From contig JAUICM010000007.1 in NCBI GenBank assembly GCA_030427885.1, positions 1 to 64,000 on the forward strand: DNA of 64,000 nucleotides, given 5' to 3'. The stretch comes from Rhodothermia bacterium. Its GTDB lineage: Bacteria; Bacteroidota; Rhodothermia; Balneolales; Balneolaceae. A program made the position numbers and the translations under genes. Shown here piece by piece: positions 1-64,000 of the stretch (position 1 is the stretch's first letter; each line of letters opens with the position of its first letter). The notes beneath the pieces are model-generated. The model was not told the DNA's origin, searched no databases, and saw nothing but the letters and a program-made list of their open reading frames with translations.

Positions 1-1
1 T

Positions 2-877
2 TGGTTATATGATATCTGGGGTTCCTCACCGGAAGATGTTTGGGCCGTAGCCTCCAGTGGACTTCATACGCTGTGGCATTTTGATGGAGAAAGCTGGGAG
101 CCTGCACAGAACATTTATTCTTTCGAAACAGTATTTGGGTTTTCTGAGGCCGATGTATGGGCTGCAGGAAGTGACGGGAGGATATATCACTTTGATGGGG
201 GTTCCTGGAAATTGAATTACACGTTTAATAAGCCTGACATGTATTCCGGTTCCGTTATGGATATCTGGGGGGAATCTGCTTCAGATGTATATGCAGTAGG
301 GACTTTTTATATGTCAAATGACTCTGATGCAGAGGGTTTTATACTGCACTATAATGGTAAGGAGTGGAGTGAAGTGCTAACAACGGATTTTGGAATCCAA
401 TTCATACGAATACGCGCAATAAAGAACAGGGTTAATTTACTTGGGTTTAATATGGATACCTATCCTGATAGCATGTTCTTTTATGAAATTGGAAAAAATA
501 ATTTGATAGAACTGTATTCTACTAATGCGCTCCAGACTAATGGGTTCAGTTTTAACAGAATAGGGGATGAAATCTATTATGTAATAGGAAATACCATTAA
601 CCTATATAGAAACGGGGAGTTTAAAGAATGGAAGCTTGTGAATGAGCCTGAATTTGGATACCAAATTTATGGGCGTAATGAGAAAGATATTTTTATGAGA
701 ATGAGAAATGGTCTTGCCCATTATAATGGGGACAACATTTATTATCTCTTTGATATCACTTCAACACTTTTGACGATGAGCTTTAATGCGATGTTATTCG
801 ATGAGGAAGTCTTTTTTCTTGTGAATGATTTTAACAATGGAACGAATTTAATTTACCACGGAACTTTAGAGGATTAA
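2..877 (+). CDS. W-rich repeat (propeller-like) protein, 3' part
   Basis: The reading frame is open from base 2, so the gene begins outside the window; an internal Met at 212 is not the true start. The visible 291 residues carry at least three repeats of the form DIWG-S-EDVWAVG followed by I-HFDG-SW (near window positions 14, 150 and 259). Such repeats are typical of exported beta-propeller proteins of Bacteroidota-type genomes. The last 150 residues lose the clear repeat. There is no T9SS sorting domain at the C terminus, so it may be a lipoprotein whose signal lies upstream. Function is unknown; a binding or surface role is only inference. Confidence 0.75.
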   Translation, partial: WLYDIWGSSPEDVWAVASSGLHTLWHFDGESWEPAQNIYSFETVFGFSEADVWAAGSDGRIYHFDGGSWKLNYTFNKPDMYSGSVMDIWGESASDVYAVGTFYMSNDSDAEGFILHYNGKEWSEVLTTDFGIQFIRIRAIKNRVNLLGFNMDTYPDSMFFYEIGKNNLIELYSTNALQTNGFSFNRIGDEIYYVIGNTINLYRNGEFKEWKLVNEPEFGYQIYGRNEKDIFMRMRNGLAHYNGDNIYYLFDITSTLLTMSFNAMLFDEEVFFLVNDFNNGTNLIYHGTLED

Positions 878-905
878 CCGAGGAATGAGGGAGAGTAAGA
901 GAACA

Positions 906-997
906 TTGAACATTGAATGTTGAATGTTGAGTGTTGAGTGTTGAGTGTTGAGTGTTGAACATCGTCACTCGTCCTTTGTCAATCGTCCTTCGTCCTT
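906..997. repeat. two back-to-back arrays of imperfect 7-nt repeats
   Basis: Positions 906-961 hold eight consecutive 7-nt units starting TTGA (TTGAACA, TTGAATG twice, TTGAGTG four times, TTGAACA). Positions 963-997 hold five 7-nt units of the form YGTCNNT (CGTCCTT three times). The array fills the gap between the convergent genes ending at 877 and 1002. Confidence 0.85.
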
Positions 998-1001
998 CTA
1001 T

Positions 1002-1715
1002 CTACTTCCCGTACAGGATAAAAATAGCGGGGCGTTTGTTATAATCCGGGCGCTGGATCTTCTGCCATTCACCGATCTCCATGGAACGAATGTCTTCGGT
1101 AGGTAAGGTGAGGTCGGTGGCGACACACAGTCTTGTTAACGGGTTACAGGTTTCCAGAATTGCTTTCAGGATCTCGTTATTTCGGTAAGGAGCTTCCATA
1201 AAGATCTGGGTGCGGTCGTGTCGCCGTGATTCGCCTTCCAGCTGTATGATGGATTGCTTTCGTTTCTTGGCATCGATAGGCAGATAGCCATGAAAGGCAA
1301 AAGACTGTCCATTGAATCCGGATGCCATCAATGCCATTAGGATGGAAGAAGGTCCGACAAGTGGTACTACTTTGATCCCATTCTGATGGGCCATTTTAAC
1401 CAGTTTAGCACCGGGATCCGCTACTGCCGGGGCTCCGGCTTCCGACATGATTCCCATATCCCGTCCTGCTTTGAGGGGCTTCAGGAAGGAAAAGATCTCC
1501 TGGTCGGGTGTGTTTTTGTTCAGAGGATAGAAATCGATCTTGTATTCGGGGATGGTATCGCCCACCCACTGCAGAAATTTTACCGAGGTCTGGATATTCT
1601 CCACCACCATGGCATCAAGCTTACGAATGATATTAAGAGTGAATTCCGGAATGGTGTTATTCTCCGGGGTTTTACCCAGAGTGGTGGGGATGAGATAAAG
1701 AGTTCCTTTGGCCAT
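1002..1715 (-). CDS. RsmI-like tetrapyrrole-methylase-fold SAM methyltransferase
   Basis: A 237-residue protein of the tetrapyrrole (corrin/porphyrin) methylase fold, closest in look to RsmI, which 2'-O-methylates C1402 of 16S rRNA. It opens with GTLYLIPTTLG and contains MGIMSEAGAPAVADPG (around residues 88-103) and VPLVGPSSILMALMASGFNGQSFAFHGYLP, all typical of RsmI. It is about 40-50 residues shorter than the E. coli enzyme and lacks the usual C-terminal extension, a short form I associate with Bacteroidota. The start overlaps the stop of the upstream gene by one base (TAATG), so translation is probably coupled within a three-gene minus-strand operon (3351 to 1002). Target specificity of the short form is not shown by sequence. 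Confidence 0.85.
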   Translation of the reverse strand: MAKGTLYLIPTTLGKTPENNTIPEFTLNIIRKLDAMVVENIQTSVKFLQWVGDTIPEYKIDFYPLNKNTPDQEIFSFLKPLKAGRDMGIMSEAGAPAVADPGAKLVKMAHQNGIKVVPLVGPSSILMALMASGFNGQSFAFHGYLPIDAKKRKQSIIQLEGESRRHDRTQIFMEAPYRNNEILKAILETCNPLTRLCVATDLTLPTEDIRSMEIGEWQKIQRPDYNKRPAIFILYGK

Positions 1716-2197
1716 TATTGATCCACCCGTTCTATGATGATCTCTTCTTCGCCGTCACGCAGTTGTTTGTTGGCAAACCGGGTGGCTGTAATACTAACAA
1801 CAGAGAGTACGATAAAGCCGATACCGGCAATGAAGGTGTTAAAGAGAGAGGTTTCTTTTTGTAGTTCATATGTTGGGATCATTACGATCTCCTGAAATGC
1901 ACCCGGCAGATATCGTATCGGGATCACCTGGGTATCGATGATACGCTGGGCCATCTGGATGGAGAGGGATAGCTTTCGTTCGTGATGTGCTCCGGATTCG
2001 TCTATGAACTGGATGACCACATATCCATTACTTTGAGCAGCAATCTGTTTGATGTCGAATTCAGTAACATCAGCAGCAATACTGGTTCCGTTTTCATAGG
2101 TATGAATGGTGCCATAATAAACCATCACCTGTTGACTTAAAATGAAGCCAAGATAAATGGGAAGCAGCCAGATGAGATAAAGGAATCGGTATTTCAC
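1715..2197 (-). CDS. hypothetical membrane protein with two TM segments
   Basis: A 160-residue protein that I do not recognise. A hydrophobic N-terminal segment (about residues 5-25) is followed by roughly 90 residues of beta-rich, probably periplasmic sequence, then a second membrane segment (FIAGIGFIVLSVVSITAT, about 125-143) and a short acidic cytoplasmic tail. It overlaps both neighbours: its ATG shares four bases (ATGA) with the stop of the upstream gene, and its stop overlaps the start of the methylase gene by one base. The topology resembles small DUF3592-like membrane proteins, but I cannot confirm membership. Confidence 0.8.
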   Translation of the reverse strand: MKYRFLYLIWLLPIYLGFILSQQVMVYYGTIHTYENGTSIAADVTEFDIKQIAAQSNGYVVIQFIDESGAHHERKLSLSIQMAQRIIDTQVIPIRYLPGAFQEIVMIPTYELQKETSLFNTFIAGIGFIVLSVVSITATRFANKQLRDGEEEIIIERVDQ

Positions 2198-3351
2198 TTG
2201 TTATTTGAAATTTGTTGTTTCGTTATTTCATACAAAGCAGGATCCCAGATCAGGCGTTGCTGATAATCTTCCTGCATGTGATTTGCGGAAAGGTGCAGCC
2301 AGAATGCTACTGGTAAACGATCGAAGAAGACTGCCTGAGCTGAAGTATGTCCGTCATAAATACTGGTTCCCACATCGATCCCACTGAGCATGCCCATCCG
2401 GTTATCATAAATGGCTCCATACTCTGAGAAACTACGCTGAATAGCATCACCACCAAATACCCACTGCATTTTTTCTTTTACTTTGCGGGATACATCCGGC
2501 GAAATGATCTCTCCCCTATATAATGCGGCCATCAGCCCGGCTATTTCCCGGGGAGTGGTCTGAGGAAAAAGTGCAAGGGCATCCCGTTCTTCAATAAAGC
2601 TCAAACCCAGTCTGTTGTCTTCGAATATCTGTTTTACTTCAGTGTGGAATTCAGGGTCATCTTTAAATTTGAGTGCCAGTTCTGCGATCTCATCACTAGT
2701 CAGTGTTGTACTTGTATCACTGATTTCGGGATGAATGGACATATACAATCCAGCAAATGGGAGTGGAACATCAGTATGCTCAGTTCCCAGGGATTCCATT
2801 ACCGATTTGATGTTATCATACCCCAGCCGGAACCAGAGATAATCAGAAGCCGCAAGGTCATTGGTTTCGATCAGGATGGAAACCAGCTTATCCAGGGTAG
2901 TAGTTTCATCAGCATCTACTTCGAGCAGATTGTAGGTTTTTTTATGCGCTTCCTCACTTACTTTGTTGAGGGTCAGTTTTTCGACTTCAGGTAATTTAAC
3001 AGGCTCGCCAGGATTGATGATTCCTTCAGAAACCTGTCGCTCATATTCCACCAAAAGAAAGAAATTGGAAAGGGTACCCATAGTTCTGGATACATCTGCC
3101 TGGTAATAAATGCCGGAGTCAGGATCATTTACGTTAAAAGAAACCACAGACATAAATTCGGGGTGCTGACCCAGGAACTCAGTGAGGCCTTTCAGAGAAT
3201 ATGTGCTTTCAACATATTCGTAGCCATCACGCATTCCATCATTATTCGCAAAAAGAGTTTTGAAACCTGAATAGTTGAGGCCGATCACAGCAGCCAGTAC
3301 AAAAATGGAAATTCCGCCGATGCCTAAAATGAATAAGAGAGCTCTCTTCAA
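2194..3351 (-). CDS. class A beta-lactamase-fold protein, probably catalytically inactive
   Basis: A 385-residue protein with an N-terminal membrane anchor (residues 5-25) and a periplasmic domain that follows the layout of the beta-lactamase2/serine hydrolase fold. The GTLSNFFLLVEYERQVSEG stretch sits where SxxK-motif helices normally lie, ETNDLAASDYL where the SDN loop lies, and MLSGIDVGTSIYDG where the KTG strand lies. In all three places the expected residues are changed (SNFF for SxxK, TND for SDN, DVG for KTG). It is the first gene of a three-gene operon. It may act as a peptidoglycan or peptide binder, or the placement of motifs may be wrong. Fold assignment is moderately sure, inactivity is inference. 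Confidence 0.7.
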   Translation of the reverse strand: MKRALLFILGIGGISIFVLAAVIGLNYSGFKTLFANNDGMRDGYEYVESTYSLKGLTEFLGQHPEFMSVVSFNVNDPDSGIYYQADVSRTMGTLSNFFLLVEYERQVSEGIINPGEPVKLPEVEKLTLNKVSEEAHKKTYNLLEVDADETTTLDKLVSILIETNDLAASDYLWFRLGYDNIKSVMESLGTEHTDVPLPFAGLYMSIHPEISDTSTTLTSDEIAELALKFKDDPEFHTEVKQIFEDNRLGLSFIEERDALALFPQTTPREIAGLMAALYRGEIISPDVSRKVKEKMQWVFGGDAIQRSFSEYGAIYDNRMGMLSGIDVGTSIYDGHTSAQAVFFDRLPVAFWLHLSANHMQEDYQQRLIWDPALYEITKQQISNNK

Positions 3352-3419
3352 TGCCTTGTCAGTTCTTCGTTAGAAATAAATCAATAAAGATACGAAGAAG
3401 AATGACGAACGACCATAGA

Positions 3420-3461
3420 GAACACCGAACGTTGAACACTGATCTTCGAACACCGAATAAG
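3420..3461. repeat. imperfect 7-nt repeat array, unit GAACNNN
   Basis: Six consecutive 7-nt units (GAACACC, GAACGTT, GAACACT, GATCTTC, GAACACC, GAATAAG) lie between the operon starting at 3351 and the gene ending at 3494. Confidence 0.75.
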
Positions 3462-3493
3462 GATTATTGTTTGTCTTTGGTCTGTAGTCGTTC

Positions 3494-4732
3494 TTAATAG
3501 AGCGCACGCATTATTATTCCGCATAGCCATGCACCGTAAGTACCAACTGCATAACCAAGAACAGCTAAAAGAACACCTACCGGTGCCAGTGAAGGATGAA
3601 ATGCAGCAGCTACAACAGGCGCGGAGGCAGCACCACCCACATTAGCCTGACTACCTACAGCAACAAAGAAGAAAGGGGCTTTGATGAGCTTTCCAACACC
3701 AAGAAGTACTCCAACGTGGATCAGTATCCAGACTAAACCAATGGCAAAGAACCATGGAACTTCTCCGATAGCACTTAGATCCATTTTCATCCCAATGGTC
3801 ATAACAAGGATGTAGAGAAATAAACTTGCTACATTGGAAGCACCAGCGCCTTCCAGTTTTCGAGCTTTTGTAAAAGAGGAAAGTAAGCCTCCCGTTGTGG
3901 CTATCACTACAATCCAGAAAAATGAAGAGTCCAGACTTAGTTTTTTAAGAACGGGAATATTTTCACCTATCCAGGGGCCGAGGAAATTTCCCACTAAGTG
4001 ACCGATTGCGGTAAGCGCAAAAGCAATAGCTGCAATTTGTGTCAAGTCAACAAAGCTTGGTATTCGGGCGATACTGGCTTTGTATTCTTCAATGTTTTTC
4101 CTCACGGAATCAATAGCAGAGGAATCAGCCTTGAACCATTTGTCCACCCTTTCTGAGATACCGGCTCCGTATAAAAGAAAGGCCATCCAGATATTTGCTA
4201 CTACGATATCTACGGCAATCATGGCTGTGAAAAGGGAGTCACTTGCTTCGAATACTTCCAGCATAGCGGTTTGATTTGCACTACCTCCGATCCAGCTTCC
4301 TGCAATTGTAGCCAGTCCCCGGTATACCTCGTCGTGTTCGTTGGCAGCAATTAAAATGTCGGGATTTATTGTCCCAACGATAAGCATAGCTAATGGGCCA
4401 CCAATAATGATTCCCACAGTTCCTGCAAAAAACATTGCAACGGCTCTCCAGCCAAGGCTCATAATTCCCTTAAAGTCTATACTTATAGTGAACAACACTA
4501 AACTGGCAGGAAGCAAATACCTTGATGCAACAAAGTATAGATTGGATTCCTCAGGTGAGATAATGTTAAGAGAACTGTAGATAGAAGGAACAAAATAACA
4601 CAAAAGAACTGTGGGGAAGAAGGTATAGAACTTCTTTAGAAATGGTTTTTCACTTTTAGATCCCGTAAAGATCAGGGCCATGGTGACCATGAGCAGACCA
4701 AAGACTACCGCATCGTTCGTTATTAAAGGCAT
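3494..4732 (-). CDS. DUF819 family integral membrane protein
   Basis: A 412-residue polytopic membrane protein with about ten to twelve hydrophobic segments. The opening (ITNDAVVFGLLMVTMALIF), the LASRYLLPASLVLFTISID-like stretch around residue 90, the GSWIGGSANQTAM motif around residue 150 and the glycine- and alanine-rich GSQANVGGAASAPVVAAAFHP near the C terminus are typical of the DUF819 (YjcL-like) family. The GG-S-NQ and NVGG-ASAP pairs resemble the re-entrant motifs of secondary transporters. The family has no agreed substrate, although distant similarity to glutamate or 2-hydroxycarboxylate symporters has been discussed. It stands alone, with no obvious operon partner. Confidence 0.85.
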   Translation of the reverse strand: MPLITNDAVVFGLLMVTMALIFTGSKSEKPFLKKFYTFFPTVLLCYFVPSIYSSLNIISPEESNLYFVASRYLLPASLVLFTISIDFKGIMSLGWRAVAMFFAGTVGIIIGGPLAMLIVGTINPDILIAANEHDEVYRGLATIAGSWIGGSANQTAMLEVFEASDSLFTAMIAVDIVVANIWMAFLLYGAGISERVDKWFKADSSAIDSVRKNIEEYKASIARIPSFVDLTQIAAIAFALTAIGHLVGNFLGPWIGENIPVLKKLSLDSSFFWIVVIATTGGLLSSFTKARKLEGAGASNVASLFLYILVMTIGMKMDLSAIGEVPWFFAIGLVWILIHVGVLLGVGKLIKAPFFFVAVGSQANVGGAASAPVVAAAFHPSLAPVGVLLAVLGYAVGTYGAWLCGIIMRALY

Positions 4733-4769
4733 AGGAAGAGCTTGATTTATTTTTTATCGCGAAGAATAG

Positions 4770-4850
4770 GCGCAATGAAGCAAAGTTGCAAAGGCGAAGA
4801 AAGGGTTGGAGTAGCAAAGTGACAAAGGCGCATAGGCACAAAGTGAAGGT
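4770..4850. repeat. imperfect 8-nt repeat array, core CAAAG
   Basis: Roughly ten 8-nt units built on NNNCAAAG (for example TAGCAAAG, TGACAAAG, GCACAAAG) run from about 4770 to 4850, followed by the partly complementary TTTGTGCCTGTTTGCCTC. Similar sequence occurs at 13550-13619 and 31070-31107. On the minus strand it gives leucine- and cysteine-rich nonsense that should not be annotated as protein. Confidence 0.7.
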
Positions 4851-4892
4851 GTCTGCTTTGTGCCTGTTTGCCTCTGAACCTTTATTCCTTCA

Positions 4893-6098
4893 TTAAACTC
4901 CAAAGAAATAGATCAGAATATCATCCAGCTGGGCACTCCAGGCGCCCCATGAGTGACCCTCATTCACTTCCAGGTATTTGATCTTATATCCTTTTTTATC
5001 GAAAACCTGTTTCATCAAACGGGTATCAGGGGTATTGTCGCCAATAGTACCAGTGCTCATGAATATCTTAGGCGGTGTCCCGTCAAATTCCCGAACCATA
5101 TTATAGATGGCTTCTTTATACCAGAAAGCAGGGGCCTGAATAGCAGCCATCCCAAATACATCCGGTTTGGTGAAAGCAAAATAGGTGGAATTTAATCCCC
5201 CTAAAGAAGTTCCAAGAATAGCTCTTGCGTTGGCAGTAGGGTTAGTTTTGAAATCGGTGTCAATTTTTGGAATTAATTCTTTTACAAAGAACCCGAGGTA
5301 TTGAGGATCCAGACCCATTTCATCTGTTCTGCGATTACTTCCTTCATCACCCGGATCTATGGGGGATACAAAAACCGCAATAACCGGTTCCATCTTTTTA
5401 AGATGAATCAGATTATCCAGCATAATGACCATAGTACCAAGGCTATCATCGGAGTATTCCGGACCATCGGTTACATAGATCACCGAAAGATCGCTCATAT
5501 TTTCATATCCTGACGGAGTATAAACCTGATAATTAACAGAGTATCCAAGTTCTTTACTGTTGATTGATTTAACAGTTGATATTGTACCCTGAGCTGCATC
5601 AGGAATGCGTTTTTTAAGTGGCTCAGGAGAATAATCAGGCATACGCAATTCGGAATTAGGGCCGAAACCGCTCCATTGGTGATAAGGATTCGCCGGGTCA
5701 AGGATCCAGTCCTTGTCATCAACAGCGATCTTGTAATCCAGACGAGCATCAGGTGGAAATGTAGTTTTAAGCATCCAGATATTGGTGCCTGCGACCTGAG
5801 TCCCTTTATTTTTATAGGCTTTGAATTCCCCCCAGGAGTTGAAGTCACCGTGCCATTGTACGCTATTTGCAGAACCTCTGTATAAGAACACAACCGAGGA
5901 GTCAGAGGTATATGGGATCTGGTTTTCAGATCGTAAAGATTCCCACAATTGATCAGCTTTTAAACTCCGGAGGGAATCATCCTTAATTGAAGAGAGATCA
6001 TTTAATTCACTCTCCAGCCATGCTGTACCGGAGTCTGGTCCCGGACAGGAGCAGGAAATCAACAAAATTAACGCAGCTAACGCATAAAAAGATCGCAT
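4893..6098 (-). CDS. exported lipoprotein esterase with N-terminal E-set/CBM48-like domain
   Basis: An alpha/beta-hydrolase of the putative esterase (Fes/IroE/esterase D-like) family. I chose the ATG at 6098 rather than the one at 6140 because it directly opens a lipoprotein signal (MRSFYALAALILLIS followed by C). Residues about 55-165 look like an early-set (CBM48/AMPK glycogen-binding-like) domain (VFLYRGSANSVQWHGDFNSW). The C-terminal catalytic domain has the nucleophile elbow ILGTSLGG and a late EGHSWGAW histidine. This two-domain layout is common in carbohydrate or siderophore esterases of Bacteroidota. The actual substrate cannot be read from sequence. It is followed after 70 bases by the next minus-strand gene region but shows no clear operon. 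Confidence 0.85.
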   Translation of the reverse strand: MRSFYALAALILLISCSCPGPDSGTAWLESELNDLSSIKDDSLRSLKADQLWESLRSENQIPYTSDSSVVFLYRGSANSVQWHGDFNSWGEFKAYKNKGTQVAGTNIWMLKTTFPPDARLDYKIAVDDKDWILDPANPYHQWSGFGPNSELRMPDYSPEPLKKRIPDAAQGTISTVKSINSKELGYSVNYQVYTPSGYENMSDLSVIYVTDGPEYSDDSLGTMVIMLDNLIHLKKMEPVIAVFVSPIDPGDEGSNRRTDEMGLDPQYLGFFVKELIPKIDTDFKTNPTANARAILGTSLGGLNSTYFAFTKPDVFGMAAIQAPAFWYKEAIYNMVREFDGTPPKIFMSTGTIGDNTPDTRLMKQVFDKKGYKIKYLEVNEGHSWGAWSAQLDDILIYFFGV

Positions 6099-6169
6099 AA
6101 GTTCACCCAATTTGGTACCTGATTCACTAATGGTGAACATACAAAATTGTAGGCATTCTTCAGTATTAA

Positions 6170-6472
6170 TTACTGACTATCAGATGAGGGAGACTGGACG
6201 GGCAGATTTTCCCAATCGGGGTTAAGCGATTCGATAAGGTCAATTTTCTTGATCCGGTTCCATGAATTGAGTTCGCTCTCGCGGAAGAAGGCTTCCTGTT
6301 CTGTTCCAAATTCCTCAAACCAAACGATCCTGTTTATATCAAACAGGCGGGATGTCTCTGAAAGCAGTGAGAATTCTTTTTCCTCAATAACCTTATCGAG
6401 ATCAGTGGTGATTCCGGTGTATAGCACACCATTCTTTTTATTAGTGACTATATAGGTATAAAAATGTTCCAT
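6170..6472 (-). CDS. GIY-YIG domain protein with altered active-site residues
   Basis: A 100-residue protein of the GIY-YIG nuclease superfamily (UPF0213-like small form). The two strands of the domain are visible as YTYIVTNKKNGVLYTGITTDL, and the C-terminal half has the usual layout EAFFRESELNSWNRIKKIDLIESLNPDWENL with the metal-binding Glu. The central helix reads DLDKVIEEKEF where active members carry DLxxRxxxH, so the catalytic arginine and the histidine appear to be missing. It may be an inactive or diverged member. It stands between the esterase and lysC with short gaps. Confidence 0.8.
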   Translation of the reverse strand: MEHFYTYIVTNKKNGVLYTGITTDLDKVIEEKEFSLLSETSRLFDINRIVWFEEFGTEQEAFFRESELNSWNRIKKIDLIESLNPDWENLPVQSPSSDSQ

Positions 6473-6604
6473 ACCCGTAAGACCGGTTCAGAAGGTATTC
6501 CTTACAGATGAAGCGTCTTCTTTTTAGTAAAATTAGTTTAAGGGATTTCGTGAACATCTCTTTATTTTACGAATTCACTCATTACTCATATAAAAACAAA
6601 GAAA

Positions 6605-7930
6605 ATGATCGTCTCTAAATTCGGAGGAACAAGTGTTGGAACCTTCGAAGCAATGCAGCACAGCGCTTCAATAGTAGCTGAAAATACAGATCGCAAGCTG
6701 ATCGTGATCAGTGCCACATCCGGCACCACCAATGATCTGGTAGCACTCGAGTCTCCCACACTCGGTTCAACAGAGAGAGAAGAGATCCTGATGCGGATCG
6801 AGGAGCGTCATCTTTCTATCATAAGCGAGTGCGAGAATCAGGAGGAACTGCGCAAAACTTTTTTAGGGCAGATGTCGGAGCTTCGTGAGCATCTGGATCA
6901 GACAGGAAGAGAAAAGCGCTGGAAAGATCGTTTGTATTCTTTCGGGGAGTTGATGTCGACCAGGATCTTTGTTCAGGTGCTAAAACAATATGGGATTGAA
7001 GCTGAGTGGCTGGATGCCCGCGATGTGATGAAAACAGATTCCACCTTTGGGAATGCTGCTCCTGATATCAAACAGATCGCTAAAAAGGCTAAGAAATTCA
7101 TCAAACCTGACAAAACCTATCTGACCCAGGGTTTTATCGGATCGGATATTTTCGGTAATACCACAACTCTGGGACGGGGAGGAAGTGATTATTCCGCAGC
7201 ACTATTTGCTGAGGGAGTGAATGCAGATGTACTGGAAATATGGACAGATGTTGCCGGAGTATATACCACCGATCCTCGTATTGTGCCAGATGCAAAACCC
7301 ATTTCCGAGATTACTTTTGATGAAGCTGCCGAGCTTTCGGTATTTGGAGGAAAGGTACTGCATCCGGCGACCTTAAAGCCGGCTATCCGTGGAAATGTAA
7401 AGGTAAGGGTGGCTTCAAGTAAGGATCCGTCTCAGGAAGGAACGCTGATAGTTAATACCTCGAAGGAAAGTCCGGTGATCAGAGCGATCTCACTCCGAAA
7501 AGACCAGACCCTGCTTACGGTTCATAGTCTTGATATGCTTCATCAGCATGGTTTCCTGGCAAAATTGTTTACTGTGCTGGCTAAGCACAAGATCTCCGTT
7601 GATCTGGTTACAACCTCGGAGGTAAGCGTATCGCTTACACTCGACACGGCAAACAAAGCTTCTAATAAAGTAGAACTGACTGACGAGGTCCTGAATGAGC
7701 TCAGAGGATTTTGTGAAGTGGAAGTGGAGAAAGATCTGTCACTGGTTGCTTTGATCGGTAACAGGATGGAATCGACCTCAGGAATTAGCGGGCCATTGTT
7801 CAGTCTGCTTGAGGGGTATAACATCCGTTTGGTTTGTCACGGTGCGTCTCCGAATAATGTGTGTTTCTTGGTGAAAGAAGGAACCGGGGAAGAGATCGTG
7901 AAATTGGTACATAAGAAGTTTATTGGGTAA
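6605..7930 (+). CDS. lysC: aspartate kinase
   Basis: Monofunctional aspartokinase of 441 residues: phosphorylates L-aspartate, the first committed step towards lysine/diaminopimelate, threonine and methionine. The N-terminal kinase domain starts MIVSKFGGTSVG (nucleotide-binding) and has FGELMSTRI, the GRGGSDYSAAL substrate/ATP motif and WTDVAGVYTTDPR. Two ACT regulatory domains occupy about residues 300-441 (HGFLAKLFTVLAKHKISVDLVTTSEVSVSLTLD and LEGYNIRLVCHGASPNNVCFLV), as in the lysine-sensitive LysC class. No homoserine dehydrogenase is fused. dapB and dapA follow on the same strand after 181 bases containing an inverted-repeat element, so they may be transcribed separately. Confidence 0.95.
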   Translation: MIVSKFGGTSVGTFEAMQHSASIVAENTDRKLIVISATSGTTNDLVALESPTLGSTEREEILMRIEERHLSIISECENQEELRKTFLGQMSELREHLDQTGREKRWKDRLYSFGELMSTRIFVQVLKQYGIEAEWLDARDVMKTDSTFGNAAPDIKQIAKKAKKFIKPDKTYLTQGFIGSDIFGNTTTLGRGGSDYSAALFAEGVNADVLEIWTDVAGVYTTDPRIVPDAKPISEITFDEAAELSVFGGKVLHPATLKPAIRGNVKVRVASSKDPSQEGTLIVNTSKESPVIRAISLRKDQTLLTVHSLDMLHQHGFLAKLFTVLAKHKISVDLVTTSEVSVSLTLDTANKASNKVELTDEVLNELRGFCEVEVEKDLSLVALIGNRMESTSGISGPLFSLLEGYNIRLVCHGASPNNVCFLVKEGTGEEIVKLVHKKFIG

Positions 7931-7987
7931 GAAGAAATTATAAATTATGGATTATGAATGTTGAATTGGTGTAGGGATTATTTATTA

Positions 7988-8064
7988 AAGTCATCCTGAG
8001 GATACTTCCGAAGGATCTGGTCGGGTTCAACGATTAGGTTCTTCGCTTTCGCTCAGAATGACTT
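7988..8064. repeat. inverted-repeat element family A (CATCCTGAG ends)
   Basis: A 77-bp element with imperfect terminal inverted repeats AAGTCATCCTGAG (7988-8000) and CTCAGAATGACTT (8052-8064), enclosing a CTTCGCTTTCG segment. Related copies lie at 31113-31190, 38370-38492 and 42021-42104. Confidence 0.8.
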
Positions 8065-8075
8065 AATGATCACAA

Positions 8076-8108
8076 TTCAACGTTCAGAATTCAAAAATTC
8101 AAAATTCT
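8076..8108. repeat. imperfect 7-nt repeat array, unit TTCANNN
   Basis: Four to five units starting TTCA (TTCAACG, TTCAGAA, TTCAAAAA, TTCAAAA) run directly up to the dapB ribosome-binding region. They follow the family A element. Confidence 0.65.
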
Positions 8109-8111
8109 CAA

Positions 8112-8789
8112 ATGAAAATTTCAGTAATAGGAACAGGGAAAACTGGCGGAAAAGTAGTGGAGATGCTGGGCGATGATCTCGCTCATGCTTTTGATGAGAA
8201 TAATGAACCAACCGTTGAGAAATTAAAAGAATCGGATGCGGTGATCATCTTCGTTCCCGGAGACGCAGTAGGTGATATTCTGGATAAGGTATTGGAAGCT
8301 GGAATTCCAGCAGCATGGGGAAGTACCGGATATGAATGGCCGGAAGATCTGGACTCCAAAGTAAAAGCAGCGGGAACCAAATGGGTACTCGCCACGAACT
8401 TTAGTTTGGGGATGAATATCATTCGGCAGGCTATAAAAACTATTTCTGCGGGAGCAGGTATTCTGAAGAACCCGGAATTTCATATTCACGAAGTTCACCA
8501 TGTGCATAAGAAAGACGCCCCGAGTGGCACGGCGATCTCATGGAAGGAATGGCTGGAAAGGGAGACGGAGATCAGTTCTGCGAGAGAAGGGGATGTGAAT
8601 GGGATACATGAACTGACACTGAAAACGGCTACCGAAGAAATCACCTTACGGCACGAAGCATTGGATCGTAAGATATTTGCGGAAGGAGCAATATGGGCAG
8701 CGGAACAATTGGTGAATAACCTGACTTTGAGTAATGGTATTCATACTTTTGGACAGATTTTTGATCAAGTAATGAAGGAACAAAACTAA
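8112..8789 (+). CDS. dapB: 4-hydroxy-tetrahydrodipicolinate reductase
   Basis: A 225-residue DapB: reduces the DapA product with NAD(P)H in diaminopimelate and lysine synthesis. The N terminus MKISVIGTGKTGGKVVEML is the Rossmann dinucleotide site, and residues 126-140 (HEVHHVHKKDAPSGT) match the family signature with the catalytic His and the DAPSGT loop. It is about 45 residues shorter than the E. coli enzyme, the difference lying in the region between the Rossmann fold and the active site, as seen in several short DapB types. Its stop overlaps the dapA start by one base, so the two are co-translated. Confidence 0.93.
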   Translation: MKISVIGTGKTGGKVVEMLGDDLAHAFDENNEPTVEKLKESDAVIIFVPGDAVGDILDKVLEAGIPAAWGSTGYEWPEDLDSKVKAAGTKWVLATNFSLGMNIIRQAIKTISAGAGILKNPEFHIHEVHHVHKKDAPSGTAISWKEWLERETEISSAREGDVNGIHELTLKTATEEITLRHEALDRKIFAEGAIWAAEQLVNNLTLSNGIHTFGQIFDQVMKEQN

Positions 8790-9673
8790 TGGAAAAATTT
8801 CCCCTGTGGACCGCAATGGTCACTCCTATGAACGAAGACACCAGCATCGATTATGATAGCTTTGAGGTAGTGCTTCGTAAACAGGAGGAAGCTGGCAACG
8901 GAGTGCTGGTTTTGGGTAGTACCGGCGAAGGCCTGAATCTGACCGATGACGAGAAAAAAGAAGTGGTTAAGTTCGCTAAATCGCTGGACCTGAAAGTTCC
9001 GTTAATGGCTGGTCTGGGTGGTCTGCATCACCAGGCACAGATCGAATTCATTCATTACTGTGATGAAGTTGGGGTGGATGCCTTTTTGATGGTTAATCCT
9101 ATTTATGCCAAGCCCGGTAAAGAAGGACAGCTGGCATGGTTCAGTACACTCATGAAAGAAACCAAAACTCCATGCATGATCTACAATGTGCCATCACGAA
9201 CTGGTATTCATATGCACCCGGAAGTACCGGCCTATTTGTCCAGTACTTTCCCAAATTATATGGGACTGAAAGAAGCCAGTGGCAGTATCGAGAAACTGCG
9301 GGAGTTCATGAAAGCTGCTCCAAAAGCCAAGATCTATTGTGGAGATGACAACCTCATCAAAGAATTCGTGGAAGAAGGAGCTGTGGGATTGGTTTCTGTG
9401 GCTTCCAATGCATGGCCAAAGAAAGCGCACAAATACCTGACTTTACACCTGGAAGGAAATGCCGATAAAGCATTTGGTGAATGGGTTAAAAGTGCCGATC
9501 TCTTCTTCAATGCACCAAGTCCGACTCCGGTTAAAGCTTTACTTCAGCACAAGGGCTGGATCGCAAATGATAAAGTACGCCTTCCGCTATCCAACGACGA
9601 CCTGAAACCGGAAACCGAAGAAGCACTACTCGAAGCTGATAAGAAGATTGCTGAGTGGTTTGAGGGGTTATAG
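8789..9673 (+). CDS. dapA: 4-hydroxy-tetrahydrodipicolinate synthase
   Basis: A 294-residue (beta/alpha)8 aldolase of the DapA family condensing pyruvate with aspartate semialdehyde. Visible features: the GSTGEG substrate loop (residues 43-48), the YNVPSRTG motif with Tyr132, and the Schiff-base Lys161 in MGLKEASGS. Length fits the family. It directly overlaps dapB, and together with lysC upstream and dapD 4 kb downstream supplies meso-diaminopimelate for peptidoglycan and lysine. An AGTACT repeat pair just after the stop (about 9672-9691) could form only a weak hairpin. Confidence 0.95.
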   Translation: MEKFPLWTAMVTPMNEDTSIDYDSFEVVLRKQEEAGNGVLVLGSTGEGLNLTDDEKKEVVKFAKSLDLKVPLMAGLGGLHHQAQIEFIHYCDEVGVDAFLMVNPIYAKPGKEGQLAWFSTLMKETKTPCMIYNVPSRTGIHMHPEVPAYLSSTFPNYMGLKEASGSIEKLREFMKAAPKAKIYCGDDNLIKEFVEEGAVGLVSVASNAWPKKAHKYLTLHLEGNADKAFGEWVKSADLFFNAPSPTPVKALLQHKGWIANDKVRLPLSNDDLKPETEEALLEADKKIAEWFEGL

Positions 9674-9750
9674 TACTATTTGAGTACTTTAAAACCACCA
9701 CTTTTATCATCATATTCTCAAAATTAAAACCATAAGCTAGCAAAGGGAAT

Positions 9751-10950
9751 ATGGCATCAGATAGAAGTTCAAGACAATGGTGGGGAGCACCCAAGAAATT
9801 CGATGAGGTGGAGGAGGACCGCCGGGTAAGCTGGCTCGAACTCTTTTACGACCTGGTGTATGTGATCGCCATTGCAAGGGTCACCCATCATCTGGCAGCT
9901 CATATCAGTGTGGATGCTTTTCTGGAGTACGCCTTCCTGTTCGTAATGATATTCTGGGGCTGGCTGAACGGAAGCCTTTATCACGATATCCATGGGAATG
10001 AGGGACTCCGAACGCGCCTGCTAACCCTGTGGCAGATGATGATCATTGCCGCCTTTGCCATCACCATTGATCAGCCTGAGGAAGTCAGATATACAAACAT
10101 GACCATCGTACTAATGATCATGCAGTTGTTCATTACCTACATCTGGTGGGCAGTTGGATTCTATGACAAATCACATCGTTACTATAACCGGCCTTATACC
10201 ATTTTCTATCTTATTTCTTTTGTGCTGATGGGAGTGACCTTATTTGTGGAACCCACCTGGTTCAAATGGATATTACCTCTGATCGTGATCTGTAACTATG
10301 TACCTCCGTTTATTTCCTACGTATTAATGAACAGAACTACCACGACACTTGATCTTTCGGAAAGCATGGCTGAACGACTCGGTCTGTTCACGATCATCGT
10401 ATTTGGAGAACTTGTGCTGGGAGTGGTAAACGGGATCAGTGCCATCGAAGAACTTCATTTTTCAGCCTGGATTAATTTTGCACTCGCAATAGCCATTGTT
10501 TTTTTACTCTGGTGGCTGTTCTTCACTCTTACCTCAAATCAGGAAGTGCGGAGTGGTTTTCTTAATGCCACGATATTGGAACTTCTGTATATCCCATCTC
10601 TGATAACTTTAGGTTTGATCGGTGTAAGTTTTTCTTCCTTATTTGATCCTCATCATGATCCACATGAAATGGAAACCCTGTTCGGGTATGCAGTTGCCGG
10701 GTTTCTTGGTTGTTTAGGCCTGATGATGGCTTTCGTGAAATTTCCGGAACGGCTTCGGTCTCTCAAAACACCCATCTGGGTTTCACTGATGGTTACCGCA
10801 TTGCTGTTTCTTTTCTCTGCTATTATTCATTTTGAATTCGAGACCATTTATTATCTGATCGTCGTGCTTGCAGTTCTTGGAGCCGAGATCGGTTTCCTGA
10901 ATTCACTCTATTACAGATTAGTGGCAAGGGATAGGGAGACAGCTTCATAA
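9751..10950 (+). CDS. LtrA family membrane protein
   Basis: A 399-residue polytopic membrane protein of the low-temperature requirement A family. The signature near the N terminus is clear: RRVSWLELFYDLVYVIAIARVTHHLA, followed by about ten membrane segments. Mid-protein SESMAERLGLFTIIVFGELVLGVV is another conserved family motif. The first member was found through a cold-sensitive Listeria mutant, but the molecular role is unknown. It has its own ribosome-binding site (AAAGGG before 9751) and a 77-base gap from dapA. The next gene is convergent and ends 19 bases away. Confidence 0.88.
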   Translation: MASDRSSRQWWGAPKKFDEVEEDRRVSWLELFYDLVYVIAIARVTHHLAAHISVDAFLEYAFLFVMIFWGWLNGSLYHDIHGNEGLRTRLLTLWQMMIIAAFAITIDQPEEVRYTNMTIVLMIMQLFITYIWWAVGFYDKSHRYYNRPYTIFYLISFVLMGVTLFVEPTWFKWILPLIVICNYVPPFISYVLMNRTTTTLDLSESMAERLGLFTIIVFGELVLGVVNGISAIEELHFSAWINFALAIAIVFLLWWLFFTLTSNQEVRSGFLNATILELLYIPSLITLGLIGVSFSSLFDPHHDPHEMETLFGYAVAGFLGCLGLMMAFVKFPERLRSLKTPIWVSLMVTALLFLFSAIIHFEFETIYYLIVVLAVLGAEIGFLNSLYYRLVARDRETAS

Positions 10951-10968
10951 CTTCAATAAATTAAGGAT

Positions 10969-11589
10969 TCAATACTCATGAAACCCTTTGCCTTCGAAGA
11001 TCTTAGAGGTGCATTTTTCTACTCTGGAGATTCGGGTCTTGGTCTGTTTGGCTCCTCCAATGTGCAGAATATAACTGCGTTGCCGCCCAGGGGTGAGTGA
11101 CTCAAAAGCCTGATTTAAAGCTGGATCTTCATTCAAAGCATTCTGAAGTTCTTCGGGGATGGGCTCGGGATTTTGTTTGAACTCAACTTTCAGTCCTTTT
11201 TGTTCGATCCCGATAGCTTTCCTGATGCAATCCCGAAGTTTCGGTTCCAGTGTGATGATCTGTTCCACACTGGTGAATTTAATAAGCCGGGCAGACTGGG
11301 AATTGGGTCCGGGTTTTTCCAGTACATCATCCTGACCTTCGATAAGTACTCCTTTGAAGAAGCCCACCCCAACATATTCTTTAAGGGCGCTGAGGGTAAG
11401 GATGTTATTTCCCTGCCAGGTGTAGCAGGGGATACTCCACTTCAGTTCTTCTTTCAGTCCGCAATCGTTGATAATGAGACGTAGTTGCTTTAATTCCTCC
11501 GGCCAGGTATGGACTTTGCAATCCGGCGTTCCACCCAGCGGACATCTTCCGCAGCCTTTTTCTAAGTATTGGTCAACTTCAGGGATCAT
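10969..11589 (-). CDS. DUF1801/YdeI-OmdA-like protein, copy 1
   Basis: A 206-residue protein combining a DUF1801-like N-terminal half (KELRLIINDCGLKEELKWSIPCYTWQGNNILTLSALKEYVGVGFFKGVLIE) with an OmdA-type C-terminal tail (LNEDPALNQAFESLTPGRQRSYILHIGGAKQTKTRISRVEKCTSKIFEGKGFHE). It is the YdeI/OmpD-associated family; the molecular role is unknown. It starts with a cysteine cluster, CGRCPLGGTPDC, which the second copy lacks and which could bind a metal. It is the last gene of the minus-strand operon 13396-10969 and is a tandem paralogue of the gene before it, separated by 15 bases. Confidence 0.85.
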   Translation of the reverse strand: MIPEVDQYLEKGCGRCPLGGTPDCKVHTWPEELKQLRLIINDCGLKEELKWSIPCYTWQGNNILTLSALKEYVGVGFFKGVLIEGQDDVLEKPGPNSQSARLIKFTSVEQIITLEPKLRDCIRKAIGIEQKGLKVEFKQNPEPIPEELQNALNEDPALNQAFESLTPGRQRSYILHIGGAKQTKTRISRVEKCTSKIFEGKGFHEY

Positions 11590-11604
11590 TGGTATTAAAC
11601 AGGT

Positions 11605-12186
11605 TTATCGTTCATTCCAGCCTTTGCCTTCAAGGATTGCAGGAAAAGCTTTCTCAATTCTGGATTCACGGGTTTTGGATTGCTTGGCACCCGAGAAATG
11701 GAGAATGTATCCCCGTTTACGTCCCGGTGTCAGTTCCTCCCATGCATCACGGAAAGCAGCATCAGTCTCAAGTTTATTGATCAGTTCCTCCGGCATATCA
11801 TACTCTGAGGTCTTTTTCATTGGGACTTCTTTTCCAGATTTTTCGACTTCTATCGCATCTATGATATAAGCTTTGATAACCGACTCTTTTTCGATGATCT
11901 CCTCCAGACTGGTGAAACGTAGTTGGCGTGCAGCCTGTACATTTTCAGTTTGCTGAATAAGTAGCTTCTCAGGATCCTTCAGTAATACCCCTTTATGGAA
12001 AAGCAGGGCGCAGTAGTCGTTGAAGCCGTGGATCAGAAACACATTCTTGTTATTCAGACAATAGCAGGGGTGACCCCATTTGAGCTCTTCATCGAGTTGG
12101 GTATCGAGTGCAAAAGCCCTTAATTGTACGAATTCCTGTTTCCATTGAGTGTCCTTCTCAAAAAACCAGTCTACTTTAGGGTTCAT
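11605..12186 (-). CDS. DUF1801/YdeI-OmdA-like protein, copy 2
   Basis: A 193-residue protein of the same build as its downstream neighbour: LDEELKWGHPCYCLNNKNVFLIHGFNDYCALLFHKGVLL corresponds to the DUF1801 core, and LTPGRKRGYILHFSGAKQSKTRESRIEKAFPAILEGKGWNE to the OmdA tail. It begins MNPKVDWFFEK without the cysteine cluster of copy 1. The gap to the upstream DoxX gene is three bases, which argues strongly for one transcript. The tandem arrangement suggests duplication with divergence, since the two share the motifs but differ widely elsewhere. Confidence 0.85.
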   Translation of the reverse strand: MNPKVDWFFEKDTQWKQEFVQLRAFALDTQLDEELKWGHPCYCLNNKNVFLIHGFNDYCALLFHKGVLLKDPEKLLIQQTENVQAARQLRFTSLEEIIEKESVIKAYIIDAIEVEKSGKEVPMKKTSEYDMPEELINKLETDAAFRDAWEELTPGRKRGYILHFSGAKQSKTRESRIEKAFPAILEGKGWNER

Positions 12187-12189
12187 TAC

Positions 12190-12570
12190 CTATGCTTCAA
12201 TTATTTTAATTGGGTAAAGTTTAGATCTTCCGTAAGCAATAAAAGAACAAAAAGCGGCCACCACAAGCCAGTAAACAATTTCCCCTGTAAATCCATGTCC
12301 TGTAGATAAATGGACGATACAGAAGAAGATCATTTCTAAAGCGATAATACCTGCAGCAATTGGAACATATTTACCCGTTTTCTTACTTACTGTTGGCAAA
12401 AGCAATCCTAAAGCCGCAATTAATTCGACAGCAATAAGAGCCATCCATACAATGTGGGGGATAGCGGTTAGTGAGGGGACAGCCTGTTCTGAATTCGTGA
12501 ATTTCCAGAATGCTCCCATAATGGTGTGAAGAGCGAATACAACCTGTAAGACCCAAAGGAAGATGTTCAT
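12190..12570 (-). CDS. DoxX-like membrane protein
   Basis: A 126-residue protein with four membrane segments (about residues 4-24, 40-60, 70-90 and 97-116). The layout, HTIMGAFWKFTN in the first loop and the VELIAALGLLLP stretch match the DoxX/DoxX-like family, whose members are often linked to redox or stress operons. It sits in the middle of the ArsR-headed minus-strand operon. Biochemical role unknown. Confidence 0.82.
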   Translation of the reverse strand: MNIFLWVLQVVFALHTIMGAFWKFTNSEQAVPSLTAIPHIVWMALIAVELIAALGLLLPTVSKKTGKYVPIAAGIIALEMIFFCIVHLSTGHGFTGEIVYWLVVAAFCSFIAYGRSKLYPIKIIEA

Positions 12571-12605
12571 GATGTAACTCCGTGTTTATGTAATTAATAA
12601 ATGTA

Positions 12606-13076
12606 TCAGTTTAATTTTTGAATGACTTCCTGCAGACGATTATGTGCCATATTGATTCCCTGTGCAAAAGGAAGCTTCAGGATCTGATCACGGGCTTCCA
12701 CCGATTTGAAAACCATATGGATACTCAGTTTGCTGGTATCCTCTGTGAGTTCTTCGAAATTCATGAACTCAAGCTGAACAGGAAAAGGGGTGCCTTCCAT
12801 TTCGAACGTACGGGTGATCTTCTCATTCAGAACAAATTCATGAATAGTACCATTGAATCGGTGTTTGTTTCCCATCGGATCGGTCGCCTCAAATTCATAA
12901 CTTCCGTGTTTTACAGCTTCCAGTTTCAGTACCCTGTTTCCCATCCACTGTTCCACGATCTCAGCTTCTGTATGCGCTTTAAATAAAAGCTCAACAGGCA
13001 GTTCAAATTCCCTGGTGATGAGGATCTCCTGACGATCATTCTCAGCGTGTATTTTCGTTTTTCTCTCCATGATCAT
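12606..13076 (-). CDS. SRPBCC (AHSA1/Aha1-like) protein
   Basis: A 156-residue START/Bet v1-fold protein. The family pattern is visible: [27 protein letters not shown] near the N terminus, then [38 protein letters not shown]. The C terminus ([14 protein letters not shown]) replaces the usual GW-x-L motif. The start at 13076 overlaps the ArsR stop as ATGA (13073-13076); an in-frame ATG at 13070 is an alternative. AHSA1-type proteins next to an ArsR regulator are a frequent pairing in many phyla, probably sensing or binding a small hydrophobic ligand; the ligand is unknown. Confidence 0.88.
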
Positions 13077-13396
13077 TTTTCCTCTCTATAATTTTTCATG
13101 ATGGATTCGAGCTTGTTAAAGCGGTCATCCCAGAGTTTTGCAAATGGTTCAATAAATTCGGCCACATCTTTTAATCCCTGCGGATTGAGATGGTAGATCA
13201 TTTCCCGTCCTTTCTGTTCCTGTTCCAGCAGATCACATTCAGTAAGGATCTGAAGGTGTTTCGAAACTGTGGGGCGGGAGGAATCAAAATTAGAGGCAAT
13301 GGTACCTGCTGTCATGGATTGAGTAGCCAGCAGCACCAGAATGGCTCTTCTGGTTGGGTCGGCAATAGCCTGAAATACGTCGCGTCTTAAATTCAT
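13073..13396 (-). CDS. ArsR-family winged-helix repressor
   Basis: A 107-residue ArsR/SmtB-type regulator: [63 protein letters not shown] contains the complete winged helix-turn-helix. It has no cysteine-rich metal site such as ELCVCDL, so it is not a classical metal sensor. It belongs to the subgroup that pairs with SRPBCC genes. A perfect palindrome overlapping its own start codon suggests autorepression of the whole five-gene operon. Confidence 0.9.
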
Positions 13397-13445
13397 ATGT
13401 AGTTATTTGACTACATAAATATATATGTAGTTAAGTGGCTACGCA
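13396..13445. promoter_or_regulatory. tandem palindromic operator over the arsR-type gene start
   Basis: A perfect inverted repeat TATGTAGT (13396-13403) and ACTACATA (13410-13417) with a 6-nt spacer touches the start codon. A second, imperfect copy lies at 13424-13445 (TATGTAGT then GCTACGCA), 28 nt further upstream. Spacing and symmetry fit dimeric ArsR-family binding. This is seen directly; binding is inference. Confidence 0.75.
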
Positions 13446-13549
13446 AATATTTATTTGATAAGGATTATTTATTGACTGATTAGGTACTCAGACTTGGTAT
13501 TTGGTTTATCCGGTGGGTATCTTTGGATCGTTGAAAAGCCGGTTCCTTC

Positions 13550-13619
13550 AGGCACAAAGGAGCAAAGGCATAAGAATAAATTTTAAAGGGACTTTGAACC
13601 TCTGTGCCTTTGTCCCTCG
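13550..13619. repeat. CAAAG-type octad repeat with complementary tail
   Basis: GGCACAAAGGAGCAAAGG at about 13550-13567 is followed 40 bases later by CTCTGTGCCTTTGTCCCTC (13600-13618), so the element can fold back on itself. It lies just before dapD and is related to the arrays at 4770-4850 and 31070-31107. Confidence 0.6.
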
Positions 13620-13631
13620 ATAACTCTTATA

Positions 13632-14378
13632 ATGACACACGAAGAAATTTTAGATCAATTGGAAAGCGGAGAGATCAGAGCCGCTAATAAAACAGAAAAC
13701 GGCTGGGAAGCGAATGTGGAGGCCAAAAAGGCCATCCTTGAAGCATTCAAAAATGGTGTAAACACTTCCTATGAAGGCATTTATGAGGGATTTGTAGATA
13801 AGCATAACATCCCGCCAAGATATTTTGAACCCGAAGACGGAGTACGTTTGGTGCCTGGTGGTTCTTCGGTGCGAAGAGGAGCATATGTGGCTTCAGGTGT
13901 GATCATCATGCCACCGGCTTATGTGAATATCGGTGCATACGTAGATTCGGGTTCTATGGTAGACAGCCATGCCCTCGTTGGTTCATGCGCCCAGATCGGA
14001 AAGAATGTGCACTTGTCAGCAGGTGTTCAGATCGGGGGAGTTTTGGAGCCGGTTGGAATGAGTCCGGTAGTTATTGAAGACGATTGTTTTATCGGAGCTG
14101 GTGCTGTGATCGTGGAAGGAATAGTGGTAAAAGAACGAGCGGTGATAGCGCCGGGTGTCACGCTGTCCAAATCGATTCCGGTTTATGATGCTGTGAATGA
14201 AGAAGTTCGTGAACGTGGTTCAGAGATACCAGCAGGTGCAGTGGTGATCCCTGGAACACGACCAATGAAAGGGGAGTGGGCTGAAAAAGAAAAGCTCAGT
14301 ATGGCCTGCCCGATCATTGTGAAATACCGTGATGCGGACAGTGATGCCTCGCTCGAGTTAGAAGACGCGCTGCGTTAA
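13632..14378 (+). CDS. dapD: 2,3,4,5-tetrahydropyridine-2,6-dicarboxylate N-acyltransferase
   Basis: A 248-residue left-handed beta-helix acyltransferase with hexapeptide repeats from about residue 85 (VRRGAYVASGVIIMPPAYVNIGAYVDSGSMVDSHALVGSCAQIG). MVDSHALVGSCAQIGKNVHLSAGVQIGGVLEP and the later VIEDDCFIGAGAVIVEG match the succinyl-transferring DapD type rather than the plant-type or acetyl DapH type. It continues the diaminopimelate pathway after DapA and DapB. The N-terminal helical domain is short relative to E. coli DapD (274 residues). A strong terminator follows, so it is likely a single-gene transcript. Confidence 0.93.
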   Translation: MTHEEILDQLESGEIRAANKTENGWEANVEAKKAILEAFKNGVNTSYEGIYEGFVDKHNIPPRYFEPEDGVRLVPGGSSVRRGAYVASGVIIMPPAYVNIGAYVDSGSMVDSHALVGSCAQIGKNVHLSAGVQIGGVLEPVGMSPVVIEDDCFIGAGAVIVEGIVVKERAVIAPGVTLSKSIPVYDAVNEEVRERGSEIPAGAVVIPGTRPMKGEWAEKEKLSMACPIIVKYRDADSDASLELEDALR

Positions 14379-14390
14379 AATCTCGTAGTC

Positions 14391-14411
14391 ATTCCGGACT
14401 TGATCCGGAAT
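14391..14411. repeat. short palindromic repeat (ATTCCGGA hairpin)
   Basis: Perfect 8-bp arms ATTCCGGA (14391-14398) and TCCGGAAT (14404-14411) around CTTGA. The longer string GTCATTCCGGACTTGATC is a widespread dispersed bacterial repeat type (established observation); only one copy is in this window. Confidence 0.65.
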
Positions 14412-14433
14412 CTGTAGTGTCTGGTAGAATATC

Positions 14434-14469
14434 AAAAGCCTGTTGGGATATCCTGACAGGCTTTTTTTT
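14434..14469 (+). terminator. intrinsic terminator after dapD, possibly bidirectional
   Basis: A hairpin with AGCCTGT (14438-14444) pairing ACAGGCT (14456-14462), extended inward with mismatches, followed by eight T. A run of four A on the other side may let it serve the convergent hydrolase gene as well. Confidence 0.85.
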
Positions 14470-14576
14470 GGACGTGTGGGTAACTGCCAGAGCAACGAGT
14501 GTTATTCTGCAACAGAACTACGTAACCAGATTGAGCCTGATAAACAAAAAAGTGTTCCACAGATCCATCCTGAGTC

Positions 14577-15452
14577 CTATTCCAAAAAACGCTCCATATA
14601 GCCAAGAATGGCTTTGGTCTCCATCATCACACTAACATGACTTTGTGAAGGGATAATAGCCAATTGTGACTTGGGCATGGGTTGCATATCCGCCATCACA
14701 TCACCACCCAGTAATCGATAAGTCTTCATCAACTCGATCTTATCGGTTCCGTCATTGTCGCCCGCAATGATCAATACTGGTGCAGTGATCTTCGCAATAT
14801 TGGAATCTCCAATATCCAGTGGCACTTTCATAAACCCGACCATTTGTGTGGTGAATTTCCTCCAATCCGATTTAACAGGTGCTACTGCTTCATATCCGGT
14901 TTGAAGGGGGGTATTATCAAAGAATTCAGGCTTAAAATCATCAAAGGCATCATTCCCGATCGACAGCCATCCCGAATCTTTGTAAACAGAAGAAATGATC
15001 ACCAGTTTTCTTAAACGTTCGGGGCTTTGCACCGCAAATTGATACGCCACAGAGCCGCCCATACTATATCCGGCTACATCAGCACTATCTATGCTCAGGT
15101 AGTCCATCAGTTTTTCTACATCACTTGCTAAATTAGCAATAGAAAATTCTCTGTCAGAGTAAGGCGAATGTCCGTGTCCCTGAAATTCAATAGCGATCAC
15201 TTTCCTGTTTTTTGACAGTTCTGGTATCAATTCACTCCAATTCATCTCGATCGTGTAAAAAGAACCGTGCAGTAAGATAATGGGATCACCCTCTCCATAG
15301 ACTTCATAATACATTTCTATACCATTCACAGGTGCAAGTCCGCTCTCAACCGGTTTGAGTTCCTGTGCATTTGTTTTAGATGTGGCAAGAATTACCATCG
15401 CGATCAGAAGCAAAGATTCTGGCAGATTGTATGATTTTAAGGGCTTTTCCAT
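14577..15452 (-). CDS. exported alpha/beta hydrolase
   Basis: A 291-residue alpha/beta-fold hydrolase. The N terminus (SLLLIAMVILATSKTNAQE, residues 13-31) looks like a signal peptide. The core shows the oxyanion motif ILLHGSFYT, the nucleophile elbow VAGYSMGGSVAYQ (Ser in GYSMGG), IIAGDNDGTD with the likely catalytic acid, and PSQSHVSVM with the His. It resembles epoxide-hydrolase/proline-iminopeptidase-like enzymes, but substrate is unknown. It lies 20 bases downstream of the VOC gene on the same strand, so the two are probably co-transcribed. Confidence 0.87.
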   Translation of the reverse strand: MEKPLKSYNLPESLLLIAMVILATSKTNAQELKPVESGLAPVNGIEMYYEVYGEGDPIILLHGSFYTIEMNWSELIPELSKNRKVIAIEFQGHGHSPYSDREFSIANLASDVEKLMDYLSIDSADVAGYSMGGSVAYQFAVQSPERLRKLVIISSVYKDSGWLSIGNDAFDDFKPEFFDNTPLQTGYEAVAPVKSDWRKFTTQMVGFMKVPLDIGDSNIAKITAPVLIIAGDNDGTDKIELMKTYRLLGGDVMADMQPMPKSQLAIIPSQSHVSVMMETKAILGYMERFLE

Positions 15453-15472
15453 TCGGGTACTTGTTTTTAGGA

Positions 15473-15910
15473 TCAGATCTGCCCTTTATACTTGGGATCG
15501 AAGTCAACCATCCATTCAATACCATATTTATCCCGGAACATACCGAAGTATGAACCCCAGGGACTATCAGCCATGGGCATTTCAATTTCTCCTCCTGCAG
15601 AAAGACCATTAAATAATTTCTCGGCTTCTTCTTTGCTTTTCGCACTTATGGATATTTTACTCCGGTGCTCATTTTCATTGGTCCGACCCATGATCTCAGG
15701 AACATCGTTTCCCATTAAGATATTCGGACCGATAGGTAAGGCGATATGCATTATTTTATCGGCTTCCTCTTCCGAAACCTGAAATTCTTCACTAGCCAGA
15801 TCTTTGAAGCGCATGACTTGTGCAAACTCTCCTCCGAATACTGATCTGTAAAAATTGAATGCTTCTTCAGCATTTCCGTTGAAGTTGATGTGAGGATTGA
15901 TCAGTGCCAT
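15473..15910 (-). CDS. PhnB-like VOC superfamily protein
   Basis: A 145-residue vicinal-oxygen-chelate fold protein of the PhnB/glyoxalase-like group: INPHINFNGNAEEAFNFYRSVFGGEFAQVMRFKD at the start and ADSPWGSYFGMFRDKYGIEWMVDFDPK at the end are characteristic. Such proteins are common in heterotrophic bacteria; most have no tested activity. It is followed by the exported hydrolase gene. Length is normal for the family (about 140-150). Confidence 0.9.
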   Translation of the reverse strand: MALINPHINFNGNAEEAFNFYRSVFGGEFAQVMRFKDLASEEFQVSEEEADKIMHIALPIGPNILMGNDVPEIMGRTNENEHRSKISISAKSKEEAEKLFNGLSAGGEIEMPMADSPWGSYFGMFRDKYGIEWMVDFDPKYKGQI

Positions 15911-16007
15911 AGTAGTATTATTGGTTAGGGTTGTTCACAAATGTACTACTTAAACACAAATATAATCACGTCAATAAAAGAGGGGAATTGCGACAGGGGA
16001 GAGATTT

Positions 16008-16035
16008 CAGTGAACAGTATGCAGTGGGCAGTGAT
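16008..16035. repeat. imperfect 7-nt repeat array, unit CAGTNNN
   Basis: Four consecutive 7-nt units (CAGTGAA, CAGTATG, CAGTGGG, CAGTGAT). More loosely spaced CAGT units occur at 16204-16226, on the other side of the inverted-repeat element at 16050-16185. The rest of 15911-16334 holds only these repeats and a terminator; I see no gene. Confidence 0.7.
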
Positions 16036-16049
16036 CAGGATTAGTTCTG

Positions 16050-16185
16050 GTTCCGTAGCTCTGCTGCGGAACCCAAACAGAGGCTTTGCCTCACTACATC
16101 ATCCTATTCACTCTCGTTTCCAACATCTGGTTGGAGAATGGAAGCTGGAGCTTCCAGCAAGCATTCCGCAGCAGAGCTAGGGAAC
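16050..16185. repeat. MITE-like element family B with 22-bp terminal inverted repeats
   Basis: Left end 16050-16071 and right end 16164-16185 are inverted repeats with 21 of 22 matches (core TAGCTCTGCTGCGGAA). Each end is itself a partial palindrome (TTCCG with CGGAA). Inside are further hairpins, GAGGCTTTGCCTC (16080-16092) and GGAAGCTGGAGCTTCC. Single ends of the same family occur at 29098-29119 and 38577-38598. No coding capacity. Confidence 0.85.
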
Positions 16186-16266
16186 GAGGTTTAAGCAGAA
16201 TACAGTGAGCAGTTAAAACAGTACCTCAAACTACTGCCAGCTGTCTGAGCTAAGAGATAAATTATT

Positions 16267-16302
16267 AAAAAGCCTGTCGGGATTAACTGACAGGCTTTTT
16301 TT
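16267..16302 (-). terminator. intrinsic terminator for the GH9 gene
   Basis: Hairpin arms AGCCTGTC (16271-16278) and GACAGGCT (16289-16296) with A5 on the left and T7 on the right. It lies 33 bases past the end of the minus-strand GH9 gene. It nearly duplicates the terminator at 14434-14469. Confidence 0.85.
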
Positions 16303-16334
16303 AAACTTGATAAGATTGTTAATGAGTTAACTCA

Positions 16335-18875
16335 TCACTCCTTAATCATATTCTGAAATGCCGAGCCAAAGATCAGGTAGGCAGTATTGCCAGCTATGGT
16401 ACCTTCGTTTTGTCCCCAGAGGAATGGCCAGTCGTCAAAGTTTTCAAAATGATCGGGCCTTCTGAACAACAGTCCCGGAGCCACGTTGCCTGGAATAAAA
16501 GAGAAATCAGCCCGGTTGTTACCATAAAACACTTCTTTAGGACGAACAGCACCCAGTGTGGCCACTAAAGAATAATTGTGATAAGGATGATTTCCAAATA
16601 ACCAATCGGTTGCTTTGAAAGCATGACTTCCATCAATGATTTCAGGGAAATATTTATTGGCGAAAGTGATGGTAGTTCCGAATCTTACGATTCCACCGCC
16701 TCCTGCCCAGTTTCCTAAACCTATTGGTACACCATAAGGGTTATTTCTTTCCAGCCCGAGTATATAATCCTTGTATTGTTTTATATATGGGCGGAGATCT
16801 TCTTTATACTCTTCATCCATGTAAGGGATGGCTTCAAGCGCGGTAACAATTCCGAAGTTTACATTACGGTCTAAAATAGGCCATAGATCTTTAAGGTATT
16901 TGTCAGCATACTCCTGCTCGCCGGTTGTAATGTATAACTGAAGATTAGTACCCAAATCACCAAGAGAACTCCACCAACCAAAGTTATTGTTGTCATCTTC
17001 TTCTGCGGCAAGTAATTCGTTTGCTTCTTTAAGCAGGCGTTGGGATTGTACTAATGCTCTTTCAGCCAGATCATCATTATACCCTTTCAGTGCCCGGCTG
17101 GCAGCTGCGAAGGTCATTGCGGCTCTGAGATCAAGACTTGGACTACGGGTGGTAAATGCCCACATGTCATCTTTAACTCCACTGGATTTGCCGTCCGCTG
17201 CAATTTCATAGGGACCAAGTTCCGGATTATAAGGAAGTCCGTCAGTAATGGAAGCAGCATCACCCAGGTGATGGTAATTATCGAGTACAGCATTTGAAAG
17301 TGCATCCGACATATGACCGATAATTTCGGCTTGTGCCACTAAATTCAACATGCCGTGTTCGATATACTGCAATACATCCGGTGTTCCATCAGGACGATGA
17401 AGGTCTACATATCGTTGTTCCTGATCTATGAAAGTCTGATCTCGCTGAGGTTTAAAATATTCCCAGGCTTTTACAAAGTTATCTACTACCGAGATATTTG
17501 ATTCGGTTTCGATATCAAAATCTCCGGCATCGAAAAATCCGCCAACATTCAAACCCGGAATAGTTTCATAGGGTTCAAATTTGGTATCGGTTGTAGGTCC
17601 CTGGCTGTGGAGGTCAAAGTGATCAGTATTGGTTGGAGCCTGAAGGTAGCCTTCTTTAAAAGGTTCGCCATGCCATACTCTGTAAGCCTCATTTACAAAC
17701 ATATGATTCATATGGATTGGCACCCAAACGTCATTTGTGGCATCTGTCATCTGATCGTATACATCATCCTGGATGATAAAATGATTTGTTTTATGATCGC
17801 CGTACCGGATAAAGTAAATACCCGGAGTGGTAACATCAGAGAAATCGAATTTCACATAGTGATACTTGAAATAATCCCCCCACGATACCACATCCCCGGT
17901 GAAAAATTCAGTAATACTGCCATCCGGCTCAATTTTATGTAAAGAAGCTGTTGAAAGGGGAGTGTCTTTTTTGTCCAGTTCAATAACAGATACTTTTCTT
18001 TGAGAAGGAATGTATCCAACCTGAGAAAATCCGATGTTTGGTTCTCTGATCCAGCCTTCTACCGCATTTGGTTCAACGGTCCAGGTAAGTACTTTGCCTG
18101 TTTTTCCAGCTGGCAGAAGACTTCGCACAACGTACCATCCGTTTTGAGCCAGAATACGTCCGTCGAACAGCATCAGGTCAGCATCCTGAGAAGTGATCTT
18201 TACCATTCGAGTAGGTTCATCAGGAGCGATGATCAGGCTTCGGCCGGTTTCGAGAGGAAGGGGATCAACAAATTTACCAGTACCTCTGTCATCGGAGGTT
18301 ACATATCCCTTGTACTGTTTGAGTTTTTCACTATTAGGTCTTGTGATTGTATTCCCAACAACATATCGCGGAAACAAATTGATTCGCCCATCCATCAGGT
18401 AAGTTTTATTCCAATATTGTGAAGGAAGGAATTCGAGATTAAATCCGGCATCTCCTTCAAGCTCTGCGGGAACGGGTTTATCAAGATATACCGAGATCTC
18501 AACACCACTGCCTTTAGCGCTTACAACTACTCTGGATTCAAAATCAAAATCATTATATCGCAGTGTTGCCTCGATACTTTTGGAGTCCTCACTTACAATA
18601 CGATTTGAGATTTCCGGTACAAGATCCCACTGTTCAGGAGTATTACTTAATCTGATAGCACCCCCTTGAGAAGTTCTTACCCCGTGGTGAATGATCTCAA
18701 TACCGGCATTCTTTTCATCATTAAACCCACCGGTAAATAAATTACTGTACACGAGTACATTTACACCCTGGGTTTCAAAATACTCGAGATCGTTAAGTTC
18801 CAGGCTTTGACTCCATCCGTTACTTGTATACCCAAATAGTAGTACAAGTAGCGGTATAATAGTTAGTTTCTTCAT
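16335..18875 (-). CDS. glycoside hydrolase family 9 protein
   Basis: An 846-residue exported protein: signal peptide (MKKLTIIPLLVLLFGYTSNGWSQS), an N-terminal beta-rich region of about 265 residues with no family I can name, a cellulase N-terminal Ig-like domain (IGFSQVGYIPSQRKVSVIEL through HFIIQDDVYDQ) and a C-terminal (alpha/alpha)6 GH9 catalytic domain. The catalytic aspartates fit D449 and D452 in GGFFDAGDFDIET, and the general acid fits Glu824 in QNEGTIAGNTA. GH9 enzymes cut beta-1,4-glucans or related glycans; the exact polymer is unknown. It has no T9SS tail, so it may be periplasmic. Confidence 0.9.
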   Translation of the reverse strand: MKKLTIIPLLVLLFGYTSNGWSQSLELNDLEYFETQGVNVLVYSNLFTGGFNDEKNAGIEIIHHGVRTSQGGAIRLSNTPEQWDLVPEISNRIVSEDSKSIEATLRYNDFDFESRVVVSAKGSGVEISVYLDKPVPAELEGDAGFNLEFLPSQYWNKTYLMDGRINLFPRYVVGNTITRPNSEKLKQYKGYVTSDDRGTGKFVDPLPLETGRSLIIAPDEPTRMVKITSQDADLMLFDGRILAQNGWYVVRSLLPAGKTGKVLTWTVEPNAVEGWIREPNIGFSQVGYIPSQRKVSVIELDKKDTPLSTASLHKIEPDGSITEFFTGDVVSWGDYFKYHYVKFDFSDVTTPGIYFIRYGDHKTNHFIIQDDVYDQMTDATNDVWVPIHMNHMFVNEAYRVWHGEPFKEGYLQAPTNTDHFDLHSQGPTTDTKFEPYETIPGLNVGGFFDAGDFDIETESNISVVDNFVKAWEYFKPQRDQTFIDQEQRYVDLHRPDGTPDVLQYIEHGMLNLVAQAEIIGHMSDALSNAVLDNYHHLGDAASITDGLPYNPELGPYEIAADGKSSGVKDDMWAFTTRSPSLDLRAAMTFAAASRALKGYNDDLAERALVQSQRLLKEANELLAAEEDDNNNFGWWSSLGDLGTNLQLYITTGEQEYADKYLKDLWPILDRNVNFGIVTALEAIPYMDEEYKEDLRPYIKQYKDYILGLERNNPYGVPIGLGNWAGGGGIVRFGTTITFANKYFPEIIDGSHAFKATDWLFGNHPYHNYSLVATLGAVRPKEVFYGNNRADFSFIPGNVAPGLLFRRPDHFENFDDWPFLWGQNEGTIAGNTAYLIFGSAFQNMIKE

Positions 18876-18971
18876 GTTTAGTTATTGGCTAGGGTTAAAT
18901 ATGCGATCCAATCAATGTTAGTTATTCCGCTTTAAAAAGTGTTGGAATATAAACTGCTTGAAATACCCGTA

Positions 18972-18987
18972 AGAGAAAATTTTCTCT
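18972..18987. promoter_or_regulatory. perfect 16-bp palindrome upstream of the GH9 gene
   Basis: AGAGAAAATTTTCTCT lies 97 bases upstream of the GH9 start. A further pair of palindromes, GCAATATTGC (19120-19129) and CAAAATTTTG (19131-19140), lies in the same gap. They are possible operator sites; no regulator is known. The gap 18876-19321 is AT-rich and I see no gene in it. Confidence 0.4.
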
Positions 18988-19321
18988 CATTTATTTTACC
19001 ACAAAGTGGATTTAAAAGAGGCATTACAGACTATAATAAGTTTAATAAAAAAGAGTAATTAGCAAAGTCTATTAACGATATTCTTTTTAAAATTTGTCAA
19101 AACCACATAATTTTTTTGCGCAATATTGCTCAAAATTTTGCCTAACTCTTTGTAAGTTCAAGTTTTGGAAAATAATTTCAGAAGTGAATATCAAATCTTT
19201 CAGAGTCGATCGTATTTCCCTAAAATCGTGAAAAAGACATTAACCCCGGGTTTATAGAACTGACCTACGTTTACAATAGTGGAATAAAGATCGAACAAAG
19301 GGCGTAGGGCCTGCGGTCAAA

Positions 19322-19675
19322 TCATTTTTGCAATAACCAGTTACGGGCTTCAGTTTCACCAAAAAAGACTTTAAAACGTGCCATTCTGTTAACGGCTACT
19401 GTTTCAGCGTATTGGTTTACTTTATGAGGAACTGAGACCGCGGCGATCTTATAACGGAACCCAAATACTTCTGCTACTTTCTCACCGGTATAAAATCGGA
19501 TCATTTCATTTTCAGGAACAGATAATCCTGAGGAGTCGACAAGTAGTAGTTTTGTATTCTGCCGGTCCGCTTCTTCTTTAATTTCATAGATCATCTGAAC
19601 AGCATTTTCAGTGGTCCATTCACCGGAGATCTTTACATAAAGGTGATCCGGTTTGTTAGTGAATTCTGTTTTCAT
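19322..19675 (-). CDS. STAS/SpoIIAA-like domain protein
   Basis: A 117-residue protein with the alternating strand-helix pattern of the SpoIIAA-like/STAS fold: DHLYVKISGEWTTENAVQMIYEIKEEADRQNTKLLLVDSSGLSVPENEMIRFYTGEKVAEVFGFRYKIAAVS. Proteins of this kind in Bacteroidota are usually single-domain and of unknown role. The family assignment rests on pattern only. It sits 41 bases after the PhnA-like gene on the same strand, so the two may be co-transcribed. Confidence 0.7.
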   Translation of the reverse strand: MKTEFTNKPDHLYVKISGEWTTENAVQMIYEIKEEADRQNTKLLLVDSSGLSVPENEMIRFYTGEKVAEVFGFRYKIAAVSVPHKVNQYAETVAVNRMARFKVFFGETEARNWLLQK

Positions 19676-19716
19676 TGGTATGATCTTTAATCCCCGGTAG
19701 CAAAAAAGTGTATAAT

Positions 19717-20058
19717 TCAGGCCTTTTTAACAAACTCGGATTTGAGCGCCATTGCCCCGAAGCCATCAATTTTGCAGTCTATGTTATGATCACCGTCGGT
19801 TAAGCGGATGTTTTTAACCTTCGTTCCTACTTTGATAGCCTGTGAAGCTCCCTTTACAGGCAGGTCTTTGATGATGGTAACCGAATCTCCATCCTGAAGT
19901 AAATTACCATGTGCATCTTTAACCACGAGTCCTTCTGCTTCGTCCCGTATATGTTCCGGATTCCATTCATAGCCACATTCCGGGCATACCATTAATGGAT
20001 CCATTGGGTAGGTGTATTCGCAATTGCACTTTGGGCAGGGCTGGGTTTCTTCTGACAT
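19717..20058 (-). CDS. zinc-ribbon PhnA/YjdM family protein
   Basis: A 113-residue PhnA/YjdM family protein. The start at 20058 ([17 protein letters not shown]) fits family length; an upstream ATG at 20121 would add 21 residues of unrelated sequence. The N-terminal zinc ribbon has CPKC and CPEC, followed by the conserved [42 protein letters not shown]. Despite the name, the family is not established as phosphonoacetate hydrolase. Confidence 0.92.
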
Positions 20059-20191
20059 CGTATCCGGGCTTTTTAGAAAATCGAAAGAAGATATGAAAAT
20101 GAAACAGGAAGGAGGTATCAAAATCTGATAATTCTGAATATTTCAGAATTTTGATTAATGATGCAGAGTCAGTAACCCGGGTATACTGGTA

Positions 20192-21619
20192 TCAATCTGT
20201 AGTAACACTGCTAAGTTCATTGATCAGGCCCTCAAAAATGAACCCATGGAATGGAAATACAGCAAACCAGTATAATCGTCCGGCTAACCCCAAAGGCCTG
20301 AATGTTGCAGTCTGGATCAACGAATCACCTTCCAGTTTAAATTCAAGCCAGGCTTCTCCGGGGAGTTTCATTTCCGCAAAGAGCAGGAGCCGGCCCTCCT
20401 TCTTATCAGCATAGATAACCCTCCAGAAATCCAGGGAATCTCCGACTGAAATGGAAGTCTGGTTGGTTCGTCCTCTTCTTAAACCAACACCGCCGAATAC
20501 TTTATCCAGAAAGCCTCTGATCTTCCATAACCAATTTCCGTAATACCATCCGTTTTCACCACCAATACTCCAGATCCTATCGATGCAGGCTTGTTGATCT
20601 TTTACGGGTTTCACTCGTTCATCTTTGAAGCATCCGTATTCGGGCACAGTATTAAAATCTGATATGCTGATATTCATACCACTACTTGAGTATGAGTCTT
20701 TCCAGCTGGAATCAATTTCGTTGTGCTCAACTTTATAGAAAGCTCTGCGGAGCGCCTCTTTATAGGGAATCGGATGTACACCCACGATATCATTGATTTT
20801 ATTATCTCTGCAAACCACTTCTACTTTCATACTATCGACCAGAGAGCGGGCCAGTTTGTATGAAGTTGAGGTAACGAAGTAAAGCCAGTATGACGACAAC
20901 TTCGGAGTCATGACCGGCACGGTCCATATCTTTCTTTTCAGATTTCTGACCTCAGCAAGAGCAAGCAGCATTTCTTTGTAAGTAAGGATGTCATCACACC
21001 CGATGTCAAAATTTTTATTGTAGGTTTGTTCATTCAATATGCAGGCAGTCAGGAAACGAAGTACATCCGAAATACCAATCGGCTGACACTTTGTTAGCAG
21101 CCACTTCGGGGTGATCATGACCGGGAGTTTTTCCACCAGATCTCGCATGATCTCAAAAGAAGCACTACCCGATCCGACTATGATCCCGGCTCTGAGGCAG
21201 GTGAAGTTATAACCACCTTTACTTAACTCATTTTCAACATTCTTTCTGGACTGAAGATGATCTGACAATTCATCCTCATTGATGATCCCGCTAAGGTAGA
21301 TCACTTGTTGTACAGAAGTATCAGTTAAACGATTTCTGAAATTCACGGCACATTGCTCCTCAAGTGATTTATAATCATCAGAAGAAGACATGGAGTGCAC
21401 CAGGTAATAAGCTATATCAATATCGGAGGGAATATTAGAGAGGGAATTTTTATCCAACAGGTCCACTTCAATAACACTCAACTTTTCTTTCAGGTCGGGG
21501 GGAGGAGTAAATCTTTTTCTGTCTCTGACACAGCAAACTACATGATGCCCTTGTTTTATAAGCAAGGGTAGAAGTCGTTTACCTATATATCCCGTAGCAC
21601 CTGTAAGAAGTATTTTCAT
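20192..21619 (-). CDS. NAD(P)-binding SDR-like protein with DUF2867 C-terminal domain
   Basis: A 475-residue protein with two parts. Residues 1-290 are an atypical/extended SDR (NmrA/YbjT-like): MKILLTGATGYIGKRLLPLL is the dinucleotide site, with YYLVHSMSS and VIYLSGI further on. Residues about 310-475 match DUF2867 (RIWSIGGENGWYYGNWLWKIRGFLDKVFGGVGLRRGR and FHGFIFEGLINEL). This fusion is widespread in Bacteroidota and Proteobacteria; its substrate is unknown, although the DUF2867 part resembles polyketide cyclase-like folds. It stands alone between small genes. Confidence 0.87.
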   Translation of the reverse strand: MKILLTGATGYIGKRLLPLLIKQGHHVVCCVRDRKRFTPPPDLKEKLSVIEVDLLDKNSLSNIPSDIDIAYYLVHSMSSSDDYKSLEEQCAVNFRNRLTDTSVQQVIYLSGIINEDELSDHLQSRKNVENELSKGGYNFTCLRAGIIVGSGSASFEIMRDLVEKLPVMITPKWLLTKCQPIGISDVLRFLTACILNEQTYNKNFDIGCDDILTYKEMLLALAEVRNLKRKIWTVPVMTPKLSSYWLYFVTSTSYKLARSLVDSMKVEVVCRDNKINDIVGVHPIPYKEALRRAFYKVEHNEIDSSWKDSYSSSGMNISISDFNTVPEYGCFKDERVKPVKDQQACIDRIWSIGGENGWYYGNWLWKIRGFLDKVFGGVGLRRGRTNQTSISVGDSLDFWRVIYADKKEGRLLLFAEMKLPGEAWLEFKLEGDSLIQTATFRPLGLAGRLYWFAVFPFHGFIFEGLINELSSVTTD

Positions 21620-21694
21620 GGATTGATTCTGATCCGTATCTGTTTGAGCTTAGTGCTCAGGCAACTCAACCAAAAAAAACTCTCAGGAGTTTGC

Positions 21695-22138
21695 TTAGAC
21701 AGAATTATTTACCTCAGAAGGAGGTTCGGGTGGTTTTTTTCTGAGATGCATTAATGTAAGAATCCCGATCATAATAAAGGGTAAAGCAGAAGCAAAGATC
21801 TTCAGATTCATTGCCAGTACTCCGATCAATGGAATAAAAAGGAGTAACAGGGATAAGCAGGAGAGCCCGACATAGCTTAGTTTTCGATCCGGAGTTTTTT
21901 GAAAAAGGGTTATTACCAGCAATATTTGCCCAAGTAATGGGATCACCGTAAAGGGATGCAATACCGACATGGGATCGGTAAACAACCCGGAGAGAATCAT
22001 CCATTCGGTTTCTATGAGAAATCCGCTTTGGTCGGTACCCCATTCAAGGTATCCGATGAAAGAGCTGAGAATAAGCCCTAGATTCAGAAGTTTGGCTTTG
22101 GCAGTATGCATGGAAATTAGATTACTTAGAAAGGCCAT
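21695..22138 (-). CDS. hypothetical membrane protein, four TM segments
   Basis: A 147-residue polytopic protein I do not recognise, with hydrophobic segments at about residues 15-32, 58-80, 88-107 and 112-131, and a polar, proline-rich tail (RKKPPEPPSEVNNSV). A second possible start is the Met at residue 10. It is 75 bases upstream of the SDR/DUF2867 gene in the same direction. No conserved motif is visible to me. Confidence 0.7.
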   Translation of the reverse strand: MAFLSNLISMHTAKAKLLNLGLILSSFIGYLEWGTDQSGFLIETEWMILSGLFTDPMSVLHPFTVIPLLGQILLVITLFQKTPDRKLSYVGLSCLSLLLLFIPLIGVLAMNLKIFASALPFIMIGILTLMHLRKKPPEPPSEVNNSV

Positions 22139-22262
22139 ACCTTTGACGCCGCTTAGCTCAGGAGGTTACAAAATGCAGCGCCGATACAGGATTATTAAGA
22201 GCAGAATAGATTTCGAATTTCTATTCCTGTAATAACTCCACATTGACATACAGCCAGTATTA

Positions 22263-23474
22263 TTATCTTTTTTTGAAAGTAATCTCAGGCCGGGTTGATA
22301 ATTGTTTTGATGTTTCTATCAATTGGGTTTTCAGGAAACCCGCGTCAGAAAATTCAGCCGATTCTTTTTCCCATCCCACAAAAAAGTAAAAGCTATACTG
22401 ATCAGCCCGTTTCAAAAAGGCGAGCTCAGTATGTGTGATTCCACTCCCCGTGGAAGGCGCTTTTGTGAATGAAATGAAATTATCTGTGGGGATCAGAAGT
22501 CCCATGCCAAGAAAGTCGTTGATCTCAGTTTGGGCTCCATGTGTCATCAGGATATTAAAACCCGACTGATTGAAGTCCGAGACTTCAGCTCCTTTCAGAT
22601 TAACAATGCCCGTCACCAAAGTATCTTTGGTCTCGCCTGAGAAAGTTATCTCACTTTGATACCAGCGTGTATTGGCCCAGGTCGTGATCTTTTCAGTAAG
22701 TTCATAGTCGGTACCATCTACACTCCAGCCTGAGTACTTCAATTCAAAGACCGATCTGACGGGTCCTTCAATAATCTTTCGGAACTCCGCATGATCTGTG
22801 TGTGCTAATCGTTTAAGTTGTCCGTTCTTTACAATAGCCAGGGCACCGGCGCCAAGTGAATTTCCAACTTTAAGGATGTCCATTCCCCAGGGTTGGAGCG
22901 AGTGGTAGTCCTCATCAATACCGATGGTATGGGTAACCATTTCCGATGTTCTCTTGCCAAAGATGTCCTTGCCGTTTCGGGAATCGAAGTAGCTTCTGAA
23001 TGCAACCAGATTATTCTCCCAACCTGGTCCTTCATATTGATATAAGTACGGAGTGCTTTGAGCCACATGGTTTGCAGGACGTACATTTTGCCTCACCGAT
23101 TCAAAATGATCATCTCTGTCCGGGCTGTATCCAAGATTAACCTGTGTTTCTGCTTCAAATTCAGGATAGCTCTCTTTTGGAACTCCCTTCAAAGAAATAG
23201 TTTCTGATTTTCCCGCAGCTACAGATAGCTGAAATATGAGCTCATCCCAGTCCCCATCACCATTAATATCATCAAGCTGAGCAGGAATGAGTGATCCATC
23301 GTAATGTGATAAAACAGGGAGTGATCCGGGTTCTGAACTGAGTTTTGAGGAAGGAATAATGATGTTCTTGTGATCCCAGTCGGTATCCGAAGTATTAGAT
23401 ACCGTAAAGGTATCAGATGGAGCAGAACAGCTTGCCCAGATCAGAAATACAATACCAAGCAGCTCAGGCTTCAT
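22263..23474 (-). CDS. DUF4861 family lipoprotein-like protein
   Basis: A 403-residue exported protein of the DUF4861 family. The first residues (MKPELLGIVFLIWASCSAPSD) look like a lipoprotein signal. Typical stretches include YEGPGWENNLVAFRSYFDSRNGKDIFGK and a C-terminal VGWEKESAEFSDAGFLKTQLIE. DUF4861 proteins are found in polysaccharide-utilisation loci beside GH105/GH88 enzymes, and here the gene follows a GH105-like gene with no intervening base. It probably works on unsaturated or pectin-like oligosaccharides, but no activity can be claimed. Confidence 0.87.
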   Translation of the reverse strand: MKPELLGIVFLIWASCSAPSDTFTVSNTSDTDWDHKNIIIPSSKLSSEPGSLPVLSHYDGSLIPAQLDDINGDGDWDELIFQLSVAAGKSETISLKGVPKESYPEFEAETQVNLGYSPDRDDHFESVRQNVRPANHVAQSTPYLYQYEGPGWENNLVAFRSYFDSRNGKDIFGKRTSEMVTHTIGIDEDYHSLQPWGMDILKVGNSLGAGALAIVKNGQLKRLAHTDHAEFRKIIEGPVRSVFELKYSGWSVDGTDYELTEKITTWANTRWYQSEITFSGETKDTLVTGIVNLKGAEVSDFNQSGFNILMTHGAQTEINDFLGMGLLIPTDNFISFTKAPSTGSGITHTELAFLKRADQYSFYFFVGWEKESAEFSDAGFLKTQLIETSKQLSTRPEITFKKR

Positions 23475-24629
23475 TTATTCGCTCCCGATATAACGAACCA
23501 TTTCAGTAGCTGCCAGTAGAAATGCACCAACACCAAAATCACTGGTTGAGTTTTCATCAACGATCTGTCCGGGAATAGCCTTTTCTCCGATGGGTTGAAC
23601 ATACCCTAATCTGCCATCGGGTTGGATGGCTGTTTTGGAGAGATACTTCCAGCCTTTAAGAGCTACCGATTTATATTCTCCTTCATCAAGAATACCATTG
23701 TTTATCCCCCAGAGCATGCCAAAAGTAAAAAATGAAGTACCACTGGTTTCAGGACCCGGTGCCTGTTCAGGATCAAGCAGACTTCTTGTCCAGTAGCCTT
23801 CAGGTTGTTGTGCTTCTTTAAGTGCTCCGGCCATAGAAGTGAACACATCCACATATTCCTCCCGATACTGATTGTCTTCAGGCAGCTTATCAAGAGTGCG
23901 GGCCAGGGCTGCAAACACCCATCCATCACCACGGGACCAGAAATCCTTTTTGCCAGAATTTGTCTTGTGCTCTGGATAAATGTATTTGGCATCACGATAC
24001 CAAAGGCCAGCTTCTTCATCATAGACCCGTTCCTTAGTGAAGCTAAAATATTCATGTAGTTTATCAAGATAGATGTCATCTCCGGTAAGCTCATACATGC
24101 GTGGCATCACCGGCATTACCATATATAGACCATCGATCCACCACCAGTATCCATCCTCATCCGTATGTACCTGATAGTTCATGACCTCTTTTGCCCGGGC
24201 GATCTTGTATTCCTCAGGATCTAGCTGATAAAGATCGATATACACCTGAAAGCAGGCCTGCCAGTCACCAAAAAGCACATGCTCATTGGTCTCCCCGTAT
24301 GTAAATTTCCATTCCTCCGGATTTTCTGACTTGGCACCCTGCCATTCATTATGATCAGCCCAGGTGACACTATAATCCAGGTATTCCTGTTTTTGGGTCA
24401 ATGAATATGCTGCAAGGTTACCAATGTGATAGGCCGAATTATGCCAGAACGGCCACTCTTTAGCATCCGGATGTTCACTTTGCCAGGTATCGTTAACAGT
24501 GGTCAGAGCTTCGATCACATCCTGCTTTTGTGGAAGGGGAAGAGAGTTTTTCTGATCATGTTTTTCTGAGCAGGTCCATGCAGTGAAAACAAAAAGAATC
24601 AGAAAGTAAACAGAGCGGTTATTCATCAT
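23475..24629 (-). CDS. GH88/GH105-like unsaturated uronyl hydrolase
   Basis: A 384-residue exported (alpha/alpha)6 barrel enzyme. The N terminus (SVYFLILFVFTAWTC, Cys20) is a lipoprotein-like signal. NEHVLFGDWQACFQVYIDLY (residues 115-134) and DGYWWWIDGLYMVMPVMPRMYELTGD carry the family motifs, with Asp166 the likely catalytic acid by analogy with YteR/YesR. GH105 enzymes remove the terminal unsaturated uronic acid left by lyases acting on rhamnogalacturonan or similar glycans. It forms an operon with the DUF4861 gene, whose start immediately follows its stop. Confidence 0.9.
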   Translation of the reverse strand: MMNNRSVYFLILFVFTAWTCSEKHDQKNSLPLPQKQDVIEALTTVNDTWQSEHPDAKEWPFWHNSAYHIGNLAAYSLTQKQEYLDYSVTWADHNEWQGAKSENPEEWKFTYGETNEHVLFGDWQACFQVYIDLYQLDPEEYKIARAKEVMNYQVHTDEDGYWWWIDGLYMVMPVMPRMYELTGDDIYLDKLHEYFSFTKERVYDEEAGLWYRDAKYIYPEHKTNSGKKDFWSRGDGWVFAALARTLDKLPEDNQYREEYVDVFTSMAGALKEAQQPEGYWTRSLLDPEQAPGPETSGTSFFTFGMLWGINNGILDEGEYKSVALKGWKYLSKTAIQPDGRLGYVQPIGEKAIPGQIVDENSTSDFGVGAFLLAATEMVRYIGSE

Positions 24630-24730
24630 CTTGGCTATAGGCTGTTAGTTAAAAAGTAACATATGCACTTAATCTAACAATCTATAGGAAGAATCGGATC
24701 AGAAAAAATGAGGTCACTTCTTTGCACCAT

Positions 24731-25867
24731 TTAGTTGATGCCATCCCACCAGGCATCGAAACTTCGTGTAATGTCATTCATATCCACTTTTTCCCCGATG
24801 AGAGGAGTGAAGAGTGGGATCGGGTTTTCCTTATCCTTATTCAATTCTGACACCCGTTTCAAGGGTTCATCCCAGGGATGCATAGCTAATACATACTTGG
24901 ATGAGTGAACCGGGAATAAACGCTTTGCATTCAGGTCGCGGGCAGCCTGCAACACCTGATCGGGATGCATATGGATCTCTTTCCAGGCATCATTGTATTG
25001 CCCGTTATCCAGAATGGCGAGGTCTACAGAACCAAATTGCTCACCTATCTCAGCAAAGAAGGAGTCGTAGCCGCTGTCGCCACCTACATAGATTTTGAAG
25101 TTTGGAGTCTGAACCACAAAGGAAGCCCAAAGGGTATTTTTGCGGGCAAAACCACGTCCCGAGAAATGTCGTGCAGGAAGGGTATGGATGATGAAACCCG
25201 AATCAGGTTCAGTGGAGTCATTCCAGTCCTGCTCTGTGATCTCGTCCAGAGAATATCCCCATTCCTGAAAATGAGAGCCCACACCAAGTCCGCAGAAAAC
25301 ATGTTTTACCTTGCCTTTCAATCCAAGAATGGTCTCATGATCCAGATGGTCATAATGATCGTGACTGATGAGGAGGTAATCGATCTCCGGGAGATCTTCC
25401 ACGGTATAGCGGTCGGTTCCCTTGAAGGCTTTAACCGTTCCGGGAATAGGGGAGGCATTACCACTGAATACCGGATCGACGAGGATCGTTTTTCCATCCA
25501 GCTGCATGAAGTAGGAAGAGTGGCCAAACCAAACCAGAATATTTTCGTTCTCATCAAGATCCTTAAGGTTTTCCTTTACGGAAGGAATCGAATCCTTTGG
25601 CTCGGTGCGGGGATGTTTCCTGAAGAACTGATCGATGAGGATACTCATATAGGAATGTCCTTCAGAGAGATCAGGAGTCACACTGAGATTTTTAAAACTT
25701 CCGTCCCGGTAATTGGGGGACTCAGAGATCTTTTCAACATGCTCTCCGGATGGTGCCTTTCCGAATTTGGATTGCTTCATATACAAAAAAGTGGCGACAG
25801 TAAGCACTGCCGCAAGACTGAGGAAAGTGATCATCAGGTATTTTAAGATTTTGGAGATAAACTTCAT
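24731..25867 (-). CDS. membrane-anchored MBL-fold hydrolase (UlaG/NAPE-PLD-like)
   Basis: A 378-residue metallo-beta-lactamase-fold protein with an N-terminal membrane anchor (residues 6-29). Motifs in order: WFGHSSYFMQLDGKTILVDPVFS, the metal site LISHDHYDHLDHETI, PARHFSGRG, YVGGDSGYDSFFAEIG and FPVHSSKYVLAMHPWDEPLKRV. This series matches the UlaG/NAPE-PLD-like group (YjgF-region MBL hydrolases). The substrate could be a lactone or a phospholipid; sequence does not decide. The antisense frame across this gene is long by chance and is not a gene. Confidence 0.88.
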   Translation of the reverse strand: MKFISKILKYLMITFLSLAAVLTVATFLYMKQSKFGKAPSGEHVEKISESPNYRDGSFKNLSVTPDLSEGHSYMSILIDQFFRKHPRTEPKDSIPSVKENLKDLDENENILVWFGHSSYFMQLDGKTILVDPVFSGNASPIPGTVKAFKGTDRYTVEDLPEIDYLLISHDHYDHLDHETILGLKGKVKHVFCGLGVGSHFQEWGYSLDEITEQDWNDSTEPDSGFIIHTLPARHFSGRGFARKNTLWASFVVQTPNFKIYVGGDSGYDSFFAEIGEQFGSVDLAILDNGQYNDAWKEIHMHPDQVLQAARDLNAKRLFPVHSSKYVLAMHPWDEPLKRVSELNKDKENPIPLFTPLIGEKVDMNDITRSFDAWWDGIN

Positions 25868-26291
25868 TTACGAAGATATGAATACAGAATTTGAGTCAGC
25901 TAATTTGTTCACAACAAACATCATTGTCCATCAAAATAATGACCTCTGAAATATTGGCGAAATAAGTGAACATGAAATAAGTGTGTCCCGTCGGATTTCG
26001 GGACAAATAATTCCACACCGGCTGATACTTGTTCAGTTACCTTGAGTTTTATGAACCTTTGGAATTATTTAGCGAATGAAATATAAACGCGCCAATGTTT
26101 CAGCGTCTTGATCTTTTCGTTCTTTTGGATCAAGCCAAAAGGACAATACCCCCAACTTCCGCTGGTACCGAAAGGGAAACCGCCCAGGTGGACGCTTGAA
26201 CCAGGAGGGGAATTGTATTAATCTCAGCTCCGTTAGCTTCAAATAGCCTGACAACCCGGGAATCACGAATCCTGAGTTGTCAGATGATATC
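25868..26291. other. gene-free stretch with dispersed repeat fragments
   Basis: No convincing gene. Positions 26090-26142 hold a segment (TTTCAGCGTCTTGATC and on) of a kind often repeated in Bacteroidota genomes. Positions 26157-26211 hold a copy of repeat family C (GGTACCGAAAGGGAAACC then GGACGCTTGAACCAGGAG), close to 85 percent like 29153-29209. Translations of this stretch (about 65 codons) are not credible proteins. Confidence 0.6.
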
Positions 26292-26942
26292 TTAAAAGTT
26301 TATCCCGATGTAAATATTTGGCTCAAAAAGAAAGTATCTCCTCCATTTATCGTCCAACTGCTTAAATCCATCAGGAGCATTGTTACCAAACATCCAGTGC
26401 TGACTATGAATCTGAGGTTCTATGAAAAATCGTTTTTTCTTACCAATCGAGATATGGTAGCCTATGTGATATGAATTATAAACTTTAAAACCATTTCCAA
26501 GTTTATTGCCGTCCAGATCCGTATAGGTTTGAAATTGAGGCAGCACTTCAGCAGTTGCAAATAGCCCTTTCCAAATCATACGCTGGTACGTTATACCTAT
26601 TCCGGTTTCCCGTACATGTCCCGGGTAGAATTCACTTTCTGTCTCAAGTTTATCCAAAAGACCATCCCACCAGGTGATCCCCAGTGGTTGAAACAATCGC
26701 CATGTAGCAAACTTCACACCCACGATGTTCTTATTATCCAGATTACGTTTTACATGAAGCTCAATCATTTGGACATTTTGTCGATCGTCCCACGAATCCC
26801 CGATTGGATCAGTTATAATAAAATAAGGTAAGCTTACACGGTACTTATGAGCTATTTCAGCTTCTTTATCTACCGTTGATTGAATTTGAGCGAAAGCACT
26901 GGATGTGCAAAAAAGTATAAGAATGGTTAATAGTCTTTTCAT
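26292..26942 (-). CDS. hypothetical exported protein, probable outer-membrane beta-barrel
   Basis: A 216-residue protein with a clear signal peptide (MKRLLTILILFCTSSAFAQ). The mature part alternates polar and aromatic residues (VGVKFATWRLFQPLGITWWDG; GIGITYQRMIWKGLFATAEVLPQF; SYHIGYHISIGKKKRFFIEPQIHSQHW) and ends in an aromatic residue (FEPNIYIGINF), as outer-membrane barrels do. An eight-stranded barrel is plausible. I do not recognise the family, and the function is unknown. It is isolated, with gene-poor DNA on both sides. Confidence 0.8.
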   Translation of the reverse strand: MKRLLTILILFCTSSAFAQIQSTVDKEAEIAHKYRVSLPYFIITDPIGDSWDDRQNVQMIELHVKRNLDNKNIVGVKFATWRLFQPLGITWWDGLLDKLETESEFYPGHVRETGIGITYQRMIWKGLFATAEVLPQFQTYTDLDGNKLGNGFKVYNSYHIGYHISIGKKKRFFIEPQIHSQHWMFGNNAPDGFKQLDDKWRRYFLFEPNIYIGINF

Positions 26943-27153
26943 GATACTAATGTTTTTGTGATCGTTCCGATTTCACAAAGCAATCCCGCTATTCTCAGTT
27001 TAGTTAGTGATTGAGAATGGAATCATCATCCGATGATTATGCACTCTGCTTAATCGATTTGATGATGCAAAGATGCGGAGGATAGGAGGGTGAATCGTCC
27101 CGAAATGTAAATCCGAACGTTATAGTGAGATTCAGGACTTTTTAAAAACAGGC

Positions 27154-28896
27154 TTAACTTTGATTAGCCGTCAACCAGGCTTTTGGTGTCATGCCTTCGG
27201 TTTTTTTAAAGAAGGCATTAAATACCGATTTAGAATTAAAGCCGCTTTCATACGCCAGGGCTATAAGGGTAAGGTGGCTGTTGGAAGGATCCAGGGCCTT
27301 TGCTTTGAAGTTCTCCAAACGAAAACTATTGATGTATTCATTGAAGTTTTGGCCAACTCGTTCGTTCAGCAACCAGGATAGCTTGTTACTGCTGATATTA
27401 ACGTTTTCGGCTAGCTCGGGTAAAGATAAAGTTGGGTTTAGAAACCACTTTTCATCCTTCATTCCTTTTCCGAAAATTTCTAACACCCTGTCGATCTCAG
27501 CAGCTGACATTAAGGCTTTGGATGGGGCAATTGGTATGTGTTCTTCGGGATCAGTTGGCAGTAGTTCTGGACGGAAAGTGGCTTGCAGTAAATCCTGAAA
27601 CCTCTGATACCGGTGCAATGGTTTAAGCAGCGGAATATTCATAAAATTTATGATCTGACCGGTACGCATCCTGATGTTTTCTTCCAGATAGTCCAAAGCC
27701 ATTTCGTGTTTGTCCAAATGGACCAACAAAAAAAGTTGCCAGGGAAAAAGTGTCCCCCCGGAATCCTCTTTTATCATTGAACTAACCCTGCTGATATCAA
27801 CATCGATCTTATCTTCCGGATTAACCAACTTGTACAATACTCTGCATTCTTCTGGTCTCTCTGCAAAAGGGGTTTGATCCAGAAATTCATTTAGTTGTTC
27901 GTACTCTTTGGTAAGAATTAAGCAAAGTTGCTTTAAAGCAATGGGATGAGTAAAACCGGGATTGATGCTCAGGGAGGTCTCTATATATTCCAGCGCTTTC
28001 GGGTAGTCCTCGTTTAAATAATGAATATTTGCTTTGGTGAAATAATGATTCGCAGATAAAGGGTTTATTTTTAAAATATTATCGGTATGCCAGAGCGCTT
28101 TTTCGAAATAACCTATGGCTGTATACAATTCACATAAGCCTTCTTCGGCTTCCGTATAAGATGGATTGGATTCTATCGCTTTTTGAAAAAAATCATGGCC
28201 ATCGATGAAATCCCAATGCCCCCAAAACGACAATGTCGCTTTACTGAAATATCCTATATAGGATCGTTTGTCCAGCTTAAATCCTTTTCTGAGATTCTCT
28301 TCTGACAGCTGTAATAAGTCTTTATTATTTCCCCAGGACCCGGACATGGCATAGCAATACGCCAAACCAAAGTAAGGCAAAGCAAATGAGGGGTCTGTCG
28401 CTACACATTGTTCATAGCATTCTACTGCATTTCTGATTCCTTCGCCATCCCACCTTAAATGCTGATAACGACCTTTTAGATAAAGGTCGTAGGCCTCCAC
28501 ATTTTGTGTTGGGGCTTCAATTAAATGTTCCTGAATGTTGAGGTGGCCAAAATTTTCCCGGATCTGGTTAGCAATGTGTAAGCTTATTTCATCTTGCAGT
28601 GCAAAGATATCTTCCAGATCCCGATCGAAATTTTTTGACCAGAAGTGAGTTCCGTCTTCAGTATTGATCAACTGCGCGGTAATACGGACCCTTTTTTTGA
28701 ACTTCCGGACACTCCCCTCCAAAATGGTACTCACTCCTAACTGCCCACCAATGGTTCGCACGTCTATATTTTTATTCTTAAATGCGAAAGAGGAGGTGCG
28801 GGCAATCACTTTCAATCCCTTCACGGTGGTCAGGGCATTGATTATTTCTTCAGTAATGCCATCGCTGAAGTATTCGTTCTCAGGGTCAGTACTCAT
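27154..28896 (-). CDS. TolB/FlgO-like, TPR and AraC-HTH regulator, start uncertain
   Basis: A 580-residue regulator in this order: a TolB-like/FlgO-type domain (residues 1-110), TPR-like repeats (about 125-330), and a C-terminal AraC-type HTH (LPELAENVNISSNKLSWLLNERVG; LTLIALAYESGFNSKSVFNAFFKKTEGMTP). The protein family normally begins with KSIAVLPFVNMS; here the codons for SNKSIAVLPFVN lie upstream of the only ATG (28896), in frame and bounded by a stop at about 28970, with no ATG, GTG or TTG. So the start may be non-standard or the 5' end may be lost, making this a possible pseudogene. No transmembrane segment is seen. Confidence 0.72.
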   Translation of the reverse strand: MSTDPENEYFSDGITEEIINALTTVKGLKVIARTSSFAFKNKNIDVRTIGGQLGVSTILEGSVRKFKKRVRITAQLINTEDGTHFWSKNFDRDLEDIFALQDEISLHIANQIRENFGHLNIQEHLIEAPTQNVEAYDLYLKGRYQHLRWDGEGIRNAVECYEQCVATDPSFALPYFGLAYCYAMSGSWGNNKDLLQLSEENLRKGFKLDKRSYIGYFSKATLSFWGHWDFIDGHDFFQKAIESNPSYTEAEEGLCELYTAIGYFEKALWHTDNILKINPLSANHYFTKANIHYLNEDYPKALEYIETSLSINPGFTHPIALKQLCLILTKEYEQLNEFLDQTPFAERPEECRVLYKLVNPEDKIDVDISRVSSMIKEDSGGTLFPWQLFLLVHLDKHEMALDYLEENIRMRTGQIINFMNIPLLKPLHRYQRFQDLLQATFRPELLPTDPEEHIPIAPSKALMSAAEIDRVLEIFGKGMKDEKWFLNPTLSLPELAENVNISSNKLSWLLNERVGQNFNEYINSFRLENFKAKALDPSNSHLTLIALAYESGFNSKSVFNAFFKKTEGMTPKAWLTANQS

Positions 28897-29280
28897 ATTA
28901 ACAAAAGGGAGAACCGCAATGGATTTGTTGGAGGATGATATGGGTAAATAGTTGCTGATTTCTACGGTACCTTATTAGGGCTTCTATGAACTGAGGTTGA
29001 ATGTAGTGAGGGTAGGGAAGAGTTGCTTCGCAATTCCTGAACTTAGCCCGGAATGTTGAGAAGAAGAGTGAGGTGAATAGTAGCGGATCTCATTCTCGTT
29101 CCTTAGCTCGGCTGCGGAATGCGGTTAGGAGCTCTGCCCCCATAAGTGCAAGCGTCCGATGGTACCGATAGGAAAACCGTGCAAGCGGACGCTTGAACCA
29201 GGAGAGGATTTGAAAGATGTGAAAAGTCTGATTGGGGATATGTCAATTTAGATTGGTACAACTGATATTCTGTTGCAATC
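28897..29280. other. gene-free stretch with lost regulator 5' end and repeats
   Basis: Bases 28897-28970 encode the in-frame remnant EISNYLPISSSNKSIAVLPFVN of the regulator. Bases 29098-29119 hold one end of repeat family B (core GCTGCGGAA), then GGAGCTCTGCCCC, then a family C copy (29153-29209) with GGTACCGATAGGAAAACC and GGACGCTTGAACCAGG. No other gene is seen. Confidence 0.65.
29098..29209. repeat. composite repeat, family B end plus family C
   Basis: Same order as at 38577-38665: a family B end, a GAGC-GCCC hairpin, then a CGTCCG-type family C unit. Two differences from the family B end at 16050. Confidence 0.7.
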
Positions 29281-30993
29281 TCAAACCGCCAGTGCCTTAT
29301 TCGCAATAGCCAGTCCTTTCACAAAAGCCTGAATGATGGCTTCGATGGTATCCGGTGAGGCTCCTTTGGATGTGAAGATATGTTCTTCCTTTTCCAGAGT
29401 GAGGGTGGCAATGACCAATGATTCTGTATCAGGGGAGAGGATCTCCACTTCGTGCTTCACTACTTCAACAGGAATGAATTCATCGGTCTCCGCTTTTATT
29501 GCGGTGAGTACAGCATCCAGTGGGCCAACCCCCTGATCCAGCGAAATGACTTCTTCTCCGTTCGGTAATCTCAGTTTAACGGCAGCACTCACGAGTCCGT
29601 GCATGCGCATGGTGAGTTTGTAATCGAGCACTTCAACCGGGTGTTCCAGGTTGGTGTCTTCGTTGTACACCAGCGACTTAAGTGCTTTGATCTCTTCTTC
29701 TTTAAGTGTCTTTCCTTTTTTATTGATACCGTTCACATACTGATCATAAAGCCGGGTATGTTCTTCATCCATCGCCACATTACCGAGCAGCATCTCCCGC
29801 GATTGTCCCCAGCTCATACGCTGGATATCAGGAAACCCCGATTCTATATATTGCTGAATGCGTTCCAGCTTTGGGGAAAGAACAGGGGAGGAGAGGGAAT
29901 ACTTCGCCACGATGTGGGAGCTCTTCAGTCCTGTTCCGGTGAGTACAAACAGACATTTCTTTCCTTTGAACTGATCGAGGTTATTCTTGAAAGCAACCAG
30001 CGGAATGGCACAGGCGGGTTCAGTGAAGAGTCCTTCCTGAGTGGTCATTTCTTTCATTGACTCCAGGAGTTCATTTTCAGTAGCGGTGTAGGCCAGGCCT
30101 TCCGTTTCCTGGATGCCTTCCAGCACTTTGTAGAAATCGAATGGATCACCAACAGCTACGGCATCAGCCATGGTATTCACGTGATCGGCTATGATCTTTT
30201 CTTTTTTAAAGATGCCTTCCACAACCGGCGAACTCTGTTCAGGTTGTACAGCCACGAAAGCAGGGATCTTGTCAATAAGCCCGGCTGCCTTGAGTTCTTT
30301 AAATCCTTTGAAAATGGCTGCGAAATTGGTTCCTGCTCCAACCGGCACAAATATATAATCGTAATCAACCGGACCTTGCTCATACAGTTCATAAGAGAAC
30401 GACTTCTGTCCTTCCTGACGAAATACATAATCGCCTGCCAGGTAATAATTACCTGACTTTGCAAACTCCCGGCATAATAATTCACAGGTCTTGAAATCAC
30501 CTTTGATCTTAATGATGGTTGCATCATAGATCGTGGACTGAGCTAGTTTAACTTCCGGAGTTTTCTCTGGTACAAATACAAAACACGGGATCTTGAAGTA
30601 GCAGGCATAAGCAGCCACGGAAGCCGCCATGTTTCCGGTTGAGGCAAGGCATATCGCATCGGCGCCAAGTTCCAGGGCTTTGAGCACTTCGATATAACTT
30701 CCGCGATCTTTAAAGCATCCCGTTGGATTTTCATATTCAAGCTTGGCGTACACCTCAGCACCGTAATTCTCAGAGATCCGGGTCAGCTTCCGGAGAGCGG
30801 TGTAGCTTGTCTTCAGAGGATCCGGCTGGATATCCTTTAAAGGATATTGAATTTCCTGCCTCGGCTCCTTGTAGTCAACGGTAAGTACATTTCCACACTT
30901 GGTGCAGTACGTACTGGTTTCTCTTTCATCATTGATGGTATTGCAGGAAATACAGCGCAGGGTATATCCGGAATTGGTGCTTCTCATGAACAA
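29281..30993 (-). CDS. thrC: threonine synthase fused to a LeuA-type allosteric domain
   Basis: A 570-residue protein. Residues 14-33 form a zinc ribbon (CISC, CTKC). Residues about 55-370 are a PLP-dependent threonine synthase (type II fold): Lys95 in NPTGCFKDRGSY, the STGNMAASVAAYA phosphate-side loop (118-130), VPVGAGTN (216-223) and LTGTGLK (351-357). It converts O-phosphohomoserine to threonine. Residues about 455-570 match the C-terminal regulatory domain of 2-isopropylmalate/citramalate synthases: AAVKLRLPNGEEV, then the hallmark QGVGPLDAVLTAI (487-499), and GASPDTIEAIIQAFVKGLAIANKA at the end. A linker (375-450) also resembles the LeuA linker. The fusion suggests feedback by a branched-chain amino acid. 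It is monocistronic here, far from leuA and hom. Confidence 0.85.
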   Translation of the reverse strand: MFMRSTNSGYTLRCISCNTINDERETSTYCTKCGNVLTVDYKEPRQEIQYPLKDIQPDPLKTSYTALRKLTRISENYGAEVYAKLEYENPTGCFKDRGSYIEVLKALELGADAICLASTGNMAASVAAYACYFKIPCFVFVPEKTPEVKLAQSTIYDATIIKIKGDFKTCELLCREFAKSGNYYLAGDYVFRQEGQKSFSYELYEQGPVDYDYIFVPVGAGTNFAAIFKGFKELKAAGLIDKIPAFVAVQPEQSSPVVEGIFKKEKIIADHVNTMADAVAVGDPFDFYKVLEGIQETEGLAYTATENELLESMKEMTTQEGLFTEPACAIPLVAFKNNLDQFKGKKCLFVLTGTGLKSSHIVAKYSLSSPVLSPKLERIQQYIESGFPDIQRMSWGQSREMLLGNVAMDEEHTRLYDQYVNGINKKGKTLKEEEIKALKSLVYNEDTNLEHPVEVLDYKLTMRMHGLVSAAVKLRLPNGEEVISLDQGVGPLDAVLTAIKAETDEFIPVEVVKHEVEILSPDTESLVIATLTLEKEEHIFTSKGASPDTIEAIIQAFVKGLAIANKALAV

Positions 30994-31069
30994 ATAGTTA
31001 AAAATTCACACAAAAATACGAAGCTTAGCGTTATCAAAAAATTAATAAAAAAGCGCTTTTCTGAAAGAA

Positions 31070-31190
31070 GAGGCAAAGTAGCAGAGTTACAAAGTGACAA
31101 AGACACAATAGTGGTCATCCTGATCCCGAATGCTCGGGAGAAGGAACTGGTCGGATAAAAGTTCTGAACCTTCCTTTGGTTCAGGATGAT
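31070..31190. repeat. CAAAG octads followed by a family A inverted repeat
   Basis: Positions 31070-31107 hold imperfect octads (GGCAAAG, TACAAAG, GACAAAG). Positions 31113-31190 are a family A element, GTCATCCTGATC at the left and GGTTCAGGATGAT at the right. The gap 30994-31217 holds nothing else visible. Confidence 0.65.
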
Positions 31191-31217
31191 TGAAAAAACC
31201 GACGAACAGTTTACCTG

Positions 31218-31463
31218 TCACATCGGCAAAAAGATGATCTCTTCGAAATCCATGTCCAGCTCTTCGAGGACGGGGCCGGCGATCTCCACGATCTCCTCTT
31301 CAGAATAGTCTTCTAAACCCTCCAGTTTCACATAGAGGGTATCGTTGTGTTCATCCACATGGTACTCAGCTTCGGTAGATTCAAAACTGTCTTTAAGGGT
31401 CTGAATGAGAATATTCAGATCTTCTTCGTAGGATTGGTAATCAAATTCTTCTGATGAACTCAT
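31218..31463 (-). CDS. small acidic hypothetical protein
   Basis: An 81-residue, strongly acidic protein (many Glu and Asp) that I do not recognise. It has a helix-strand-strand-helix-like pattern: LNILIQTLKDSFESTEAEYHVDEHNDTLYVKLEGLEDYSEEEIVEIAGPVLEELDMDFEEIIFLPM. No signal peptide or membrane segment. It is divergent from anmK, with 45 bases between the two starts, so they may share a control region. Could be a small regulator or binding protein; no evidence of function. Confidence 0.75.
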   Translation of the reverse strand: MSSSEEFDYQSYEEDLNILIQTLKDSFESTEAEYHVDEHNDTLYVKLEGLEDYSEEEIVEIAGPVLEELDMDFEEIIFLPM

Positions 31464-31508
31464 GATATTCGGGATTGATTGCTTGCCAAAATACTCCGAG
31501 TTTGAGCC

Positions 31509-32657
31509 ATGAACAAGCAGCTGAACAAGATTTTAAAAATTGCCCAAAAGCCAGAACGGTTGATCGTCGGTTTGATGTCTGGGACTTCCCTGGATGGTTT
31601 AGATATTGCCCTTTGTTCATGTTCAGATTCCCATCTTAAGGTATTGGAATTCGAGTCCATTGCTTATGATGAAAAACTGAGATCCAGGATCCGGGCGGTA
31701 CAGTCGAAGGAAACTGTGAATCTGGAAGAAGTGTGCAGGCTTAATACGGAGCTTGCGGACCTTTATTCCGAACTTGTGCTTCAACAACTGAAAGAATGGA
31801 AGATCAGTACGGATGAAGTTGATCTGATCGCATCCCATGGACAAACCATCTACCATCTACCTGAGGAGCAACAAACCAGTACCCTTCAGATCGTGGACGG
31901 AGATCACATTGCTCAGCGTACCGGTATCATTACTATTTCAGATTTTCGGCAGAAGCATACTGCGGTTGGTGGACAGGGAGCGCCACTGGCTGCCTTGATG
32001 GATGAGTCTTTATTTCGGGATGATTCCAAAAACAGGGTACTACTAAATCTGGGCGGGATTGCCAATTTCACCTGGCTTCCTTCAAAAGATAGCGGGAAGG
32101 CTACACTGACTTCAGACACCGGTCCTGCTAATACGCTCATTAATGAGGCTATGCAGAAGTATTTTGATAAACCCTTTGATGAAGGTGGGAAAATTGCGGC
32201 TTCAGGAGCTACTCATTCCGAATTACTCAAGTACTTACTGCTGGAACCCTATTTCAGAAAGCCATTCCCGAAAACCACCGGTCAGGAGGAATTCAATCTG
32301 GAATTGGTGGAAGAACTTATGAAAGGTTACCAGATCGAACTCAATCCCAAAGATCTGGTGGCGACTTTGACTCAGCTCACCGTATACAGCATTACCCGCG
32401 CCCTTGATAAAGTAGCAGGCGATGAGGAATACGAGATGTATGTAAGCGGGGGAGGGATCCATAATCAGGTGATTATGTCCGGTTTAAAAGAGAGACTGGC
32501 TAATGCCACCATAAAACCATTTCAGGAACTCGGAATACATCCCGATGCAAAGGAAGCAGCCTTGATGGTTTTCCTGGCGAATTCCATGATCCTTGGAAAC
32601 AGTTTCGAAGTGGAAGGAGAGGAAGTTAGTCTGGGTAAGATCAGTTTGTCAGAATAG
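31509..32657 (+). CDS. anmK: anhydro-N-acetylmuramic acid kinase
   Basis: A 382-residue ASKHA-fold kinase: phosphorylates and opens 1,6-anhydro-MurNAc released in cell-wall turnover, giving MurNAc-6-phosphate. Signature motifs: LIVGLMSGTSLDGLDIALC near the N terminus, IASHGQTIYHLP, QIVDGDHIAQRTG, SDFRQKHTAVGGQGAPLAALMDE, LNLGGIANFTW and DTGPANTLINEAMQ. Length fits the family. No murQ neighbour is visible, so the next recycling step must be encoded elsewhere. The start codon follows closely after the divergent small gene. A family-typical C-terminal GGGIHNQVIM supports the call. Confidence 0.94.
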   Translation: MNKQLNKILKIAQKPERLIVGLMSGTSLDGLDIALCSCSDSHLKVLEFESIAYDEKLRSRIRAVQSKETVNLEEVCRLNTELADLYSELVLQQLKEWKISTDEVDLIASHGQTIYHLPEEQQTSTLQIVDGDHIAQRTGIITISDFRQKHTAVGGQGAPLAALMDESLFRDDSKNRVLLNLGGIANFTWLPSKDSGKATLTSDTGPANTLINEAMQKYFDKPFDEGGKIAASGATHSELLKYLLLEPYFRKPFPKTTGQEEFNLELVEELMKGYQIELNPKDLVATLTQLTVYSITRALDKVAGDEEYEMYVSGGGIHNQVIMSGLKERLANATIKPFQELGIHPDAKEAALMVFLANSMILGNSFEVEGEEVSLGKISLSE

Positions 32658-32846
32658 TATCATTTACAAATAGGTTGGGTTTTGTTAGTGCTTGCCTAGC
32701 AATTAATTAAACATAAGTCACTACAAAACAATTGAATAAAATTTCCATTTCTGGCTTTTTATCATTTAATTGATTCAGCTTTAGGTTATGGTTTCGAAGA
32801 AGAGAGGGGTGGTTTAAAAAATTATAACCACAAAACCTTTAGGGAT

Positions 32847-33179
32847 ATGCAAGAGATAGATGATGCACTGAATGTGCTAGAGGAAAATATTAACAATATT
32901 AGTACAGTAACAGAATGGAGTCAGCTTCTTGGGTTTAACTCAGACAGGTACTTTTCAAGAGTATTTAGAAATCACTTTGGAGAACGACCAAAAGAAGTTA
33001 TTACAAAAGTAAAGATCCAAAAGATCAAAGAATGTATTGCTAAATCTCCGGACGATATTTTCTATTGTATCGCCAAAGAACTAGGATTTATTGATGATCA
33101 GGCTTTGTACAAATTCACCAAACGCCATTTAGGAATGTCACCGACTGAGTTAAGAAAAGAGTGTGAAAAAGGAGTGTAG
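32847..33179 (+). CDS. AraC-type helix-turn-helix protein, no sensor domain
   Basis: A 110-residue protein that consists of almost nothing but an AraC-type double HTH: VTEWSQLLGFNSDRYFSRVFRNHFGERPKEVITKVKIQKIKECI and IFYCIAKELGFIDDQALYKFTKRHLGMSPTELRK. The frame stays open upstream to a TGA at 32733, but has no usual start codon there, so I take the ATG at 32847. It stands 81 bases upstream of the cysteine peptide gene on the same strand. It is the likely regulator of the AT-rich island, which is inference from position only. AT content is clearly higher than in flanking genes. Confidence 0.82.
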   Translation: MQEIDDALNVLEENINNISTVTEWSQLLGFNSDRYFSRVFRNHFGERPKEVITKVKIQKIKECIAKSPDDIFYCIAKELGFIDDQALYKFTKRHLGMSPTELRKECEKGV

Positions 33180-33260
33180 AAAAAGTGTTTAATTATCCTT
33201 GATTTAGGTCTGATACAAAAGCACATTTTAAGTGTTAATCTTAACGAGACATTAAATACA

Positions 33261-33533
33261 ATGAATGCACAGAAGAACATAAAAAATATAATAACTCTCC
33301 TATTTGCAGTTTTTTTCATTCTCTTGAATGTGAATGCAAGTAATTTAATTCCTGAGACTGAGAGTAATGAAATGAAATATCCAGATCCTAAATCAGCGGT
33401 GTGTTCTGCTATTGGGTGTAAGGGAGGAGATAGAATATGCGGAACAGCTTCAGCAACACTTTCATTAGAAATTGAAGGTGTTGGGGGGTCTGTAGAAGTT
33501 GAGTATACCTGCTATGAAGCAACCCCGCAATAA
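33261..33533 (+). CDS. secreted four-cysteine small peptide (NVEALA-like context)
   Basis: A 90-residue precursor: a signal-like segment (IITLLFAVFFILLNVNA, residues 10-26) then a short mature part with Cys at 48, 53, 60 and 84 (spacing C-X4-C-X6-C-X23-C), enough for two disulfides. The mature region is rich in Gly, Ser and Glu. I do not recognise the family. Small cysteine-containing exported peptides immediately upstream of 6-bladed propeller genes are known in Bacteroidota (NVEALA-type families, Pfam); here the LNVNASNL stretch resembles only loosely, so this may be another such family. The following gene is separated by a stable hairpin. Confidence 0.72.
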   Translation: MNAQKNIKNIITLLFAVFFILLNVNASNLIPETESNEMKYPDPKSAVCSAIGCKGGDRICGTASATLSLEIEGVGGSVEVEYTCYEATPQ

Positions 33534-33540
33534 AATGTAT

Positions 33541-33578
33541 CATTTCCTGACACCAGAATCACTGGTGTTTGGGAAATG
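33541..33578. promoter_or_regulatory. strong hairpin between peptide and propeller genes
   Basis: Two nested stems, CATTTCC (33541-33547) with GGAAATG (33572-33578) and ACACCAG (33550-33556) with CTGGTGT (33562-33568). There is no T-run, so it is more likely an mRNA-stability or attenuation element than a terminator. It would let the peptide transcript be made in excess (inference). Confidence 0.65.
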
Positions 33579-33601
33579 CATATTTAATGAAAGGCTTTAC
33601 A

Positions 33602-34600
33602 ATGAGATTCATTTTACTCTTCATATTTATCCCTTCAGTATTAAATGCACAGGTTAAATCCAGACTAATAGAAAAAATTGAGTTTGAGAGACTTCTCACA
33701 CTCTCTGATGTCGAAATATATAAACCCACTTTATTCACAGTTGATAAGGATGATTACTCATTTATATATGATTATGGAAATCATAAAATATATAAGATCG
33801 GATCAGGATCATTGGATAAAAGTTTTGGTGAAGGATTAGGGGGAGGCCCAAAAGAATTCAGAAATCCAACAGCTCTTAATTATGATATTTCTGAGGATAA
33901 TATTTGGTTGTCCGACCCAAGTCAAGCTAGAATAAGTATATGGGATAATGTTGGTCATCTAGTTAAAACTTTAGCATTTGATAACTCTTCTGAGGTTCCA
34001 ATAGAATCTTATCCGATTTCAAAAGACAAATATGTCTGGAGACCAAAGAATTACTTCGAGAATGGAGCAGAATTAATGATATCGTCAATTGATAATTCAG
34101 TTTTACAGAGATTAGGTAAAATTGAAGGGGATGTAAAATGGGCTAAATTTAGATTGGATGGTAACATTGAAGTGGATTCATCTGGAATTTATTATGTGGG
34201 TTTTAATTCAAGCTTTATAAAAAAATATTTATTTAACGGTGAGCTAAAATTTAATGTAAGAGGTATAGAACCTATTTCAGATCCTCAAATAGAGCAAAAA
34301 AAGTTAAGTGTTCAAGGCTTGAAAAATGTAAGGATTAATAAAATAGAGGAGGATCATCCAATAGCTTATAAAGATCTTGAGATCTATAATGGTAAGATTT
34401 ATTTACTTTTTTCAGGTTTGCCAACAGGTGAATCTCATCTTATTGATGTCTATGGTAAGGAAGATGGAAAGTATTTATTTAGTTATAAATCAGATGAGAA
34501 GATTTCAAAAATCGAAATAAATAATGGAAACCTTTTCGCAATTATTTATTCTGCTGATAACAATGGTGAGGCAATTCTTGCTAAATATATTATTGAATAG
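33602..34600 (+). CDS. exported 6-bladed beta-propeller protein
   Basis: I chose the start at 33602 because AAAGG lies seven bases before it and the protein then opens with a signal peptide (MRFILLFIFIPSVLNAQ); upstream Met codons at 33569-33587 add no signal. The 332 residues match the 6-bladed beta-propeller/BF3164-like family of Bacteroidota: GSGSLDKSFGEGLGGGPKEFRNPTALNYDISEDNIWLSDPSQARISIWD, and later repeats (IEVDSSGIYYVGFNSSFIKKYLFNGE; IYNGKIYLLFSGLPTGES). Function is unknown in the family. It ends one base before the next start, so the two are translationally coupled. Confidence 0.82.
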   Translation: MRFILLFIFIPSVLNAQVKSRLIEKIEFERLLTLSDVEIYKPTLFTVDKDDYSFIYDYGNHKIYKIGSGSLDKSFGEGLGGGPKEFRNPTALNYDISEDNIWLSDPSQARISIWDNVGHLVKTLAFDNSSEVPIESYPISKDKYVWRPKNYFENGAELMISSIDNSVLQRLGKIEGDVKWAKFRLDGNIEVDSSGIYYVGFNSSFIKKYLFNGELKFNVRGIEPISDPQIEQKKLSVQGLKNVRINKIEEDHPIAYKDLEIYNGKIYLLFSGLPTGESHLIDVYGKEDGKYLFSYKSDEKISKIEINNGNLFAIIYSADNNGEAILAKYIIE

Positions 34601-34601
34601 T

Positions 34602-35111
34602 ATGAAATTAAATAGAACAAAAATATTATTAATTATATTCATCTTATTAAATGTTTATATGTTGTTTTTTACCATGAAAAATTCAATTGGTCTGGAAAAT
34701 ACTATTAGTGAATTGAGTCAAGATAAAGGCTATTATTTAGTGTTTGATTCTGACAAGTTTAAACAAAATTCAGAAATTAATTCTGATGTTAGTTTATTAT
34801 TATTTTTTCCAAAAAAATATTGTAGTGCTCAAATAGATATTGAATTACTATTTCTAAAGAGAATGTACGAAGAGTATCCAAATAAAATTATTCTTAATAA
34901 TAATTATACAGATTATAATATATCAACAATGATATATGAAAAAGGAATAAGAAAAACATCTGTAGACTATGTTAATACAGATTTGGAAGTGCCGGTCTTT
35001 TTTTTAGTACATGAAAATGGTAGTATTCTTTATCAATATATTTCTCAGTTTGATGATATTAAAGAGACTAATGATTTCTATAATAAAATGAGTTTAATTT
35101 TATCCTTATAG
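34602..35111 (+). CDS. membrane-anchored redoxin-like protein with one cysteine
   Basis: A 169-residue protein starting at ATG 34602, one base after the propeller stop. It has a single N-terminal anchor (ILLIIFILLNVYMLFF) and an exported domain whose SLLLFFPKKYCSAQIDIELLFLKRMYEEYPNKIIL resembles the start of thioredoxin-like folds, where a C-X2-C normally lies; here only one Cys is present. VPVFFLVHENGSILYQYI resembles the later cis-proline strand (EVPVFF). A redox or disulfide-handling role for the upstream cysteine peptide is an attractive inference, unproved. Very AT-rich. Confidence 0.68.
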   Translation: MKLNRTKILLIIFILLNVYMLFFTMKNSIGLENTISELSQDKGYYLVFDSDKFKQNSEINSDVSLLLFFPKKYCSAQIDIELLFLKRMYEEYPNKIILNNNYTDYNISTMIYEKGIRKTSVDYVNTDLEVPVFFLVHENGSILYQYISQFDDIKETNDFYNKMSLILSL

Positions 35112-35194
35112 AGAATTATAATAATCTTCAAGGATTTAATTATTGCCATATAAGCTTAAAAGTTGAAGAAGATATTTTGGATCTTATCAGGTAA

Positions 35195-35317
35195 ATGTTT
35201 TTTGTTATGTTAGATCAATATTTAGGAAGTAATGAAATAATCATAATTGTATTGATTATAATTACAGTACTTATTTCTCTTATTTTATTAAATAAAATAA
35301 GATCATCTAGTAATTAA
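35195..35317 (+). CDS. possible 40-residue single-TM membrane peptide
   Basis: A reading frame of 40 codons (start ATG 35195, second Met 35207) with one hydrophobic segment, EIIIIVLIIITVLISLILL, ending in the basic NKIRSSSN. It follows the redoxin-like gene by 83 bases in the same direction and has a weak CAGG upstream. It could be a real small membrane protein of the AT-rich island or chance in AT-rich DNA. Confidence 0.35.
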   Translation: MFFVMLDQYLGSNEIIIIVLIIITVLISLILLNKIRSSSN

Positions 35318-35552
35318 TTTGTGGGAAATCAATTCGAATTATTCGAATTTTAAATTCCTTAGGTAAGTATTCATAAACAATTTATTTCGGATGCCCTGGC
35401 TACCTGAAGTGGAATCACGCTGATCACTGAAAGTATAATATGTTCCGCGATCAGCAGCCTGATCTGCATCATCCGTGTTTGGATAATCACTCAGAGTTGA
35501 GTAAAAGCAGGAGCCTGGGAACGAGTTATAATTGACTCCCGGAAATCCAACA

Positions 35553-35580
35553 TTCAAAGTTCAAAGTTCAAAGTTCGACG
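35553..35580. repeat. 7-nt repeat array, unit TTCAAAG
   Basis: Three exact TTCAAAG units and one TTCGACG (35553-35580) lie just downstream of the DUF1569 gene. The rest of 35318-35596 shows a 72-codon minus-strand frame of unclear nature (35339-35557) and nothing else. Confidence 0.75.
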
Positions 35581-35596
35581 TCTTTATTCCAATGTT

Positions 35597-36055
35597 CTAC
35601 ACTCCAAACTGAGTGAGGTGATGATCGTGATGCTTGTACATGCTCCAGCCTCGCTCGTGGTGAGACATATATCCGAATAAAGGATGAGCGGGGTGAACAG
35701 CATCATGCTCGTGTTCCTTAAAAAATTCGAGTGAACTCAGGAAGCGTGCTTTTTCTGTCTCGAAATCTCTTTCTTCCGTTTGTTTGTACTGAGGGTGTGT
35801 TTGAAGGCTGTGCCGGTAAGGAACATCATTAACCACCATCTTCCGTATAAACCCCTTGATCAGTTTGATAAAGAAGGGAGTATGATCGAGAGTTTTAGTT
35901 CCATTCAGTACTTCCTGGATCTCAGCACAATGCGCCATCATTTGTCCGGCACTCATTTCTCCCCAATCCGGTTTTGTATCTGCATCCAGATTATTGATCC
36001 TTTCTACCATAGAGTGATAGACTTCATCATCATATAAGTTCTTTATTTCCACCAA
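35597..36055 (-). CDS. DUF1569 family protein (DinB-like fold)
   Basis: A 152-residue protein of the DUF1569 family, thought to adopt a DinB/YfiT-like four-helix bundle. TKPDWGEMSAGQMMAHCAEIQEVLNGTKTL carries the first metal-binding His (MAHC), and HPLFGYMSHHERGWSMYKHHDHHLTQFGV at the C terminus carries the remaining histidines (the family-typical HPLFGxLS...W...HxDHHLxQF motif). Members of the wider fold can be thiol- or metal-dependent transferases; the role here is unknown. Confidence 0.9.
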   Translation of the reverse strand: MVEIKNLYDDEVYHSMVERINNLDADTKPDWGEMSAGQMMAHCAEIQEVLNGTKTLDHTPFFIKLIKGFIRKMVVNDVPYRHSLQTHPQYKQTEERDFETEKARFLSSLEFFKEHEHDAVHPAHPLFGYMSHHERGWSMYKHHDHHLTQFGV

Positions 36056-36171
36056 ATACCTCGTAGCTCCATCAATTTTTGAAGATGAATATAGGGCAAG
36101 CTTCCAACATTCACACGGGAATATTTTTCACAGGCATATAGCTTACGGCACGATATTTGTATATTAGGCAC

Positions 36172-36756
36172 ATGATCAAAGTAAGAGATACCATAATATC
36201 GGACGATGTGGCCACAGCGAAGTTTGCCTGTGACCTCCCAAAATGTAAAGGGGCTTGCTGTGTGGTTGGGGATGCCGGTGCGCCCGTTGTTAAGAGTGAG
36301 ATACCCGTTTTGCACAAAGCATATCATGCACTCAAAGGTGAACTAAGGCCCGAATCTGTTGAAGTTGCAGAACGGGAAGGAGTGGTGATAGGAAGTGAAA
36401 AAGCCGGATACGAGATCTCCTGTGTAAATGAGGCTGAATGTATTTTTGTGAATTATGACGAGAATGAAGTTGCCTATTGTGCGATACAGAAAGCTTATTT
36501 CGAAGGACGCTTTGACTGGGAGAAGCCACTGAGTTGTCACTTGTTTCCGGTACGCCTGAAGAAGATCGCAGGGTTTGATTATGTGAATTTTGAATACGTT
36601 CCAAAACTTTGTTCCGCTGCATGCTCAAAAGGAGAAAAAGAAAATACCTATCTCGCAGAATTTCTGGAGCGTCCGCTGGTTAGAAGATATGGTCAGGATT
36701 GGTACGATGAATTTCTGGCCGCCTGTAATTATGTGAGGACACAGGAAAGTCGGTAG
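36172..36756 (+). CDS. DUF3109 family cysteine-rich protein
   Basis: A 194-residue DUF3109 protein. The ATG at 36172 gives MIKVRDTIISDDV, the usual N terminus; the frame also continues to a TTG at 36157, which I reject. The cysteine motif FACDLPKCKGACCVVGDAGAPV near residue 20, the later CVFVN-type segment (ISCVNEAECIFVN), CAIQKAYF, LSCHLFPVRL and CSAACSKGEK fit the YkgJ-like zinc/iron cluster family. Role unknown. The rpoN start codon follows directly after its stop codon, so the two are probably one operon. Confidence 0.9.
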   Translation: MIKVRDTIISDDVATAKFACDLPKCKGACCVVGDAGAPVVKSEIPVLHKAYHALKGELRPESVEVAEREGVVIGSEKAGYEISCVNEAECIFVNYDENEVAYCAIQKAYFEGRFDWEKPLSCHLFPVRLKKIAGFDYVNFEYVPKLCSAACSKGEKENTYLAEFLERPLVRRYGQDWYDEFLAACNYVRTQESR

Positions 36757-38259
36757 ATGTTAAAGAACCAGCAAAATATAAGTCAGAAGCTTCAGCAGAA
36801 TCTGCAGCAGAAGCTTTCACCTCAGCAGCTTCAATATATCAAGTTATTGCAGCTTCCAACCATTGGGCTGGAGCAGCGCATAAAAGAGGAGATGGAGCTT
36901 AATCCTGTACTGGAAGAAGTGGATGTTATGGAACAACAGCAGGAGAGGCTGGATCCGGAAGATGATCCTGTAGAGGAAAGGGAGGAAGCTCTTGAAAGCC
37001 TGGAAGAGCATGATGTGGACTGGGAAGAATTTGATGATAACACCGAGTTTGATGGAGAAAACTATTCCACTCCCGTAAATCCGGATATTGAGGAATGGCG
37101 TGACCTGCCGAATCCATACGAGGCCTCGATGCTGGAAGAACTGGAAGACCAGGTTTCATTATTGGATCTGAATGAGGAAGAAAAACTGGTGGCCGATCAG
37201 ATACTGGGTTCACTGGATGAGGACGGCTATTTCAGACGGGAACTGATCGCAGTGGCGGATAACATCGCGTTTAATCATGGGATCTACCTGGAAGAGGAAG
37301 ATGTGGAACGGATCCGTAAACAGATACAGTTGCTTGATCCGATTGGCATAGCTTCAACTGATCTTCAGGATTGTTTGCTGGTGCAATTGGAACAATCAGA
37401 TGAAGACCTGCCCGGACGAAACCTGGCTATTCGCATTATCAGAGATGCGTGGACCGCTTTCGAGAAAAAGCATTTCAGTAAGCTGGTACAACGTCTCAAT
37501 ACCGATGAGGAATCACTGAAAGAGGCATTTGAAGCCATCCGGCATATGGACCCCAGGCCCGGAGCTGTAAGTCATGGTTTGGAGGAAACAAATAATTTTA
37601 TAGAGCCGGATTTTGAAGTGTACTGGAAGGGAGCTCATCAGTCCGCGAACGGAAAAGGTGAGTTTGTGATTAATCTGAATCAACGCAATGCTCCTTCACT
37701 CAGGATATCTCCCGAATACAAGCAGATGTGGGATGAGATCAAGGCCCGGAAAGATAAACCTGATCCGCAAACACAGCAATTTATGAAGACCAAGATCGAT
37801 TCAGCTAATTGGTTCATAGAGTCGATCAAACAGCGCCAGCGTACCCTCATGAACACCATGAAGACTATTGTGGCGCTTCAGGAGGATTTCTTCAGATACG
37901 GAGACGGACTCAAGCCCATGATCCTGAAAGATGTGGCCGAACGTATCGGGATGGATATTTCCACCGTATCCCGGGTGGTGAATGGAAAATACGTACAGAC
38001 CAACTTCGGGGTATACGAGCTCAAATATTTCTTCAATGAAGGACTGGAAACAGATAGCGGGGAAGAAGTCTCGAATCGGGAAGTGAAGAACATCCTGCAG
38101 ACCATCATCGACAACGAAGACAAGAGAAACCCACTCAGTGATCAGGCATTGGCAGATATGTTGAATGAAAAGGGATATAAAGTAGCCCGCAGAACGGTAA
38201 GCAAATACCGGGAACAGCTGAACGAACCAGTGGCAAGGTTAAGGAAGCAGATTATTTGA
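36757..38259 (+). CDS. rpoN: RNA polymerase sigma-54 factor
   Basis: A 500-residue sigma-54. Region I is glutamine- and leucine-rich (QQNLQQKLSPQQLQYIKLLQLPTIGLEQRIKEEMELNPVLEE), the part contacted by bacterial enhancer-binding proteins. An acidic region II follows. Region III contains the core-binding part, the HTH (KDVAERIGMDISTVSRVVNGKYVQTNFGVYELKYFF) and the RpoN box (ARRTVSKYREQL) that reads the -24 element. It needs AAA+ activators, none of which are encoded in this window. It directly follows the DUF3109 gene with no gap. Confidence 0.96.
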   Translation: MLKNQQNISQKLQQNLQQKLSPQQLQYIKLLQLPTIGLEQRIKEEMELNPVLEEVDVMEQQQERLDPEDDPVEEREEALESLEEHDVDWEEFDDNTEFDGENYSTPVNPDIEEWRDLPNPYEASMLEELEDQVSLLDLNEEEKLVADQILGSLDEDGYFRRELIAVADNIAFNHGIYLEEEDVERIRKQIQLLDPIGIASTDLQDCLLVQLEQSDEDLPGRNLAIRIIRDAWTAFEKKHFSKLVQRLNTDEESLKEAFEAIRHMDPRPGAVSHGLEETNNFIEPDFEVYWKGAHQSANGKGEFVINLNQRNAPSLRISPEYKQMWDEIKARKDKPDPQTQQFMKTKIDSANWFIESIKQRQRTLMNTMKTIVALQEDFFRYGDGLKPMILKDVAERIGMDISTVSRVVNGKYVQTNFGVYELKYFFNEGLETDSGEEVSNREVKNILQTIIDNEDKRNPLSDQALADMLNEKGYKVARRTVSKYREQLNEPVARLRKQII

Positions 38260-38271
38260 TCGCTGATTTTG

Positions 38272-38353
38272 TTGTCATTTCGACCAGAGGGAGAAATCTA
38301 AAGTTCAGATTTTAAAGAGGTCTTTAGATTTCTCGTTAAACTCGAAATGACAA
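38272..38353. repeat. inverted-repeat element family D after rpoN
   Basis: Two nested perfect stems: TTGTCATTTCGA (38272-38283) with TCGAAATGACAA (38342-38353), and GAGAAATCTAAAG (38291-38303) with CTTTAGATTTCTC (38322-38334). The GTCATTTCGA-type ends are a known dispersed repeat style in Bacteroidota. It may also stabilise the 3' end of the rpoN message. Confidence 0.8.
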
Positions 38354-38369
38354 GATTTAGATTTATTCA

Positions 38370-38492
38370 GTCATCCTGAGGATACTTCTTCCCAGTGAGA
38401 TCCCAGTGGGAAAAGGGTCTTGCAAAAGGCAAACTCGATTATGCTTACTAAGTAGTTCATCGATAAGGTCCTTCGCTTTCGCTCAGGATGAC
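38370..38492. repeat. inverted-repeat element family A
   Basis: Perfect ends GTCATCCTGAG (38370-38380) and CTCAGGATGAC (38482-38492), interior 101 bp with a CCCAGTGAGATCCCAGTGGG direct repeat. Longer than the copy at 7988-8064 (77 bp). Confidence 0.82.
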
Positions 38493-38570
38493 CTAAAGTT
38501 GTATTGAATTAATCGATGAAAGAATTCGCTCGTACTCCCCAATCATTTTCTCTCTCACCGGTTTGCCTTT
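38493..38570 (-). pseudogene. 3' remnant of a paralogue of the 38882-39793 gene
   Basis: Read on the minus strand these 26 codons give KGKPVREKMIGEYERILSS and end with TAG. The intact neighbour ends KGKPVRDKLIGEYERVLAFVAS. Over 47 aligned bases (38524-38570 against 38904-38950) I count 36 matches. The remnant is bounded upstream by a stop and the family B repeat, so only the 3' end remains. Confidence 0.8.
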
Positions 38571-38576
38571 AATCTA

Positions 38577-38665
38577 GTTCCGTAGCTCTGCTGCGGAACA
38601 CTTCTTTGAGGCTCTGCCTCATCCCACAGAACCCATCTAGCGCAAACGTCCGCTTGTACAGCTAA
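38577..38665. repeat. composite repeat, family B end plus family C
   Basis: The family B end (38577-38598, core TAGCTCTGCTGCGGAA), a GAGGCTCTGCCTC hairpin (38608-38620) and a family C unit (GCAAACGTCCGCTTGTAC, 38642-38659). The same order occurs at 29098-29209. Confidence 0.75.
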
Positions 38666-38684
38666 TCTGGTTCCAAGGCATAGC

Positions 38685-38830
38685 CTATAAAAAAGGATTC
38701 CGAAAATTCTGTTCTTCCCGCTGAATGAAAGTGATGTATAGAATATCCTCCTCAATTCGGTAGAATATGCGACAAGGAGAAACGATCACTTCCCGGTACA
38801 TCGAAGTTTCAAGCTCTGGTATTTCCCTCC
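38685..38830 (-). pseudogene. C-terminal remnant of a ParE/RelE-type toxin
   Basis: About 48 codons read GREIPELETSMYREVIV then SPCRIFYRIEEDILYITFIQREEQNF on the minus strand, the C-terminal half of the RelE/ParE toxin fold (pattern GRxVPE, YRExIVxxYRIxYR, Ix-IxxxRR). The N-terminal half is missing and replaced by the perfect palindrome at 38825-38868. No antitoxin gene lies next to it. A frame of 62 codons that runs through the palindrome is not a natural start. Confidence 0.75.
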
Positions 38831-38868
38831 CCGTAAGGGCGTATGGCGATACGCCCTTACGGGGAGGG
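38825..38868. repeat. perfect 20-bp-arm palindrome
   Basis: Arms 38825-38844 and 38849-38868 are exact reverse complements (20 of 20; core CCGTAAGGGCGTAT), spaced by four bases. It abuts the toxin remnant exactly. The gene ending at 38882 follows 13 bases later, so it may also act as its transcription end, though it has no T-run. Confidence 0.9.
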
Positions 38869-38881
38869 TGCACCTGATAAA

Positions 38882-39793
38882 CTAAGAAGCAACAAACGCC
38901 AAAACCCGTTCATACTCCCCGATCAGCTTATCCCGAACCGGTTTGCCTTTTTCAAATATCAATTGCTGGGCTTCCTGATATTGCCTTCGGCCTTCTTCAG
39001 TTTCAATTTTGATAGGTTCTAATCCGTGATCCAGTAAATCGTAGGGGCTGGCTTTCATGTCAATGGTCCGTGCTTCGCAGGCCAACTCAAAAGCCTCGAG
39101 GATGATATCAGATGAGATCCACGGGTAGAGTTTGAAGGCCCATTTATAGAGATCCATATTGGAATGAATACATCCCGGCTGTTCCATATCTGAAAATACA
39201 TCCCGGGATAATTCAAACTTATTGAGTGGGACTGCATCAGGGGTAAAGAAACGGTAAGCATCAAAATGAGTACAGACCAGCGGCCGCGATTCCACGAATT
39301 CAGCTAAGTCACCGGGCTCCATGCGTAAAGGAACCTGTGCATGGCGAACGTCATCATTTTCCAGTTTATATACCATGGCCCATTCGTGCATTCCAAAACA
39401 TCCAAAAGACGGACGGCTGTTCTGAGTGTTTTTCAACATACCCAGGATCCATTTAAGCGATCGAACTCTCTTTTCAGGGAATAGCTTGTTATCGAGATAA
39501 GCGATGCCATCCTGTAATTTAAATTCACTTATCTCAGGGAGTGCTGATGCATCGGTGTATTCCATTCCGATTCCCAAACCGGGCGACCATCGTCTTAGTG
39601 CGGAGGGTCTGAAGGCATAATACTCGAACAGGAAATCCATTACCGGCTGCTTCTGCTGTCGGGACCGGGCATCCAGATAATCCGAGATCAGATGACCCAC
39701 TCTCTTTTCATGGAGAATTTTTCTTTCCATCCAATCGGACTCAGACAATGTAGTCTCGATAACTTCTGGTATTTCGGCTGTGTTTTGAAGCAT
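38882..39793 (-). CDS. conserved protein of a family annotated '3-methyladenine DNA glycosylase'
   Basis: A 303-residue protein whose conserved blocks I recognise from a mainly actinobacterial family: KQPVMDFLFEYYAFRPSALRRWSPG near the N terminus, then CFGMHEWAMVYKL, plus LVCTHFDAYRFFTPDAVPLNKFELSRDVFSDMEQPGCIHSNMDLYKWAFKLYPW and IDMKASPYDLLDHG. That family is often labelled 3-methyladenine DNA glycosylase, but it shows no resemblance I can see to AlkA or Tag, so the label is doubtful. Histidine- and cysteine-rich conserved blocks could bind a metal. A second, broken copy of its 3' end lies at 38493-38570. Confidence 0.82.
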   Translation of the reverse strand: MLQNTAEIPEVIETTLSESDWMERKILHEKRVGHLISDYLDARSRQQKQPVMDFLFEYYAFRPSALRRWSPGLGIGMEYTDASALPEISEFKLQDGIAYLDNKLFPEKRVRSLKWILGMLKNTQNSRPSFGCFGMHEWAMVYKLENDDVRHAQVPLRMEPGDLAEFVESRPLVCTHFDAYRFFTPDAVPLNKFELSRDVFSDMEQPGCIHSNMDLYKWAFKLYPWISSDIILEAFELACEARTIDMKASPYDLLDHGLEPIKIETEEGRRQYQEAQQLIFEKGKPVRDKLIGEYERVLAFVAS

Positions 39794-39809
39794 ACCTAAA
39801 GATAAAAAA

Positions 39810-39855
39810 AATTGACCTCCTCTGTTTCCTCCTTCTTAAGGAGGAGGACTCAATT
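39810..39855. repeat. hairpin repeat CCTCCTT/AAGGAGG
   Basis: AATTGA (39810-39815) and TCAATT (39850-39855) flank a CCTCCTTCTTAAGGAGG hairpin. Bases 39883-39904 (CCTCCTGATCCCGGGAGG) form a second hairpin. It lies in the divergent region between the 303-residue protein and the UbiA gene. Confidence 0.6.
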
Positions 39856-39919
39856 AACAGATTTTGTATAATGATCTGCGTTCCCTCCTGATCCCGGGAG
39901 GGGTCAGTGTAAGTTTATA

Positions 39920-40798
39920 ATGAATAATATTTCAATGGCGAAACAACTCTGGCACTTTGTTGTGCATCTCAGACTGCACTACCAGTTTTTTATCCTTTCA
40001 GGTGGATATTTGATGGGATCATTATTTGTACCAGATATCAACTGGGAGCAATTCTGGTTGCAGTTCCTGAATGTGCATGTGCTGCTATTTGGTGGGGCAA
40101 CAGCTTATAATTCCTACTGGGATAAAGACGAAGGTCCGATCGGTGGATTGAAATCACCACCTAAGATGACCAAATGGATGTGGACAGCCTCACTTTTGAT
40201 ACAGTTTGCAGGCTTGCTCTGGGCGTATCAAATCTCATTTTCTTATTTCATTATTTACGGGGTGAGTTTTGTGCTGTTCTGGCTGTATTCCACTCCTCAT
40301 GCACGATGGAAAGGGAAGCCTTTGCTGAGCCTGGTCGCCATAGGTTTCAGTACGGGTACTAATTCTTTTTTACTGGGATATCTGGCAGCGGGTGGTGAGA
40401 ATCTTGGTTTACAACAGGGTTTAACAGCCCTTGGTGTCGGACTGATCATTTTGAGTTTATATCCCGCATCACAGATTTATCAGATAAAAGAAGATGAGAA
40501 AAGGGGGGATGTTACCTTCGCAATGAAATACGGATTGAAGGCGGTACAATATTTCTATACCAGCCTGTTTCTTGTCGGGGTAATACTATTGACCATCTTC
40601 CTGTATCTGGAAATTGAAATATTGGGAATTATTTTTTGGGTGCTCTGTATGGTATCCTTTTCAGTTTTGTCATTCTTTATCTTCAGATTGAAAGGAAAAG
40701 AGGAAGAATACGGGGTGGTTATGAAGATCAAGTTTCTGGCCTCGTTCGGGTTCGTTGGTTTCATACTTGCAACATTGGTCATCAGCAATCTTATTTGA
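39920..40798 (+). CDS. UbiA-family prenyltransferase
   Basis: A 292-residue polytopic membrane protein of the UbiA superfamily (transfers a prenyl chain onto an aromatic or other acceptor). The first Asp-rich motif is in NSYWDKDEGPIGG, the second in YQIKEDEKRGDVTFAMKYG, with about eight membrane segments between and after. Acceptor and chain are not deducible; no menaquinone or haem genes are adjacent. The next gene starts 26 bases after its stop, so they probably share a transcript even though the functions seem unrelated. Confidence 0.87.
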   Translation: MNNISMAKQLWHFVVHLRLHYQFFILSGGYLMGSLFVPDINWEQFWLQFLNVHVLLFGGATAYNSYWDKDEGPIGGLKSPPKMTKWMWTASLLIQFAGLLWAYQISFSYFIIYGVSFVLFWLYSTPHARWKGKPLLSLVAIGFSTGTNSFLLGYLAAGGENLGLQQGLTALGVGLIILSLYPASQIYQIKEDEKRGDVTFAMKYGLKAVQYFYTSLFLVGVILLTIFLYLEIEILGIIFWVLCMVSFSVLSFFIFRLKGKEEEYGVVMKIKFLASFGFVGFILATLVISNLI

Positions 40799-40824
40799 GT
40801 CCTCATAGTTCGTATATTCAGGCT

Positions 40825-42009
40825 ATGAGTTCATTAGATCAATTTAAAAAGCATATCGCTCAAACCAGCGACTTCCCGATCGGACTGGAGATCAGTCATG
40901 CTGAAGGTCCATACATCCATACCACTGATGGGAAAAAATTCGTGGATTTCATCTCAGGAATAGCCGTCAGCAGCCTGGGACACCGACATCACAAAGTAAT
41001 AGAAGCGATCAAAGCACAGCTGGATAAACACCTGCATGTGATGGTGTATGGCGAATTTGTTCAACAGCCTCAGGTCGATTTTGCTGAGCTGCTGACAAGT
41101 ATTCTGCCGGATGCTCTTGATCAGGTCTACTTTGTGAATAGCGGAACGGAAGCCAACGAAGGAGCGCTCAAACTGGCAAAGAAACATACTGGTCGGTCAA
41201 AACTAATTGGATTTAAGAACAGCTACCATGGAGATACTCATGGTTCGCTAAGCGTGACGGGCAGAGATGTGTATCGGGATCCGTATCTGCCATTGCTGCC
41301 TGATGTTCATTTTCTGGAGTTCAACTCTGCTAAAAGCCTGGATCTGATCGATAAGGATACGGCGGCAGTGATCATGGAACCGATACAAGGGGAAGGAGGG
41401 ATCATTCCTGCCAATGAGGAATGGCTGAAAGAGATACGGAGACGTTGTTCTGAAAACGGAGTGCTTCTTATCTTTGATGAGATCCAATCCGGATTTGGCC
41501 GAACCGGCAAGATGTTTGCATTCGAACATTACGGAGTAGTACCTGATATTTTGTGTCTGGCTAAGGCCATGGCCGGAGGAATGCCGATGGGCGCATTTGT
41601 TTCTTCAACACAGATCTTTCAGGCATTCAAATATGATCCTCCATTGAATCATGTAACTACTTTTGGGGGACATCCGGTTAGTGCTGCTGCTGCTTATGCT
41701 AATCTCAGGGAATTGTTAAGTGGTGATTATCTCGAAAAAGCTACCTTCATCGAACAAAAGGCGAAAGGAATTCTGAAGGGCAAAGGTATTGTTGAAGTAA
41801 GAGGAAAAGGAGCCATGCTGGGACTTCAGCTGGAAAGTAAAATGCTGACTCAGGCTGTGGTTGAGGATTGTTTTACCAAAGGTTTATTACTTGGCTGGAC
41901 TCTTCATTCCGACACTTTAGTACGATTGGCACCGCCTCTTATTATCACTGAGGAGTTACTGGATGAGATTTTGGAAACAATCAGAGCTTCAGTGGCTAAG
42001 AATATTTAA
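40825..42009 (+). CDS. class III pyridoxal-phosphate aminotransferase
   Basis: A 394-residue aminotransferase (ornithine/GABA/acetylornithine type). I chose ATG 40825 ([13 protein letters not shown]): the frame is open much further upstream but through the end of the UbiA gene. Motifs: [44 protein letters not shown] (PLP phosphate loop), [29 protein letters not shown], and the Schiff-base Lys in [16 protein letters not shown] succinate-semialdehyde-type dehydrogenase follows 126 bases later, which makes 4-aminobutyrate a likely amino donor, though acetylornithine-type specificity cannot be excluded. Confidence 0.9.
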
Positions 42010-42020
42010 AGATTATGAAT

Positions 42021-42104
42021 GTCATCCAGAGCAAAGCGATGGATCTGCACAAGTAAATAGTAGTTTAAAAAGTTTTGCAGGCTCATCACTTCGTTCTGAG
42101 TGAC
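42021..42104. repeat. inverted-repeat element family A, degenerate copy
   Basis: GTCATCCAGAGC (42021) at the left and GTTCTGAGTGAC (42093-42104) at the right. It separates the aminotransferase and dehydrogenase genes. Confidence 0.65.
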
Positions 42105-42135
42105 TTATACATTTAACCGTAAGTAATTCAAAGAA

Positions 42136-43497
42136 ATGAAGACCATAAATCCATCAACCGGTGAGAAAATTCAGGAATACGCAGAAACCAGCTTTGATGA
42201 GATTGAAGGCATCGTATCAAGAGCGAATAAAGCCCAGCAACAGTGGGCTGAATTAAGCTATGCAGTCAGAGCCCCGTATCTCAGAAAGATAGCAGATCTT
42301 CTCAGGGAACAAAAGAATGAACTCGCGGAGCTTATGGCCACCGAAATGGGAAAACCATTGGCGCAGGGAGTGGGAGAAGCTGAAAAATGTGCCTGGGTTT
42401 GTGAATATTATGCTGATCATGCAGAAGAGTTTTTAGCTAAAGATGTGATAGAAACGGATGCTTCCAGCAGTTATGTGACTTTTAACCCACTTGGAACGGT
42501 ATTAGCAATCATGCCCTGGAATTTTCCGTTCTGGCAACTATTTCGATTTGGTGCGCCAGCTTTGATGGCCGGAAATGCTGTGATCCTTAAACATGCTGAA
42601 GTTACCACCGGCTGTGCTCTTAAGATCGAAGAGATCATTCATGACTCCGGCATTCCATCCGATCTGTTCCGAACCATACTGGTTTCAAACGAAAATATGA
42701 AAGAAGTGATACAGCATCCCGGAATTGCAGCAGTAACTCTTACCGGAAGTACCAGGGCTGGAAAAGCAGTTTCGTCACAGGCCGGAGAAGCGCTCAAGAA
42801 AACGGTATTGGAACTGGGAGGGAGTGATCCTTATATCATTCTTGCCGATGCAGATATAAAAAAGGCGGCTGAGACCTGTGTGACTTCTCGTCTTATAAAT
42901 TCGGGACAAAGTTGTATCGCAGCCAAGCGATTTATTGTAGAGGAAAAAGTATATGATGAGTTTCTGGAAGAGTTCACAAATCTCATGAAGCACAAGAAAA
43001 CCGGATTCCCAATGAACGAAAGTACAGATGTAGGACCCATGGCAAGAATGGACCTGAGAAATGGTTTACATGATCAGGTAGAAAAGAGTATCAAGATGGG
43101 AGCTGAGGCAATACTAGGATGTGAGAAGCCGGATGGGGATGGAGCTTTTTATCCCGTGAGTATTCTTGCAAATGTTACAGAGGGAATGCCAGCGTATGAA
43201 GAAGAGCTTTTTGGCCCGGTAGCCGCGATCATCAAAGCCGATAATGAAGCAGATGCCATTCGAATTGCCAATGATTCCGAATATGGATTAGGAGCTGCGA
43301 TATTTTCAAAGAATACAGAAAAAGCAGAGAAGATAGCTGCCGAAAAACTTCAGGCAGGTTGTTGTTTTGTGAACGATTTTGTGAAGTCTGATCCGCGGGT
43401 GCCATTTGGTGGTGTCAAGCAATCAGGGTATGGGAGAGAACTTGGGCTTTATGGTATCAGAGAGTTCGTAAACGTGAAAACGGTTTGGGTTAGTTAG
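42136..43497 (+). CDS. succinate-semialdehyde-type aldehyde dehydrogenase
   Basis: A 453-residue NAD(P)-dependent aldehyde dehydrogenase: MKTINPSTGEKIQEY start, MPWNFPFWQLFRFGAPALMAGNAVILKHAE (cofactor binding), LELGGSDPYIIL with the general-base Glu, and SGQSCIAAKRFIV with the catalytic Cys. The short, GabD2/YneI-like form (about 455 residues) is typical of succinate-semialdehyde dehydrogenases of Bacteroidota and cyanobacteria. With the preceding aminotransferase it could make a GABA shunt that bypasses 2-oxoglutarate oxidation, although this genome also encodes the dehydrogenase fusion at 53779. Confidence 0.9.
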   Translation: MKTINPSTGEKIQEYAETSFDEIEGIVSRANKAQQQWAELSYAVRAPYLRKIADLLREQKNELAELMATEMGKPLAQGVGEAEKCAWVCEYYADHAEEFLAKDVIETDASSSYVTFNPLGTVLAIMPWNFPFWQLFRFGAPALMAGNAVILKHAEVTTGCALKIEEIIHDSGIPSDLFRTILVSNENMKEVIQHPGIAAVTLTGSTRAGKAVSSQAGEALKKTVLELGGSDPYIILADADIKKAAETCVTSRLINSGQSCIAAKRFIVEEKVYDEFLEEFTNLMKHKKTGFPMNESTDVGPMARMDLRNGLHDQVEKSIKMGAEAILGCEKPDGDGAFYPVSILANVTEGMPAYEEELFGPVAAIIKADNEADAIRIANDSEYGLGAAIFSKNTEKAEKIAAEKLQAGCCFVNDFVKSDPRVPFGGVKQSGYGRELGLYGIREFVNVKTVWVS

Positions 43498-43520
43498 GGA
43501 GCCTTAAAGCCGACTTATAT

Positions 43521-44963
43521 TCATAATCTGCTAAAATAGGTGTCGAGGAAGTTAGCCCTCCGTTCTATCCATGATTCGATAAAATATATCTCTTCTTTGG
43601 TATGATTCTGTGCAATATCAGGAACAATATCCTCCCGGGCATACACATTATTTCGAAGCAGTAAATCATAATTTTTTCTGAACCTTTCAATTAAAGCATC
43701 GGTTGAAAAAAGTGATTCTCTCAAACCAATCCAGCGTTGCTTTACTGATTGGGTGAAATCAGGATAAGTCATAAGATTATCAAAAAGGCGATTAGAGAGT
43801 AACTTATCTGTAATATCAATTCTGTTACCTTCCCAGTTATTTCCAAAGGATCCGTCCATATCCCAGGGGATATAGAAATAAGGTGAGTCGCTGTCGATTT
43901 TAGCTAAATAGGTATTTTTCCCTGTATTATCTTGCGCATAGATAAGGTTTAAAAAAATATAGTAGTCAACCATATTATTGAGATCGACCATTGATGAAAT
44001 TTCACTGGTAAACTTACTTTTACTACTCTTTGAAACAAACTCAACAAGGGAATGTAGATTAGACCAATCCAGCTGACCTATCTCATCAGGATATTTAGCT
44101 TCATAACCGCTCCATGTAACTGAGGTGTTATCATAAGGTTCAGCTCTCAGGAATGTTACTCCGGGAGCCCACGAATCTCCTTTATATAATTCACCTTCCA
44201 GGGTATCATCAAATTTCTTCAGATCGAGTTGTTTCCGGTCAATTTTTTCACCCAGATAGTACACACCGATGTAAGAATTATTTAGAAAGACTTCGCAGTA
44301 TCTTCTTGAAATTCCCATGTCGGTATTCCGATTGAGATCTGGCTTCCTGGCCATTGCGATCCAGAGTTCCATTGCTGTATAATCCCTGATCCTGTTTGGC
44401 TCATTCCACATACCATCCAGTAGCCAATCATCATCTTCTCTCATATTTAATAGTGAGATCTTTTGGGTATCACTTCCTTGTTCGTCTTCCCAAATTTCAA
44501 AATTGTATGATTTCTTTGGAAACCTCTGTGATGTGCCACCACGCAATTCAATTCCAATAGTAAAGGAATCTGTTTCTTTCCCATTTTCTTTTATCACCAA
44601 AGTACCTGGAATTTTAGGTTCATCAGGAATGGAAAGATCATTTGTCGATATGAATAAAATCGGCAATTCTGTACGAAACAAACTAACGGACTGACCATTA
44701 TGTACAATCGGATATTCTCTGCCGATTGCAATTGGATTTCTGTTGATTACCGATCCACTGGTATCAATCCCTAATTTCATAATATGTTTGAGTACCTCAG
44801 TAGTTGGCCCGTTTTGAAGGAAAATTTGGTTCTGAGTATCAAACCCCAGAATTTCGTTATGCTCAACTTCATGTGGCTCGGTTGGAGATAGTGGGGTATT
44901 CTTTTTACAAGTACATAAAATTACAGGGAGGAAGAGTAAAAGTATACTTATTCTGGTAACCAT
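43521..44963 (-). CDS. CotH-like kinase-fold lipoprotein
   Basis: A 480-residue exported protein of the CotH family. The start at 44963 (MVTRISILLLFLPVILCTCKK) gives a lipoprotein signal; an upstream Met at 45017 would bury it. Family hallmarks: LRGGTSQRFPKKSYNFEI, DDDWLLDGMWNEPNRIRDYTAMELW, GVYYLGEKIDRKQLDL and the catalytic-like PWDMDGSFGNNWEG. CotH of Bacillus is a spore-coat protein kinase; Bacteroidota members are surface proteins of unknown substrate. It is convergent with the dehydrogenase gene. Confidence 0.88.
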   Translation of the reverse strand: MVTRISILLLFLPVILCTCKKNTPLSPTEPHEVEHNEILGFDTQNQIFLQNGPTTEVLKHIMKLGIDTSGSVINRNPIAIGREYPIVHNGQSVSLFRTELPILFISTNDLSIPDEPKIPGTLVIKENGKETDSFTIGIELRGGTSQRFPKKSYNFEIWEDEQGSDTQKISLLNMREDDDWLLDGMWNEPNRIRDYTAMELWIAMARKPDLNRNTDMGISRRYCEVFLNNSYIGVYYLGEKIDRKQLDLKKFDDTLEGELYKGDSWAPGVTFLRAEPYDNTSVTWSGYEAKYPDEIGQLDWSNLHSLVEFVSKSSKSKFTSEISSMVDLNNMVDYYIFLNLIYAQDNTGKNTYLAKIDSDSPYFYIPWDMDGSFGNNWEGNRIDITDKLLSNRLFDNLMTYPDFTQSVKQRWIGLRESLFSTDALIERFRKNYDLLLRNNVYAREDIVPDIAQNHTKEEIYFIESWIERRANFLDTYFSRL

Positions 44964-45183
44964 AAATTCAGAATTAATAGTCTTATAAAACATAAGAAAA
45001 AGCTGGCGTTTATCCACAGTCTAATAATTCTATTCAGAATGAAGATAATTAAGAGCAAGCGTTAGATTGAGCCACTAAATGCTAAATCTTTGTATGCGAT
45101 TAAGACCTGAAAACAGTAAACTTAAATACATGTTTTCCTGAAAATGTGATGAAACAAAATTAGTTTCTCATTCTTATAAGATT

Positions 45184-45198
45184 CGATGAAATTCATCG
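45184..45198. promoter_or_regulatory. 15-bp palindrome upstream of the VWA gene
   Basis: CGATGAAATTCATCG, perfect 7-bp arms around one base, 91 bases before the start at 45289. A possible operator for a dimeric regulator in the divergent CotH/VWA gap; no regulator known. Confidence 0.4.
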
Positions 45199-45288
45199 TT
45201 TGAAAGTGTTAGAAGTCAGGAACTATTATTTTTATAATAACTCTATGATGGCATATCATCTATCTCCAACCAGACTATACAAGTGATC

Positions 45289-46326
45289 ATGAAACAAACA
45301 ACTGCTAAGGTAAATTATATCGGAGTAACAGTTTCTCTGTTGCTAGTGTTTATTTTTCTAACCGCATGTGGGGGAAACTCAAACGATGGAGAGAAGATCG
45401 AGGTAGAGTTATTGGAAGCTACAGCAGAGCTTCCTGCAAAAGTTAAGCTATTCTTTCGTGTTGACCTGGGTGAAGAGCTTTTATTTACCACACTGGAACC
45501 CTCAGATTTTGAGATTTATGAGGACGGATCGCTGATCTCTAATCTTGAGTCACAGGCTCAGATCCAGCGCGAGCCTGGGGAGTTTTTATTTTCAACTCTG
45601 CTATTGATCGATCTGAGTGGGAGTATTATCAATAATGATGACCTTGAAAAAGTAAAAGAAGCAGCGGTTTCCTTCATTGATGTATCACTGCCGGATGAGA
45701 ATGAATCAGATTATGGCTCAAAAGAAATGGCCGTGTATTGGTTTGATGGAGAAGAGGATATTCATCAACTCGTATTTTACACCTCTGATAAGGATACATT
45801 GATAAGTGCCGTGGAGGGAATTAATGCAGGGATCAGTTCAGATAACTCTACCAATTTAAACGGTGCAGTGGTTCAGGGTGTGGGTTTGGTGGAATCCAGG
45901 TTGGAAGAGACAAGACTTGATCAGGATATCTCGACAGCAGGCTCAGTACTGATATTTACAGATGGTACTGATCAGGCAGCGCGTGTTACCACAAGAGATG
46001 CTCAGAATGCCGTTAAGAATGCCGGAGGAGACAATTCAATATTTACCATCGGACTTGGAGGAGAAATAGATCAGAATATTTTGAAGAGTATCGGAAAAGA
46101 TGGGTTTGTATTCGCAGAGAATTCCTTGGAATTGAACGAATCATTTCAAAAGGCAGCTGATATACTGAAAAGCAAAACCAATTCATTTTATGTACTCGAG
46201 TATTGTTCCCCAAAGAGGTCAGGATTGCACAATATCCAGCTTCGGGCATTGTACGATGATAAATTCGGAAGCTTCACCACTTCATTCGACGCTACCGGGT
46301 TTACAGGTGGTTGTATAGTGGATTAA
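45289..46326 (+). CDS. VWA-domain lipoprotein
   Basis: A 345-residue lipoprotein with a von Willebrand factor A domain. I use ATG 45289; a GTG two codons earlier is also in frame. The signal ends at LTACGGNS (lipobox Cys). The VWA core carries the MIDAS pattern DLSGS (in LLIDLSGSIINND), the NLNGAVVQGVGL threonine-region and IFTDGTDQAARVT. A beta-rich piece (residues 35-95) precedes it and a short tail follows. VWA lipoproteins are usually adhesion or assembly proteins; partners unknown. Confidence 0.87.
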   Translation: MKQTTAKVNYIGVTVSLLLVFIFLTACGGNSNDGEKIEVELLEATAELPAKVKLFFRVDLGEELLFTTLEPSDFEIYEDGSLISNLESQAQIQREPGEFLFSTLLLIDLSGSIINNDDLEKVKEAAVSFIDVSLPDENESDYGSKEMAVYWFDGEEDIHQLVFYTSDKDTLISAVEGINAGISSDNSTNLNGAVVQGVGLVESRLEETRLDQDISTAGSVLIFTDGTDQAARVTTRDAQNAVKNAGGDNSIFTIGLGGEIDQNILKSIGKDGFVFAENSLELNESFQKAADILKSKTNSFYVLEYCSPKRSGLHNIQLRALYDDKFGSFTTSFDATGFTGGCIVD

Positions 46327-46351
46327 AAAAGGCAGGATCAAGGACCCTGCC
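46325..46351 (-). terminator. intrinsic terminator for the M43 protease gene
   Basis: Arms GGCAGG (46331-46336) and CCTGCC (46346-46351) with a run of six A before them, giving a U-tract on the minus strand. It overlaps the stop codon of the convergent VWA gene. Confidence 0.8.
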
Positions 46352-46385
46352 CGGTTGGATGTTACGATGCTATGGCTTAAGCTTA

Positions 46386-47264
46386 TTAAAGGCCTGGAGA
46401 ATTCAGTAGGGTACTGCGGTAGGGGCTGTTCTCTAGAACAAAATGCATCCGTTCGATCTGGCCTTTTGTGAAAATATTCATCGATGAATCCGGACTCCAG
46501 GTCATATAGTTCGCTGACATGGCAGGTCGTTCTTCACAGGAACCCTGATAAGGATGGCCCATCGCCGGGGTGTCATCAACATAATCATTATTGGTGCAGT
46601 CGTATTCACCCCATAAATGTAATAGCCCCAGATAATGACCGATCTCATGAGTGAGGGTTCTGCCAAGATTAAAATCTGATTCAATATCAGAACTGCCAAA
46701 GTGAATTGAATTGATCAGTACACCTTCAGCATGATTTGGTTCTCCAACACCCAGAAGGTCAGTACCGGGAAGATCAGATTGTGGTCCCGTTGCCACTCCA
46801 AGAACTAACCCTCTTGACAATTCTGGGTATGGTTCCGTCCAGATATTGAGATAATGCTCCGGATTCCAATAACTCAGAGAAGCATAATAATCGAAATTTG
46901 TGAATTGGATAGAATCTCTGAAGCTTTCGGCGTTGATCCTGACAATACCATTAGTTGGGTTTCCCTCCGGGGATGTTTTTGCAAGTACAAACTCGATCCG
47001 GGCATCACCTCCATCAGGATGAGTATTGAAACCTCTGGAACCCGCTTTTCTTCTGAAATCATCATTTAGCGTTTTAATCTGGCCCATGATCCGTTCTTCA
47101 GACAAATTCGTGCCTGATCCCAGCTCTTCTCCCAGGTGGACCACATGAACAACTACGGATATTCTAAAGATTTCAGGCTCATCAACAGAGTTTACACCGC
47201 TATCAGAACAGGAGAGAACAAAAACTGCTATCAGGATTAGTGCTATGGAAGTGGATCGCATCAT
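46386..47264 (-). CDS. M43-family zinc metalloprotease lipoprotein
   Basis: A 292-residue exported metalloprotease of the pappalysin/M43 type. The start 47264 gives MMRSTSIALILIAVFVLSC, a lipoprotein signal (Met 47261 is an alternative). The catalytic site is TLTHEIGHYLGLLHLWG (HExxHxxGLxH), with the Met-turn region MSANYMTW. It starts four bases after the stop of the HzsA-like gene, so they are probably one transcript. M43 enzymes cut proteins outside the cell. Confidence 0.9.
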   Translation of the reverse strand: MMRSTSIALILIAVFVLSCSDSGVNSVDEPEIFRISVVVHVVHLGEELGSGTNLSEERIMGQIKTLNDDFRRKAGSRGFNTHPDGGDARIEFVLAKTSPEGNPTNGIVRINAESFRDSIQFTNFDYYASLSYWNPEHYLNIWTEPYPELSRGLVLGVATGPQSDLPGTDLLGVGEPNHAEGVLINSIHFGSSDIESDFNLGRTLTHEIGHYLGLLHLWGEYDCTNNDYVDDTPAMGHPYQGSCEERPAMSANYMTWSPDSSMNIFTKGQIERMHFVLENSPYRSTLLNSPGL

Positions 47265-47268
47265 TCTC

Positions 47269-49851
47269 TTATTTGGCCAGGAGCATTCTTTGTGTTTCAG
47301 TTCCGAACTTTGTACTGATAGAATACAGGTACATGCCGCTGGCCAGTTCGCCAGCATCGAATGTTACCTGATGTTCTCCTGAATCGAAGAAACCATCACT
47401 CAAAATCTGCACAAGACTTCCTTTAGTATCATAGATTCGAATCTCTACGTGGCTGGCTTTTGGGAGGGCAAAGCGGATGTTCGTAGACGGATTAAATGGA
47501 TTCGGATAGTTTTGATGGATCACAAACTGCTCAGGTGAATCGTCGTTATTTTCAGAATCTGTGGTATTTCCACCCAGGGCTTTCCAGTGATTCAGTAAAT
47601 CACGTAGTGCTTTGGGTTTATTCTGAGGAGGGATGCTGCCGGTGTGGCTCTTATCATTAATGCCGTGGCATCCTTCACATGTTCTGATCTCACCTGGAGC
47701 AAACGTCACCCACTGGCGTTCACGCACAATACCTTCGCCTTCCGGAGAAACTGTTTGCCAGGTGATAGCCCGGGTAGCAGGAACAAAAGCGGCTACTGAG
47801 CCATCTTCACGAATCGCGATGCTTGCTTCAGGTCCTTCTTCGTCAAACATATTCGCTTCCTCAAGTTCTGGAGTATGCTCTCCATTACGAAGAGGGGTAG
47901 CCAAAACTCTGCGACCTGAATAATGCCGGGAACCATACGCCCTGGTTAGCTCGGCTCCAAATATCTGAAAGTGAGAAATACTATATATTTTGCCATCAGC
48001 AGGGATAGATGAAACTCCTCCGGGAACCTTTAGATTGTATGGTTGCTGAATTTCACCGGCATCGCGTTCGGTTGCATTCCGGATAACGATCATAGCCAGG
48101 TTTCGTTCGATCATCCAATCTCTTAGTACATTGGGGTCGACACCTTCCTCAGCAATCAATTCGGCTTCAACCATAGCTATTTCATATTCAGATCGGGCTG
48201 CTGGTCGGGTACGTTCCATGATTTCTACAATGTCCACTTCGTTGAGCATTACGGTGTCTCTCAGAGGTTCTACAAAATCACCAAACCAAACGATCTCTTT
48301 TTGCAATCCTGTGCCTGTCAGGGCAGGTCCCGCGCGGTGCTCGGTTCCTGATTCACTTGTTTCCAAAGCGATCATCTTTTTGATCTGAAAATGGTAAGGA
48401 TTGTCCCGGCTGAATAAGCCTGTTTGGCTGGTATGCGAAACAAGCATGGTTCCGCTATTGGTCATAACAGGGTTCCGGAAATGGCCAAGATCGTTTTCCT
48501 CACCACTATCAATAATTGGGTTCGTCCAGTCTGTTATCTCCATATCCTGAGGATTAGCCCCGATGGGTAACGAGAATTCAAATATCCGGCCAGATGCAAA
48601 ACGACTGAATTCACGGGCCAAGGTACCATAAAAAGTACCTTCTTTTCCGGGTCTCGGATCTTCTTTGATCTGGAAAATTCCAGCATCAGAACCTACTGTG
48701 TTTCTATACTCATTCGCAGAAAGATTGCCAAGAGTATAAACAAGGTTCGGATCATCCAGCTTTGAAGGATGCTGGAATACACCTCCGAATTCATGACGTC
48801 CAATGTGATTCATCGTTTGATGGCGTTCTCCGTTTTCAGTTATCTCCCAGACAAGGAACTCATTAAAATCATGAAGCGGTTCATTTGGATCGCGTGTTGG
48901 ATCTGCTTCAACACGTGCTTCAGGAAATACTTCATAGGGAATACCTTCTTCATCGGCATAGACTTTCCCATCTTTCATCTGAGGCCCAATTATGGGTTCA
49001 GCATCCGGATCTTCAGTTTCATATTGTACAGGGTTGTAGCTGAAGATTCCGGCACGGTGAGCATCAGTCTGCTGATCTCTTTTAAGGTGTTCCCAACGTG
49101 TAGAGACAATTCTTCCATCCTGAGCGAGATGCAGGTCAAAATCGCCACTGGGTGAGTGAGTCAAATGCACGATATCCCCTGTACCGGGATTCAGTTTCCA
49201 GATCCCTGAGTTCACAGGTGTTGATTCATACTCATCCAGTTGAGGATAGGTGTGCTCCATGTCATATAGTGGTGCATCAGAAGTGAAAATGATCTGGTCA
49301 TCAGACCCATAAATCGGGGAGATATTATTGTATTCCGGCTGGAAAGGGATCTTATTAATGATAGCTGTATCGCCCTTTAATACCTTATCAAGATTGGTGA
49401 TCTCATAGATCTGCCATCTGTTGCTCAAATAACTTTGATCGAATGCTTTTAGAGGCCCTCCGATAAGCATCGAAAAAACAGCCTTTGTACCATCCCAGTG
49501 TACTGTAGGCTGCCGGACTGCAATACCTTTTTCTGTCTGGATCTCACCATCTTCCAGGCCAAAACCTGCTTCAGCAGTAAGAAGTCGGACGTTGCCAAAT
49601 ATATCCATTAAAGCCAGGTCGCCACCCCTTGGGGCGCCTCTCATGGTTGTTATATGGTTTCCGAATGTTTCCAGCTGATGAGCAAAGGATCCATTTGAAA
49701 GAACGGGGGGAGGAACAAGGGCAAAAAGCAGGGGATTCTCTAAAACAGGTTCTGTATTCTCCTGGGCTTTAGTGATACCAGTGATCACAAATAGTAGTAC
49801 GATACTAGTTATTAAACTCCTGATATCAGAGTGTTCTAATCTTGATGTCAT
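47269..49851 (-). CDS. HzsA-related haem protein with T9SS sorting domain
   Basis: An 860-residue exported protein. Signal peptide at the N terminus (SLITSIVLLFVITGITKAQ). The body matches HzsA-related proteins (similar to the hydrazine synthase alpha subunit, found outside anammox bacteria with unknown function): a propeller-like part with FSMLIGGPLKAFDQ and DQIIFTSDAPLYD, and a domain with one CxxCH haem motif (CEGCHG, near residue 727). Residues about 775-860 are a type A T9SS sorting domain (HQNYPNPFNPSTNIRFALPK). Hydrazine synthesis should not be inferred. M43 protease gene follows directly. Confidence 0.85.
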   Translation of the reverse strand: MTSRLEHSDIRSLITSIVLLFVITGITKAQENTEPVLENPLLFALVPPPVLSNGSFAHQLETFGNHITTMRGAPRGGDLALMDIFGNVRLLTAEAGFGLEDGEIQTEKGIAVRQPTVHWDGTKAVFSMLIGGPLKAFDQSYLSNRWQIYEITNLDKVLKGDTAIINKIPFQPEYNNISPIYGSDDQIIFTSDAPLYDMEHTYPQLDEYESTPVNSGIWKLNPGTGDIVHLTHSPSGDFDLHLAQDGRIVSTRWEHLKRDQQTDAHRAGIFSYNPVQYETEDPDAEPIIGPQMKDGKVYADEEGIPYEVFPEARVEADPTRDPNEPLHDFNEFLVWEITENGERHQTMNHIGRHEFGGVFQHPSKLDDPNLVYTLGNLSANEYRNTVGSDAGIFQIKEDPRPGKEGTFYGTLAREFSRFASGRIFEFSLPIGANPQDMEITDWTNPIIDSGEENDLGHFRNPVMTNSGTMLVSHTSQTGLFSRDNPYHFQIKKMIALETSESGTEHRAGPALTGTGLQKEIVWFGDFVEPLRDTVMLNEVDIVEIMERTRPAARSEYEIAMVEAELIAEEGVDPNVLRDWMIERNLAMIVIRNATERDAGEIQQPYNLKVPGGVSSIPADGKIYSISHFQIFGAELTRAYGSRHYSGRRVLATPLRNGEHTPELEEANMFDEEGPEASIAIREDGSVAAFVPATRAITWQTVSPEGEGIVRERQWVTFAPGEIRTCEGCHGINDKSHTGSIPPQNKPKALRDLLNHWKALGGNTTDSENNDDSPEQFVIHQNYPNPFNPSTNIRFALPKASHVEIRIYDTKGSLVQILSDGFFDSGEHQVTFDAGELASGMYLYSISTKFGTETQRMLLAK

Positions 49852-50025
49852 TTTTCTATGGTTGGTTATCCCGACTTAATTATTGATGTCGGCTCTCTTA
49901 ACGCAAATGTATTACCATAGATACATAAAAAGGGCAGTGTTTACCCGTTGTATATATGAGATATAGGGGTTTGTTTACCTGATGTTGACCTGAAGAAGTA
50001 CCGGTCTGAACCGGTACATAGAAAA

Positions 50026-52530
50026 TTACTTAACCAACATCATTTTTTTGGTAGCCACATACCCATCAGCTTCAATTCGGTAGATATAGACTCCCGATGA
50101 AAGTTCGGATGCATCAAAAGAAACGGTATAATTACCTGCTGCTACTCTGCTGTTCACAAGCGTTCGGATCTTTTGTCCAACCAGATTATACACCGTCAGT
50201 TCTACGAATGAATCAGAGGGTAATCCAAAACTGATATTGGTTTCCGGATTGAACGGATTGGGATAGTTTTGGTTCAGTTTGTAACTGGATGGGAGGGTCT
50301 CGGTTTCAGCACTGGTCACAAAATCAGAATCGATGGTTAAAGTAACAGGAACAGTAGCTGTAGTATTTACCGGATCGTTAGATGCTATATTGAGAGTTCC
50401 TGTGTAAACTCCTTCTGTGTTGTTATTTCCTGAAAATTCAATTTCAAGGGTACCGGTTTGTCCAGGCTCAATTGTTGTTCGCCGGTCGCTTATATCCAGA
50501 GAAGGGCCGTAAAGTTGAGAGGCTGAGATCGAGATATCGTCGATGTAGGCAATACCAGAACCAGTACCCTGAATAGATATCCCGAACTCTTCCGGAAAAA
50601 GAACTCCGTTGTTTGTAAAAGACCGGGAAATGGTTCCAATAGTATAATTGATAGTACCGTTGTCTTCAGGGACCAATTCGATCTCAACATCATACCATTG
50701 TCCGCCGGAGTAGGTATCACCACCAAAACTCCAATACGATTTATTACCATCAATATTCCCAAGGAATCCAACACTTCCGCCATCCTGAAGCCATATCTGA
50801 GCTACACTTCCTTCTGAAGATGCCCCACCAATGATCAGGTTAGAATTACCTCCTTCAAGAAATACTTTAAAGGAGATAGTATAGTCTGCATACCGGGCAA
50901 ATTCTGAAAAATATGGAGAGCGAATGCTTGGATAAAAATCGGATAGGGAGATTTTGAGCGATTGGTCGCCTGAAAAGGCTCGGTCAGTGCTTATTTCGAA
51001 TTCTGTGTCTTCATCAGTACTCAACCAGTTGTTATGCCCTGAATATGAGCCAGCTGTAAAACCTTCGGAACTTTCAAAACCAAAGTTAACATCCAGTGAT
51101 GGTTCGGTATATGATTTAGCAAGAGCTGAAGAAAAATCAATTTGACCGTCAAGAGTTACTTCAAGATCAGAATCCCCGTTATTGGTGATCATGATCTGTT
51201 TGGTGGAAGTGCTGGTTGGTGATATGGTTTCTGCGATCTCAGTTGTATTGACACTCATTGCAGGAGGATCTACGACGGGTAAGCGATAGGAGGCAATCCA
51301 GTCTTTGGTGATACTCATACTTAAGGCATTGTTAGAGGGACCACCATCTGATTCTTCACTGGTACTGCCGAGAGGTGTACTAAGATATTCCAGCCGGGGA
51401 TTTGAATACCACGGAATTTCGATAGCTTCACTCCCGTCCGAAAGGGTAGAATAATGCATTACGCTAACGTATGCAGAATCGTTAGACCCAATCAGAGCAT
51501 GTCCAGTTGAGAATTCAAACATCCCGCCATTCTGGCCTGCAGAATTACTTTGTTGAGTTCTTCCGTGTCCATTTCCAAAGTTATGGCCGATCTCATGCAT
51601 CAAAGTATAGGTGAAATATAACTGTTGAACACGATTTACAGAATGTCCTGCGTTCGGGCTTCCACCCAAATAGCCGGGACGGTTTCCGAGTCCGCCTCCA
51701 TCAAAGGTATATTCTTCCATGAGTGCAACAAGGTCGGCACCGTACTGATTCTGCAGAGCGTGAATATCAACTCCAGGGTACTCGTTTTCATTCATACTGT
51801 TCAGGATCTGATCATCACTGGTAGCAGAGTTATTACCAATCTCCTGAAAACCCACAAATCTCATTTTTAATGCAATATCACTGTTACTAAGTATCAGGTT
51901 TTTGAACCCTTCGTTCAGTGCCATCACATGATCGATATCTGTAACGAATTCTGTATTAGCTGCCCAGTTTTTGGCATCGGTGGTATATAAGATCAGAACA
52001 TCAACCGTTGTGGAGTCCGAGTAGTCCTCGATATCCATGTAAGGCATTTCAAAACCAGGTCCATTGATACCTTTCAGGTGTACTGTATCTCCATTTTCTT
52101 CAATACTACATGCATGGGCCTTCTCAGGAATTTCGAGCAATTTGTAGCTGTCGTTACTTTCGACAGGAACCAGAGAATATGCTTTATTGTCGAAGTGCAT
52201 AAGCCCGGATAACCTGCCATCTCGGTAGATCAAATGACTGTTACTGGATTTATCATCATTTCCTGTTGAATATACTCCGCGAAATCCATTGCTCAGATTC
52301 TGTACAGCTGTTATTCGTTGTTCATAAACCCCGTTATTGAAAACCAGGTTGAAAGTCTTGTCTTTTTGAATGCTTGAAATGAACTCAGCATCATTAACCG
52401 ATGCCTCATAGACCTTGTAATCCAAAGATTTTGCTTTGGATAAGGTAAAACTGAAATCCTGGGCCAATACCGATCGTGAGATAATCAGAGTTAGTAAACC
52501 TGCTGTTAAGAAATGAATATTACTTTTCAT
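50026..52530 (-). CDS. reprolysin-like (M12B-type) metalloprotease with T9SS sorting domain
   Basis: An 834-residue exported protein. Signal peptide (SNIHFLTAGLLTLIISRSVLAQ), a reprolysin-like catalytic domain with MHEIGHNFGNGHG (His312, Glu313, His316, His322) and the later VMHYS Met-turn. Further C-terminal are choice-of-anchor/ASH-like beta domains (about 420-720; EFARYADYTISFKVFL resembles a jelly-roll), then a type A T9SS sorting domain (LNQNYPNPFNPETNISFGLP, about 750-834). It probably degrades protein outside the cell. Monocistronic. Confidence 0.9.
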   Translation of the reverse strand: MKSNIHFLTAGLLTLIISRSVLAQDFSFTLSKAKSLDYKVYEASVNDAEFISSIQKDKTFNLVFNNGVYEQRITAVQNLSNGFRGVYSTGNDDKSSNSHLIYRDGRLSGLMHFDNKAYSLVPVESNDSYKLLEIPEKAHACSIEENGDTVHLKGINGPGFEMPYMDIEDYSDSTTVDVLILYTTDAKNWAANTEFVTDIDHVMALNEGFKNLILSNSDIALKMRFVGFQEIGNNSATSDDQILNSMNENEYPGVDIHALQNQYGADLVALMEEYTFDGGGLGNRPGYLGGSPNAGHSVNRVQQLYFTYTLMHEIGHNFGNGHGRTQQSNSAGQNGGMFEFSTGHALIGSNDSAYVSVMHYSTLSDGSEAIEIPWYSNPRLEYLSTPLGSTSEESDGGPSNNALSMSITKDWIASYRLPVVDPPAMSVNTTEIAETISPTSTSTKQIMITNNGDSDLEVTLDGQIDFSSALAKSYTEPSLDVNFGFESSEGFTAGSYSGHNNWLSTDEDTEFEISTDRAFSGDQSLKISLSDFYPSIRSPYFSEFARYADYTISFKVFLEGGNSNLIIGGASSEGSVAQIWLQDGGSVGFLGNIDGNKSYWSFGGDTYSGGQWYDVEIELVPEDNGTINYTIGTISRSFTNNGVLFPEEFGISIQGTGSGIAYIDDISISASQLYGPSLDISDRRTTIEPGQTGTLEIEFSGNNNTEGVYTGTLNIASNDPVNTTATVPVTLTIDSDFVTSAETETLPSSYKLNQNYPNPFNPETNISFGLPSDSFVELTVYNLVGQKIRTLVNSRVAAGNYTVSFDASELSSGVYIYRIEADGYVATKKMMLVK

Positions 52531-52647
52531 ACTGGTACTTCTTTGTTTGTAATAAAACCAGATAGTGATTAGACACCCGATTACTACACTTTAAATAATG
52601 AGTTTCTAAGTTCCAAATAAAGAAATGCGCCTCCCCGGTGGCATTAC

Positions 52648-52678
52648 AAAAAAGGTCCGGTGCTTTCAGACACCGGGC
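52648..52678 (-). terminator. intrinsic terminator for the CbiX-like gene
   Basis: Arms CCGGTG (52657-52662) and CACCGG (52671-52676) after a run of six A (52648-52653), a U-tract on the minus strand. It lies 15 bases past the CbiX-like stop. Confidence 0.8.
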
Positions 52679-52692
52679 TATGATTTTGGGGA

Positions 52693-53637
52693 TTAATTTT
52701 CCAGAGATTCCTTTATTGAAACTCTGATAAACTCAGTGATATTAGGGTGGGGGAGCAGGGTTTCTCCTCCCCAGGTATAATCAAGGCCCTCCAATCTGCT
52801 GAGATATCTGGACTCAACTCCACCTTTAGATAAGAGGAGAGGAATAACAATTGCTTCACCATGCTCATCAGCATCCAGTACCAGTTGCCTGAATTCATGC
52901 TTAGCTTGTTCATAAACCGCTTTATCGGCATCATCTCTTACCGTATGGGCAACGATCTTAAAGAAAGGTGGCTTACCGCTCTCAGCTTGTTTCGTATTTA
53001 TCTGATCCGCAAGGCTGTCTATTGTTTTAAGCCAGTTGTTATTGTCCTGATCACTAACAGGGCCATGAGCTACCAATAGAATAGTTTCTTCACCCGGAGA
53101 CATACTCACCGCATTAATTCGATCCATCAGTATATCAGCAACAAGTGGGTGATCGTCGAGCGGGCTTGCAAGTAAAACCTCAGCCTGAATGTCGAGATGG
53201 GTGAGGGTATCTTTTTTGTGCATGGTAACATGATCTGCTCCCGGCATACCATGCATCATCATCATTGGTTTATCAGCTAATTTATCCCGGAAACCCAACA
53301 AGAACTCATTCTGACGAATGATAGGGCTGTAAGAGGAAACGAATAGGGGTATAACCACAATTCTCTCAACCCCCTGATTCTCAAGGCGGTCAATCCCAGC
53401 CTGCATGGTGTATGGATTTGCCATTCCGAAAGCTATCTCAACAGGGTAATCTTCTCTGATAGGATCAACCACATCAAAGATAGTTTGATTCCATGTGGTG
53501 TCGCGGCTGCCATGAGCTAAAACCAGAATCCCCGTCTTTTTACCGGAATCCTGATCTGGTTTGTTATTGAATGCTAAAATTGGGAAGAGAAAGAGTGCAA
53601 AGAGGAACGTAAGTGAATAATAGTTAAGGGGTCTCAT
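52693..53637 (-). CDS. exported two-domain CbiX-like protein
   Basis: A 314-residue protein with a signal peptide (SLTFLFALFLFPILAF). Two CbiX (sirohydrochlorin chelatase) domains follow in tandem: ILVLAHGSRDTTWNQ (about residue 35) and ILLVAHGPVSDQDNNN (about 180), each with the active-site His. The family normally inserts cobalt or nickel into sirohydrochlorin in the cytoplasm. An exported version is unusual; it could handle haem-like or metal ligands in the periplasm, or not be an enzyme. Catalytic His residues are present in both halves; no cobalamin genes are nearby. Confidence 0.82.
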   Translation of the reverse strand: MRPLNYYSLTFLFALFLFPILAFNNKPDQDSGKKTGILVLAHGSRDTTWNQTIFDVVDPIREDYPVEIAFGMANPYTMQAGIDRLENQGVERIVVIPLFVSSYSPIIRQNEFLLGFRDKLADKPMMMMHGMPGADHVTMHKKDTLTHLDIQAEVLLASPLDDHPLVADILMDRINAVSMSPGEETILLVAHGPVSDQDNNNWLKTIDSLADQINTKQAESGKPPFFKIVAHTVRDDADKAVYEQAKHEFRQLVLDADEHGEAIVIPLLLSKGGVESRYLSRLEGLDYTWGGETLLPHPNITEFIRVSIKESLEN

Positions 53638-53722
53638 CGATGAATAGTGCGTTATTTTAATTTAGACTGTTTCTAAATTAAGAATAAAAACCTTTTGGGT
53701 AAACCTAAAAGTGCATTTTTTC

Positions 53723-53756
53723 AAAAAAAAAGCCCGAAGGTTGAACCAACGGGCTT
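53723..53756 (-). terminator. intrinsic terminator for the oxoglutarate dehydrogenase gene
   Basis: AAGCCCG (53730-53736) and CGGGCTT (53750-53756) with an inner GGTT/AACC stem, after a run of nine A (53723-53731), U-tract on the minus strand. Confidence 0.88.
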
Positions 53757-53778
53757 GTTAAGTTTCAGAAACTAGGGA

Positions 53779-56700
53779 TCAACCCTTAATGGCTTTTTCC
53801 ACAAGTTTATCCTGCTCTGCATCGTGGATCTTTTTCTGTCCGGATGCGGGAGATGCGGAGGCGTGTCGGCCGGCGTAATGCAGCTTTTGTCCTTTTGCCA
53901 ATACTTCAGAAAAACGGGAAGCGACAAAGAACCAGGCTCCCATATTCTTGGGTTCTTCCTGGCACCAAACTACATCTTTAACACCAGTCAGTGATTTCAG
54001 GTATTCCTTCACATCTTTATCAGGGAAGGGGTAGAACTGTTCCAACCGGGCAATGGCCACATCTTCAATATTGTTTTCAGTACGATATTTCAACAGATCG
54101 AAATAAACTTTTCCGGAACTGATAACCAGACGTTTGATCTTTTTAGGATCAGTTATGTCCTGATCCTGAATGAATGGCATAAATTTACCGGCAGCCAGTT
54201 CCTCAGCGCTTGATGTAGCTTCAGGATGGCGCAGTAAACTTTTCGGGCTCATCAGGATCGCAGGTTTCTTGATCTCAGAAAGTGCCTGTTTTCTCAGCAT
54301 GTGATAGTACTGGGCAGGAGTGGTCAGATTCATAACCTGCATGTTATCTTCAGCACAAAGTTGCAGGAATCGCTCGAGACGAGCAGAAGAGTGTTCTGGT
54401 CCCTGACCTTCATATCCATGCGGTAGATTCAACACCAAGGAAGTGGTCTGTCCCCACTTTGCTTCACTTGAAGAAATAAACTGGTCGATGATGATCTGTG
54501 CTCCATTTACGAAATCACCAAACTGGGCTTCCCATATCACTAAAGCATCTTTTTTCTTTGCGCTGTAGCCAAATTCGAAACCCAGTGCAGCATACTCACT
54601 CAGTAAGCTATTATGAACGTGAAATTTTGCCTGGTCATCAGAGAGGTGATTCAGTGGAGTAAAGGTTTGATCGGTTTCTGTTCCATGCAACACTGCGTGG
54701 CGATGAGAGAACGTTCCGCGTTCAACATCCTGACCGGTGATACGAACGGTCCGGCCTGATTTCAACAGGGAACCGAAAGCCAGAGCTTCTGCAAATCCCC
54801 AATCGATCTTCTTTTCATTTTTCTGAACTATCTCAGCACGTTTTGCGAGTTGACGCAGTAGCTTGGGATTTGCATCAAAATCTTTGGGTACAGTATTTAT
54901 CTGAACCGCAATATTATTGAGTTCTTCGATCGGATAAGTGGTGTCCGGGAATTTGGTTCGTTTTGCCTGAGCGGTTTCTGAACGGTCGATCAGGTCGCTG
55001 GTTACCTCAAGGTTAGGAGACTTTTTGGCATCTTCGAACGCAGCCTGAAGTAATTCTTCAAACTCATCAAAAATAGCCTGAGTTTCTTTTTCTGTAAGCT
55101 CGTTGTTTTTAACCAGAGAGCCTGTGTAAAGATCTCGAACAGTTTTATGATCATTGATCTCTTTATATAATCCTGGCTGAGTGAAAGCAGGTTCATCACC
55201 TTCGTTGTGCCCATGCTTACGATATCCGATGAGATCGATGATCACATCTTTACCAAATTTCTGGCGGTAATCGAGAGCCATTTGAATAGCGTGCACCGCT
55301 GCCTCAGGATGATCACCATTGATATGGAAGATCGGTGCCAGTACCAGTTTTGCCAGATCAGACGCGTATTCAGTAGAGCGCCCGTCTTTAGGAAGGGTGG
55401 TAAATCCGATCTGATTATTAATAATGATATGGATGGTTCCACCGGTTTTGTAACCCTCAAGCTGAGACATATTAAGAGTCTCAGCAACAACACCTTGTCC
55501 GGCAAAGGCAGCGTCACCATGCATAAGAACCGGCAGGATCTTTTTACCTGCTTCGTCAGATTCATGATGATCCTGAATTGCGCGTGCAGCACCTTCAACT
55601 ACCGGGTTAACAGCTTCAAGGTGACTTGGATTAGGCATTAGTTCGAGCTCGATCTCATGGCCATCAATAGTTTTGTGAACTCCTTTGGCACCCAGGTGAT
55701 ATTTAACATCACCTGAACCCTGAATGGTATCTGGATCCACGTTACCTTCAAATTCTGCAAATACCCGGTGATACGGTTTGTTCATGATGTTCACCAGGAT
55801 ATTCAAACGTCCGCGGTGAGCCATACCCATAAATACCTTTTCGATCTTTTCTTCCCCTGCCCGTTCAAGCATAAAATGAATCATTGGGATGAGGGTGTCG
55901 TTACCTTCGAGAGAAAATCGTTTGTGACCGATGTATTTTTTATGCAAAAACTCCTCAAAGGCCATGGCCTGGTTAAGTTTATGGAGAATCTGCTTTTTAT
56001 TTTCTTTAGTAAGAGTTGGCTCGTTGCCGGTGGATTCCATTCGATGGCGTAACCAACGGCGCTCCTCCAGATCCAGAAGGTGCATGTAATCGGCACCGAT
56101 GTACTCACAATAAGTGTCTCTGAGTAATTTAATAATCTCTCGAAGAGTAGCTTTTTCTTTTCCGCCCAAACCACCACAATAGAATTCACGGTCCAGATCC
56201 CATAGGGAGAGGCCATAATAATCCAGATCGAGTTCGGGGTTATATCCAGGTTCTTTTTCTAACGGATCAAGGTTGGCGAGAACATGTCCGCGCATGCGGT
56301 ACATATTAATAAGTCGCCATACACCGATGGCACGCCGGTCTTGTTCCAGGGTATTCATCTTTCCGCCAAACGGACCCGAATAGGAATCTTCACCATAAGG
56401 TATTGGATCGTAAGGGATTTCAAGGTCTGAGAAAATATGGTGGTAGAAATCAGTTTTACCGCTTAACAGGGTACTCACTTTTTGAAGAAATGCACCCGAC
56501 TCAGCTCCCTGAATGATCCTGTGATCGTAAGTACAGGTCATAGTCATCACTTTGCTGATACCGAGCTGATTCAGTACCTCACGTGACATCGCCTGATACT
56601 CAGCAGGGTAATCAATAGCACCTGTAGCGATGATTGAACCCTGACCCTGCATCAGGCGTGGGACAGAAGAAACAGTTCCGATTGTGCCCGGATTGGTGAT

Positions 56701-57432
56701 ACTGATCGTAGTTCCCTGGAAATCATCGATCTGAAGTTTCCCTGAGCGAGCGCGCTCAACCAGGTCGGCGAAAGCATAAAGGAACTCTTTGAAATTCATT
56801 TTGTCTACGCCCTTGATGTTTGGAACAACAAGGTTACGGGAGCCATCTTTATTAGGAAGATCAACAGCCACACCAAGATTCACTTGTTCTGGAACCACAC
56901 GGAAATGATCTTTTCCGTCATTGTAGTAGGTGTGATTAATCGTTGGAAATTCTTTCAGCGCCTGAATCACTGCCCAGCAAATGAAATGTGTGAAAGAAGC
57001 TTTAGGTTCGTTTCGCTTGGTCAGGTGTCTGTTAATGATCGTACGGTCTTCAATCATCATCTTCACAGGAAGTACACGAAGGGAAGTAGCGGTTGGAACA
57101 TCAAGACTCTCATCCATGTTCTCAACGATCTTGGTAGCTACTCCTTTTATCTTCTGGAGATCTGCGTTCTTGGGAGCAGGAGCTTCTTTTTTAACTGTCT
57201 TTTCGTCTTTTTTTGAAGCCTCCTTTACTACAGTACCATTAGTGACTGGTGCCTGGGTGGTGGCATCAGGAACGATCTGATCGGGAGCAGCTTCGTCGGG
57301 AGCCACACCATTGAGTTCGTCAAAATATTTTTTCCAGTGGGCGGGGACGGTTGAAGAGTCAGATTTGTATTGTTCGTATAGCTCTTCTACCAATGCAGAA
57401 TTAGGGCCAAATATGGCTTCTAGTGATTTCAA
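53779..57432 (-). CDS. single-chain 2-oxoglutarate dehydrogenase E2-E1 fusion
   Basis: A 1217-residue multifunctional protein of the OdhA/Kgd type. Order: a short N-terminal segment (1-45), an Ala/Pro/Lys-rich linker, an E2 succinyltransferase catalytic domain (about 95-335, with His304 in TCTYDHRIIQGAESG), then a complete thiamine-dependent E1 (about 345-1217) with MGMAHRGRLNIL, HGDAAFAGQGVVAETLN, the NNQIGFTTLPKDGR segment and the C-terminal VVWCQEEPKNMGAW. No lipoyl domain is fused, so lipoyl groups must come from another E2 (established for the actinobacterial type). Well known from Actinobacteria, found also in Balneolota-like genomes. Confidence 0.93.
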   Translation of the reverse strand: MKSLEAIFGPNSALVEELYEQYKSDSSTVPAHWKKYFDELNGVAPDEAAPDQIVPDATTQAPVTNGTVVKEASKKDEKTVKKEAPAPKNADLQKIKGVATKIVENMDESLDVPTATSLRVLPVKMMIEDRTIINRHLTKRNEPKASFTHFICWAVIQALKEFPTINHTYYNDGKDHFRVVPEQVNLGVAVDLPNKDGSRNLVVPNIKGVDKMNFKEFLYAFADLVERARSGKLQIDDFQGTTISITNPGTIGTVSSVPRLMQGQGSIIATGAIDYPAEYQAMSREVLNQLGISKVMTMTCTYDHRIIQGAESGAFLQKVSTLLSGKTDFYHHIFSDLEIPYDPIPYGEDSYSGPFGGKMNTLEQDRRAIGVWRLINMYRMRGHVLANLDPLEKEPGYNPELDLDYYGLSLWDLDREFYCGGLGGKEKATLREIIKLLRDTYCEYIGADYMHLLDLEERRWLRHRMESTGNEPTLTKENKKQILHKLNQAMAFEEFLHKKYIGHKRFSLEGNDTLIPMIHFMLERAGEEKIEKVFMGMAHRGRLNILVNIMNKPYHRVFAEFEGNVDPDTIQGSGDVKYHLGAKGVHKTIDGHEIELELMPNPSHLEAVNPVVEGAARAIQDHHESDEAGKKILPVLMHGDAAFAGQGVVAETLNMSQLEGYKTGGTIHIIINNQIGFTTLPKDGRSTEYASDLAKLVLAPIFHINGDHPEAAVHAIQMALDYRQKFGKDVIIDLIGYRKHGHNEGDEPAFTQPGLYKEINDHKTVRDLYTGSLVKNNELTEKETQAIFDEFEELLQAAFEDAKKSPNLEVTSDLIDRSETAQAKRTKFPDTTYPIEELNNIAVQINTVPKDFDANPKLLRQLAKRAEIVQKNEKKIDWGFAEALAFGSLLKSGRTVRITGQDVERGTFSHRHAVLHGTETDQTFTPLNHLSDDQAKFHVHNSLLSEYAALGFEFGYSAKKKDALVIWEAQFGDFVNGAQIIIDQFISSSEAKWGQTTSLVLNLPHGYEGQGPEHSSARLERFLQLCAEDNMQVMNLTTPAQYYHMLRKQALSEIKKPAILMSPKSLLRHPEATSSAEELAAGKFMPFIQDQDITDPKKIKRLVISSGKVYFDLLKYRTENNIEDVAIARLEQFYPFPDKDVKEYLKSLTGVKDVVWCQEEPKNMGAWFFVASRFSEVLAKGQKLHYAGRHASASPASGQKKIHDAEQDKLVEKAIKG

Positions 57433-57575
57433 TGGGGACTAACCTCGGTGCTTTTATTCTTCTTTTTAAGAAGGAATACTTTTCGCTTAAAAATAGTTCA
57501 AAAATATCGTTAACAAGCTTGTGAAAGCGATTTTAAAAGTAAGAATATGTCTGCAAAAAAAACATTTATTGTATA

Positions 57576-59558
57576 TTGTTTTTACACAGCAATATTGTTA
57601 AAAATCATACCGGGGTGCTTAAGTTCATAATATTATTCTTACTAGTTATACTTATCCATTCACATTCATATGGCCAAGGGAGATCGGAGGAGCAACCTAA
57701 TATCGTATTTATTGTTGTGGATGACCTGAATGACTGGGTAGGTTATTTAGGTGGGCATAAAAATGCAAGGACTCCAAACTTGGACAGGCTGGCTTCGAAA
57801 AGTATTGTTTATACAAATGCATACTCCACAGTTCCATTATGCAATCCTTCCAGAATCAGCATGTTGACAGGTTTGCATCCCTATGCAACAGGGATAAACA
57901 ATAACAGGCAAAGAAACCTTGATAATGAAATGCCATATGTACTTACAATTAATGAGCATTTAAAGATGGGTGGATATTATGTTGCGGGCTATGGAAAGAT
58001 TTATCACCAGGGTTCTGGAGATAGGTATTGGAATACTTATGCATACCTTGGAGAAAGACCAAAACCAGCTATTGTTCCGGCTCATGGGATGAGTGTATTG
58101 ACGAACGAGTCAAGTACATACGATTGGGGACCGGTTTCTGAAGATAAAAGAAATTGGGGGGACTATCAAATAGCATCTAAAGTAGAAGACCTGATTGAGA
58201 ATTATGATAGAGAGGCTCCTTTTTTTATAGCTGCTGGGTTCCGACTGCCTCATTTACCCAGATATATACCAGAAGAGTATTGGTCAGAAGGGCTTAATAT
58301 TGTTGATAATATTCCCGAACATCTTGATTCTGACACAGCTGACCTGCCTGAAATAGCCTTAGAGTTAGGAGCTCCCTGGCCAAGGCTTCATAAAGAGATC
58401 GTTAAAAATAACAAGTGGGATGAGTCAGCCGCAGGTTATCTCAGTTCCACTGCATTTATTGATGACCAGGTAGGCAGAATTCTGGATGCTCTGGAAGCAA
58501 GTGAGTTTTCTGAAAATACAGTAGTTATTTTTACAAGCGATAATGGCTATATGCTGGGGGAGAAATCAAAATGGAGAAAAAATATCCTATGGCTTGATTC
58601 AATGAAAATTCCTTTGATCATATATGATCCGAGAAGAAACGAGGAACAAAAAAGAGTAGATGTACCTGTTAGTTTACTTGATATTTATCCAACCATACAA
58701 AATTTAGCACATTTACCTGAGAGAAGAGATTTGTCGGGAAAAGACCTTCTTTCCTTTGTCGACATTGAGCCAATCGACAGAACTATTATTTCCTTGATTG
58801 AAGGGGGGCATATTAGTGCAATTGACACCTCTCACCACTTAATAAAGTATAGCGAGGATCAAGGTGAAGAATTTTATTCATACAGAACTGATCCCAATGA
58901 ATGGTTTAACCTTAGTGGAGATTCAGTTTATAAAGATCAGATTCAAGAACTGGGGCAAAAAACTTTAGTAAGGCAAGCTGAAATCGGAACCATTCCGAAT
59001 CCGGCAACAGTTACAAATATTGAGGTAACTTATTCTGAAAGCTTGAAAGTAAAACTTGAACTTTCATCGCTTAGTAAATATTTCAGGTATAAAGTAAGAT
59101 TCGAGGATGAATTCAATGTGTTGATGCAGGAAAGAGTGCTTTTCGATCCCTTTATTTCAGTTCCTCAGGAACTCACAAGCAGAAGGATGATATTCTCGGC
59201 ACAGATTCTGACTCCATTCAAAAAAACAGAATGGTCTACTTTCTTTATAGACCTGGATAAAATTACCTCAATTGGGTCGAAGGTTAATATTGTGTTTGGA
59301 TTAGAACAAAATTACCCAAACCCGTTCAACGGCCTTACCAACATTAAGTACAATATTCTGATCCCCGATAACTTTACTATCGAGTTGTTTGATATTAATG
59401 GAAAACTGGTAAGGACTCTGGTTGACAAGTATCATAATACTGGGCATTATACGTATAGGCTTAATACGTCGGGGCTTCCTTCAGGAGTCTATTTCTACAG
59501 AATACATGCACATAACATGGGAGTTTCACAAACAAAGAAATTGACACTGCTGAAATAG
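57576..59558 (+). CDS. sulfatase with T9SS sorting domain
   Basis: A 660-residue arylsulfatase/iduronate-2-sulfatase-like protein. Start uncertain: TTG 57576, GTG 57615 (MLKFIILFLLVILIHSHSYGQ) fits a signal peptide better; no ATG is available. Motifs: PNIVFIVVDDLNDW (metal site), VPLCNPSRISMLTG (Cys89, the formylglycine precursor in CxPSR; so an anaerobic-type or FGE maturation system is needed), FTSDNGYMLGEKSKWRK. Residues about 575-660 are a T9SS sorting domain (LEQNYPNPFNGLTNIKYNI). The gene is AT-richer than neighbours. Its substrate is probably a sulfated glycan. Confidence 0.87.
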   Translation: MFLHSNIVKNHTGVLKFIILFLLVILIHSHSYGQGRSEEQPNIVFIVVDDLNDWVGYLGGHKNARTPNLDRLASKSIVYTNAYSTVPLCNPSRISMLTGLHPYATGINNNRQRNLDNEMPYVLTINEHLKMGGYYVAGYGKIYHQGSGDRYWNTYAYLGERPKPAIVPAHGMSVLTNESSTYDWGPVSEDKRNWGDYQIASKVEDLIENYDREAPFFIAAGFRLPHLPRYIPEEYWSEGLNIVDNIPEHLDSDTADLPEIALELGAPWPRLHKEIVKNNKWDESAAGYLSSTAFIDDQVGRILDALEASEFSENTVVIFTSDNGYMLGEKSKWRKNILWLDSMKIPLIIYDPRRNEEQKRVDVPVSLLDIYPTIQNLAHLPERRDLSGKDLLSFVDIEPIDRTIISLIEGGHISAIDTSHHLIKYSEDQGEEFYSYRTDPNEWFNLSGDSVYKDQIQELGQKTLVRQAEIGTIPNPATVTNIEVTYSESLKVKLELSSLSKYFRYKVRFEDEFNVLMQERVLFDPFISVPQELTSRRMIFSAQILTPFKKTEWSTFFIDLDKITSIGSKVNIVFGLEQNYPNPFNGLTNIKYNILIPDNFTIELFDINGKLVRTLVDKYHNTGHYTYRLNTSGLPSGVYFYRIHAHNMGVSQTKKLTLLK

Positions 59559-59603
59559 ATTCGGTTGAATTTCGTGCCGGATAAATTCAAATCTTCTTTC
59601 GGT

Positions 59604-59620
59604 TGGATTCACTGAATCCA
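59604..59620. promoter_or_regulatory. 17-bp palindrome before pepF
   Basis: TGGATTCACTGAATCCA, perfect 8-bp arms around one base, between the sulfatase stop and the peptidase start. It may be an operator or an end-of-transcript hairpin. Confidence 0.4.
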
Positions 59621-59667
59621 TATATTCCAGATCAAATATTGAAGAAGAAGGAATACAAAACTACACT

Positions 59668-61446
59668 ATGAATAAGAACGGTGCAGAAAATATATTTTGG
59701 GATCTGAGTGATCTCTATTCATCAAACGACGACCCTCAACTTGCAGCCGATAAGAAAGCTGTTTTAGAAAACGCGGAAGCTTTTGCCGCAAAATATAAAG
59801 GGAAGATAGCCTCACTTTCAGCTCCCGAATTCAAAAAGATGCTCAGTGAGTATGAAGATATTCAGGACATGGGTGGGAAAATAGGGTCTTTTGCTTACCT
59901 GCAATGGAGTACCGATACCGGAAATGCTGCTTATGGAAAGTTGGTACAGGAGTCGAACGAGCTGGGATCAGAACTTAGCCAAAAGCTGGTATTTCTGGAT
60001 GTGGAATGGATGAAGGTTTCAGATGAGGAAGCAAAGAAATTAATTGAAGCTCCTGAACTAGAATTCTATAAGCATTATTTGGAATCATCCAGAAGGTATA
60101 AAGATCATGTACTGAAGGAAGAACAAGAGCAGATATTGTCAGCTAAATCAGTAACTGGCAGGAGTGCCTGGGTTCGTTTTTTTGATGAGACACTGGGAGC
60201 TGCAAAATTTGAACTTGATGGCGAAACGCTGACCGAGCAGGAAGCGCTGAGTAAACTTCATGAAAGCGATCGTGAACTTCGCATAAGAGCTCATGCCTCA
60301 CTTACAAAGACCTTCAAAGATCTGGGACGTCAACTCACTTTTATCTTTAATACCCTACTGGCAGATAAGTCGACCAACGATAAGTTGCGAAAATATCCGG
60401 ATTGGATAACATCAAGGAATCTATCCAATGAAACCGATGACAAGACCGTGAATGCGCTGGTTGAGTCAGTCACATCTCATTATCCATTGGTTCAAAGATA
60501 TTATAAACTGAAGGCTCAGCTCTTAGGATTGGATGAGATGAAAGACTTCGACCGATATGCACCAATCATGAAGAATGAAGCCACGATTAGCTGGGAAGAA
60601 GCAAAGGAGATGGTGATGGATTCCTACACTAACTTTCACCCGCAAATGGGAGAGATCACAGGGTATTTCTTCGACAAGAACTGGATCGATGCAGCCATCA
60701 AACCCGGTAAAAGGGGAGGTGCTTATTCTGCAAGTACAGTTCCATCCGTCCACCCGTACGTGTTTATGAATTTTGATGGAAAGATCCGGGATGTACAAAC
60801 TCTTGCTCATGAATTAGGTCATGGAGTGCATCAGTACCTGAGCAGGCAACAAGGTCCATTGCAGGCGGGAACACCACTTACAACTGCAGAAACAGCATCA
60901 GTATTCGGTGAGATGCTGGTTTTCCAGAAATTGCTTAAAGAGCTGGATGATCCCAAAGAAAAACTGGCTCTGATCATTGGCAAGATCGATGATACTATTG
61001 CAACGGTATTTCGTCAGGTTTCTATGAACCGTTTCGAAAATGCGATGCATACGGCACGTCGGGAAGAAGGAGAACTTACAACCGAACGGTTCTCAGAACT
61101 ATGGATGGAACAACAAAGAGCTTTGTATGGAGATTCGGTGACTCTTACTGACGAGTATGGGATATGGTGGAGTTATATCCCTCATTTTCTGCATACTCCG
61201 GGCTATGTGTATGCATATGCCTTTGGAGAGCTCTTAGTATTAGCTTTGTATGAGGAATACACAAGAAATTCTGATGGATTTGCCGACAAATACCTTGAAC
61301 TGTTGAGTGCCGGTGGGTCAGAGTGGCCGCATGATCTGGTTGCAAAGATGGGACTGGATATCAGAGATCCAAACTTTTGGAATAAAGGATTGGCTTCGTT
61401 CAAAAGAATGGTTGAAGAAGCAGAAGAACTGGCCAAAGAAATATAG
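59668..61446 (+). CDS. M3-family oligoendopeptidase (PepF type)
   Basis: A 592-residue cytoplasmic peptidase. The metal site is LAHELGHGVHQYLS (His381, Glu382, His385). The N-terminal helical region (DLSDLYSSNDDPQLAADKKAVLENAEAF) and the C terminus (YVYAYAFGELLVLALYEEY) fit the PepF/M3B group. It hydrolyses medium-sized peptides during protein turnover. It is monocistronic, with palindromes on both sides. Confidence 0.93.
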   Translation: MNKNGAENIFWDLSDLYSSNDDPQLAADKKAVLENAEAFAAKYKGKIASLSAPEFKKMLSEYEDIQDMGGKIGSFAYLQWSTDTGNAAYGKLVQESNELGSELSQKLVFLDVEWMKVSDEEAKKLIEAPELEFYKHYLESSRRYKDHVLKEEQEQILSAKSVTGRSAWVRFFDETLGAAKFELDGETLTEQEALSKLHESDRELRIRAHASLTKTFKDLGRQLTFIFNTLLADKSTNDKLRKYPDWITSRNLSNETDDKTVNALVESVTSHYPLVQRYYKLKAQLLGLDEMKDFDRYAPIMKNEATISWEEAKEMVMDSYTNFHPQMGEITGYFFDKNWIDAAIKPGKRGGAYSASTVPSVHPYVFMNFDGKIRDVQTLAHELGHGVHQYLSRQQGPLQAGTPLTTAETASVFGEMLVFQKLLKELDDPKEKLALIIGKIDDTIATVFRQVSMNRFENAMHTARREEGELTTERFSELWMEQQRALYGDSVTLTDEYGIWWSYIPHFLHTPGYVYAYAFGELLVLALYEEYTRNSDGFADKYLELLSAGGSEWPHDLVAKMGLDIRDPNFWNKGLASFKRMVEEAEELAKEI

Positions 61447-61577
61447 TCTCCCTTTGAAGGGGGCTCATCAGGCACATAAAGTTCTGAGTCTGATGCGAGG
61501 GATGTCAATCTTTAATAGCAAACATCCCTCGCAAAATCCTCTGAACGATGATTTTGATCTTCCTTCAAAGGGAGACT
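61445..61577. repeat. MITE-like inverted-repeat element family E
   Basis: 133-bp element with perfect 16-bp terminal inverted repeats (AGTCTCCCTTTGAAGG at 61445-61460, its complement at 61562-61577) and a nested perfect 11-bp pair (GCGAGGGATGT 61495-61505, ACATCCCTCGC 61522-61532). It includes the last two bases of the peptidase stop codon, so it inserted at the very end of the gene. Confidence 0.9.
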
Positions 61578-61743
61578 TTTTAGCAAACAAAGGACAATAT
61601 CCTCACAGAAATTGTATAGAATCAACAAATCACAAACAAACTCCAGATTACAAACACCAAAAGTAGTTTAGTACATTGTTGCCTTGTATATTGTGATTCG
61701 TTTGTAATTTGGGTTTTTAAAATTGGAATTTTACATCTGAAAG

Positions 61744-63210
61744 ATGTCATTAGATCGACAAGAAAAAGCTTTAAGGGAATTTAAACAGATCATGACCGAT
61801 CTGGTTCATTTGCTGCGCACTTCAACCAGAGTTGAACTTGCGTACATGTGCTGGGTAAATCATGCCCGCCAACAATTTGTGTGGGAAACCAATAGCACCA
61901 ACCTTCCAAATGTTATGTTTCAGGACAGGGTGGCTTTCAGTCAGCACTTTCTGGATGAACATAAGGATATCACTGAGATCAAACAGCTGAAAATTGGCGA
62001 GGATGTACCTAAAGGAAAACTAGCTCATTATTTCGATTTCGTACATGCTAAAAATATGTTGCTCATTCCTTTTATAAATAAAGGAGAAACAGTGGCGATC
62101 ACAGTTCTTGAAACTGAAAATGAAATCAACCTTCGGGCAATCAATGATCAGATTCATTCTTACAATAATGCACTGGTAAACGTACTGGATACTTATCTGG
62201 AAATCGTTGATCTGCATGAACAGCAAAAGGAATGGGAAGAATATGAGCAATCTCTCAAAGCGCTGGACTACAGATTACACCGGGTTGATCTGCTGAGTAA
62301 GATGCTGGAAGAAATGCAACTATTCCTGCCTAATGGGGGAGCATGTCTTATTTGTCCGGGTATGGAAAGCTGGAATCTGGTACTTAGTTCTAAATTTTCA
62401 AAGAATCCACCTCTGCTAGGTCTTCAACTAGAAGAAAAAAGTGTGGCCTACGATGCAGTTGAAAAAGGAGAGCCTGTTTTCAGCATGCATTTCAATAACA
62501 ACCCAAAGCTTATTTCCAGTAAAGAGAAGAGGACAGAGGGAGCCAGTTACGCCATTCCGATCCTGATACATGACCGGAGACAGGCCGTTGTACTCACCTA
62601 CGATTCTGATCCTCTCACATATAAAGAATCGACTAAACACAAACTTTCGAATCTGGCCAGAATTGCTTCATTGTCTATTCAGTCTGTGGTAAAGAAAACG
62701 GGAATGGCGGAGGAACTGCTTACTCAGAATTTCGGTGCATTTATGTCCGAAGTTTGGGAGAAATCCTTGGAGAATGAACTTCATAAAGTTAGAAAGGGAA
62801 CCGATAAGCATACCTGGTTCGGGCTGATCTCACCGGATGAATTATCAAGTCTGAGAACACAATTCAGGTTGGAGGAGCTCCAGAAGATACAGCAGGATTT
62901 CGTGAGCTTTTTGAATCCATCACTCCACGGAATACCCGGCTATGTGGGGTATAATTCGGATTATGTATACACCTTTATCATCCAAAGCGATAATGAAAAT
63001 GCAGTAGCTGAATGGATGGATAAAATTAAAGGCAGACTCGAGAATGGATTAAGGTTATCGTTTGGAGGAACGCTGAAGGTTTCTTTCAAAGCAGGATTTA
63101 CGAAACTCACACCTGATTTTAGCAATGCTTATCAGGTACTCACCAAAGCCAAACAGGCACTCAGCGAAGTTGTAAAGAACGAAGAACTGGAACTCTACGA
63201 AGCATCCTGA
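61744..63210 (+). CDS. GAF-like/degenerate GGDEF-like regulatory protein
   Basis: A 488-residue cytoplasmic protein that I do not recognise by name. Residues about 10-165 and 185-325 look like two GAF-type sensor domains (hydrophobic strand pattern, AHYFDFVHAKNMLLIPFINKGETVAITVLETE; ASYAIPILIHDRRQAVVLTYDSD). A coiled-coil-like stretch (LEIVDLHEQQKEWEEYEQSLKALDYRLHRVDLLSKMLEE) joins them. The C-terminal 130 residues follow the GGDEF layout, but NSDYV replaces the GGDEF loop, so it should not make c-di-GMP. Possibly a sensor scaffold. It stands alone upstream of deoB. Confidence 0.72.
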   Translation: MSLDRQEKALREFKQIMTDLVHLLRTSTRVELAYMCWVNHARQQFVWETNSTNLPNVMFQDRVAFSQHFLDEHKDITEIKQLKIGEDVPKGKLAHYFDFVHAKNMLLIPFINKGETVAITVLETENEINLRAINDQIHSYNNALVNVLDTYLEIVDLHEQQKEWEEYEQSLKALDYRLHRVDLLSKMLEEMQLFLPNGGACLICPGMESWNLVLSSKFSKNPPLLGLQLEEKSVAYDAVEKGEPVFSMHFNNNPKLISSKEKRTEGASYAIPILIHDRRQAVVLTYDSDPLTYKESTKHKLSNLARIASLSIQSVVKKTGMAEELLTQNFGAFMSEVWEKSLENELHKVRKGTDKHTWFGLISPDELSSLRTQFRLEELQKIQQDFVSFLNPSLHGIPGYVGYNSDYVYTFIIQSDNENAVAEWMDKIKGRLENGLRLSFGGTLKVSFKAGFTKLTPDFSNAYQVLTKAKQALSEVVKNEELELYEAS

Positions 63211-63297
63211 GAAAAAGTCTCCTCTTGGGAGTGGATTTAGAGGTGGGTTGAACTACATCAGGTTTAACAATTGTTTTAAATCCTCAGAAAAGTACTA

Positions 63298-64000
63298 ATG
63301 GGAAATTGTTACCTCATAATAATTGACGGACTCGGTATCGGAGCTCAGGAAGATGCCCATCTTTATGGGGATGAAGGAATGGATACGCTGGGACATGTAT
63401 CTGAACAAACCGGGGTTGAGCTCCCAAATCTTTCTAAGATGGGTATCGGAAATATCAAAGCACTTGCATCCATTCCCTCAACTGATTCTCCGTTAGCAGC
63501 ATATGGAAAAATGCGGGAAGTATCCGGCGGCAAAGATTCTACAACAGGACATTGGGAGATAGCAGGAATTCAACTGGAGAAACCATTCCCAACCTATCCG
63601 GAAGGATTTCCAAGATATCTGATCGATGAGTTTTGCCGCAAGATCGGTGTGGATGGGGTTTTGTGTAATCAGCCTTATTCAGGCACAGAAGTGATCCGGT
63701 GTTATGGAGAAGAGCACACCAAAACCGGAAAGCCCATAGTCTATACCTCAGCCGACAGCGTTTTCCAGGTTGCAACTCATGATAAGGTAACACCCATTGA
63801 AAAACTCTATGAATGGTGTGAGATAGCCCGGGAGCAGATCTGTGTGGGTAAGCATGAGGTGGGTAGGGTAATAGCACGTCCATTTAACGGTGAGCCAGGG
63901 TCTTTTGAACGCATATCAGATAAGCGACATGATTTCTCAGCTATCCCACCAAAAAATAATGTAGTGCAGCTCTTGTATGATTCGGGAGTAAGAACCTATT
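63298..64000 (+). CDS. deoB: phosphopentomutase, 5' part
   Basis: The gene runs off the end of the window; 234 codons are visible, starting at ATG 63298. It belongs to the alkaline-phosphatase superfamily: MGNCYLIIIDGLGIGAQEDAHLYGDEG (metal Asp10), LSKMGIGNI, GGKDSTTGHWEIAG (phosphorylated Thr expected near residue 82-83), YSGTEVIRCYGEEHTKTGKPIVYTSADSVFQVATHD and ARPFNG. DeoB interconverts ribose 1- and 5-phosphates (and the deoxy forms) in nucleoside salvage. A short repeat-like stretch (GTCTCCTCTTGGGAG) lies just upstream. Confidence 0.92.
   Translation, partial: MGNCYLIIIDGLGIGAQEDAHLYGDEGMDTLGHVSEQTGVELPNLSKMGIGNIKALASIPSTDSPLAAYGKMREVSGGKDSTTGHWEIAGIQLEKPFPTYPEGFPRYLIDEFCRKIGVDGVLCNQPYSGTEVIRCYGEEHTKTGKPIVYTSADSVFQVATHDKVTPIEKLYEWCEIAREQICVGKHEVGRVIARPFNGEPGSFERISDKRHDFSAIPPKNNVVQLLYDSGVRTY

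Follow-up and report, generated by a model that had tools for sequence, protein, structure and literature searches.

A LeuA-type regulatory domain joined to a threonine-synthase-family PLP enzyme is conserved in Balneolales

The 64,000-nucleotide stretch analyzed here (the window) carries on its minus strand an intact open reading frame, 29281..30993, whose product combines domains of two different enzyme families. Its longest reading gives 570 codons from a TTG at 30993, but an ATG at 30987 (M3) is probably the likelier start because the majority of relatives align from residue 3. The protein begins with a zinc-ribbon-like segment (residues 14-36; 30886..30954) in which C14, C30, and C33 are invariant and position 17 is C, N, or H; Pfam zinc-ribbon matches to it are weak and under the cut-off. 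A PLP fold-type-II (PALP) catalytic domain follows (residues 64-353; 29935..30804; PF00291, 1.8e-64), with the PLP lysine K95 in an FKDRG motif and a loop, AGDYVFRQE (residues 186-194; 30412..30438), that replaces the NSxNPxR motif of classic threonine synthases. A linker (residues ~404-449; 29647..29784), which is similar in relatives and which we read as subdomain II of isopropylmalate synthase (IPMS), leads into a LeuA-type allosteric/dimerization domain (residues 450-570; 29284..29646).

The sequence-only reading had proposed a LeuA-type regulatory domain on a threonine-synthase-family PLP enzyme, and profile searches bear this out. Pfam places LeuA_dimer (PF08502) at residues 433-561 (5e-16), its 59.2 bits lying above the cut-off of 24.9, and finds no match to the HMGL-like TIM barrel (PF00682) or to an ACT domain in the fused protein. 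Matches to the NCBIfam LeuA profiles begin at residue 403/404, thus covering the linker, and extend to 561-563; the borrowed part therefore seems to take in the IPMS linker together with the 450-570 domain, probably starting at about residue 404. The architecture of zinc ribbon, PLP fold-type-II domain, and LeuA allosteric domain is confirmed as real, far beyond chance. The AlphaFold model of the full-length protein reaches a middling pLDDT of 67.5, with the linker below 50, and we therefore left the relative placement of the domains out of the analysis.

The surroundings of the gene offer some metabolic context. In 28 of 36 loci, the gene immediately upstream, in the same orientation, is a small one, here of 81 amino acids (31218..31463, minus strand), whose product has no Pfam match above cut-off. 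In the window the two genes lie 224 nt apart, with a terminator-like stem between them; two of the deepest relatives have gaps of 5 and 12 nt. The convergent 3' neighbor of the fusion is dapD-dapA-dapB-lysC in Balneola and Gracilimonas, and either thrC-thrB-thrA-dapD-dapA-dapB or dapD-dapA-dapB alone in Fodinibius-type genomes, the dap, lys, and thrA names being assigned from sequence. This neighborhood, which is missing around the window's fusion and in the deepest relatives, points to aspartate-family metabolism; the arrangement is convergent, not an operon.

Modeled alone, the regulatory domain adopts a (beta-beta-beta-alpha)x2 topology with a mean pLDDT of 85.7. Its best PDB matches are all regulatory domains of LeuA or of Leptospira citramalate synthase (LiCMS), at Z 15.0-13.0, and the next unrelated row stands at 8.8. 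The top match is the Ile-bound LiCMS regulatory domain 3f6h_A (Z 15.0, rmsd 2.5, 116 residues); M. tuberculosis LeuA, its Leu-bound form included, follows at Z 13.0-13.2 (3fig_B, 13.2). By sequence profile, 3f6g/3f6h is the sole PDB match (E 0.0015). Thus the module shares with that of LeuA and CimA (PF08502; 3f6g/3f6h, 3fig, 1sr9) a linker followed by the doubled fold, the GxGPxDA and S-x-D-x-x-E motifs, and Z scores of 13-15. It differs in that the LeuA/CimA module sits on an HMGL TIM barrel while that of the fusion sits on a PLP fold-type-II enzyme, and in its pocket residues. Signals on whether the domain came from LeuA or CimA disagree, the NCBIfam LeuA profiles matching while the fold and the PDB profile favor LiCMS; the tree puts the domain on a long branch that sides with neither origin.

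Within the domain, GVGP (G488-P491), T503, H514, L526, and S546 and D548 of S-x-D are invariant in all 44 fused sequences, among which domain identity falls as low as 43%, and T523 and V527 are each present in 43. This conservation suggests that the pocket has been kept. In LiCMS, we take the Ile pocket to be formed by Y430, L451, Y454, I458, T464, and V468, a numbering that fits the chain range 390-515. The corresponding positions of the fusion are L492 (I, M, or L among relatives), V511, H514, I518, T523, and V527, so that both aromatic positions are replaced, Y454 by the invariant His and Y430 by Ile, Met, or Leu. The effector pocket looks kept but retuned. A small aliphatic amino acid is the likeliest candidate for the ligand, and it may or may not be Ile or Leu specifically. 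A search for a riboswitch that might hint at the effector returned none in the 64-kb window; among eight relatives, it turned up nothing but whalefall-1 RNAs close to a single gene; two of these, one per strand, lie directly upstream of that relative's fused gene (L033:7756-7897).

The catalytic part is most similar in structure to threonine synthases (Z 27-29). Like the enzymes of Thermus, Bacillus, and M. tuberculosis (TIGR00260), it has the fold (Z about 25-27), the FKDRG lysine, and the ASTGN, EGQK, and TGxGLK motifs, and its zinc-ribbon N-terminus is common to some threonine-synthase-like groups. K95 is conserved in 44 of 44 fused sequences, and the PLP-ring motif TG-x-G-x-K (here TGTGLK) is of the threonine synthase type, not the dehydratase type. 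The NS and R of NSxNPxR bind the substrate phosphate in Thermus threonine synthase. In the fusion, the A-G-D of the AGDYVFR-like loop is found in all 44 sequences and the Arg is retained (R192); in every one of them STGNT has also become STGNM (M122), and PVGNAGN has become PVGxGTN. The sequence-only reading had called this part a complete threonine synthase: it does have the PLP lysine and the cofactor motifs, but it lacks the usual substrate-phosphate loop. Other annotated threonine synthases, haloarchaeal and PRK08197, likewise vary in the NS loop, and therefore the altered loop does not exclude O-phosphohomoserine (OPH) as substrate. The TIGR00260 profile is passed by a margin of 3.7 bits (170.8 against a cut-off of 167.1); several orthologues fall below the cut-off (158.9-166.7), while others reach 206-208, the basal G286 among them at 206. 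The protein thus belongs to the threonine synthase family by fold, its functional membership is doubtful, and "threonine synthase" is a weak label for it.

The fusion is a conserved new pairing of two already known parts. The 44 sequences all come from Balneolales, with full-length orthologues at 55-87% identity in Balneolaceae and its sister families, including Balneola, Gracilimonas, and Fodinibius/Aliifodinibius. When the regulatory-module profile was run over 394 sampled genomes of the phylum, scores of the fused type (265-323 bits) came up in Balneolales only; none of the other listed matches exceeds 53 bits, their frames are mostly as long as LeuA/CimA, and no fusion was found outside the order. 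A scan of genome contigs gave 24 fused loci, again all in Balneolales, and the plasmid records listed show only threonine-synthase-like matches, at no more than 35% identity and 66% query cover. A tree of the PALP part unites the fused proteins in a single clade with 100/100 support, whose stem is long (2.0 changes per column), and keeps them apart from the dehydratases and from threonine synthases of the classic, zinc-ribbon, haloarchaeal, and PRK08197 kinds. The initial view that no characterized enzyme has such an architecture agrees with our literature searches of open papers, which found no description of it, though a domain database may still list it. To our knowledge, LeuA_dimer is otherwise confined to the isopropylmalate/citramalate synthase family.

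The genome harboring the window (4.15 Mb, 98.7% complete) encodes a canonical ThrC of the E. coli type (436-aa frame, 2.5e-88) in a separate thrA-thrB-thrC locus. ThrB adjoins it there, as does a homoserine dehydrogenase whose 834-aa frame matches a bifunctional aspartokinase-homoserine dehydrogenase in size. The genome also has a separate ACT-bearing IlvA, and the fusion is its only LeuA_dimer match. Its own isopropylmalate synthase (G000:C9:38677-39840; L116:13678-14841, minus strand) is a 387-aa LeuA that stops in the linker, without a regulatory domain, and thus the only LeuA_dimer of the genome sits on a PLP enzyme. The LeuA homologue of G286 (L123; 495 aa, 64% identical) carries the regulatory domain.

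A four-marker search over 33 Balneolaceae genomes, 26 of them with the fusion, allowed us to count pathway genes by hand from the tables. ThrB and canonical ThrC accompany the fusion in 21 of the 26; both are missing from the other five (G042, G061, G069, G081, and G258, 98-100% complete), all of which retain homoserine dehydrogenase. The alternative homoserine kinase TIGR00938 was found in none of 12 genomes searched, these five included. G042 and G069 carry another threonine-synthase-like paralogue of the PRK08197 kind. IlvC is missing from six fusion-bearing genomes (G042, G069, G081, G147, G155, and G258), and Fodinibius-type genomes combine the fusion with CimA and no full-length IlvA match. 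In close orthologue pairs, ThrB/ThrC-less genomes included, dN is 0.03-0.055 (0.12-0.17 in the pairs with G042 and G069, which are more distant), while synonymous sites are at or near saturation, regulatory part included. Therefore, the fused gene is still under purifying selection in genomes that lack ThrB and ThrC.

These patterns bear on the proposal, made from the sequence, that a Leu/Ile-sensing domain on ThrC provides a feedback point. A sensor-type domain is present, but the evidence falls short of such feedback and in part speaks against it, the loop and two pocket positions being replaced; with a separate thrABC, and the fusion kept without ThrB and ThrC or without IlvC, simple Ile/Leu feedback on a housekeeping ThrC is unsupported. 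The fusion co-occurs with the IlvA route, with the CimA route, and with no complete branched-chain pathway; therefore Ile need not be the ligand, and we rejected sensing tied to the Ile route as the sole explanation.

We favor, with about even confidence, the reading that the fusion is a threonine synthase paralogue, putatively gated by an amino acid, at an aspartate-family branch, whose lysC and dapBAD genes it often neighbors; it would act on an altered substrate as a gated side branch and have an altered effector pocket. A threonine synthase paralogue would have gained the linker and LeuA_dimer domain as a C-terminal allosteric module from an isopropylmalate or citramalate synthase, probably once and early in Balneolales. 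The module would dimerize and bind a small amino acid at the domain interface, and by analogy with LeuA and CimA, binding would alter the activity of the PLP domain. The substrate would probably be an aspartate-family amino acid or derivative, such as threonine, homoserine, or a homoserine ester, undergoing elimination or replacement of the threonine synthase or threonine deaminase type. Such an enzyme would not be the OPH-dependent housekeeping one and so would act as a side branch. A further reading, which we consider possible but short of even, is that the fusion is a separate PLP family outside threonine and branched-chain synthesis. It would belong to the lysine/diaminopimelate or methionine branch, with a substrate derived from homoserine or aspartate, and its LeuA-type sensor would have been retuned to a different amino acid, as the invariant His514 in the pocket might indicate.

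Alternatively, the fusion may be a true second threonine synthase, an isozyme that uses OPH and is feedback-inhibited by Ile or Leu through its LeuA-type domain, so that Ile-bound threonine would be under its own control. The structural matches, the TIGR00260 score just reaching its cut-off, the retained R192 and TGxGLK, the resemblance of the regulatory domain to Ile- and Leu-bound ones, and a genome with an ACT-bearing IlvA and only this LeuA_dimer are all consistent with this idea. We nevertheless consider it unlikely, given the NS loop replaced in 44 of 44 sequences and the retention of the fusion without homoserine kinase, without IlvC, and in Fodinibius-type genomes with CimA and no full-length IlvA match. 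Somewhat more doubtful still is an amino-acid-gated threonine/serine deaminase-like enzyme producing 2-oxobutyrate, a LeuA-domain analogue of ACT-domain IlvA. Threonine synthase and threonine deaminase chemistries overlap, ThrB would not be needed, and the ThrC enzymes of Microcystis, Thermus, and Bacillus are able to deaminate threonine, an activity that Ile inhibits in Microcystis (PMC12172450); yet the same genome has a separate IlvA, the PLP-ring motif is not of the dehydratase type, and genomes without IlvC retain the fusion. The least probable alternative is that the C-terminal domain is a mere dimerization or structural module that has lost ligand binding. Pfam names the domain "allosteric (dimerisation)" and two aromatic LiCMS pocket positions are replaced, but the invariant GVGP, T503, H514, L526, S546, and D548 and the nearly invariant T523 and V527 suggest a kept pocket.

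The amino-acid-gated paralogue that we favor resembles two known systems in part. Like IlvA, it places a regulatory domain after a fold-type-II PLP domain; that of IlvA is an ACT domain that senses Ile and Val, whereas that of the fusion is LeuA_dimer, and the PLP-ring motif of the fusion is threonine-synthase-like. Microcystis ThrC, a precedent for the favored reading, is a divergent threonine synthase paralogue beside ThrC2 and IlvA, with both threonine synthase and Ile-inhibited threonine deaminase activity (PMC12172450). It shares with the fusion an N-terminal extension and the company of another ThrC and IlvA, but what is described at its C-terminus is just an incomplete regulatory segment (E419-L433), with no LeuA domain (PMC12172450). 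From threonine synthases at large, the fusion is set apart by AGDYVFR, STGNM, PVGxGTN, its own long-stem clade, and its ThrB-independent occurrence.

A natural, conserved graft onto an unrelated catalytic fold, apparently linker included, would show that the LeuA_dimer module is portable, and would serve as a natural template for the engineering of amino-acid-gated enzymes. There is a warning here for gene naming as well: a profile passed by so few bits can yield "threonine synthase" for proteins whose carriers mostly have a canonical ThrC elsewhere.

Two further observations concern related enzymes in Balneolales. Ketol-acid reductoisomerase falls into two score classes (~145 and ~220 bits) that seem to split genomes by IlvA or CimA route. 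The PRK08197 threonine-synthase-like paralogue found in some genomes (L147:6918-8123, L148:6739-7926, L149:7114-8283) is a possible cysteate synthase, since the CapA2 entry 9k3c figures among the fold matches.
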